DNA from: a virus
Virus record (IMG/VR): IMGVR_UViG_3300046733_001194
Coordinates: 1 to 26,647 of that record
DNA: 26,647 nucleotides
Strand: one strand, 5' to 3'
A program made the translations under genes and the position numbers. How positions within the stretch are numbered: position 1 is the stretch's first letter; each line of letters starts with the position of its first letter. The notes under the pieces were generated by a model. It did not search any database, was not told the DNA's origin, and was given only the letters and a program-made list of their open reading frames with translations. Positions 1 through 26,647 of this stretch are shown in pieces.

Positions 1-12
1 AAAAGGAGAAAT

Positions 13-207
13 ATGCCTAGAAGCGAATCTTTAGTTAAAGCACAAAATAAGTATTCTAAAAATAATATCAAACAAATTAAATTTGATTTGATAAAAAATA
101 ACGATATTGAAATGGAAATAATATCAAGATTTGAAAATTCACAAAATAAAAAAGGTTTGTTTATTAAAATTTATCAAGCTTTTAAAAAATTGGATATGGA
201 GAAATAA
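13..207 (+). CDS. Small basic phage/plasmid-type protein, function unknown
   Basis: A 64-residue Lys/Asn-rich protein. Its opening (MPRSESLVKAQNKYSKNN) and the later IISRFENSQNKKGLFIKI segment follow the pattern of a widespread family of about 60-residue proteins in phages and mobile elements (K-A-Q-x-K-Y, then a helix ending in Lys-Gly-x-I-K). I recall no established function for that family. An AGGAG Shine-Dalgarno lies just before the ATG, so the start is well supported. The stop falls at the Shine-Dalgarno of the next gene (ssb), so the two are probably co-transcribed. There is no membrane segment or signal peptide. Family resemblance is from memory; coding status is fairly secure. Confidence 0.7.
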   Translation: MPRSESLVKAQNKYSKNNIKQIKFDLIKNNDIEMEIISRFENSQNKKGLFIKIYQAFKKLDMEK

Positions 208-208
208 A

Positions 209-610
209 ATGTTAATGAAAATAAGCGGTTTAGTAAGATTTGTCAGAGATTCCGAAATGATAAATGCAAATGGTACGCCAGTGCTTAAAGGTACTATAGC
301 AAGCAGTGAAAAGTTCAAAGATAATGAAAGTCAGTTATATCAAGACTTTGTTAGTTTTAGTAAGCAGGCTGAAATACTTAATCGATATTCAGGAAAAAAA
401 GGCGACCAAATATATTTAACTGGAAAGCTTAAAACAGAAAAATGGCAAGATAAAAACGGAGAAAACAGATCTAAAAATGTAATGATAATTGAGGGATTTG
501 ATTTTGTTTCTAGCGGTAATGCACCACAACAGAGAAGTGAAGCACCAAAAAAGCAAGCAACACAACCACAGTTTGATAATAATTTTGATGATGATGATAT
601 TCCTTTTTAA
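209..610 (+). CDS. ssb: Single-stranded DNA-binding protein (SSB)
   Basis: A 133-residue SSB of the OB-fold type. It binds single-stranded DNA during phage replication and recombination. The body has the expected pattern: a VRF/V first strand, a 'G-T-P-V-L-K' turn, a central 'Y-Q-D-F-V-S-F' strand and a 'GDQIYLTGKLKTEKWQDKNG' segment. A disordered Gln/Asn-rich linker follows, then the acidic tip DDDDIPF, the classic docking peptide for partner proteins. The same frame is open back to 131, but that extension overlaps the preceding gene. The ATG at 209 is preceded by GGAG at 198-201 with 7-base spacing, so I place the start there. A second ATG at 215 is possible. Confidence 0.93.
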   Translation: MLMKISGLVRFVRDSEMINANGTPVLKGTIASSEKFKDNESQLYQDFVSFSKQAEILNRYSGKKGDQIYLTGKLKTEKWQDKNGENRSKNVMIIEGFDFVSSGNAPQQRSEAPKKQATQPQFDNNFDDDDIPF

Positions 611-618
611 ACAAAAAA

Positions 619-733
619 ATGAGAAATAAAAGACGCAATAGATAATAACAATGTTAAAAAACTTGAGTTGATAGCAAAAAACTATTATAAAGAATTAGCA
701 AATTACTTAAAAGTAGATAATAAGGATAAATAA
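619..733 (+). pseudogene. Possible degraded short gene (frame-shifted remnant)
   Basis: Between ssb and the Gly-X gene, one frame reads about 36 protein-like residues (EIKDAIDNNNVKKLELIAK, then NYYKELANYLKVDNKDK) to a TAA at 731-733. It has no ATG, GTG or good TTG start: a TGA at 620-622 sits where the start should be. An ATG at 619 is in a different frame and stops after 8 codons. The composition looks like a real amphipathic helical protein, so this may be a gene whose start was lost by a one-base change or indel. It could equally be chance in AT-rich DNA. Confidence 0.3.
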
Positions 734-737
734 AATA

Positions 738-1049
<312 letters not shown>

Positions 1050-1100
1050 GTGAACTAAAATGAGAATATTTTTAAATTAATCAAAAAAAAGGATAAAAAA

Positions 1101-1481
1101 ATGAATATTGATAACTTAACATTTAAAGAATTAAAAAAAATTGCTAGCATGTTTAATAATGAAATTAATAATAATGAAGTTAAATACAAAGACCCAATGG
1201 TTGGCATGATATGTGTTGTCAGGACTTACTCGTCAGGTGTACACATAGGGATGGTAGATTGGATTAATCCACAAAACTCAATGGACTGTAAATTGTCTTA
1301 TTCATTAAGATTATGGAGATGGGATGGAGGTGGATTATCTTTATCTGCTGTTGCAAATAATGGTATTAAAGGTGGCAGACTTAACTACACTGGAGATGTT
1401 CGATTATCTGGTGCTATTGAATATATACCTTGCACTAAAGAAGCATTTGCCACTTTCGAGAATTTTATTGAAGATAAATAA
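1101..1481 (+). CDS. DUF6948-like phage protein
   Basis: A 126-residue protein. After a short N-terminal helix it shows the pattern I associate with the DUF6948 family of phage proteins: 'MVGMICVVRTYSSGVHIGMV' (about residues 33-52), an aromatic 'LRLWRWDGGG-LSLSAVA' block, and 'AIEYIPCTKEA' near the C-terminus. The function of the family is not known to me; its small beta-rich form suggests a compact accessory protein. An AAGGA Shine-Dalgarno lies about 10 bases before the ATG. It sits between two repeat proteins in what looks like an accessory strip upstream of the packaging genes. Confidence 0.75.
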   Translation: MNIDNLTFKELKKIASMFNNEINNNEVKYKDPMVGMICVVRTYSSGVHIGMVDWINPQNSMDCKLSYSLRLWRWDGGGLSLSAVANNGIKGGRLNYTGDVRLSGAIEYIPCTKEAFATFENFIEDK

Positions 1482-1496
1482 ATTGGAAAAATAAAT

Positions 1497-1886
1497 ATGA
1501 CAAGTTATGAAGCATATAAATATTGTGAAAATGTAAAAGATACTAAAGAAATTAGACAATTGATCACTTATAGCGAGGATGCTTATTTATATTGCAGATT
1601 TGTCAAAGACAGGAAGAGTATAAGGAAGTTGATAACTGATAGCAATAATGCTCTTTTGTATTGCAAATATGTAAAAGATAGAAAAAGTATGAGAAAGTTT
1701 ATTACTTGTTGTTTCGTAGCTTATTTATATTGCTTACATTTAAAAGATAGAAAAAGCATGAGAGAGTTAATAACTGGTAGTTTCGAAGCTTTTTTATACT
1801 GCAGATATGTAAAAGATAGAAAAAGCATGAGGAAATTGATAACTGATGATGTTTTAATTTATGGATTAAACAAAAAGGAGAAATAA
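1497..1886 (+). CDS. Protein of five about 23-residue Tyr-Cys repeats
   Basis: A 129-residue protein made of five tandem repeats. Repeat 1 (residues 2-23) has 22 residues; repeats 2-5 have 23 each (DNA units 1566-1634, 1635-1703, 1704-1772, 1773-1841). The consensus is T-x-S-x-x-A-Y-L-Y-C-R-Y-V-K-D-R-K-S-M-R-K-L-I, with an almost invariant Y-C pair and a basic KDRKSMRKLI helix end. Each unit looks like a helical hairpin, so the whole may form a small solenoid. Similar short repeats with a Y-A-R-x-V-I core occur in other phage and bacterial proteins of unknown function. Its 3' end carries AAGGAGAAATAAAA, but no gene follows until the protease leader. Confidence 0.7.
   Translation: MTSYEAYKYCENVKDTKEIRQLITYSEDAYLYCRFVKDRKSIRKLITDSNNALLYCKYVKDRKSMRKFITCCFVAYLYCLHLKDRKSMRELITGSFEAFLYCRYVKDRKSMRKLITDDVLIYGLNKKEK
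1566..1841 (+). repeat. Four tandem 69-nt coding repeats
   Basis: Four contiguous 69-base units (plus a shorter, more divergent first copy upstream) each encode a 23-residue Tyr-Cys repeat. The last four share the KDRKS(M/I)R block with little change, while the 5' half of each unit varies. This points to duplication followed by divergence. Confidence 0.8.
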
Positions 1887-1927
1887 AATAAAATTTGATA
1901 AATTTATTTATTAATGATATATTTATT

Positions 1928-2001
1928 TTTGTGGCTAGGGAGATATCCCGAAAAGAGGAATGTCCACCTCCTGCCACCAAACAAGGACTTTGCACAAGGA
2001 G
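1928..2001 (+). promoter_or_regulatory. Structured RNA leader, candidate translational switch
   Basis: The stretch 1931-2000 has 36 G or C in 70 bases, far above its surroundings. By eye it folds as a three-way junction. GTGGC 1931-1935 pairs with GCCAC 1973-1977 and can extend through U1928-1930/A1979-1981 past a bulged C. Inside it are GGGA-GATA-TCCC (1938-1949) and GAGG 1955-1958 with CCTC 1967-1970. The second loop has GTCC (1962-1965), which could pair with GGAC 1985-1988 as a pseudoknot. CACCTCCT at 1965-1972 equals the anti-Shine-Dalgarno core of 16S rRNA. Its CTCCT part can pair with the AGGAG (1997-2001) of the protease gene. That pairing excludes the junction, so two exclusive folds would hide or expose the ribosome site. 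I match it to no known riboswitch. A packaging (cos/pac) role near the terminase is an alternative. Confidence 0.5.
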
Positions 2002-2007
2002 ACAATT

Positions 2008-2565
2008 GTGAGCAAGAAAAAATCAGAATATAAACAAATAGAAATTCATACTAAAGAAGAAAACTTTTCACTTATAAGTAATAAAAAAAATAATTATGAT
2101 CTGTATGTTGGCGAGTTTGATGATGCAGAACACGGTCATAACATGATACTTAATAAATTGTCTCAATTAGAAGAAAAAGATACTTTAAACATTCATATAA
2201 GCTCGAATGGTGGTGTTGTAAGTTTGTTACTTAGTTACATAAACATTTTGCAAAAAACTACTGCTACAGTTAACGGTTATTTGAATTTTGGTTACTCCGC
2301 TGGAGCTTCATTGTTTGGTGCTTGTCAAAATAGATATATATACTCATATTCTTCATTGATGTATCATACATTCTCTCAAAGTCTGTATGGAAAATCTCAA
2401 GAGGTGCAATCAAATTTATCTTGTAACATAAAAGTAATGCATAATATGATGGATAAATTTTATTTAGGTATTAATAAAAAAGAATCTAACCAGCTTAAAG
2501 ATGGTAAAGATTTTTGGTTTGATGCAGATGAGATAGTAGATAGAAAAATAGCGGTAATGATATAA
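2008..2565 (+). CDS. ClpP-like serine protease
   Basis: A 185-residue ClpP-fold protease (crotonase/ClpP superfamily). Visible motifs are S-N-G-G (66-69), in the place of the ClpP oxyanion loop; G-Y-S-A-G (95-99) with nucleophile Ser97; and M-Y-H (118-120) with catalytic His120. A late F-D-A-D-E segment (171-175) probably supplies the acid. Phage ClpP-like enzymes often process prohead proteins, but this one sits before the terminase, and a separate DUF2213 maturation protease is present downstream. Its target is therefore unclear. The frame is open back to an ATG at 1960, but AAGGAG at 1996-2001 sits 6 bases before the GTG at 2008, which I take as the start. Translation may be controlled by the leader just upstream. 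Confidence 0.85.
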   Translation: MSKKKSEYKQIEIHTKEENFSLISNKKNNYDLYVGEFDDAEHGHNMILNKLSQLEEKDTLNIHISSNGGVVSLLLSYINILQKTTATVNGYLNFGYSAGASLFGACQNRYIYSYSSLMYHTFSQSLYGKSQEVQSNLSCNIKVMHNMMDKFYLGINKKESNQLKDGKDFWFDADEIVDRKIAVMI

Positions 2566-2583
2566 CTATGGGTGATATTAACA

Positions 2584-3138
2584 ATGTCTAAATTAACAGA
2601 TGAAATTAAAAATAAGATATCAGCTGATTATCACACCAATAAATACAGTCAAAGAGAGTTAGCAAAAAGACATAATGTTTCGTTAGGTACTATCAATAAT
2701 ATCACTAAAGGTGTAGTACCGATAAATGAACACCTTGTAGATGCTAAGATTGCCTTAGACAAAGGGTTTGAGTGCAAAAGCGAAACAGAAATGAACGCGA
2801 TAATGAACACTGCCACCGACATTCTTAGAAGACAAAATTTAGTATTCAATGCTAGTGAGAAGCTAATCAAAAGAACACAGGATTTGATTATATCAAATAG
2901 GACTGTTGAGAAGGTAAGTATTGGAGATGGTATACAATCATTCCAAGAAAGAGAGCTGAACACTGCCGACCTTAAAAATTTAGCTGATACAGTTGATAAG
3001 GCTAGTATTACATTAGGAGTGAATCAAAGGAACGCTAGCAGTCAAGTTACAGTTAATAACACTAATGCACAGCAGAATAATAATACTCATAGCGATTTAA
3101 TAACTGAAGCCCTCAAGGCAAAGTATGCAAGTAAATGA
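2584..3138 (+). CDS. terS: Terminase small subunit (DNA recognition)
   Basis: A 184-residue protein directly ahead of, and overlapping, the large terminase. An N-terminal helix-turn-helix (about residues 20-42, Y-S-Q-R-E-L-A-K-R-H-N-V-S-L-G-T-I-N-N-I) would bind the packaging site. A long helical region suited to oligomerisation follows, then a Gln/Asn-rich flexible tail. An upstream GTG at 2572 is in frame but lacks a ribosome site. The ATG at 2584 has GGTGAT (2571-2576), a perfect anti-Shine-Dalgarno match, so I use it. The terS call rests on the HTH plus position; sequence identity to a named family is not claimed. Confidence 0.8.
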   Translation: MSKLTDEIKNKISADYHTNKYSQRELAKRHNVSLGTINNITKGVVPINEHLVDAKIALDKGFECKSETEMNAIMNTATDILRRQNLVFNASEKLIKRTQDLIISNRTVEKVSIGDGIQSFQERELNTADLKNLADTVDKASITLGVNQRNASSQVTVNNTNAQQNNNTHSDLITEALKAKYASK

Positions 3139-4498
3139 CATTGTTGAATGCAGAACAGACCTACTAACTTTTTCAAAGACTATTTTTAAAAGTCGCAAAG
3201 GTATAGACTGGGTAGAAAACTGGCATCATAGAGTTATATGCGAATATCTTGAGCGTGTTGTGATAGGCGATATTAAAAGGCTTATAATCAATATACCCCC
3301 TCGATATTCAAAGACAGAGCTAGCGGTTATTAACTTTATTGCTTGGTGTGTTGGTAATTATCCAGATAGCGAATTTATACACGCAAGTTATTCTAAAAGG
3401 TTAGCAACTAACAATACATGGAATGCTAGAGCTATAGTTGAGGGAGAGACCTTTACGAAAATATTCGGGAAAGCAGGACTAAGAAACGATAGTAACGCTA
3501 AGGATGAGTGGCGTACTAACGCAGGCGGTTGTGTATATGCTACTGGTGCTGATGGTACAATAACTGGCTACGGTGCTGGTGGTATGTCAACCAATTTTAA
3601 GGGTGCAATTATAATTGATGATCCGCACAAGGCAGGTGAAGCAAATAGCGATACAATGCGTAACAATGTAATAGACTGGTTTTCAACTACTATAGAAAGC
3701 AGAACAAACTCAAAAGATACGCCTATTATTCTAATTATGCAAAGACTTCACGAAGAAGACCTTAGCGGTTTCTTATTAAATGGTGGTAATGGGGAAGAGT
3801 GGACACACCTTAATATACCAGCTATTGATGATAATGGTTTGCCTTTGTGGGAATACAAACACAGTATAGAAGATTTGAAAAGACTTGAAAGTGCTAATCC
3901 TTATGTGTTCGCTGGTCAATATATGCAGATACCAGCACCTAAAGGCGGTGGATTATATAAGCAAGACTGGTTTAAATATTATCAAGTCGAGCCTGTATTT
4001 AAGTATAGATTAATGTTTGCTGATACTGCAATGAAAACTAAAGAAGCAAATGATTATAGTGTATTACAGGTATGGGGATATACGGCAAATAAAGACGCTT
4101 ATCTTATAGACCAGTTAAGAGGTAAGTGGGAAGCTCCAGAGCTGAAACAAATGACTTGCTCATTTTGGGAGAAGCATAAGAACTTATCTAATGGCTCATT
4201 AAGAAACTTGTGTGTAGAGGATAAGGCTAGCGGTACTGGTTTAATTCAATCGATTAAAAGAGATAATAATATAAATGTAAAGGCAATACAGAGAAGTATA
4301 GATAAGATAACAAGGGCTAACGATGCCGTTCCATATATAGCTAGCGGAAGAGTGTATTTTAGAGACGGAGCTGAATATTTATCTGAATTAGTACCAGAGC
4401 TTTTAATATTCCCAAATGGAAAACATGACGATCAAGTCGATGTGCTTAACGATGGTATATCAGAACTAGCTAAAAAAGCATCTTCATTTTTTGGTTAA
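3125..4498 (+). CDS. terL: Terminase large subunit (packaging ATPase/nuclease)
   Basis: A 457-residue motor that pumps DNA into the prohead and cuts concatemers. The ATPase half shows a Walker A-like P-P-R-Y-S-K-T-E (58-65), with Arg-Tyr-Ser in place of the usual Gly-x-Gly, as in part of the Terminase_6 group. Walker B is A-I-I-I-D-D-P (161-167), and a coupling-type segment (I-L-I-M-Q-R-L-H) lies near 202-209. The RNase H-like nuclease half shows F-A-D-T-A (Asp300), V-E-D (Glu365/Asp366) and K-H-D-D-Q-V-D (Asp435/436/439), the usual acidic metal ligands. Its start overlaps terS by 14 bases, with AAGG upstream. It is full length for the family. Confidence 0.95.
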   Translation: MQVNDIVECRTDLLTFSKTIFKSRKGIDWVENWHHRVICEYLERVVIGDIKRLIINIPPRYSKTELAVINFIAWCVGNYPDSEFIHASYSKRLATNNTWNARAIVEGETFTKIFGKAGLRNDSNAKDEWRTNAGGCVYATGADGTITGYGAGGMSTNFKGAIIIDDPHKAGEANSDTMRNNVIDWFSTTIESRTNSKDTPIILIMQRLHEEDLSGFLLNGGNGEEWTHLNIPAIDDNGLPLWEYKHSIEDLKRLESANPYVFAGQYMQIPAPKGGGLYKQDWFKYYQVEPVFKYRLMFADTAMKTKEANDYSVLQVWGYTANKDAYLIDQLRGKWEAPELKQMTCSFWEKHKNLSNGSLRNLCVEDKASGTGLIQSIKRDNNINVKAIQRSIDKITRANDAVPYIASGRVYFRDGAEYLSELVPELLIFPNGKHDDQVDVLNDGISELAKKASSFFG

Positions 4499-4521
4499 TA
4501 TTTTTAAAAATATGATAAAAT
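4498..4521 (+). promoter_or_regulatory. Palindrome and candidate extended -10 before portal gene
   Basis: A perfect 16-base palindrome, ATATTTTTAAAAATAT (4498-4513), overlaps the terL stop. It is followed by TG-A-TAAAAT (4513-4521), an extended -10-like element about 30 bases before the portal ATG. In AT-rich DNA such matches are easy to find, and no good -35 is seen. Confidence 0.3.
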
Positions 4522-4532
4522 AAATTTATGTG

Positions 4533-4548
4533 AATTATTAAGGTTAAT
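4533..4548 (+). repeat. 16-bp direct repeat, copy 1
   Basis: AATTATTAAGGTTAAT ends one base before the portal ATG and includes its ribosome-binding AAGG. An exact second copy lies at 6909-6924, just after the MuF-like gene, so the pair brackets the portal/MuF module. The core ATTAA-GG-TTAAT is itself an inverted repeat. Confidence 0.7.
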
Positions 4549-4549
4549 A

Positions 4550-6049
4550 ATGTTTAATATATTTAAGAAAAAAAAAGTATTAATTGATACACAAGCTACA
4601 GAAAATAGAATAAAAGAAAAGAGTTTGTTTTGGGGTAGACGCTTACAAAAGCCAACTACAAATCAAATAATAGATAATGCTTTTGATAAATCAATTAAAT
4701 CAAAGCCAAGCATTCAAGATACAGGCATGGATTCTGTATGCTTTAATAATGCTTATAGCATGAGTAATGATTATGGAGTTAATCCTATAGCTTTTGATTG
4801 GTTTTCTAGTGATAGTTTTATTGGTTTTGGTGCAATGTCAATTATCGCTCAAAATAGTTTTATTTCTAAAGCTTGCAATTTACCAGCTAAAGATGCAATA
4901 AGAAAAGGCTGGAAAGTTTCAACTATTGATAATGAAAAAATAGATAGCCTAATATTTGATGAAATAAGAAATTTAGATAAGCATAAATATAAAATAAATG
5001 ATAAGCTTATTAATCAATCGCAATTTACTAAAGTTTTTGGTATTCGTGTTGCTTTATTTGTTGTAGAAAGTACCGACCCTAATTACTACGAGAAACCTTT
5101 CAACATTGATGGAGTAAAAGCTGGAAGTTATAAAGGAATTTCACAAATAGACCCTCAATGGTGTACGCCTATTAATACTTCAGACAATGTTTCAGACCCA
5201 GCAAGCTTAAATTATTATGAGCCTAATTATTGGCAAATCAATGGGAAAAAATATCATAAAAGTCATTTAGTGATAACTCGAGGTGATGAAGTCGCGGACA
5301 TCCTTAAACCAACTTATCAATATGCTGGAATATCTCTTACACAGAAAATATATAATCGTTTATACGGTGCAGAAAAGACAGCTAATGAAATCCCGATGTT
5401 AGTACAATCAAAGCGTTTAAATGTTTTTAAAATGGAAGGCATGGAAGATAAAGTAGCAGACTATAATTCTTTCAATGATAAAATGCAAAACTGGGTACAG
5501 TTGCGAGACAATCATGGTATAAAATTTGCTGATGCAAATGATAGCATTGAACAATTAGATACTTCATTGAGTGATCTTGATGTTAATGTGATGACACAGT
5601 ATCAATTAGTTTGTAGTATTGCTAACATTCCATCATACAAACTACTAAACTCTCCCATGAAAGGTTTCTCAAGTGGTGATACAGAGCAATCAAGTTATCA
5701 TGAAGAGCTTGAGAATATCCAAGATTTGATTCTTGAACCATTGCTGGATAGACATTATCAGATATTGATTAGATCGGAGATAAAGCCTAAATATAACATT
5801 GAATTTAATGGTTATATTCAATGGAATGAATTAGATGCTATCACAGAAAAAGAAAGAACTGAGATTGATGAAATCAAATCAAGAACAGATATTAATTATA
5901 CAAATGCTGGAATACTTGGTCAAGGTGGTATTAAAAAGAAGTTGACAGATGATGAGAATTCTCCTTATTTTGGCATGATTGATGAGGATGATAATGATTA
6001 TAGTGATTATAGCGATATTGATGAAAAAGAAAATATTGAAGAATTATAA
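4550..6049 (+). CDS. Portal protein (DUF1073/HI1409-type)
   Basis: A 499-residue protein, the expected size for the dodecameric portal through which DNA enters and leaves the head and to which the neck attaches. It follows terL, as portals do. Diagnostic stretches of the DUF1073 group are K-A-C-N-L-P-A-K-D-A-I-R-K-G-W (107-121), a long alpha/beta middle, and K-G-F-S-S-G-D-T-E (371-379) followed by a helical stem with L-E-P-L-L-D. The last 35 residues are strongly acidic. Pfam naming of this family has been linked to the anti-CBASS protein Acb1, but nothing here shows an Acb1 phosphodiesterase domain, so I call it only a portal. AAGG precedes the ATG. Confidence 0.88.
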   Translation: MFNIFKKKKVLIDTQATENRIKEKSLFWGRRLQKPTTNQIIDNAFDKSIKSKPSIQDTGMDSVCFNNAYSMSNDYGVNPIAFDWFSSDSFIGFGAMSIIAQNSFISKACNLPAKDAIRKGWKVSTIDNEKIDSLIFDEIRNLDKHKYKINDKLINQSQFTKVFGIRVALFVVESTDPNYYEKPFNIDGVKAGSYKGISQIDPQWCTPINTSDNVSDPASLNYYEPNYWQINGKKYHKSHLVITRGDEVADILKPTYQYAGISLTQKIYNRLYGAEKTANEIPMLVQSKRLNVFKMEGMEDKVADYNSFNDKMQNWVQLRDNHGIKFADANDSIEQLDTSLSDLDVNVMTQYQLVCSIANIPSYKLLNSPMKGFSSGDTEQSSYHEELENIQDLILEPLLDRHYQILIRSEIKPKYNIEFNGYIQWNELDAITEKERTEIDEIKSRTDINYTNAGILGQGGIKKKLTDDENSPYFGMIDEDDNDYSDYSDIDEKENIEEL

Positions 6050-6051
6050 AA

Positions 6052-6900
6052 ATGGCTAAAAATTTAAAGCTATCAAACAAAAAACAAAAATGGGTAAAAC
6101 AATTTAACCCTAATGTTATCGTAGGCGAACCTTTACGCCCAAATCATGATATTGAAAAAAAAACAGTTAGAAAAGTTGAAAGACTAACTAATAAAATGAT
6201 TAAAGAGTTTGAAAGTGAAGTTATTAAGTTATTTAAAAAAGAAAGCCCAGCATACTTCGCACAAGATGCGAGTATATCCAGTCAAGTTAGAATACTTTTA
6301 AACAAGCTAGAAGATAAATTTTATTCTATGTTTAATCTTGAGGGCAATAGCATTGCTAATTATATGGTTAATGCAGTCAATAATCACTCTAAAGCACAAA
6401 TAAAAAATAGCCTTAAGAAATTAAGCGGTGGATTATCAATCAATGTTAAAGACTTGAGTTCCGAAACAAAAGAGATATTAAAATCTAGTGCGAGTCAATC
6501 TTCGAGCTATATAAGAAGCATACAATCTAAGTATCTAGATGAAGTGGCAGGATATACTTATCGAAGCATAACCCAAGGCGAAGGACTCAAAGACTTAATA
6601 CCGCAACTTCAAGCATTAAGTGGTAAGACAAGAAGAAACGCACGATTGCTTGCATTGGACCAAACAAGAAAAACAAACTCTACACTTGATGAAGCAAGAA
6701 TGAGACAGAACGGAATAACTAAATTTAGATGGAATCATTCAAGTGCAGGGAAGACACAAAGACAAACTCATATTGAATTCGATGGGCAAATATATGACCT
6801 TAACGACCCGCCATACGATAGAGACGCAAAACAAAAAGTAATGCCAGCCGAGTTACCACATTGCAGATGTTTTAAGACTCCAGTCATTGAATTTAGTTAA
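6052..6900 (+). CDS. MuF/SPP1 gp7-like minor head protein
   Basis: A 282-residue head-morphogenesis protein that starts 2 bases after the portal stop. The C-terminal Mu-F-type domain is recognisable: a helix with 'L-A-L-D-Q-T-R-K-T-N' (200-209), then R-Q-T-H-I-E-F-D-G-Q (237-246, His240), N-D-P-P (251-254) and the closing L-P-H-C-R-C (268-273). The N-terminal two thirds is helical and basic. Family members bind the portal and sit inside the head; a few are ejected or carry toxin domains at the C-terminus. This one ends right after the MuF domain, so no effector is fused. Confidence 0.88.
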   Translation: MAKNLKLSNKKQKWVKQFNPNVIVGEPLRPNHDIEKKTVRKVERLTNKMIKEFESEVIKLFKKESPAYFAQDASISSQVRILLNKLEDKFYSMFNLEGNSIANYMVNAVNNHSKAQIKNSLKKLSGGLSINVKDLSSETKEILKSSASQSSSYIRSIQSKYLDEVAGYTYRSITQGEGLKDLIPQLQALSGKTRRNARLLALDQTRKTNSTLDEARMRQNGITKFRWNHSSAGKTQRQTHIEFDGQIYDLNDPPYDRDAKQKVMPAELPHCRCFKTPVIEFS

Positions 6901-6908
6901 TTATTTTA

Positions 6909-6924
6909 AATTATTAAGGTTAAT
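6909..6924 (+). repeat. 16-bp direct repeat, copy 2
   Basis: Exact copy of the 16-mer at 4533-4548, here immediately upstream of a TTGACA promoter-like box (6927). Unlike copy 1, it is not adjacent to a start codon. Confidence 0.7.
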
Positions 6925-6926
6925 TG

Positions 6927-6955
6927 TTGACAATATTAAAACATTTATGTATCTT
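6927..6955 (+). promoter_or_regulatory. Candidate sigma70-type promoter before protease/scaffold gene
   Basis: TTGACA (6927-6932) is a perfect -35. A 17-base gap and TATCTT (6950-6955, 4 of 6 to consensus) follow. It sits in an 84-base intergenic space, wide for this compact genome, and 30 bases before the ATG at 6985. A promoter here would raise scaffold and capsid expression above that of portal. Confidence 0.5.
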
Positions 6956-6984
6956 AAAATTAAATAAGGTTTATAATATTAATT

Positions 6985-8037
6985 ATGAATAAATTAGAAA
7001 AAGATTATAATGGGTATGTTTCTGTTAATAGACGCCCTATTTCTAAGGCTGGTATTTTTGAATATTTAGGTTCTTCTATAGGTGCAGAAGATCCTAATAA
7101 AATATATAAAGTATATCGCCCAGCTGAGGAGCTATCAAATAAAGAAACTATTGATTCCTTTAAATTAGTTCCGTTGATTGATGATCATGAGATGCTTGGT
7201 ACTGATGCAACTCCAGCAGAGAACAAAGGAGTTCAAGGTACTACAGGCGAAGACATATACTTTGATGATGATACATTGTTTGGTAATTTAAAAGTTTATA
7301 GCGACGCTTTAAAAACTCTTATTGACGGAGGAAAAAAAGATTTATCACTTGGCTATAGGTGTGAATACGATTTTAAAGAAGGTATTTTTAATGGCGAAAA
7401 ATATGATGCCATACAAACAAAATTGAGAGGTAACCATGTTGCCCTTGTTGATAATGGGCGTATGGGCAAAGAAGTTAGCGTTTGCGATTCTGCAATAATA
7501 ACATTTGATAATAATGACATAACAACAGGAGAAATACCTATAATGAATGATGAACTACTAAAAGCTTTAGAAGAAATGATGAAGCCAATTATGGAAAAAA
7601 TAAATGATCTATCTGAAAAAATAGACAGCAAAAAAGTTGTCGAAGAAGAGGTAGAAGATGAAGAAGAAGAAGAAAATGTTGAAGTAGTTGAAGATGAATC
7701 TCAAGAAGATTTAGACAAAAAAGCTACTGATATGGAAGAAGAAAAGAAAGATATTGCTATGGATGCTAAAATATCTTTAAAAGCAGAGTTCAAAAGAAGA
7801 GATAAACTAGCTAGTGAAATTTCAAAAGTGGTTGGATCTTTCGACCATTTAGATATGGACTTAAAAGAGGTTGTTTCTTACGGTCTTAAAAAATTAGACA
7901 TTAAAGCAGATAAAGGTCAAGAGATTGCTACATTAAAAGGGTATCTTGCAGGTTCTAGCAAGGTAAATAATACTGTCGCTATGGATTCACAATTTCAAAA
8001 TAGTAAATTTATACCAAGTTATAATATCTTTAAATAA
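6985..8037 (+). CDS. DUF2213 prohead protease with C-terminal scaffold
   Basis: A 350-residue head maturation protein. The N-terminal half (1-170) matches the DUF2213 pattern: L-V-P-L-I-D-D-H-E (61-69) with probable catalytic His68, D-L-S-L-G-Y (119-124) with probable nucleophile Ser121, and G-N-H-V-A-L-V-D-N-G-R-M-G (149-161). The catalytic roles are my inference from the His...Ser order of phage prohead proteases. The rest is a highly charged coiled-coil scaffold with a long Glu-rich tract (about 210-235) and a C-terminal domain. A-M-D motifs recur (7756 and 7978) and match one in the capsid protein. The only AAGG lies 15 bases before the ATG, so initiation looks weak. Confidence 0.85.
   Translation: MNKLEKDYNGYVSVNRRPISKAGIFEYLGSSIGAEDPNKIYKVYRPAEELSNKETIDSFKLVPLIDDHEMLGTDATPAENKGVQGTTGEDIYFDDDTLFGNLKVYSDALKTLIDGGKKDLSLGYRCEYDFKEGIFNGEKYDAIQTKLRGNHVALVDNGRMGKEVSVCDSAIITFDNNDITTGEIPIMNDELLKALEEMMKPIMEKINDLSEKIDSKKVVEEEVEDEEEEENVEVVEDESQEDLDKKATDMEEEKKDIAMDAKISLKAEFKRRDKLASEISKVVGSFDHLDMDLKEVVSYGLKKLDIKADKGQEIATLKGYLAGSSKVNNTVAMDSQFQNSKFIPSYNIFK
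7543..8037 (+). CDS. Possible nested scaffold protein (internal start)
   Basis: Met187 of the protease/scaffold gene is preceded by AGGAG at 7527-7531 (11-base spacing), a better ribosome site than that of the full gene. It falls exactly at the border between protease domain and coiled coil. Initiation here would give a 164-residue scaffold without protease, the arrangement known from lambda C/Nu3 and Mu I/Z. Suggestive only. Confidence 0.4.
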   Translation: MNDELLKALEEMMKPIMEKINDLSEKIDSKKVVEEEVEDEEEEENVEVVEDESQEDLDKKATDMEEEKKDIAMDAKISLKAEFKRRDKLASEISKVVGSFDHLDMDLKEVVSYGLKKLDIKADKGQEIATLKGYLAGSSKVNNTVAMDSQFQNSKFIPSYNIFK

Positions 8038-8056
8038 AAAAAAGGAAAATAATAAT

Positions 8057-8518
8057 ATGCAAACTCAAGTAAATAAAACTTTTGCAAATGGTGTCGTAGG
8101 AGAATTCTACGATAATAGCCCAAAAAAAGTAGACACTTATGTGCTGGAAAGTGGTGCCGTTGATAATGTTGTAGGTCATGCTTACACTTCATCATCTGAA
8201 GGTATTGCTGTTGCAGGTGGTGCTGGTCTTTTTGTTGGCTTGTTAGTCAATCCAAAACAGTATGCTAATTTTAATATCGGTCTTGGTGCTACTAATGTTG
8301 TTGCTAACTCAACTCAAGCTTCACTATCTAAAATGGGTAGAGTATGGGCTGATGTTGGCGGTGCTGGTAATGTTGGAGATAGTGTTTATTTCGTTGATGC
8401 TACAGGTGCTTTAGGTGTTGGTACGGCTGGAGCTGATCAAACTCAAATCGAAAATTGTAAAATATTCTATTATCCTGCGACTTCTAATGGTTTATGTGTA
8501 CTAGAATTGATTAATTAA
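8057..8518 (+). CDS. Capsid cement/decoration protein
   Basis: A 153-residue Gly/Ala/Val-rich beta protein between the protease/scaffold and the major capsid gene, the standard place for a head-stabilising cement protein. The pattern (an N-terminal Y-D-N-S-P-K-K-V-D-T-Y, a G-H-A-Y-T..., 'G-L-F-V-G-L-L-V-N-P-K-Q-Y', then 'G-D-S-V-Y-F-V-D-A-T-G-A-L') follows the family annotated as structural cement protein Gp24. AAGGA lies 11 bases before the ATG. It would coat the expanded capsid at local symmetry points. Confidence 0.75.
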   Translation: MQTQVNKTFANGVVGEFYDNSPKKVDTYVLESGAVDNVVGHAYTSSSEGIAVAGGAGLFVGLLVNPKQYANFNIGLGATNVVANSTQASLSKMGRVWADVGGAGNVGDSVYFVDATGALGVGTAGADQTQIENCKIFYYPATSNGLCVLELIN

Positions 8519-8537
8519 TTAAAAAAGGGTTAAAATT

Positions 8538-9608
8538 ATGAATAAAATTAAAGCAAGTTTTTTATCAAAGGAATTGAAGCAAGTAAATTCATTTGATTGT
8601 AACAATGTTAATCACATGAGAATGCTTCCAGCTTTCGGTATTAATGAAAATGTTTACGCAATGGATTCACAAGAGTCTTTCATTGGTGGTGGTGTATCTG
8701 CTAACATTTCTAACCTAAGAAATTTTCTACCTGGCATAGTTAAAGACTTAACTACAGTCAGAAAGATTGATACACTTGTTGGTCAAACAATGATCGGCGA
8801 TTGGTCAGATGAAGAAATCGTTCAAATGATCCAAGAGCGTACTGCTACAGCTATCGGCTATAGTGATGATGTTAATATTCCTTTTACTTCTTACAACATA
8901 GATTATGAAAGAAGAAGTATAGTTCGTTTTGTTGTCGGAACACAGTCACAACTTCTTGCGGATTCTAGAATAACAAAATCGGGCGGTAATCCTGAAGAGG
9001 CAAGAATGTCATCAGCTGTTACTGCTTTAGAAATAGCTCGTAATACAGTTGGTTTCTTTGGTTATAATAGTGGTAACAATAAAACTTATGGTTTATTGAA
9101 CGACCCTAACCTACCTGCTTATCAAACATTGCCTAACGGTGCGAATGCTACTCCAGAATGGTCAACTAAGACATTCCAAGAAAAGCAACTAGATGTTGTT
9201 AATGCTATCACAGCATTGCAACTTTCAAGTGGTGGTAACTTCGACCCGACAATGGATTCATTTACTTTCTCAATCTCTTTAGCTGTTGCTGGAACATTGA
9301 CAAATGTTAATGAATTCGGAATATCAATTCAAAAATGGATTAAAGAAACATATCCAATGTGTAGAATTGAGTTTGTACCTGAATTTGATGGTGCCAATGG
9401 TGGGGCTAATGTATTCTATATGTATGCTGATAATATTAGTGGCGATTCTACAGATAATGGCAACACTGTAGAGGGATTAATTTCTGAAAAGTTCATGTCA
9501 ATTGGTAGAGGTCAAGTCGTTGGCGGATATCAAGAAGGTTTCATAAATGCTGTAGCTGGTGTTCTTGTTAAACGCCCTTGGGGTGTTTACAGAGCGACTG
9601 GAGTATAA
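8538..9608 (+). CDS. Major capsid protein (DUF2184-type)
   Basis: A 356-residue HK97-fold major capsid protein by position, size and pattern: the I-G-D-W-S-D-E-E-I-V-Q-M-I-Q-E-R-T-A-T-A block (about residues 90-112), a middle 'A-L-E-I-A-R-N-T-V-G-F-F-G-Y' segment, and a C-terminal '...R-P-W-G-V-Y-R'. The N-terminal 40 residues look like a delta region. A-M-D-S-Q (41-45) recurs in the scaffold and may be the maturation cleavage site. An AAAAAAGGG ribosome site precedes the ATG. An AT-rich hairpin follows the gene. Confidence 0.88.
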   Translation: MNKIKASFLSKELKQVNSFDCNNVNHMRMLPAFGINENVYAMDSQESFIGGGVSANISNLRNFLPGIVKDLTTVRKIDTLVGQTMIGDWSDEEIVQMIQERTATAIGYSDDVNIPFTSYNIDYERRSIVRFVVGTQSQLLADSRITKSGGNPEEARMSSAVTALEIARNTVGFFGYNSGNNKTYGLLNDPNLPAYQTLPNGANATPEWSTKTFQEKQLDVVNAITALQLSSGGNFDPTMDSFTFSISLAVAGTLTNVNEFGISIQKWIKETYPMCRIEFVPEFDGANGGANVFYMYADNISGDSTDNGNTVEGLISEKFMSIGRGQVVGGYQEGFINAVAGVLVKRPWGVYRATGV

Positions 9609-9613
9609 TATAA

Positions 9614-9655
9614 TATTATTATAGTATGTAATATTTATTTACTGCTATAATAATA
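9614..9655 (+). terminator. AT-rich hairpin after the capsid gene
   Basis: ATTATTATAG (9615-9624) and CTATAATAAT (9645-9654) form a perfect 10-bp stem, 11 with the flanking T-A, closing a loop of about 20 bases. It lies in the 79-base gap after the capsid stop. No U-run follows directly, so it may be an RNA-stability or partial attenuation hairpin rather than a true terminator. Confidence 0.35.
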
Positions 9656-9687
9656 ATTATAACAATAACTAAAGGATATTTTTAAAA

Positions 9688-10035
9688 ATGGCAAAATTTT
9701 ATGTTTACTCTACAATGAGTTCTGACAATGACTATATTAATTATGAAAATGGTATCGCAAAATCAAAGATAACAATAGCAGGCAAGGCAAATGTTGCAAA
9801 TAAGTTAACATTATTAACAAAATCAGGAGTGTTAACATCGCTAGATGAAAATGAATATAATTTATTAAAAACAAATAGCCATTTCAAAAAACATCTTGAT
9901 AAAGGTTTCTTAACTGTTGAAAGCAAACAGTTTGATGAAGATAAAATATCTAAAAATATGACTAAAAAAGATAAATCAGCACAAAAAAATAAATCAGATT
10001 TGAAAAATTTAAAAGCTGATGTTGTAGAGGAATAA
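9688..10035 (+). CDS. Hypothetical head/neck-region protein
   Basis: A 115-residue protein between the major capsid and the DUF4054 connector gene. The N-terminal two thirds is a compact segment (A-K-F-Y-V-Y-S-T-M-S-S-D-N-D-Y, then I-T-I-A-G-K-A-N-V-A-N-K, then a helix H-F-K-K-H-L-D-K-G-F-L-T-V). The last third is Lys-rich and probably disordered. Proteins of similar shape, opening 'A-K-F-Y-V-Y-S-T', occupy this slot in related myophages without an assigned role, as far as I recall. AAAGGA before the ATG supports the start. It ends one base before the next gene. Confidence 0.65.
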   Translation: MAKFYVYSTMSSDNDYINYENGIAKSKITIAGKANVANKLTLLTKSGVLTSLDENEYNLLKTNSHFKKHLDKGFLTVESKQFDEDKISKNMTKKDKSAQKNKSDLKNLKADVVEE

Positions 10036-10036
10036 T

Positions 10037-10453
10037 ATGTCTAGCATAGTATTTGATATAGTAGAATTCAGAATTAAATATCCAATATTTGATAGTATAT
10101 CTGATGATATTGTATTGAGAGCATTTGAAAGTGCAGAAATGTTTATATCAAATAATACTAGTTGTTATTTGACTGAGAGTAGGCTTAAATATGTTTTATA
10201 TATAATGACTGCACATATATTACAGATTGGAATTGATAATGCGTCTAATGGCGGTGGTAATGCTGGCATTGTATCAAGTACTAGTATTGATAAAATATCA
10301 GTATCTTTCGAAGCTAGATTAAATAAAACTTCATTCCAATATTTTTTAAATAAAACTATATATGGCGAAGAGATTTTAGCATTATTTAGTCTTTGGTCTG
10401 CTGGTGGATATTATATTGGTGGTTCAACTGCAACACTTGGTTTTAGAAGGTAA
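10037..10453 (+). CDS. Head-tail connector, DUF4054 family
   Basis: A 138-residue neck protein. It opens 'F-D-I-V-E-F-R-I-K-Y-P-I-F-D-S-I-S-D', the typical DUF4054 start (V-x-x-F-R-x-x-F-P-x-F). It continues with a central helix 'Y-V-L-Y-I-M-T-A-H-I-L' and a Gly-rich loop, and ends with 'S-A-G-G-Y-Y-I-G-G-S'. Members act as portal-binding adaptor proteins. Its TAA overlaps the ATG of the next gene by one base, implying coupled translation. Confidence 0.82.
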   Translation: MSSIVFDIVEFRIKYPIFDSISDDIVLRAFESAEMFISNNTSCYLTESRLKYVLYIMTAHILQIGIDNASNGGGNAGIVSSTSIDKISVSFEARLNKTSFQYFLNKTIYGEEILALFSLWSAGGYYIGGSTATLGFRR

Positions 10454-10893
10454 TGAAAGTTAATAAAAAAACTAGTCTTGATATTAAAAAAATGGCTAAT
10501 AATTTAGCTAATATGAAAGTACAGGTTGGTTTTCTTTCAAGTGCTAAGTATGAGGATGGCACAAGCGTTGCAGAGGTTGCAATGTCGAACGAGTATGGCG
10601 TTCCACAAAAAAGACAACCTCCACGACCATTTATGCGAAATGCTTTGAATAAGGCTAATGAATGGAAGAAGACTTTCGATTTCATGATTAAGAAAGACTT
10701 CGCTCGTGGGGGCGATTTTAAGACTTCATTCGATACTTTGGGGTCTGTCGTTCAAGGCGATATAAAAACATCAATAAAAGATTTAACAGCTCCAGCATTA
10801 GCACAGTCAACAATTGATAAAAAGGGATTTTCAAAGCCTTTAATTGACACTGGTTATATGCTCGATGCGGTTAATTATGAGGTGTCTAAATGA
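10453..10893 (+). CDS. HK97 gp10-like neck/tail-completion protein
   Basis: A 146-residue protein with the gp10-type signature: 'V-Q-V-G-F-L-S-S-A-K-Y-E-D-G-T-S-V-A-E-V-A-M-S-N-E-Y-G', 'Q-P-P-R-P-F-M-R' and the closing 'K-P-L-I-D-T-G-Y-M-L-D-A-V-N-Y'. These proteins complete the neck/tail interface after tail polymerisation. The ATG overlaps the stop of the DUF4054 gene, and AAGG (10447-10450) is only 2 bases away. Initiation is probably by coupling; an internal ATG at 10492 is less likely because it would remove conserved N-terminal residues. Confidence 0.8.
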   Translation: MKVNKKTSLDIKKMANNLANMKVQVGFLSSAKYEDGTSVAEVAMSNEYGVPQKRQPPRPFMRNALNKANEWKKTFDFMIKKDFARGGDFKTSFDTLGSVVQGDIKTSIKDLTAPALAQSTIDKKGFSKPLIDTGYMLDAVNYEVSK

Positions 10894-11255
10894 TAGGTAA
10901 TTTATATAAGATTGCTTCAAAAGCAATTAGTGGTTCTTTAGGCAATGATGTTATTTTTCACGAAAAATTTCTTGGCAATGTTACTGGAAAGGGTTTTGTT
11001 ATTGTTCCTACTTATGATGATCCAGTCCAAATATCTGGAAGCTTTCAAGTTGTATCATCAAACTTATATTCCCAGCGTGGGCTAGATATTAATAAGCATT
11101 ATAGAATTTTATATACTGATACAGAAATTACAGAAATTGATACAAATACATCGAGCGACAGAATATTATATGGCGATGATACTTATCAGGTGTTAGATAA
11201 AGAAGATTGGTTTTTTTATAACGGCTGGAGTGGGGTTCTTTGTGTTAGATTATGA
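10890..11255 (+). CDS. Neck/head-closure (collar-like) protein
   Basis: A 121-residue protein overlapping its predecessor by 4 bases (ATGA). The C-terminal half, 'H-Y-R-I-L-Y-T-D-T-E-I...D-R-I-L-Y-G-D-D-T-Y-Q-V-L-D-K-E-D-W-F-F-Y-N-G-W', has the layout of proteins annotated as phage collar or head-closure proteins in related myophages: a strand, a G-D-x-x-Y/W-x-V core, then an aromatic 'W...GW' end. Position between gp10-like and tail-terminator genes agrees. Family membership is from pattern memory. Confidence 0.65.
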   Translation: MIGNLYKIASKAISGSLGNDVIFHEKFLGNVTGKGFVIVPTYDDPVQISGSFQVVSSNLYSQRGLDINKHYRILYTDTEITEIDTNTSSDRILYGDDTYQVLDKEDWFFYNGWSGVLCVRL

Positions 11256-11772
11256 TATTAATGATATTATCGGAAATATAATTATAAACGGCTTATCAGC
11301 ACTTAATATTGATGCAAATGTTTTGCTTAATTATCAGCCAACTAAGCAAGGTATAAACGAAAATACCGTTTATTTCTTTAATATTGGCGATACCGATATT
11401 GGCTTTACTGGTCGCAATTCAACATATGATAAAGAATTAAATAAATTGATATATAAAGAGCTACAAGTATCAGAAACAACTTTTCAAATAAATACAATAT
11501 TAAAGCAAGACATAGAAAATCTTACTATAACGGCAAAAGACTTATGCAAATATGTTAAAATGATATTGCAAAGTACAGAAACAATTAATATACTAAAAGA
11601 AAATAATTTAGAAATACTTAGAATAAATAATATTGTTAATACTTCATTTATTAATAGTGCAGATAATTACCAATATAATCCTAGCTTTGATTTTGTTATT
11701 ATACATACTCAAGAATTGGAATATAATATAAATAAAGTAGATAAAATTAATCAAACAATAAACGAGGTTTAA
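11242..11772 (+). CDS. Tail terminator/neck protein (gp12-like)
   Basis: A protein of about 176 residues directly before the sheath gene, where the tail terminator lies in this group. The segment 'L-L-N-Y-Q-P-T-K-Q-G-I-N-E-N-T-V-Y-F-F-N-I-G-D-T' and the closing 'Y-Q-Y-N-P-S-F-D-F-V-I-I-H-T-Q-E' resemble the LIC_12616/neck-terminator family. The start is uncertain. The frame has GTG codons at 11230 and 11242; GGAG at 11227-11230 can serve only the second, so I use 11242. It overlaps the preceding gene by 14 bases. Confidence 0.72.
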   Translation: MLDYDINDIIGNIIINGLSALNIDANVLLNYQPTKQGINENTVYFFNIGDTDIGFTGRNSTYDKELNKLIYKELQVSETTFQINTILKQDIENLTITAKDLCKYVKMILQSTETINILKENNLEILRINNIVNTSFINSADNYQYNPSFDFVIIHTQELEYNINKVDKINQTINEV

Positions 11773-11773
11773 A

Positions 11774-13270
11774 ATGGCAATTAATTTCATAAAATACGTT
11801 GATATAACATCGGGCGTTGGTGCTGGTGCTTCTGTAGCACGAGTAGAGCCAATTCTTAGAATTATTAGTAGCAACGCAATAATACCAACTAACACAGTTG
11901 TAGAGTTTGACACTGCTTCTGAGGTTGGTTTGTATTTCGGTACTAGTTCAGAAGAATATAAAAGAGCTTCTTTTTATTTTAGCTTTGTATCTAAAAGCAT
12001 AACATCTCCAAATAAAATTAGTTTTTATAAATATAATCCTACTGATTCTAAAGCTTTGATTTTTGGCGGTAAAAATCAAAAGGTATTAACTGATTTTACT
12101 ACTATTTCAGACGCTACATTTAATCTAGAGATAGGTGGCGTTACTAATTTAATCACTACTGATTTTTCACTTGCTGTTAGTTTATCGGATGTGGCATTAT
12201 TAATACAAACACAAATACAGCTTGTTACAGATACTCAATTCGCTACTGCTACAGTATCATATAATGCTACTAGAGGATCTTTTGACTTGATCAGTGGTGA
12301 TGCTGTAACTTCTACAATTAGCGTGTCATCATCTTTATCTGGTACTGATATTGTAAATCTTTTAGAATGGAATGCTTCAGCTATATTTTCTGATGGTCTA
12401 AATGAAAAAACAATAACAGAAACGCTAGACAATACGATCAATATAAGTTCCAATTTTATAACATTCTTATTTACTGATGCATTTACTATTGATAGTAAAT
12501 TAGAAGTTGCTCAATGGACTAAGTTACAAAATAATGGATACTTATATCTAACTTCTACAAGTTATAATGATGCACAAGCTCATTATGATGCTTTAAATAT
12601 TTATGGCGGTGTAGATGTTATTTTGGCTTCTAGTGTAGCTAATGAGTACCATGAAATGATGCCTGCTTGTATTGCTGCATCAACTGATTATTCAAAAGCT
12701 AATTCAGTAAAAAATTATATGTATCAACAATTTAGCTTGACACCTTCAGTTACAGAGACTGCACAGTCTAATGTATTAGATAATTTAAGAATAAATTACT
12801 ATGGTCAAACTCAAACAGCAGGTCAAAATATATCTTTCTATCAAAGAGGTAATTTGATGGGTCTTGCTGTAGACCCTAGTTATGAAAATATATTCGTAAA
12901 TGAAGCTTGGTTCAAAGGTGCGTGCGGTTCAGCTCTAATTGAACTACAACTAGCATTAGAGCAAATACCTTGGAACGCTAGCGGAGCTGGTCAAATATCA
13001 TTAACACTGCAAAATATTATAGAAGAAGCTTTAAATAATGGCGTTATATCTGTAGGCAAGCCGTTAACTAACACCCAAAAGTTATATATCGGTCAAATAT
13101 CTAATGATGAAAACGCTTACAGAAGTGTTCAAGAGCAGGGTTTTTGGCTAAATGTTGAGCTTACATCTGAGACAGTTGATGGCGTTGTGCAATACTTAGC
13201 TAATTACACAATTATATACAGCAAATCAGATTCTATAAATAAAATTACTGGTTCACACATACTAATTTAA
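11774..13270 (+). CDS. Tail sheath protein (DUF3383-type)
   Basis: A 498-residue contractile sheath subunit. It shows the DUF3383 pattern: an N-terminal 'F-I-K-Y-V-D-I-T-S-G-V-G' strand, a 'V-V-E-F-D-T-A-S-E-V-G-L-Y-F-G' region followed by 'Y-K-R-A-S-F-Y-F-S-F', a large variable insert (about residues 110-240), and the conserved C-terminal part with 'G-A-C-G-S-A-L-I-E-L', 'N-T-Q-K-L-Y-I-G-Q-I' and the closing 'Y-T-I-I-Y-S-K-S-D-S-I'. It starts one base after the preceding stop and is followed directly by the tube gene. This gene makes the contractile (myophage) assignment firm. Confidence 0.9.
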   Translation: MAINFIKYVDITSGVGAGASVARVEPILRIISSNAIIPTNTVVEFDTASEVGLYFGTSSEEYKRASFYFSFVSKSITSPNKISFYKYNPTDSKALIFGGKNQKVLTDFTTISDATFNLEIGGVTNLITTDFSLAVSLSDVALLIQTQIQLVTDTQFATATVSYNATRGSFDLISGDAVTSTISVSSSLSGTDIVNLLEWNASAIFSDGLNEKTITETLDNTINISSNFITFLFTDAFTIDSKLEVAQWTKLQNNGYLYLTSTSYNDAQAHYDALNIYGGVDVILASSVANEYHEMMPACIAASTDYSKANSVKNYMYQQFSLTPSVTETAQSNVLDNLRINYYGQTQTAGQNISFYQRGNLMGLAVDPSYENIFVNEAWFKGACGSALIELQLALEQIPWNASGAGQISLTLQNIIEEALNNGVISVGKPLTNTQKLYIGQISNDENAYRSVQEQGFWLNVELTSETVDGVVQYLANYTIIYSKSDSINKITGSHILI

Positions 13271-13287
13271 TATAAGGAAGATATAAA

Positions 13288-13728
13288 ATGGCAGATATTT
13301 CAGGTAATGGCGTTACAATTATTGTCGCAGGAAGTAAGACTTTTCCTGTAGGATTTCCAATAACTCAACTCGCGGATGATGTAGACCCTATTGATTTCGC
13401 AGATTTACAATTAACAGAGACTGCGATGGGCGTTAATGGCGACATGGTGTCATGGACTACTCCGCAACCAATCGAATTTACTTTGGCTGTAATTCCAAAT
13501 GGTGATGATGATATAGCTTTAAGTGTATTACATGAAGCAAATAGAAGTGCTAAAGGAAAAGCATCTGCTAATGATTCTATCACGGCTACTATTATATATC
13601 CTAATCTAAGACCTATTGTTCTTAGAAATGGCGTTATAATAACTGGTAGTGCTGGACCTTCTATTGCAAGTAATGGCAAAATTAAATCAAAGAGTTATAC
13701 TTTTAAATTTGAAAATAAAGTAGGTTAA
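13288..13728 (+). CDS. Tail tube protein
   Basis: A 146-residue beta-rich protein directly after the sheath. This is the tube position, and proteins of the same look in this phage group are often annotated only as 'tail fiber protein' in databases. The pattern 'F-P-V-G-F-P-I-T-Q-L-A-D-D-V-D-P-I-D', a central 'P-I-E-F-T-L-A-V-I-P-N-G-D-D-D' and C-terminal 'K-S-Y-T-F-K-F-E-N' agree with a tube-like beta sandwich. AAGGA lies 10 bases before the ATG. It polymerises inside the sheath around the tape measure. Confidence 0.8.
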   Translation: MADISGNGVTIIVAGSKTFPVGFPITQLADDVDPIDFADLQLTETAMGVNGDMVSWTTPQPIEFTLAVIPNGDDDIALSVLHEANRSAKGKASANDSITATIIYPNLRPIVLRNGVIITGSAGPSIASNGKIKSKSYTFKFENKVG

Positions 13729-13755
13729 TTATAATATTTAAAAAGGACAAGCAAA

Positions 13756-14199
13756 ATGCTAATAAAACCTAAATTAATAGAGATAACTAATATCGATGGC
13801 GAAATTTTAAAATTCAATATTAGTCGTTTACCTGCGATTGTTGGCAGAGAGATCTTGGCTGGATATCCATCATCTTTAATTCCAAAGGTAGGAGATTACA
13901 AGGTAAATGAAACCTTAATGATTAAGCTTATGAGTTATGTAGAGGGATACAATGGCAACGATGAACCGATAGCATTAACAGGCATTCGTATGATAAACTC
14001 ATATGTTACAGATACTACAACATTAATGCTAATAGAGCTAGAAATGTTTAAATACAATTTCCCATTTTTAAAGTTTGAAAAAAGTAGAGGATTTTTATCT
14101 TCTTTTGTAAGTAAAATAAAAGATGATAGTTTTGTTGATAGTTGTGTTAATAAATTTAAAGTGGCCGCTTTCGATATTTACGCTAAAATGAAAAAATAA
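13756..14199 (+). CDS. Tail assembly chaperone, paralog A
   Basis: A 147-residue protein between the tube and tape-measure genes, where tail assembly chaperones lie. The N-terminus (M-L-I-K-P-K-L-I-E-I-T-N-I-D-G) and 'I-S-R-L-P-A-I-V-G-R-E-I-L' are shared with the following gene. Both then carry 'L-M/L-S/R-Y-V' and 'I-N-S/K-Y-V/I-T-D' helices. A run of six A's precedes the stop, but neither a -1 nor a +1 slip reaches the next gene, so the usual frameshift-made G/GT pair is not seen. AAAGGA precedes the ATG. Confidence 0.75.
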   Translation: MLIKPKLIEITNIDGEILKFNISRLPAIVGREILAGYPSSLIPKVGDYKVNETLMIKLMSYVEGYNGNDEPIALTGIRMINSYVTDTTTLMLIELEMFKYNFPFLKFEKSRGFLSSFVSKIKDDSFVDSCVNKFKVAAFDIYAKMKK

Positions 14200-14236
14200 T
14201 ATCACTTGTCTTTAATTTAACATAATAGGATTAATA

Positions 14237-14764
14237 ATGTTAATAAAGCCCAAGATTATACAAATTAAAGATATTGATGATATTGAATTAAAATACCAAA
14301 TTAGCAGAATACCTGCACTTCATTTTATTGACATTCTGAAAATATATCCTTTTGACAGTAAAAATATTCCAAAAATAGATAATGAAACATTATTGAGTTT
14401 ATTAAGATATGTATCTTACTATGATGGTGCTAGTTATATTATTTTAGATGATGAAGATAAAATCAATAAATATATTACTGATGCAGAGACACTTTTAAGG
14501 ATAGAAACACAGTTAATTCTTTATAATATAGAATTTATGAAAATTAGGAAAAAGTGTAGATTATACAACGGTACCGATGACTCACCATATCAATATGTAA
14601 ATATTGATGCTGGAGTTGCTTCGATAATAACAAATAAGTTCGCAACATTGTATGAGCTTAGTACAATATATGATTATGAAGACTATTCAAATATGCTCGA
14701 GATTATACAAGTTAATATTTCAAAAGAAATTTACGCACAAAATAAAGCAAGCAAAAAGAAATAA
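14237..14764 (+). CDS. Tail assembly chaperone, paralog B
   Basis: A 175-residue protein that is a clear paralog of the preceding gene: M-L-I-K-P-K-I-I-Q-I-K-D-I-D, I-S-R-I-P-A-L, D-I-L-K-I-Y-P, L-R-Y-V, I-N-K-Y-I-T-D-A-E-T-L. Its C-terminal half is longer and different, ending in a Lys-rich tail. It probably divides the chaperone work with paralog A, one copy acting as the long (GT-like) form without frameshifting. It has its own AGGATTAATAATG ribosome site. The tandem duplication is visible in the sequence; the division of roles is inference. Confidence 0.7.
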   Translation: MLIKPKIIQIKDIDDIELKYQISRIPALHFIDILKIYPFDSKNIPKIDNETLLSLLRYVSYYDGASYIILDDEDKINKYITDAETLLRIETQLILYNIEFMKIRKKCRLYNGTDDSPYQYVNIDAGVASIITNKFATLYELSTIYDYEDYSNMLEIIQVNISKEIYAQNKASKKK

Positions 14765-14783
14765 TAAAATAAATTAATAAAAT

Positions 14784-14798
14784 ATTGTATAATACAAT
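14784..14798 (+). promoter_or_regulatory. Palindromic candidate promoter/operator before tape measure
   Basis: ATTGTAT-A-ATACAAT is a perfect 7-1-7 inverted repeat whose centre contains a consensus -10 (TATAAT, 14788-14793), preceded directly by TTG. It lies in the 58-base gap before the tape-measure gene. No -35 is evident. It could be a -10 inside an operator, or a chance AT palindrome. Confidence 0.35.
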
Positions 14799-14822
14799 TA
14801 TATAAATTAAGGTTATTTAATA

Positions 14823-16469
14823 ATGGCAATTGCAGAAAGTTTTCTATATTTATTTCAAGCTGATACTTCATCTTTAATCAAAGGCGAAAAAGAAGCAGAA
14901 AAACAAAACAAAAAATTAGATGCTGGATTAAAAGCAACAGATAAAACAGCGACTGCTATGGCTGGTAGTTTTGGAACACTTATAGCTACGGCTGGAGGTG
15001 CATTAACTGCATTATTAAGCTTCACAGCTTTATCAAAAGGCATTTCTCAAACATCTGATTATATTGATAATTTGGCAAGTACTGCCGATATGTATGGGAT
15101 AAGTGCAAATGAGCTATCAGCATACCAAGAAGTTGTAGTAAAGGCTGGTGGATCTGTAAGTGGTTTTCAAAGTATAGTTAAAAGTCTTAATAGTAGCTTT
15201 AATGAATTTGTAACTACTGGTAATACTGGGATACTCCCATATATGCAACAACTAGGTATTAGTATGGTTGATGCTAACGGAAAAGCTAAAAGTGTACTTG
15301 ATACCTTACCTGAGCTTGCCGATGCTTTTTCTACAATGCCGAAGTCAGAAAGTGCTGGGATAGGGCAAAAATTAGGACTTGATGAAGCTACTATAAGATT
15401 ATTACAAGAAGGTAGAATTGAAGTTGAAAAACAAGTTTCCTCACAAAAAAAGTTGTTTAGTATAACTGATAAGCAGGCTAGAATATTTCAAAAATTTAAT
15501 ACTACAGTATTAGATACTCAAACCTCTTTTAGAGGATTATTTGTGACTTTAGGGGCAGAAATATTGCCTGTAGTTGGGTATCTCTTAAACAAGTTGCAAG
15601 ATGGCATAGAATTCATGTCCGAGCATAAAGACTTGATGAAAGGTATATTTATTGGCTTAGGTGTTGCGATAACTGCGTATGCTTTACCTGCGATAACTAA
15701 TTTTGCTATTGCAAGCGTAATCGCTTTTTCACCATTTTATTTGATAGGTGCAGTTATTGCTGGTCTTATAGTGACATTCGGCGTATTGTATGAAGACATA
15801 TCTGCTTTTTTAAGAGGTTCATCAAGTGCATTCGAAGATTTATTTAAGTGGCTTGGTTTTTCTGATGAAGCTATTGAGTCAATAAGAGATGCTATTAAAA
15901 ATCTTGGAAGTGCAATATCAAATGCTTTTGGGTTTGCTATTTATTTTATTGAAGAGTTTTTCAAGCTTGGTGTAAAGGTTGCTGGAGATGTATTTAACGC
16001 ATTTAAGCCTTTGCTTAATTTCTTTGCTGTTACTCTTACAAAAGCGATTGAGGGTGTATTTGGTTATGTTGAAAGCTTAATCGCAAATATTAAAAAAGCA
16101 CTTGTTTTCATGGGTTTATTGAAAGAAGATACAACTGAAAAAGATAGACTAAATGAAATTGCATCTCAAAAAAGAGTTTCATTAGGATTGCCTGCTAAAG
16201 TAACTCCTATGAACTCAGATATGTTTGATAAAAGTGATATATACTCTGCTATAGAGCAACAAACATCGCCACTTAATAATATGACAAGTAATTCTATATC
16301 TAATTTAAGCACAGCAAATAGACAGTCTACAAAAAATATTAATATAGATAAAATAGAAATTAGTACACAGGCTACAGATGTTGATAGTATTAGCAATCAA
16401 ATTGGTGCTAGTTTAGAAAATCAATTAAAGCGTACTACAGCTACATTTGAAGACGGAATCGAGGCTTAA
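14823..16469 (+). CDS. Tail tape measure protein
   Basis: A 548-residue protein with the make-up of a tape measure: an N-terminal helical, Lys/Glu/Ala-rich region ('A-E-K-Q-N-K-K-L-D-A-G-L-K'), a first hydrophobic stretch (about 45-70) and a strong multi-pass hydrophobic block (about 275-325). The latter could form the channel across the inner membrane on ejection. A polar C-terminal third follows. At about 0.15 nm per residue it would set a tail of roughly 80 nm, short for a myophage. The ribosome site AAGG lies about 14 bases upstream. It ends 2 bases before the Dit-like gene. Confidence 0.85.
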   Translation: MAIAESFLYLFQADTSSLIKGEKEAEKQNKKLDAGLKATDKTATAMAGSFGTLIATAGGALTALLSFTALSKGISQTSDYIDNLASTADMYGISANELSAYQEVVVKAGGSVSGFQSIVKSLNSSFNEFVTTGNTGILPYMQQLGISMVDANGKAKSVLDTLPELADAFSTMPKSESAGIGQKLGLDEATIRLLQEGRIEVEKQVSSQKKLFSITDKQARIFQKFNTTVLDTQTSFRGLFVTLGAEILPVVGYLLNKLQDGIEFMSEHKDLMKGIFIGLGVAITAYALPAITNFAIASVIAFSPFYLIGAVIAGLIVTFGVLYEDISAFLRGSSSAFEDLFKWLGFSDEAIESIRDAIKNLGSAISNAFGFAIYFIEEFFKLGVKVAGDVFNAFKPLLNFFAVTLTKAIEGVFGYVESLIANIKKALVFMGLLKEDTTEKDRLNEIASQKRVSLGLPAKVTPMNSDMFDKSDIYSAIEQQTSPLNNMTSNSISNLSTANRQSTKNINIDKIEISTQATDVDSISNQIGASLENQLKRTTATFEDGIEA

Positions 16470-16471
16470 TT

Positions 16472-16999
16472 ATGTTTATAGATGGTTTTTTATCGAGCAG
16501 TGAGCAATTAACAGGTATATTTGATAACGATACATATGAGCAACTTTTCGTTGATGCAATATGTACTTCTATCAATATTTCTGACAATAGTGAATTAATG
16601 ACACATCCCCTAGAAGATGGAAGCAAAACAGCCGATCATCAAGTTTTTGATTTGATAAAAATATCAATGATATTACAATTATCTAAAGCTAACTATAATA
16701 TTGTTTTTGAAAATATCGATACAGCATATAGAAGTAGTACATTACTTACAATACAAACGAAAGTTAATGTATATAAAAATATGCTTATTGAAAGTAAGCC
16801 ACATGTAGAAAGCTCTAAAAGTGGTATTATTATAAACTTAGATTTAATGCAATTTAATGTATTAAGCACTAATACTATTTATAATGCTAAATTTGATGAA
16901 GACAAATCAACATCTAAAAAAGGTATTCAGAATGGTGTTGCTGTTTCTTCACAACAACAATCAACAATATTACAAAAAATAGTAGGTGTTGTAGCATGA
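16472..16999 (+). CDS. Dit-like baseplate protein
   Basis: A 175-residue protein that follows the tape measure. The stretch 'T-H-P-L-E-D-G-S-K-T-A-D-H-Q-V' (about residues 44-58) and the later 'R-S-S-T-L-L-T-I-Q-T-K...Y-K-N-M-L-I-E' match the Dit-like domain of this phage group, which forms the ring joining tube to hub. A C-terminal low-complexity Ser/Gln region is typical. It overlaps the next gene by 4 bases (ATGA). Confidence 0.8.
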   Translation: MFIDGFLSSSEQLTGIFDNDTYEQLFVDAICTSINISDNSELMTHPLEDGSKTADHQVFDLIKISMILQLSKANYNIVFENIDTAYRSSTLLTIQTKVNVYKNMLIESKPHVESSKSGIIINLDLMQFNVLSTNTIYNAKFDEDKSTSKKGIQNGVAVSSQQQSTILQKIVGVVA

Positions 17000-17301
17000 T
17001 TAAATTAAATTTAGATATACAGCCTAATCAATCTTTGAAATATCAGAATGACCAAGAATTATATGAGATTGTAATTAGAACGACAAGCAAGTCTACTTTT
17101 TATAGTGTTTTTCGTGATAAAGTTGAGATAATAAGCAATCAATTATTAATTGCTAATACTCTTCTTATACAATCAAAATATCAACAAACAAATGGTAATT
17201 TTATATTTTATTCAATATCTAATGAGTTTCCTGATTATAATAAATTTAATGTTAGTCAGTTTTTATATTATGCTACAAATGAAGAGTTGGCAAATGGATA
17301 A
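16996..17301 (+). CDS. Baseplate plug-like small protein
   Basis: A 101-residue protein between the Dit-like and hub genes. The pattern is a strand 'Q-S-L-K-Y-Q-N-D-Q-E-L-Y-E-I-V-I', then 'F-R-D-K-V-E-I-I-S-N-Q-L-L-I-A-N-T', ending with 'F-N-V-S-Q-F-L-Y-Y'. It follows the small beta-barrel family annotated as baseplate plug (Pam3 gp18-like), which closes the tube lumen. It overlaps the hub gene by 8 bases (ATGGATAA). Confidence 0.65.
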   Translation: MIKLNLDIQPNQSLKYQNDQELYEIVIRTTSKSTFYSVFRDKVEIISNQLLIANTLLIQSKYQQTNGNFIFYSISNEFPDYNKFNVSQFLYYATNEELANG

Positions 17302-18118
17302 AAGATTATTAAAAATTGATATAGAAATCGGAGATCAAATTAAAAGTTATACTGATTTAGATATATCCGTAACAGGTTCAAAGTCATCAAATGAAATACC
17401 TAATGAATTCAGTATATCTATAGCTAATTTAAATGAAGATACTAGAAATCAAATATTAACTGAGACTAATGTTTTAGATAGACAAATATCTAACAAGAAA
17501 GTATATGTATATGCAGGCAGGGAAAGTACAGGTTATTCATTAATTTATTCTGGTGGTATAAGGATGGTATCAGTATCACAACCACCAGACATAAAAATAA
17601 CACTTCAAACTTTTTCTGGAGAAATTCAAAAAGTTGAGACAAGTATTCGTAGCGGAGGAGAGTTAATAAGATTATCAGTATTAAGTCAACAAATAGCTAG
17701 CAGTCTAGGTTTGAATTTAATTTTTGAAGCAACAGATAGAAATATTGGCAGTTATTCGTATTCGGGAAGTAAACTAAAGGAAGTTGAAAAGTTAAATGAA
17801 TTAATAAATATTAATGCTTATATTGATGATAATAACCTAATTGTAAGAAATAAAAATACAGCTTTGACTGGTTATGTATACAATATTTCTCAAAGAAATG
17901 GAATGGTAGGAATACCGGAAATAAATGAAAGGGGAGTTGTTGTTAAGACACTCTTTAATAATGATATTAAAATTGGTGGTATAGTTAATATTGAAAGCTC
18001 ACTCAATCCAAACGCAAATGGTTCGTGGTTAATTAATAGGCTTACTTATGATTTACAAAATCGAGGCAAGTCTTTTTATGTCTCAATTGATGGAATAAGG
18101 AATTTAAACAATGCCTAA
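17294..18118 (+). CDS. Baseplate hub protein (gp44/gpD-like)
   Basis: A 274-residue hub subunit. The layout is the N-terminal tube-like strand set (K-I-D-I-E-I-G-D-Q-I...D-I-S-V-T-G), 'P-N-E-F-S-I-S-I-A-N-L-N', a central 'Y-A-G-R-E-S-T-G-Y-S-L-I-Y-S-G-G-I' and a C-terminal 'L-N-P-N-A-N-G-S-W-L-I-N-R-L-T-Y-D-L-Q-N-R-G'. This fits hub proteins of the Mu gp44/P2 gpD type that carry the spike. The frame is open back to 17150 but that part overlaps the plug gene; the ATG at 17294 gives the compact 8-base overlap and starts at the first conserved strand. Confidence 0.78.
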   Translation: MDKRLLKIDIEIGDQIKSYTDLDISVTGSKSSNEIPNEFSISIANLNEDTRNQILTETNVLDRQISNKKVYVYAGRESTGYSLIYSGGIRMVSVSQPPDIKITLQTFSGEIQKVETSIRSGGELIRLSVLSQQIASSLGLNLIFEATDRNIGSYSYSGSKLKEVEKLNELININAYIDDNNLIVRNKNTALTGYVYNISQRNGMVGIPEINERGVVVKTLFNNDIKIGGIVNIESSLNPNANGSWLINRLTYDLQNRGKSFYVSIDGIRNLNNA

Positions 18119-18761
18119 TACAATAAGCACAAGTGAAAGCAATGAGAATACTTTAGAAGGTGTTTTTAAAACTGTATTAGATAAGTTTAAACAAAGCATG
18201 AATATAAGACTGCCATGTGTTGTATTAAGTGTAAATAAAGATAAAAATAGTGTTAATGTGTTACCTTTGATTAAAATAATACTAGCTAATTCTGAAAATA
18301 TACAAAGAGCTAAAATATTCAATGTGCCGATACAGCATTTGTCTGCTGGTGGTTTTATAATCCATATGCCCGTGAAAGTAGGAGATTTTGGGTATATAAG
18401 ATCTTGCGATAGAGATATAAGCTTATTCAAACAAAGCTTTAAAGAGAGTGTGCCTAACACTAAAAGAAAAATAACATTTGAAGATTCTATTTTTATTCCC
18501 GATACTATTAATTATAATAATTATACGATAGATGATGAAGATGATAATAATTTAGTTTTACAATCTTTTGATAATTCTGTTAAGATTAGTTTAGGTTCTG
18601 ATAGTATTAAAATAAAAGCTCCTACAATAAATATCGATGGTAATGTTAACATAGAAGGCAATGTTTCAACGACTGGAACAATGCTAAATAATAATGTGAA
18701 TGTTGGTAGTACTCATGTGCATATCGAGACAAACAATAAGCCAACATCAGTACCGCAATAA
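18111..18761 (+). CDS. Baseplate spike protein (gpV/gp138-like)
   Basis: A 216-residue membrane-piercing spike. The N-terminal OB-fold-like part (about 30-115: 'L-P-C-V-V-L-S-V-N-K-D-K-N-S-V-N-V-L-P', 'P-V-K-V-G-D-F-G-Y-I-R-S-C-D-R-D') resembles the Gp138 N-terminal domain. Next comes a repetitive strand-turn segment (I-N-I-D-G-N-V-N-I-E-G-N-V) able to form a triple beta-helix. The apex has H-V-H (202-204), the HxH pair that binds iron in P2 gpV-type tips. It overlaps the hub gene by 8 bases. Confidence 0.85.
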   Translation: MPNTISTSESNENTLEGVFKTVLDKFKQSMNIRLPCVVLSVNKDKNSVNVLPLIKIILANSENIQRAKIFNVPIQHLSAGGFIIHMPVKVGDFGYIRSCDRDISLFKQSFKESVPNTKRKITFEDSIFIPDTINYNNYTIDDEDDNNLVLQSFDNSVKISLGSDSIKIKAPTINIDGNVNIEGNVSTTGTMLNNNVNVGSTHVHIETNNKPTSVPQ

Positions 18762-18776
18762 GCGAGGAATAAATAA

Positions 18777-19127
18777 ATGATTTCATTTGAAAGAGACGAA
18801 AATAATGATTTAACTTTAAATTCAAGAAATGATATATCCATTGTTAGTGGATTAAATGCTTGTTTACAATCTTGCGAAAGTGCAGTTTCTACAATTATAG
18901 GCGAGAAAATATATAATCAGAATGATGGTATACCAGCATTTGATATTATCTGGAATGGTGTACCAAACTTAGCACAAGCAAGGCTTGCAATAATTTCAAC
19001 AATAGAAAAAGTAGATAATGTTTTAGAGGTTTCTAATTTTGATTTTGTTGCAACAGATAATGAATTTAAGTATACTGCTACTATAAAAACTACTTTTGGA
19101 TTAGGTAATATTAACAATGTCATATAA
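18777..19127 (+). CDS. Baseplate wedge protein (gp25/gpW-like)
   Basis: A 116-residue protein between spike and J-like genes, the place of the gp25/W-type wedge subunit. Features are 'N-D-I-S-I-V-S-G-L-N-A-C-L-Q-S-C-E-S-A-V-S-T-I-I-G-E', a typical W-like helix after an opening strand, then 'L-A-Q-A-R-L-A-I-I-S-T-I-E-K-V-D-N-V' and a last beta strand. A GAGGAATAAATAAATG ribosome site precedes it. The stop overlaps the J-like ATG. Confidence 0.78.
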   Translation: MISFERDENNDLTLNSRNDISIVSGLNACLQSCESAVSTIIGEKIYNQNDGIPAFDIIWNGVPNLAQARLAIISTIEKVDNVLEVSNFDFVATDNEFKYTATIKTTFGLGNINNVI

Positions 19128-20313
19128 TTATATTCAAGAAAGTGGTGTCGTTATTGCTGATACATCAGACATTAAAGATGAAGTAACACAAGAGTATTTG
19201 CTAAATTTTGGAGATGATCTTGATACTAAAAATGGTATTGCTGACATATTAATATCATCAGATACTACAACAAGATCAAATATACAGCAAATTTTAGCAT
19301 TGCTTGCAAATCAGATAAACCCTAGAATTGCTGGTGGCAAATTTCTTGATTCTCTTTGGGCTTTGACTGATGGTGAAAGAAGCCAAGCAACTAGTACTAC
19401 TGTTGTGGCTACTATTGGAGGTGTTAATGGAACTTTAATACCTGCCGGATCTGTAGCTGTAACAACTGCTGGGGATAGATTCGAGTTAATTGCTAATATA
19501 ACTATACCAGTATCTGGCACGATACAAGCCAGTTTTGCAAGCGAAACAAAAGGTTCTATACCATGTCCAGCTAATTCTTTAACATCCATTGGTGATGGTG
19601 GTGTTCTTGGTTGGGAGACTATAAATAACTCATCAGTAGGCGTGCTTGGGGTTGATATACAATCAGATATATCAGCTAGAGCAGATAGAATATTGACACT
19701 TGCAAAAGGCTCAAAAGGTACTGTAAATTCAATTATATCAGGCATAGACTCACTAGCAGATGTTGATTCTTTGACATTTATAAAAAATGATAAAGATACT
19801 TCAAAAATTATTAATAATGTAACTTTATTGCCAAAATCATTATATTTATGTGTAGATGGTGGAGATAATGAAGAAATAGCTAAATCTTTAGAAGAGTATA
19901 AATCCGTTGGTTGCGATTATAACCATGGTGGAGGAATTAATCAAACTGTTACATTCACTAGTTCGGCTAGCGGACAACCTTACACAGTATTATTTGATAG
20001 ACCAAACATAATACCAATTAAAATTAAAATAATAGTAAAAGTAGGTTCAAGTGCAATTGATACCACGGCAGAAATTAAAAACTCAATACTAGAATATGTT
20101 AACTCAGAAGTAGGAAATAATGGTTTCAAAGTTGGTGTTGATGTATCTCCTCTTGAGTTATCTGCAAATGTAGCTGTAGACAGTGGTTCTTTTGTTTCTG
20201 ATTGTCAAATAACTAAAGTATCTGTAGATGTATTTCAGCGTGAAACAATACCTATAGAAATATATGAAAAGCCATTTACAAGCGAAACTTTAATTGAAGT
20301 GGTACTTATATGA
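19117..20313 (+). CDS. Baseplate J-like protein
   Basis: A 398-residue baseplate wedge protein. It shows the J-like order: an N-terminal helical region with 'F-G-D-D-L-D-T-K-N-G' and 'L-L-A-N-Q-I-N-P-R-I-A-G-G-K-F-L-D-S-L', a Gly-rich central domain ('G-V-N-G-T-L-I-P-A-G-S-V-A', then 'I-S-A-R-A-D-R-I-L-T-L'), and a C-terminal 'P-I-K-I-K-I-I-V-K-V...A-E-I-K-N-S-I-L-E-Y'. It overlaps the wedge gene by 11 bases and the next gene by 4, so the set is translationally coupled. Confidence 0.88.
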   Translation: MSYNYIQESGVVIADTSDIKDEVTQEYLLNFGDDLDTKNGIADILISSDTTTRSNIQQILALLANQINPRIAGGKFLDSLWALTDGERSQATSTTVVATIGGVNGTLIPAGSVAVTTAGDRFELIANITIPVSGTIQASFASETKGSIPCPANSLTSIGDGGVLGWETINNSSVGVLGVDIQSDISARADRILTLAKGSKGTVNSIISGIDSLADVDSLTFIKNDKDTSKIINNVTLLPKSLYLCVDGGDNEEIAKSLEEYKSVGCDYNHGGGINQTVTFTSSASGQPYTVLFDRPNIIPIKIKIIVKVGSSAIDTTAEIKNSILEYVNSEVGNNGFKVGVDVSPLELSANVAVDSGSFVSDCQITKVSVDVFQRETIPIEIYEKPFTSETLIEVVLI

Positions 20314-20897
20314 GTGATATCCAAAATTTTGATGTATCAATAGATTTATTACAAAATATATCATGGCAATATAATGAAGCAAAACATTTAAATAAATTAA
20401 TAAAAAACAATCAAGATTTTTTAAATACAAATGTTATAAGTTTTATTGATGACTTTTATACAAATGTTTTTAATGTTGATACTGCTAACGATTTTGGTTT
20501 ACGCATATGGGAAATAATACTCAATATTGATTTTACTGTTCCACCAAAACCAAAGCGTACAAATAATATTTTTGGTTTTGGTAGTTTTAATAATAATTTT
20601 TTTAATTCAAATTTTGCTCCAGTTATAAGAGATGATAATGGTTTATCTGTAGAAATAAAGAGATTAGTAGTTAAATTAAAATATCAAAATTTTTTTGCAC
20701 CAAATTCTATTTTAGAAATTGATAGAGTTGTTAAGTCAATATTAGGAGATGCTTCTTATGCTATTGATAACTTGAATATGAGTGTTACAATATATGTAGA
20801 TAGTATTAATACCAATCCAATTAAATATAATGCTATGATTGACTATGAATTATTACCAATACCTGCTGGAGTTAGTGTTAATTATGTTTGGATTTAA
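20310..20897 (+). CDS. DUF2612 baseplate protein (gpI-like position)
   Basis: A 195-residue protein after the J-like gene, the P2 gpI slot. The DUF2612 pattern is present: 'F-Y-T-N-V-F-N-V-D-T-A-N-D-F-G-L-R-I-W', the 'I-F-G-F-G' loop, a helix 'E-I-K-R-L-V-V-K-L-K-Y-Q-N-F' and the closing 'L-L-P-I-P-A-G-V-S-V-N-Y'. It likely links wedge to fibre. Its ATGA overlap with the J-like gene supports the start. Confidence 0.82.
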   Translation: MSDIQNFDVSIDLLQNISWQYNEAKHLNKLIKNNQDFLNTNVISFIDDFYTNVFNVDTANDFGLRIWEIILNIDFTVPPKPKRTNNIFGFGSFNNNFFNSNFAPVIRDDNGLSVEIKRLVVKLKYQNFFAPNSILEIDRVVKSILGDASYAIDNLNMSVTIYVDSINTNPIKYNAMIDYELLPIPAGVSVNYVWI

Positions 20898-20917
20898 ATT
20901 ATAAAAGGAATTATTTA

Positions 20918-22132
20918 ATGTCAAATTATTTAGATAGAATATGGGCTGAGAATGGAGATAAAACAGATATTCCTGTTGATGCTCAGGGCAACGGATCTGT
21001 TTCGCAAGAGCAGGGTTGGACTGAATTATATGATAGAGATGTCATAACAGACCCAACAGCATTATCATTAAGTCGTTCTAATATGAATCGTGTATTTAAT
21101 ACAATTACATCTAACACTAAGCAATGGTTAGATCAATGTTACCCAGATTATTATCAGCTAGATAATAACGGTAACCCTGTTGAATATAAAATATATTCTG
21201 CCGTAAGATATAATGATGGTGTTTATTTGTCTAAAGTTAATAACAACACAGCTCTCCCGACAGATGATACAAAATGGAGTTTATTCCAAACTTTAGATTT
21301 TGCTAGTGAAGCAGAAGCGATTGCAAGGACTGATACCAATAAATGGATGAACCCTTTTGTTTCCGGTAAGTTGATTGATAATGAACTAATAGGAAATATC
21401 CCAAAAAGTGCGATAAATTTAGGTACAACTGATTTAAACACGCTTTCATCATTATCTAATGCAGGGATTTACTATCAAAGTTTAGATTCAAATACTTCAG
21501 GTAATAATTATCCAATAAATTACTCTGGTACACTAATCGTAACAAGATCTTCGGAAGTTACACATACTTATATAGTTCATTCTGGTGTGGGTGCTGGGGA
21601 AAATGCTAATAAAGTATATGTTCGTGGATTTTATACCGGAAGTTGGTCTTCATGGAAAGACATCAGCGGTGGAACTGATACGCTAAACCCCGTCGGTTCT
21701 GGTATAATTTCTTACGATGGCGAAGTTTTCACTGGATATATTCCAGCGGAAGGTCAAGCCGTTTCAAGATCAGTGTATCCATTATTATTTGCAAAATGGG
21801 GTACTAAGTACGGTGCGGGCGATGGTTCGACAACTTTTAATGTAATTGATATGCGAGGTCTATTTGCTCGAGGTAAAGGTTTTAATTCTAATGATTACAA
21901 CATCGTGCAACAGGATGCAATAAGAAATATTACCGGTGGTAATATTAATGCTCTTCAGTTAGGCGGTACAGGTCGAGCTACAGGGGCATTTTATTCTACT
22001 CTTGGTTCAGCTTCAAATGCAACTTCTCAAGCCCACATTGTTAGAGGTTTTGATGCTTCATTAGTTGTACCTACAGCAACTGAAAATAGACCGTTAAATA
22101 TGTCTGTAAGATATTTAATTAAAGCATCATAA
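20918..22132 (+). CDS. Tail fibre with knob and collar domains
   Basis: A 404-residue fibre. The N-terminal part (1-130) attaches to the baseplate. Residues about 168-250 ('T-D-L-N-T-L-S-S-L-S-N-A-G-I-Y-Y' ... 'G-S-W-S-S-W-K-D-I') match the pyocin-knob type of beta domain. Residues about 258-320 form a Tail_Collar domain ('I-P-A-E-G-Q-A-V-S-R', 'G-D-G-S-T-T-F-N-V-I-D-M-R-G-L-F-A-R-G'). A C-terminal tip ends with 'N-R-P-L-N-M-S-V-R-Y-L-I-K'. The frame is open to 20888, but AAAAGGAA (20903-20910) 7 bases before the ATG at 20918 fixes the start. It is probably a receptor-binding component. Confidence 0.85.
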   Translation: MSNYLDRIWAENGDKTDIPVDAQGNGSVSQEQGWTELYDRDVITDPTALSLSRSNMNRVFNTITSNTKQWLDQCYPDYYQLDNNGNPVEYKIYSAVRYNDGVYLSKVNNNTALPTDDTKWSLFQTLDFASEAEAIARTDTNKWMNPFVSGKLIDNELIGNIPKSAINLGTTDLNTLSSLSNAGIYYQSLDSNTSGNNYPINYSGTLIVTRSSEVTHTYIVHSGVGAGENANKVYVRGFYTGSWSSWKDISGGTDTLNPVGSGIISYDGEVFTGYIPAEGQAVSRSVYPLLFAKWGTKYGAGDGSTTFNVIDMRGLFARGKGFNSNDYNIVQQDAIRNITGGNINALQLGGTGRATGAFYSTLGSASNATSQAHIVRGFDASLVVPTATENRPLNMSVRYLIKAS

Positions 22133-22155
22133 TAATTTAAAAAATAGGGAAAAAA

Positions 22156-22875
22156 ATGGAAAATAATTTTAAATTAAAAGAAACTCCGTGTTGGACTTGG
22201 CACCGTAAACCCACAAAATTTGATAATTTTGTAGAATATGAATTTTATTATGATGGTGTTGCAACAGAAAGTCCAGCAGAAATAGGGCAAGACCCTGTTG
22301 TATGGATGATTCCTGGGCAATCTACATTAATAAAACCTAACTTAGTAGATGGCTATGTTTCTATATTCGACGAAGCAAAACAAGAATGGAATAATGTTAT
22401 CGATAATCGCGGAACGACTGTTTATAACATTCTTGGCGGTTCTCCTTCTGTTGTAGATTATTTAGGAGAAATTAAGGAAGGATTTACATTAGTTGAACCT
22501 ACTGGCAAATACGATGTTAATTTTGTAGATGGTAAATGGGTAACTGATAGAGCAGGTAAATTAAGAGAGCTTAAAGATATTATTTATAATGAAATTATAA
22601 AGTTAGATTTGATTGAATATAATAGTAGTTTGTATCAAACAGATAGTCAATCAATATTAAGAATGAGCGACGCGTTATCTTTAATTGGTAATATTTTTTG
22701 GCGTGATGCTACTAATAAGAAAGTTTTAATTGGCAATGAAGATTTACAAAATATAATAAATATAAAAGCTGTATCATTGCAAAAACTTATTGATAAGCAA
22801 TTTGAAATCGAGGAAGAAATTAATAATATGACAGATAAAAAAGTTCAAAAATACAAAATAGATATAGGAGTATAA
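22156..22875 (+). CDS. Tail fibre assembly-like protein
   Basis: A 239-residue protein between the two collar fibres. The C-terminal half is helical with the DUF4376-like look ('L-I-E-Y-N-S-S-L-Y-Q-T-D-S-Q-S-I-L-R-M', then 'F-W-R-D-A-T-N-K-K-V-L-I'), common in fibre-assembly (Tfa-like) chaperones. The N-terminal half has 'F-D-E-A-K-Q-E-W-N', the 'Y-d...W' style seen in such proteins. Chaperone function is inferred from this shape and from its place next to fibre genes; a structural role is possible. Confidence 0.6.
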   Translation: MENNFKLKETPCWTWHRKPTKFDNFVEYEFYYDGVATESPAEIGQDPVVWMIPGQSTLIKPNLVDGYVSIFDEAKQEWNNVIDNRGTTVYNILGGSPSVVDYLGEIKEGFTLVEPTGKYDVNFVDGKWVTDRAGKLRELKDIIYNEIIKLDLIEYNSSLYQTDSQSILRMSDALSLIGNIFWRDATNKKVLIGNEDLQNIINIKAVSLQKLIDKQFEIEEEINNMTDKKVQKYKIDIGV

Positions 22876-22877
22876 AA

Positions 22878-23159
22878 ATGGCTAGAGTTGTTATTCCAGC
22901 AAATAGCTGGGTTGATGTTAAGGCTTTATTGGGGTTAACAGATGATGTTTCTTATACTACTAGTAATGAAGGTAACTCTGTATTGCAAGTTGTTACAACT
23001 CAAGATAGTGGTGTTGTTCCAACTGTAGAGCCTTATTCTTTAGGAGTAAAGCAAGCTAAAGATGGTATTGTATCATGGTTAGACCATAAAGCTAGTAATG
23101 GTAAAGGAATTTGGGTTTATTCTCATGATTTGCCAGGTCAACTGGAGGTACATATATAA
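22878..23159 (+). CDS. Small fibre-region protein, function unknown
   Basis: A 93-residue beta-rich protein starting 2 bases after the preceding stop and ending in a TAATG overlap with the second fibre gene. It opens 'A-R-V-V-I-P-A-N-S-W-V-D-V' and ends with 'I-V-S-W-L-D-H-K-A-S-N-G-K-G-I-W-V-Y-S-H-D-L-P-G', looking like a compact two-sheet domain. I do not recognise a family. Tight spacing between two fibre-linked genes suggests a decoration or fibre-base protein. Confidence 0.6.
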   Translation: MARVVIPANSWVDVKALLGLTDDVSYTTSNEGNSVLQVVTTQDSGVVPTVEPYSLGVKQAKDGIVSWLDHKASNGKGIWVYSHDLPGQLEVHI

Positions 23160-24145
23160 TGTCAAGTAATTTAACTTTTGGGAATATAGAAGCTAAAATT
23201 GCCACAGATCAAAACATAATTGATAAAACTTCTGGAGCTTTACTTGATGCTTCAAGGGTTGCGCCTGATGATATTATTACATTTGATAGCGATGTTACGC
23301 TTCCAACGGTTAATGCTGTTAAAAACTTAGTTGGTAATGCTACTGCTGGTGGTGTTACATATAGAGGCACTATATCATTACCTGCTACTTTTTATGACAC
23401 AACTTCCAACAATTATCTCAATAATGCTACAGATGTAGAGACTGGAGATATGTTTGTTGCTATCGGAAGCGGTAATCTTACGATGGCTGATGGAGATATA
23501 TTCGTTGCAAATGGAGATGCTTTAATCATAAATACAAGCAACCCCAAAAATGCGATAACAAAAGCAATGATTGATGATATATCGCCTACCTACCCAGGTA
23601 TTGAGATTGGAGATTATAAGCGAAGAGTTGTGTCATATAGCCCTGGTCTTGGTTGGTTATTGTGCGATGGTCAAGCTGTATCTAGAGCAACATACGCTTT
23701 GCTTTTTAATGTGATTGGCGTTACTTTTGGCATTGGTGATGGTTCGACAACTTTCAACTTGCCTAATGCAAATGGCAGAGTGAGTGTAACTGCTGGGACT
23801 GCTCCTGGGCTTACCAGTAGATACGTAGGCGATGTTTTCGGTGAAGAAAGAACTACTTTGACATTAGATGAGATTCCCGTACATGGTCACTCGATTAATC
23901 ACGGACATAACCATAACCATACAGTTTCAGACGTTAACCCAGGCGGGAAAACTTCTGTTGGCGGACCAAGCATTTTTGGCGGTAATAAAGATGTTTATGA
24001 CAGTGAGGAGACAAACACCAGAACAACTTCAGCTAGAAACCTAGATTATACAGGGTCATCTGGTAACGCTGGCGGTGGTCAATCTCATAATAACTTACAA
24101 CCTTCAATTGTCGATGGCTTCTTGTTTATCTATGCGGGTGTATAA
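23159..24145 (+). CDS. Second collar-type tail fibre/tip protein
   Basis: A 328-residue fibre. The N-terminal region ('F-D-S-D-V-T-L-P-T-V-N-A-V-K-N-L-V' about 42-58, then 'Y-R-G-T-I-S-L-P-A-T-F-Y') is typical of short-fibre shafts. A Tail_Collar domain follows (about 150-207: 'G-W-L-L-C-D-G-Q-A-V-S-R-A-T-Y-A-L-L-F'). The tip holds a His cluster (242-254, H-G-H-S-I-N-H-G-H-N-H-N-H), and 'S-H-N-N-L-Q-P-S' lies near the end, a pattern of metal-binding fibre tips. GGAGGT at 23144-23149 supports the start. The collar DNA shares a 17-mer with the first fibre. Confidence 0.83.
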   Translation: MSSNLTFGNIEAKIATDQNIIDKTSGALLDASRVAPDDIITFDSDVTLPTVNAVKNLVGNATAGGVTYRGTISLPATFYDTTSNNYLNNATDVETGDMFVAIGSGNLTMADGDIFVANGDALIINTSNPKNAITKAMIDDISPTYPGIEIGDYKRRVVSYSPGLGWLLCDGQAVSRATYALLFNVIGVTFGIGDGSTTFNLPNANGRVSVTAGTAPGLTSRYVGDVFGEERTTLTLDEIPVHGHSINHGHNHNHTVSDVNPGGKTSVGGPSIFGGNKDVYDSEETNTRTTSARNLDYTGSSGNAGGGQSHNNLQPSIVDGFLFIYAGV

Positions 24146-24516
24146 TGAGTGCCAGATATAGAGAAACTTTACAAATTGGTGAGTTATTTGAGTTAGTTTT
24201 CAACTGGCGTTTGGGTGATAATATAACACCAATAAACTTAGAAAACTTAACAAAAGCAAAAATTGACTTCAAGACAAGCACCAATTCAAAAACTGTAATG
24301 AGCTTTAGTATTGGGAATGGTATATATATTGATGATGCTATTAACGGTAAATTTAGCTTGAGAATAACCTTAAAAAACCAGCAAGATAATAACTTAAATA
24401 GGTTGTCTTACCTTGTTGGGGATTTAGTTTTGTTATTTGAAAATGGCGACTCAAAAGTTCCTGTAAGACTTGAGTTAGATATTTTAAAAAGCATAACAGA
24501 CATAAGCGATTTATAA
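24145..24516 (+). CDS. Small beta-rich structural protein, unknown
   Basis: A 123-residue protein whose ATG overlaps the fibre stop (TAATG). The layout resembles small phage beta-sandwich proteins that sit on fibres or baseplates: 'E-L-F-E-L-V-F-N-W', 'I-D-F-K-T-S-T-N-S-K-T-V-M-S-F', 'G-K-F-S-L-R-I-T' and a last pair of strands 'Y-L-V-G-D-L-V-L-L-F-E-N-G...V-R-L-E-L-D-I'. I make no family call. Confidence 0.6.
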   Translation: MSARYRETLQIGELFELVFNWRLGDNITPINLENLTKAKIDFKTSTNSKTVMSFSIGNGIYIDDAINGKFSLRITLKNQQDNNLNRLSYLVGDLVLLFENGDSKVPVRLELDILKSITDISDL

Positions 24517-24517
24517 T

Positions 24518-24748
24518 ATGAATGAAAATACTATATTAATTATTGAAAATAAAAGCACATTAAGTCAATATGTAATTAATATCTATAGAAATATAAATGA
24601 GTTTACTTTAAATATAGAACCACAAGAAAAAAAAGAGACTATAATTGTTTTAGAAGACTCTCAAATAAACAAGGTAAAAAACGATATTCAAAACCTTGAA
24701 AGTATTGATAATAGAATTGTAAATGTAATAAGTGAAATAGTGAAGTAA
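24518..24748 (+). CDS. Small hypothetical protein
   Basis: A 76-residue Asn/Ile/Glu-rich protein one base after the previous stop. It has an N-terminal strand pair and a C-terminal helix (D-S-Q-I-N-K-V-K-N-D-I-Q-N-L-E). There is no good Shine-Dalgarno, so it probably depends on coupling. Family unknown; coding status rests on tight spacing and plausible composition. Confidence 0.5.
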   Translation: MNENTILIIENKSTLSQYVINIYRNINEFTLNIEPQEKKETIIVLEDSQINKVKNDIQNLESIDNRIVNVISEIVK

Positions 24749-24753
24749 CAAAC

Positions 24754-24781
24754 AACCGAGAAGCAGTGATATCAACTGGTT
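24754..24781 (+). other. Bulged RNA hairpin before coiled-coil gene
   Basis: AAC (24754-24756) plus CAGT (24764-24767) pair with ACTGGTT (24775-24781), giving a 7-bp stem with a 7-base bulge (CGAGAAG) and a GATATCA loop. It is richer in G+C than its surroundings and lies in the 82-base gap ahead of the coiled-coil gene. No U-run follows, so it looks more like a processing or stability hairpin than a terminator. Confidence 0.35.
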
Positions 24782-24830
24782 GAATGCTAACAACAAATTA
24801 AATTTAACATAAAAAACAGGAGAATACAAT

Positions 24831-25385
24831 ATGTCAATTTCAACTGATTTAGACAATATACTAGTATCTGCAACTGCATTTAATACTAGACATCATCAAT
24901 CAATCGCTGATAATGTTTCAAATAGAAATCTTATTGAGTTTGTGCAAAGTAACACAGATCCAGCCGCGATTGATTCATTAACTGAAATACTTACAAAAGC
25001 TCAAACAGATCAAACTGATATTCTTAATATCACTACTGCTTTAGAAGCTAAGCATGATGCGGAACTTGCTGCACTTCAGACTTCATTGCAAACAGCTATT
25101 AACGCTGCTGAAACTAAGCACGACAACGAACTTGCTGCTGAAGTTGCTGCAAGACAAGCTGCTTTAGTTGCTTTAGAAGCTAAACATGATTTAGAAAAAT
25201 CTGAGCTTGATTCTGCTATTGCTGCTGAGCAAACTGCAAGAGTTGCTGCTGTATCTGCTGAGCAAACTGCAAGAGCTGCTAAAGATGTAGAAATTGAAGC
25301 TGCCCATGCTGCTGATAAGGCTGAAACTAACGCTAACTTAGTTAAGGTTGGTAACATCCTTACTGAAGCTTTCAAAGCTCAATAA
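24831..25385 (+). CDS. Ala-rich coiled-coil structural protein
   Basis: A 184-residue protein. The first 50 residues look like a small folded head with 'N-T-R-H-H-Q-S-I-A-D-N-V'. From about 60 to 170 it is an almost unbroken Ala/Glu/Gln helix with repeats 'L-E-A-K-H-D-A-E-L-A-A' (three copies) and 'A-A-E-Q-T-A-R-V/A-A' (two copies), a coiled coil of about 16 nm. It is a fibritin- or fibre-shaft-like candidate. Alanine codons are mostly GCT and the G+C is higher than in its neighbours, fitting strong expression or recent acquisition. AGGAG lies 9 bases before the ATG. It is the last gene of the late operon. Confidence 0.7.
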   Translation: MSISTDLDNILVSATAFNTRHHQSIADNVSNRNLIEFVQSNTDPAAIDSLTEILTKAQTDQTDILNITTALEAKHDAELAALQTSLQTAINAAETKHDNELAAEVAARQAALVALEAKHDLEKSELDSAIAAEQTARVAAVSAEQTARAAKDVEIEAAHAADKAETNANLVKVGNILTEAFKAQ

Positions 25386-25400
25386 TAATCTAAATAACTT

Positions 25401-25434
25401 TGATGGTTGCACTATTTATAGGCGACAACCATCA
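25401..25434. terminator. Nine-bp hairpin between convergent genes
   Basis: TGATGGTTG (25401-25409) and CAACCATCA (25426-25434) are perfectly complementary around a 16-base loop. It lies 15 bases after the coiled-coil stop and covers the stop of the convergent minus-strand gene. Direct U-runs are absent on both sides, so it may slow both transcripts or protect their 3' ends; the main plus-strand terminator is 20 bases further on. Confidence 0.45.
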
Positions 25435-25621
25435 CTTTATTATCTTTTTTTAATGGCTCACTTTGTGGGCTTTTTTTATGCTCTAATTTATATTGTCGCT
25501 CAACTTGTGCCTGATAGTTAGGCTTTTCTTTATCAAAGTAATAATCTTTGTTATCGTAAAAATTAAAAAAATTAGATACTGATAATGCGACCCAAGTAAG
25601 AGTACTAAACATTTTTATCAT
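25412..25621 (-). CDS. Small membrane/exported protein, unknown
   Basis: A 69-residue protein and the last gene of the minus-strand cassette. It has an N-terminal hydrophobic segment (M-F-S-T-L-T-W-V-A-L-S-V-S-N-F-F-N-F) after two lysine-flanked residues, then a very polar Lys/Tyr/Asp/Gln-rich tail. This suits a small single-pass or exported protein. The frame is open to a TTG at 25642. I choose the ATG at 25621; the ATG at 25612, which overlaps the preceding stop by 8 bases, is also possible. Its 3' quarter overlaps the plus-strand terminator. Spanin identity was considered but is not supported. Confidence 0.55.
   Translation of the reverse strand: MIKMFSTLTWVALSVSNFFNFYDNKDYYFDKEKPNYQAQVERQYKLEHKKSPQSEPLKKDNKVMVVAYK
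25456..25477 (+). terminator. Rho-independent terminator of the late operon
   Basis: GCTCAC (25456-25461) pairs with GTGGGC (25465-25470), with one G-U pair, around a TTT loop, followed by seven T's (25471-25477). It is a textbook intrinsic terminator on the plus strand, 70 bases after the last late gene. It lies inside the convergent minus-strand gene, where the same bases code for part of a Lys/Ser/Pro-rich segment. Confidence 0.85.
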
Positions 25622-25811
25622 CTTTTTTGTATTTTCTTTCAACGATTAAATAAGCAACATCATTATCCATCATTTGATCATGAACTTTAATTAATTTCAA
25701 ATCTTTTTTCACTTCTTCCACTGTTTGTCCAGTCGCAACTGCGTAGCAAGGTTCAACACAGCTTAAAGTTTGATTGCTTATAGCAAATGCTAAAAAAATA
25801 GTTGTTAACAT
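25605..25811 (-). CDS. Small exported protein with C-x3-C
   Basis: A 68-residue protein with a likely signal peptide (M-L-T-T-I-F-L-A-F-A-I-S-N-Q-T-L-S) directly followed by C-V-E-P-C, then a polar helical domain (V-E-E-V-K-K-D-L-K-L-I-K-V) and a Lys-rich end. The first cysteine could be a lipidation site, but the residues before it (T-L-S) fit the lipobox poorly; a disulphide between the two cysteines is as likely. AAGGA lies 7 bases before the ATG. It starts one base after the TM2 gene stop, so it belongs to that operon. Function unknown. Confidence 0.65.
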   Translation of the reverse strand: MLTTIFLAFAISNQTLSCVEPCYAVATGQTVEEVKKDLKLIKVHDQMMDNDVAYLIVERKYKKDDKNV

Positions 25812-25812
25812 A

Positions 25813-26085
25813 TTAATCCTTATTTTTGTATTTCATTAAAACTCTTCTATTGTGCATGCTTATTTCTGAATTAACTTGAAATAAACTATACAAAAATAAT
25901 ATTATACCTATTGGCGATAAAATAAAACTACAAAAAGTTAGTAATATAGCCCATGCTAGTTTTTTTCTTCCAATGTAGAAACAATGACCTCCGAACATTC
26001 CAAAAAAATAAGCTAGTACCCAAGCCGTAGTTTTACTTTTCATTTCTTCTTTCATAAGAATCATATTTATAGCTTCATTATTCAT
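25813..26085 (-). CDS. TM2-domain membrane protein
   Basis: A 90-residue inner-membrane protein. After a 17-residue polar head comes a TM2 domain: helix 1 (about 20-33), the signature G-G-H-C-F-Y-I-G-R (32-40), then a long second hydrophobic region (about 43-70) with a Pro-Ile-Gly turn. The usual TM2 motif is G-x-H-x-F-Y-x-G; here a Cys follows the His, and another Cys (52) lies in helix 2. The frame is open upstream into repeat DNA, but AAGGA 8 bases before the ATG at 26085 sets the start. That ATG overlaps the stop of the Cys-repeat gene (ATGAATAA), so translation is coupled. TM2 proteins have no single known function; they often serve as membrane modules linked to variable partners. Confidence 0.85.
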   Translation of the reverse strand: MNNEAINMILMKEEMKSKTTAWVLAYFFGMFGGHCFYIGRKKLAWAILLTFCSFILSPIGIILFLYSLFQVNSEISMHNRRVLMKYKNKD

Positions 26086-26647
26086 TATCTTTTTCCTTAA
26101 TATTTGAGTGATTAAATTTTGCATATAATCTATTACAGTTATCGCAGTAATCGCAGTAATCGCAGTAATCGCAGCAATCGCAGCAATCGCAGTAATCGCA
26201 GTAATCGCAGTTAAAGCAGTATTCGCAGTACTTGCAGTACTTGCAGTTATAGCAGTCATAGCAGTATTTGCAGTCATTACATTTTTCGCAATTTATGCAG
26301 TTATTGCAGTCATTACAGTTATCGCAGTTATCGCAGTCATTGCAGTTATCGCAGTTATCGCAGTCATTGCAGTTATTGCAGTTATTGCAGAAATAGCAGT
26401 AATCGCAGTAATCGCAGCAATCGCAGTATTTGCAGTTAAAGCAGTTATTGCAGTTATTGCAGTTATTGCAATTATTGCAATTATTGCATTTATAGCATTT
26501 ATAGCATTTATAGCATTTAAAGCAGTCATTGCAGTTATTGCAATTATTGCAATTAAGACAATTAAAGCAATTTATATTATTGACATTGTTTTCTTGAGCT
26601 TTATTAATATTTCCACCATAAAAGATATCAAGGAAATCTTGAGTAAC
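26078..26647 (-). CDS. Cys-x-x repeat protein, 49 cysteines in register (5' end outside window)
   Basis: On the minus strand one frame is open from the window edge to a TAA at 26078-26080: 189 residues without a start, so the gene begins beyond the window. After 26 polar residues (including Q-D-F-L-D-I-F-Y-G-G), cysteine occurs at every third residue for 145 residues: 49 cysteines with no break in register, 45 as TGC and 4 as TGT. Three more sit at x positions, giving 52. The x residues are mainly Asn, Asp, Tyr, Lys, Phe and Glu. An 18-residue polar tail follows. The stop overlaps the TM2 ATG by 8 bases. Such a chain could bind many metal ions or form a cross-linked rod; both are guesses. The repeat DNA is also open as Thr-Ala-Ile (minus) or Ala-Val-Ile (plus), but those frames lack a complete start-stop context. 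Confidence 0.75.
   Translation of the reverse strand, partial: VTQDFLDIFYGGNINKAQENNVNNINCFNCLNCNNCNNCNDCFKCYKCYKCYKCNNCNNCNNCNNCNNCFNCKYCDCCDYCDYCYFCNNCNNCNDCDNCDNCNDCDNCDNCNDCNNCINCEKCNDCKYCYDCYNCKYCKYCEYCFNCDYCDYCDCCDCCDYCDYCDYCDNCNRLYAKFNHSNIKEKDNE
26135..26569 (-). repeat. Degenerate 9-nt tandem repeat encoding Cys-x-x
   Basis: A GCA (43 of the 49 start GCAG or similar) or ACA triplet recurs every 9 bases, 49 times, from 26135 to 26567 (on the plus strand, GCA-GTN-ATN is the commonest unit). Synonymous codons are fixed by position: an Asn in the first x slot is AAT, and in the second usually AAC. That shows copying of whole 9-mers. It is not a CRISPR array: there are no spacers. Confidence 0.9.

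Follow-up and report, generated by a model that had tools for sequence, protein, structure and literature searches.

Organization of the locus

The window, that is, the whole stretch of viral DNA that was analyzed (26,647 nt), is displayed here at positions 1,928–2,565, which comprise a leader and the ClpP-like gene that it precedes. The gene order around the leader is DUF6948, a repeat protein, the leader, the ClpP-like gene, a weakly helix-turn-helix-like ORF, the large terminase and the portal. Because of the terminase and portal neighbours, and because the sequence comes from a virus record, the window is regarded as a phage fragment. The product of the ClpP-like gene matches PF00574 with an E-value of 2.1e-7, scored on the L001 protein, which is 100% identical; the PHROG matches of the latter are ATP-dependent protease and head maturation protease. 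The features of the leader are collected in Table 1. From the predicted promoter, transcription would begin at about 1930–1931, which corresponds to the 5' end of helix P1, and the diverged relative L002 has a promoter-like site at the corresponding position. No terminator was seen in the leader of the window or in that of L002. The ATG at position 1960 was also considered as the true start and rejected, since L002–L006, unlike the window, have it out of frame.

Table 1. Coordinates of the predicted and observed features of the leader and of the gene behind it.
Feature	Position	Strand	Basis
Predicted sigma-70 promoter, TTGATA-17-TATATT, TG before the -10	1895..1923	+	consensus scan, 10/12
int-alpA-type three-way junction RNA	1931..1977	+	RF02996 match, independent model R1, covariation
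P1 (GTGGC/GCCAC)	1931-1935/1973-1977	+	
P2 (GGGA/TCCC)	1938-1941/1946-1949	+	
J2/3, GAAAA	1950-1954	+	
P3 (GAGG/CCTC)	1955-1958/1967-1970	+	
P3 loop (L3), AATGTCCA, proposed switching element	1959..1966	+	family-wide complementarity to two downstream sites
pk1, GGAC, putative partner of L3 GTCC (1962-1965)	1985..1988	+	family z 21.9; predicted window duplex -6.5 kcal/mol
pk2, GGAGACA, putative, overlaps the Shine-Dalgarno sequence	1998..2004	+	family z 13.9; predicted window duplex -3.9 kcal/mol; weak in the window
Shine-Dalgarno, AAGGAG	1996..2001	+	sequence; conserved in L002-L006
ClpP-like / head-maturation-protease-like gene behind the leader, GTG start (2008-2010)	2008..2565	+	PF00574, PHROG

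An earlier note, made from the letters of the window, had described this leader as a G+C-rich three-way junction in which a mimic of the anti-Shine-Dalgarno sequence could block initiation. Its description of the letters is accurate. On recount, 36 of the 70 bases at 1931–2000 are G or C; CACCTCCT lies at 1965–1972, 24 bases 5' of the AAGGAG, matches the 16S rRNA anti-Shine-Dalgarno core and occurs only once in the whole window when both strands are counted. The Shine-Dalgarno (SD) sequence and the GTG start are where the note had placed them, and the three junction helices and the loop pseudoknot GTCC/GGAC that it had drawn are present at the positions listed in Table 1.

Several repeats and duplications are found elsewhere in the window. 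An ORF at 738–1049 consists almost entirely of Gly-Ser/Asp/Tyr hexanucleotide repeats (ATGGCT, about 45 copies) and is open in two frames, and a gene of 69-base tandem repeats (KDRKSMRKLIT...YLYC) occupies 1531–1847, immediately upstream of the leader. Tandem repeats of 9 bases, TATTGCAGT, run in about 47 copies from 26131 to 26572 at the window end, where the minus strand codes for TAI-type repeats. In the tail gene region, the adjacent ORFs at 13756–14199 and 14237–14764 are similar (MLIKPKLIEI... and MLIKPKIIQI...) and apparently represent a tandem duplication.

The leader is related to int-alpA RNA

A search of the window with Rfam at curated thresholds gave no match. A more sensitive scan of the leader aligned it over the full length of RF02996, the int-alpA RNA (model positions 1–71, window 1928–1986), with 32.6 bits and an E-value of 2.9e-5; this score does not reach the gathering score of 35.8 bits, and the element is therefore no formal Rfam member. 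A covariance model, R1, was built independently from an alignment of 63 relatives from which the window's own group was excluded, and finds the window at 1929–1979 with 50.9 bits and an E-value of 1.7e-13. Together, the two matches imply that the window element is an int-alpA homologue, although it formally falls under the Rfam cut-off. The helices that the earlier note had outlined are those of the RF02996 consensus, and the int-alpA layout, with P1, P2 and P3 joined by UA, GAAAA and CU/CUG strands, is present in the window element. The note had known of no class into which the leader would fit; judged by these alignments, it is a diverged int-alpA-type leader. None of the riboswitch, ribozyme and thermometer classes of Rfam gave a covariance-model match to it, nor did a DNA search of the window leader against 50,697 phage records find a match.

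A pattern on the shared core retrieved 99 stretches in viral contigs and, with the other closing pair, a further 29; bacterial genomes yielded 47. All 16 pattern loci that were scanned match RF02996, 12 of them above the 35.8-bit cut-off. The relatives share with int-alpA the same three-way junction and the CUAG...CGAAAAG...CCUG core in full-length alignment, and many of them pass the cut-off that the window does not reach. The name int-alpA derives from a position between integrase and alpA, which is a matter of context and no sequence criterion. This placement is absent in the window, where the element has its own predicted promoter and precedes the ClpP-like gene, and many relatives likewise have other locations. 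int-alpA-type RNAs occur in phages and prophages. Of 229 genomes sampled from the proteobacterial class to which a Stutzerimonas genome belongs, 30 contain them, as do 13 of 149 Planctomycetota genomes. Rfam classifies the family as 'Gene; sRNA'. In the literature searched, which did not cover the family's original description, neither the term 'int-alpA RNA' nor RF02996 was found; int-alpA is entered in one paper's table of putative E. coli sRNAs.

Covariation of the junction and role of the CCTCC strand

The covariation analysis on homologous leaders that the earlier note had proposed bears the junction out, with compensatory changes in all three helices among the 63 relatives. In their alignment, 92.4% of the cells are paired compared to 65.1% in shuffles, and the covariation score is 0.674 as against 0.167 in shuffled alignments and less than 0.14 in all slid controls. 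P1 is short in leaders of the L002 type, and within the window's own group (L001–L006) L3, pk1 and pk2 are invariant, so that no covariation is seen inside the group. A rod-like fold (-19.2 kcal/mol) is favoured by energy alone over the junction computed without its pseudoknot (-16.8 kcal/mol), in a type of calculation that cannot model pseudoknots. The evidence for the junction is for this reason comparative.

The mechanism that the note had put forward, in which the CCTCC of the 3' strand of P3 blocks the AAGGAG once the junction opens, appears very improbable. It agrees with the window, where CTCC is able to pair with GGAG and its bases are taken up by P3 when the junction forms, but it does not extend to the family. 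The P3 pair is GCGG/CCGC in 64 of 94 relatives and GAGG/CCTC in 7 of 94, with a second base pair that covaries freely, so that the strand reads CCGC in most relatives and tracks its P3 partner. Its complementarity to the SD zones shows no excess over chance (z 0.5, n=94; z 0.3, n=20). The conserved SD-complementary part is instead the loop of P3. Of the two mutually exclusive folds touching the SD sequence that had been postulated, the leader, the junction, the loop pseudoknot and the existence of two states are thereby retained, and the putative blocker is reassigned from the CCTCC strand to the P3 loop.

The P3 loop has two alternative targets

We measured the longest Watson-Crick helix that the P3 loop can form with different parts of its leader, and reassigned the loops among the leaders as a control. 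The main set consisted of 94 non-redundant leaders, and an independent set of 36 was collected from two bacterial groups with the Rfam model and aligned by covariance model in order to avoid a core fixed by the search pattern. In the main set, L3 is complementary to the zone following P1 (pk1), with a mean helix of 4.97 bp compared to 3.12 ± 0.08 in the control (z 21.9), and also to the SD zone, from -18 to -3 (pk2), with 4.79 compared to 3.54 ± 0.09 (z 13.9). The first ORF bases, the sequence ahead of P1 and the P2 loop, taken as negative targets in the same 94 leaders, gave z values from -1.9 to 0.1. The independent 36 members reproduce both signals (pk1 z 10.0, pk2 z 10.8, ORF control z 0.8), and so do the 20 members that pass a strict filter against similarity of leader or protein (pk1 z 9.0, pk2 z 6.3, controls 0.3 and 0.0).

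At least three loop bases are common to the pk1 and pk2 pairings in 67 of 71 members. Since the same loop bases are used, the two pairings are mutually exclusive, and their predicted strengths are nearly equal, with median duplex energies of -7.5 kcal/mol for pk1 and -7.8 kcal/mol for pk2. The pk1 site mostly lies 4–14 nt after P1, and the distance between pk1 and pk2 is mostly 13–15 nt. Loop, pk1 and pk2 vary in concert among the related leaders L021, L102, L022 and L051: the loop CTTCAC of L021 is accompanied by GTGAAG and TGAAG, CATCAC of L102 by GTGATGA and TGATG, and CGTCAC of L022 by GTGACGA and TGACGAGGG. A pk1 helix of at least 4 bp upstream of the SD zone is absent in 17 of 94 members; some of these leaders are so short that they have no room for both sites.

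These data also bear on a static leader, in which the pairing of L3 with pk1 would merely stabilize the mRNA or space the start, and pk2 would be a by-product of pyrimidine-rich loops. pk1 is indeed more significant than pk2 in the main set, and the members with short leaders have one site only. The shuffling of partners, however, preserves the composition of loops and SD sequences, yet pk2 stands out with z values of 13.9, 10.8 and 6.3, and both sites change in concert with the loop in the four related leaders named above. We consider a static leader quite unlikely, and favour a loop that exchanges partners.

In the window, the helices of L3 with pk1 and pk2 are just 4 bp each and not individually significant. 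The GACA of pk2 pairs with TGTC of L3, and if an A is bulged out, the GG of pk2 could add two further pairs with CC. Because 20 of 93 foreign loops pair equally well with the window leader, the case for a switch in the window rests on the family, for which comparison supports it well and from which the window would inherit it.

Genes behind the leaders

Where a gene is recognizable, its start codon almost always lies on the strand of the junction and 27–47 nt beyond it, and the corresponding range in the independent set is 29–50 nt. An upstream ORF on the same strand ends no more than 60 nt from P1 in 62 of 79 members. P1 is closely preceded by a -10-like box in 22 of 90 members, compared to 2.2 expected; the box of the window scores 4/6. 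The genes behind the leaders are phage and island genes of diverse kinds, and encode HNH and endonuclease VII nucleases, DUF1376 replication-like proteins, primase, Rha, KilA-N, ORF6N, anti-repressor Ant, MT-A70, integrase, DUF6387 and many unknowns. A guide-RNA-like role for HNH nucleases was considered and discarded, as many of the genes are non-nucleases and the loop has its targets in its own leader.

In L028 (58–684), a leader of the window type lies ahead of a ParB_N-like gene and not of a ClpP-like gene, with an RNA core, a Shine-Dalgarno sequence and first codons that are the same as in L002. For this reason the leader looks portable, and leader and cargo are apparently exchanged between phages. 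One phage contig, L059, contains two leaders with different loops (4113–4154 and 7810–7851), both situated before anti-repressor Ant-like genes. Planctomycetota genomes carry up to eight int-alpA-type copies each (L235, L240, L226 and L241–L247, in genomes G294 and G012); in these multi-copy genomes, two copies form a tandem with a spacing of about 120 nt and lack a nearby start codon, and the loop AGACCTGTCA is common to several copies.

In a further reading, the junction would act as the aptamer of a metabolite- or temperature-sensing riboswitch, with the two pseudoknots as its output. The strands CUA, GAAAA and CUG are strongly kept, also across distant phyla, as they would be in a binding pocket; in members found without the core pattern, CTA is present in 38 of 41, GAAAA in 28 of 41 and CTG in 35 of 41. 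This suggests that the junction binds a partner or adopts a fixed tertiary fold. The genes behind the leader, however, have no common pathway and suggest no ligand, and purely structural causes can also conserve junctions. A sensing aptamer is in our judgement unlikely.

Proposed switch and comparison with known systems

We propose, with a probability of roughly two-thirds, that the int-alpA-type RNA works in cis, as a 5' leader controlling translation of the downstream gene by switching L3 between pk1 and pk2. The junction would present a single loop, L3. In the on state, L3 would pair with pk1 just 3' of P1 and leave the SD sequence free, whereas in the off state it would pair with pk2, the second copy of the site some 13–15 nt further on, which overlaps the SD sequence, and initiation would be blocked. 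That pk2 pairing would lower translation is inferred from this overlap. The two states would interconvert, and the choice between them may be made by a factor on the conserved junction or by the order of folding during transcription. In the window, the gene under the proposed control would be the ClpP-like protease. Sequence comparison supports the junction, both pairings, their mutual exclusion, their near-equal predicted strength and the fixed place before start codons.

A functional parallel is the C4 RNA of phages P1 and P7, which is processed by RNase P and acts in trans (PMC5320573). The C4 RNA of phage P1 is likewise a three-way junction, with loops that match a2 and b2, two sites further down its own transcript, of which b2 is located just before icd. 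The likeness to C4 (RF01695) lies in a three-way junction in a phage leader with loop matches to two downstream sites, one of them covering the ribosome-binding site, and loop complementarity of this kind is present at the family level in int-alpA-type leaders. By contrast, C4 uses two loop regions (a' and b') for two different sites, whereas the int-alpA-type RNA has one loop and two alternative copies of its target. RF01695 gave no match at E ≤ 10 in the window stretch and R1 does not match the C4 RNA of P1, so that homology was rejected; the relation is a likeness of working and no membership.

The same logic, with one of the two sites at the ribosome-binding site (PMC5320573), would fit a small antisense RNA, if the junction were released or processed and acted in trans on this leader where other transcripts or superinfecting phages carry it. 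The Rfam class 'Gene; sRNA' and the anti-repressor-like genes behind two members point in the same direction. Release as a separate RNA is nevertheless at odds with a window leader in which no terminator is seen, with the narrow distance kept between element and start codon, with a pk1 position that is a good place for a cis pseudoknot, and with the failure of R1 to match the C4 RNA of P1. We therefore hold a trans-acting RNA to be rather unlikely, and the evidence obtained here favours, in place of the sRNA type given by Rfam, a cis leader with two loop targets.

T4 attains the same purpose in a different way, as mRNA structures hide the ribosome-binding site of gene e and of homing endonucleases (I-TevI, mobE), including before HNH endonucleases (PMC3014915), and some int-alpA-type leaders likewise precede HNH or endonuclease VII genes. 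The T4 structures are simple and several of them are bypassed by an internal late promoter, in contrast to the conserved junction and the two competing pseudoknots proposed for the int-alpA type. The leader of T4 gene 32 also contains a pseudoknot, through which translation of the gene behind it is controlled (PMC3014915), and the likeness consists of a phage-leader pseudoknot ahead of a regulated gene. The gene 32 pseudoknot, however, is bound by the product of its own gene, which nucleates cooperative binding, and an alternative SD pairing is not described for it in PMC3014915.

With a confidence slightly above even, we propose that int-alpA-type RNAs are widespread, portable translational switches of phages, in which a conserved junction that may bind a factor sets the loop between a decoy and the SD sequence. 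If this is true, the module moves among genes of many kinds, including genes for endonucleases, replication proteins, anti-repressors and a ClpP-like protease, and an entire class of switches now sits in Rfam as sRNA genes. The int-alpA RNA, known mainly as a structure, gains a mechanism that can be tested by mutating specified bases, and the choice between sRNA and cis leader becomes decidable. Should the mechanism be correct, a translational switch that is invisible to gene annotation would act on many phage genes.

What the first reader, a model, noticed from the sequence alone, without database searches (positions are those of the whole stretch)
26078..26647. Protein with cysteine at every third residue, 49 times without a break
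Seen: on the minus strand a frame entering from the window edge reads 26 polar residues, then C-x-x repeated in perfect register for 145 residues (49 Cys plus 3 at x positions), then 18 polar residues and a TAA. No 1- or 2-base indel has survived in 432 bp of repeat DNA. Several units differ in both x codons (EK, IN, YF, LN, KY, YD), yet Cys is always kept as TGC or TGT. The other minus frame (Thr-Ala-Ile) is broken by a TAA and the plus frame lacks a start. Inference: this is a real protein selected for Cys periodicity, with a density unlike ordinary zinc fingers or metallothioneins that I know. Possible roles are a multi-metal wire or sink, a disulphide-linked rod, or a redox sponge. The QDFLDIFYGG stretch faintly recalls the Gly/Phe linker of J-proteins, so a J-domain might lie upstream.
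Basis: partly seen in the sequence, partly recalled or inferred. Interest (0 to 1): 0.85.

Follow-up and report, generated by a model that had tools for sequence, protein, structure and literature searches.

The report
Hypervariable every-third-cysteine phage repeat protein
This phage gene makes a protein with a cysteine at every third residue, 49 times in a row; it belongs to a widespread, so far undescribed class of capped phage repeat proteins whose repeat number changes very fast and whose repeat block is swapped, under the same end domain, for known rod-forming repeats.

Summary
In detail: 49 in-register Cys, three extra, no indel. The Cys frame is a real protein. A near-identical phage contig supplies the missing start: no J-domain, but a 46-residue N-cap, then the array, a short tail and a TM2 gene. 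In IMG/VR the same N-cap, chosen without reference to the array, is followed by Cys arrays of 6-59 units in 43 of 44 loci. In 103 proteins chosen only by C-caps, 2,933 of 2,945 register positions are Cys. Neither Pfam nor NCBIfam covers any part; one PHROG of unknown function does. One C-cap is fused to Cys arrays, pentapeptide arrays, hexapeptide arrays and a leucine-rich repeat, so the Cys array probably plays the same solenoid-like role. Arrays turn over by whole units: two contigs with five point differences in 26 kb outside their arrays have 49 and about 8 Cys units. Best model: an elongated rod with an all-Cys core (thiol, disulphide or metal-thiolate) and a fast-diversifying polar surface. 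The fold and the ligand are not shown. The exact count of 49 could be affected by metagenome assembly.

The parts
26078..26647 (-). Cys-array gene, 5'-truncated by the contig edge (about 20 codons missing by comparison with L127)
   Evidence: ORF with stop TAA; full-length homologues L127:5748-6014, L128:5496-5840, L125:4894-5424, each with AAGGA about 8-13 bases before the ATG
26570..26647 (-). Remainder of the N-cap (VTQDFLDIFYGGNINKAQENNVNNIN)
   Evidence: Aligns with the N-cap family ...NGVSxEFAxxxPxxExDNxTNxGCWNC
26135..26569 (-). (Cys-x-x)n array, 49 in-register Cys
26081..26134 (-). Short polar C-terminal tail NRLYAKFNHSNIKEKDNE (no C-cap)
   Evidence: identical in L127
25813..26091 (-). 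TM2-domain membrane protein; its ATG overlaps the end of the Cys gene; neighbour conserved in three related phages
   Evidence: Pfam PF05154 E=2.6e-10

Best explanation
A phage protein of a capped-array family: an N-cap, a block of Cys-x-x tripeptides and, in many members, a C-cap. Shown: the Cys frame is coding, Cys is held almost absolutely, x positions are polar (S, D, G, R, Y, N), and arrays gain, lose and reshuffle whole units far faster than the caps mutate. Inferred: the array folds as a solenoid-like rod in which the every-third Cys points inward and forms the core (thiol stack, disulphide or metal-thiolate), because there is almost no other core-forming residue and because the same C-cap also closes pentapeptide and hexapeptide beta-solenoids. 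The polar outer face, changed by unit turnover, is then the variable binding surface, probably against a host factor in the cytoplasm (no signal peptide was recognised by eye; neighbours are early DNA-metabolism, lysis and membrane genes).
For: Cys retention 2,933/2,945 in 103 proteins chosen by C-cap only. N-cap followed by a Cys array in 43/44 loci, the 44th truncated at its contig end. N-cap dN/dS about 0.25-0.31 between related phages. C-cap B carried by 32 Cys, 13 pentapeptide and 8 hexapeptide proteins and 1 LRR protein; profile-profile probability 99.5-99.6%, E 1e-23 to 1e-25. Pentapeptide gene directly upstream of the Cys gene in the near-identical phage. x residues: 3 Pro, 14 Ala, 31 Leu against 2,242 Ser. 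Caps identical in DNA but arrays reshuffled, with whole-unit changes in 18 of 19 length-changed pairs. Ser at x1 coded only by TCN in 79 arrays and only by AGY in 60, never both, and both kinds under each C-cap: arrays grow from a founder unit and Ser was fixed at protein level more than once. AF2 of the window protein shows beta-bridge-type residues every third position at about 82-127.
Against: AF2 confidence in the array is low (pLDDT about 25-60), one model shows no regular array structure, and no PDB fold match was found. No consistent coil period in x residues. The only PDB sequence hit of note, the beta-helical Tenebrio antifreeze protein (E=6e-4), may reflect Cys composition. The window-type N-cap was found only with Cys arrays, so the swap argument rests on a C-cap that the window protein lacks. 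No binding partner is known.
Confidence: 0.5

Rival explanations
1. A metal-thiolate store or sink (metallothionein-like): the array is unfolded until it binds many Zn, Cu(I) or Fe and protects the infected cell or starves a host enzyme.
For: 49 Cys in 145 residues, CxxC spacing throughout, almost no hydrophobic core residues. Unit number need not be fixed for a sink.
Against: No metallothionein or zinc-finger Pfam match. No metal-handling gene stood out in a Pfam scan of 68 neighbours, top 25 families shown. Does not explain why pentapeptide and hexapeptide repeats sit under the same C-cap, nor the diversified x positions.
Confidence: 0.25
2. A disulphide-linked or redox-active rod or sponge, perhaps assembled after lysis or in the virion.
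For: In the Tenebrio antifreeze protein, the best PDB sequence match, Cys in a tight beta-helix are disulphide-paired (from general knowledge).
Against: No export signal recognised by eye; genes lie among early DNA-metabolism and lysis genes rather than structural ones; the bacterial cytoplasm is normally reducing.
Confidence: 0.12
3. A thiazole/oxazole-modified (TOMM) or other RiPP precursor, with the array as core peptide, like heterocycloanthracin.
For: Heterocycloanthracin precursors have Cys-Xaa-Xaa repeats whose indels are whole Cys-Xaa-Xaa units and can lie far from their enzymes (PMC2674419).
Against: No NCBIfam hit (the library that holds TIGR models). No YcaO in 33 phage records that carry the arrays; controls rang. 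Arrays often sit in the middle, before a folded C-cap, and reach 59 units.
Confidence: 0.04
4. A 9-bp minisatellite or DNA element (iterons, recombination site) whose Cys reading is a by-product.
For: Clear 9-bp tandem repeat; arrays are hot spots of change.
Against: TG of the Cys codon never varies in the window while its third base and the x codons do. Array G+C runs from 25% to 74% with unrelated 9-mers and two Ser codon families. Caps are always in the Cys frame.
Confidence: 0.02
5. The family is real, but the window's 49 units and its junction with this N-cap are a metagenome assembly chimera.
For: The contig ends 78 bases upstream of the array. The N-cap remainder differs at 12 of 78 bases from the near-identical contig G001, which otherwise has 5 point differences outside arrays in 26 kb. 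Short reads cannot safely span 435 bp of 9-mers.
Against: Arrays of 6-59 units occur widely, and cap-identical pairs with different arrays recur in other phages, as true recombination would give.
Confidence: 0.2

Closest known systems
PHROG family phrog_15341 (unknown function)
   Same: Window protein matches at E=6.9e-19; members are Cys-array proteins of related architecture, with 15 matches in one 127-kb phage contig.
   Different: An unannotated cluster with no described function; it does not separate caps from array, and the short-array sister G001 does not ring.
Heterocycloanthracin / TIGR03601 TOMM precursors (PMC2674419)
   Same: Cys-Xaa-Xaa repeats with whole-unit indels, strain-variable length.
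   Different: Different N-terminal sequence (no NCBIfam match), no cyclodehydratase in 33 phage records, 6-59 units instead of about 13, often a folded C-cap after the array.
Pentapeptide-repeat proteins (PF00805) and hexapeptide left-handed beta-helix proteins of phages
   Same: Cap-array-cap layout and a homologous C-terminal cap; a pentapeptide gene adjoins the Cys gene in G001.
   Different: Repeat length 3 instead of 5 or 6; Cys replaces the Leu/Phe or Val/Ile core; no Pfam match of the array.
Tenebrio molitor antifreeze protein (PDB 1ezg)
   Same: Cys-rich tight beta-helix; best PDB profile hit (E=6e-4). From memory, its inward residues come every third position.
   Different: 12-residue TCTxSxxCxxAx coil with an ice-binding Thr face, insect, secreted; motif absent here.
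Metallothioneins
   Same: Extreme Cys content with CxxC spacing.
   Different: No Pfam match, far longer and strictly periodic, with folded caps.

Membership tests
phrog_15341 | Profile match | tested here: met
   E=6.9e-19 over residues 15-111; low-complexity match, so membership says little about function
TOMM / heterocycloanthracin precursor | Leader homology (TIGR03601) | tested here: not met
   No NCBIfam hit up to E=0.5 for the window protein and six relatives or parts of relatives
TOMM / heterocycloanthracin precursor | YcaO/cyclodehydratase encoded in the genome | tested here: not met
   0 of 33 phage records; host enzymes could not be tested
TOMM / heterocycloanthracin precursor | Cys converted to azoles | not testable with these tools
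   needs mass spectrometry
Pentapeptide repeat (PF00805) | A(D/N)LxX repeat, Pfam match | tested here: not met
   0 Pfam families for the window protein
Capped phage solenoid proteins with C-cap B | Shared C-cap | tested here: not met
   The window protein has only an 18-residue tail; Cys-array proteins with another N-cap type (DENNNkW) carry C-cap B
Capped phage solenoid proteins with C-cap B | Array folds as a beta-solenoid | tested here: inconclusive
   AF2 pLDDT about 25-60 in the array, partial every-third beta-bridge pattern; no fold match
Window-type N-cap Cys-array family (defined here) | NGVxxxF...N...CxNC cap directly before the Cys array | tested here: met
   the window holds the second half of the cap, the rest lies beyond the contig edge
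Tenebrio antifreeze beta-helix | 12-residue TCTxSxxCxxAx coil | tested here: not met
   No Thr in the window array; x residues N/D/Y/K/F
Metallothionein | Family profile match | tested here: not met
   0 Pfam families
Metallothionein | Metal binding | not testable with these tools
   needs ICP-MS or spectroscopy
J-domain protein | DnaJ domain (PF00226) upstream | tested here: not met
   0 of 4 related phage records, controls ring in 12 of 14

The most novel reading that the evidence does not exclude
Phages encode a new kind of solenoid, a tripeptide Cys-x-x rod with an all-Cys core, used like pentapeptide and hexapeptide rods as a rapidly reshuffled recognition surface: the array is replaced or resized while both caps stay identical, a diversity generated by unit turnover, with as many as 15 matching places in one phage contig.
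Probability: 0.4. Interest if true: 0.9.

Novelty: new variant of a known kind. Interest (0 to 1): 0.72.

Why it matters
It defines a common but uncurated class of phage proteins that gene callers can misread (in Flavobacterium phage FL-1 the annotated gene is the wrong frame). If the array is a folded rod, it is a new minimal repeat architecture with a core of one residue type, useful for protein and materials design. If unit turnover diversifies a binding surface, it is a simple phage diversity mechanism that can be tested by counting units in phages passaged on different laboratory hosts.

Tried and rejected
J-domain upstream: rejected. TOMM precursor: features not met. Collagen-like and CAG/CTG arrays: many hits of the raw TGY pattern are antisense or out-of-frame readings of these and were filtered by x diversity and caps. 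Phase variation by frameshift: rejected, array changes are whole units in 18 of 19 length-changed pairs. Homology of the CRAGW C-cap to the C-terminal domain of (Gly-x)n phage proteins: tested, not supported (hhalign probability 3.7%). Coil length from x periodicity: inconclusive. Fold searches: nothing beyond the FL-1 cap fragment. tblastn of the window protein in 50,697 phage records: no match, low-complexity filter. The full N-cap alignment was too diverse for a pattern scan; a subset worked. PADLOC: nothing for the window protein or L085. Papers: eight further searches found no description of the phage family; the heterocycloanthracin paper, found, was the only Cys-Xaa-Xaa family found.

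Full report
Observation. The minus ORF 26078-26647 was re-read and is as described: 26 polar residues, (Cys-x-x)48-Cys, 18 polar residues, TAA. In 48 complete 9-base units the TG of the Cys codon never changes and its third base is C or T, while the first bases of the two x codons are non-consensus in 28 and 22 units. A neutral minisatellite would not spare two of nine columns.

Completing the gene. The window is an IMG/VR phage contig of myovirus type: terminase, Phage_portal_3, DUF3383/PHROG tail sheath. A second contig, IMGVR_UViG_3300048504_000503 (G001), is 99.8% identical over window 1-26202 and continues past the edge. There the gene starts MRVFKDYKDFLENKKIGENGVTQDF..., with AAAAAGGA before the ATG. 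Upstream lie a pentapeptide-repeat gene, a LysC-type lysis protein, a Dam methylase and a YqaJ recombinase; downstream is the TM2 gene. Two less close relatives (L128, L125) keep the order Cys gene then TM2. There is no J-domain.

The family. Three or more N-cap types and several C-caps occur; none has a convincing Pfam or any NCBIfam match. The window belongs to the N-cap type xIFKxYxEFLxREDKxxNGVSQEFAxxxPxxExDNxTNxGCWNC. A scan by this cap alone gave 44 loci, 43 followed by Cys arrays of 6-59 units, the 44th truncated. N-cap dN/dS between related phages is about 0.25-0.31.

Selection on Cys. In 103 proteins chosen only by their C-caps, 99.6% of 2,945 in-register positions are Cys, with both TGC and TGT in use; x positions are S, D, G, R, Y, N, and Pro, Ala and Leu are nearly absent. 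Ser at x1 is coded by TCN in 79 arrays and AGY in 60, never both in one array, and both kinds occur under each of the two C-caps. Each array therefore appears to grow from a founder unit, and Ser was reached more than once at protein level.

Swapping of repeats. C-cap B (GSR..TT.Y...VxCGCFxGxLxEF...) was found in 59 loci: 32 with Cys arrays, 13 pentapeptide, 8 hexapeptide, 6 others including one leucine-rich repeat. An isolate example is Bacteroides phage BF766P1, where the cap follows a hexapeptide array. Pentapeptide and hexapeptide repeats are established beta-solenoids, so a Cys array in the same slot is most simply another rod. The window protein itself lacks this C-cap, so for it the inference passes through Cys-array relatives that have it.

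Hypervariability. Between the window and G001 only five point differences lie outside arrays in 26.2 kb. All five indels and the other differences fall in two arrays: the (Gly-x)n gene 738-1049 and the Cys array, 49 units here against about 8 there with one off-register unit. The 78 bases upstream of the array differ at 12 sites, so the junction lies in the array: recombination with another allele, or an assembly chimera at the contig edge. Independent pairs support real turnover: L328 and L336 have identical flanking caps but arrays of 30 and 50 units in different order; 18 of 19 length-changed pairs differ by whole units.

Mechanism. The array offers hardly any core-forming residue but Cys. 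The proposed rod has Cys inward every third residue and polar, diversified x residues outward. AF2 gave ordered caps but low confidence in the array; for the window protein it drew beta-bridge-type residues every third position at pLDDT 52-60, which is suggestive only. The best PDB sequence match is the Cys-rich beta-helix of Tenebrio antifreeze protein, possibly by composition. Whether the Cys are free, paired or metal-bound is unknown. The variable surface suggests a recognition role against a changing host factor; this is inference.

Known relatives. PHROG 15341 (unknown function) holds part of the family. The only described Cys-Xaa-Xaa family found is heterocycloanthracin (PMC2674419), whose leader and enzymes are not found here.

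Limits. Collection scans were capped at 120 rows or 80 loci, so counts are lower bounds. Most sequences are metagenomic, so array lengths may be affected by assembly. No structure, partner or phenotype is known.

Noticed in passing
window 738-1049 (+): A (Gly-x)n dipeptide-repeat protein whose array also differs between the window and the near-identical contig G001; with the Cys array it holds every indel between the two genomes over window 1-26202.
   Followed up: partly
window 1497-1886 (+): A protein of 23-residue repeats (69-base unit, 4.6 copies, KDRKSMRKLITDSNNALLYCKYV), unchanged between window and G001.
   Followed up: no
L102 (contig IMGVR_UViG_3300028572_000010) and L004/L123/L126 (contig 3300037172_000055): One 127-kb phage contig has 15 PHROG 15341 matches and a 41-kb contig has 10; at least nine Cys-array genes lie in 8.8 kb of the first.
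   Followed up: partly
L129 (Flavobacterium phage FL-1, KY421186.2 about 26455-27271): The annotated gene APZ82901.1 is the Ala-Pro frame of a Cys array; the Cys frame carries the N-cap and is frameshifted just before the CRAGW C-cap, so the protein is split into wrong genes.
   Followed up: yes
L127:5159-5761 (+): Pentapeptide-repeat gene directly upstream of the Cys gene, with an almost identical ribosome-binding stretch (AAAAAGGACAAxCAAA) before its start.
   Followed up: partly
L303: C-cap B attached to a leucine-rich repeat (LDLRDTQITALPENLNVGG), a fourth repeat type under the same cap.
   Followed up: no
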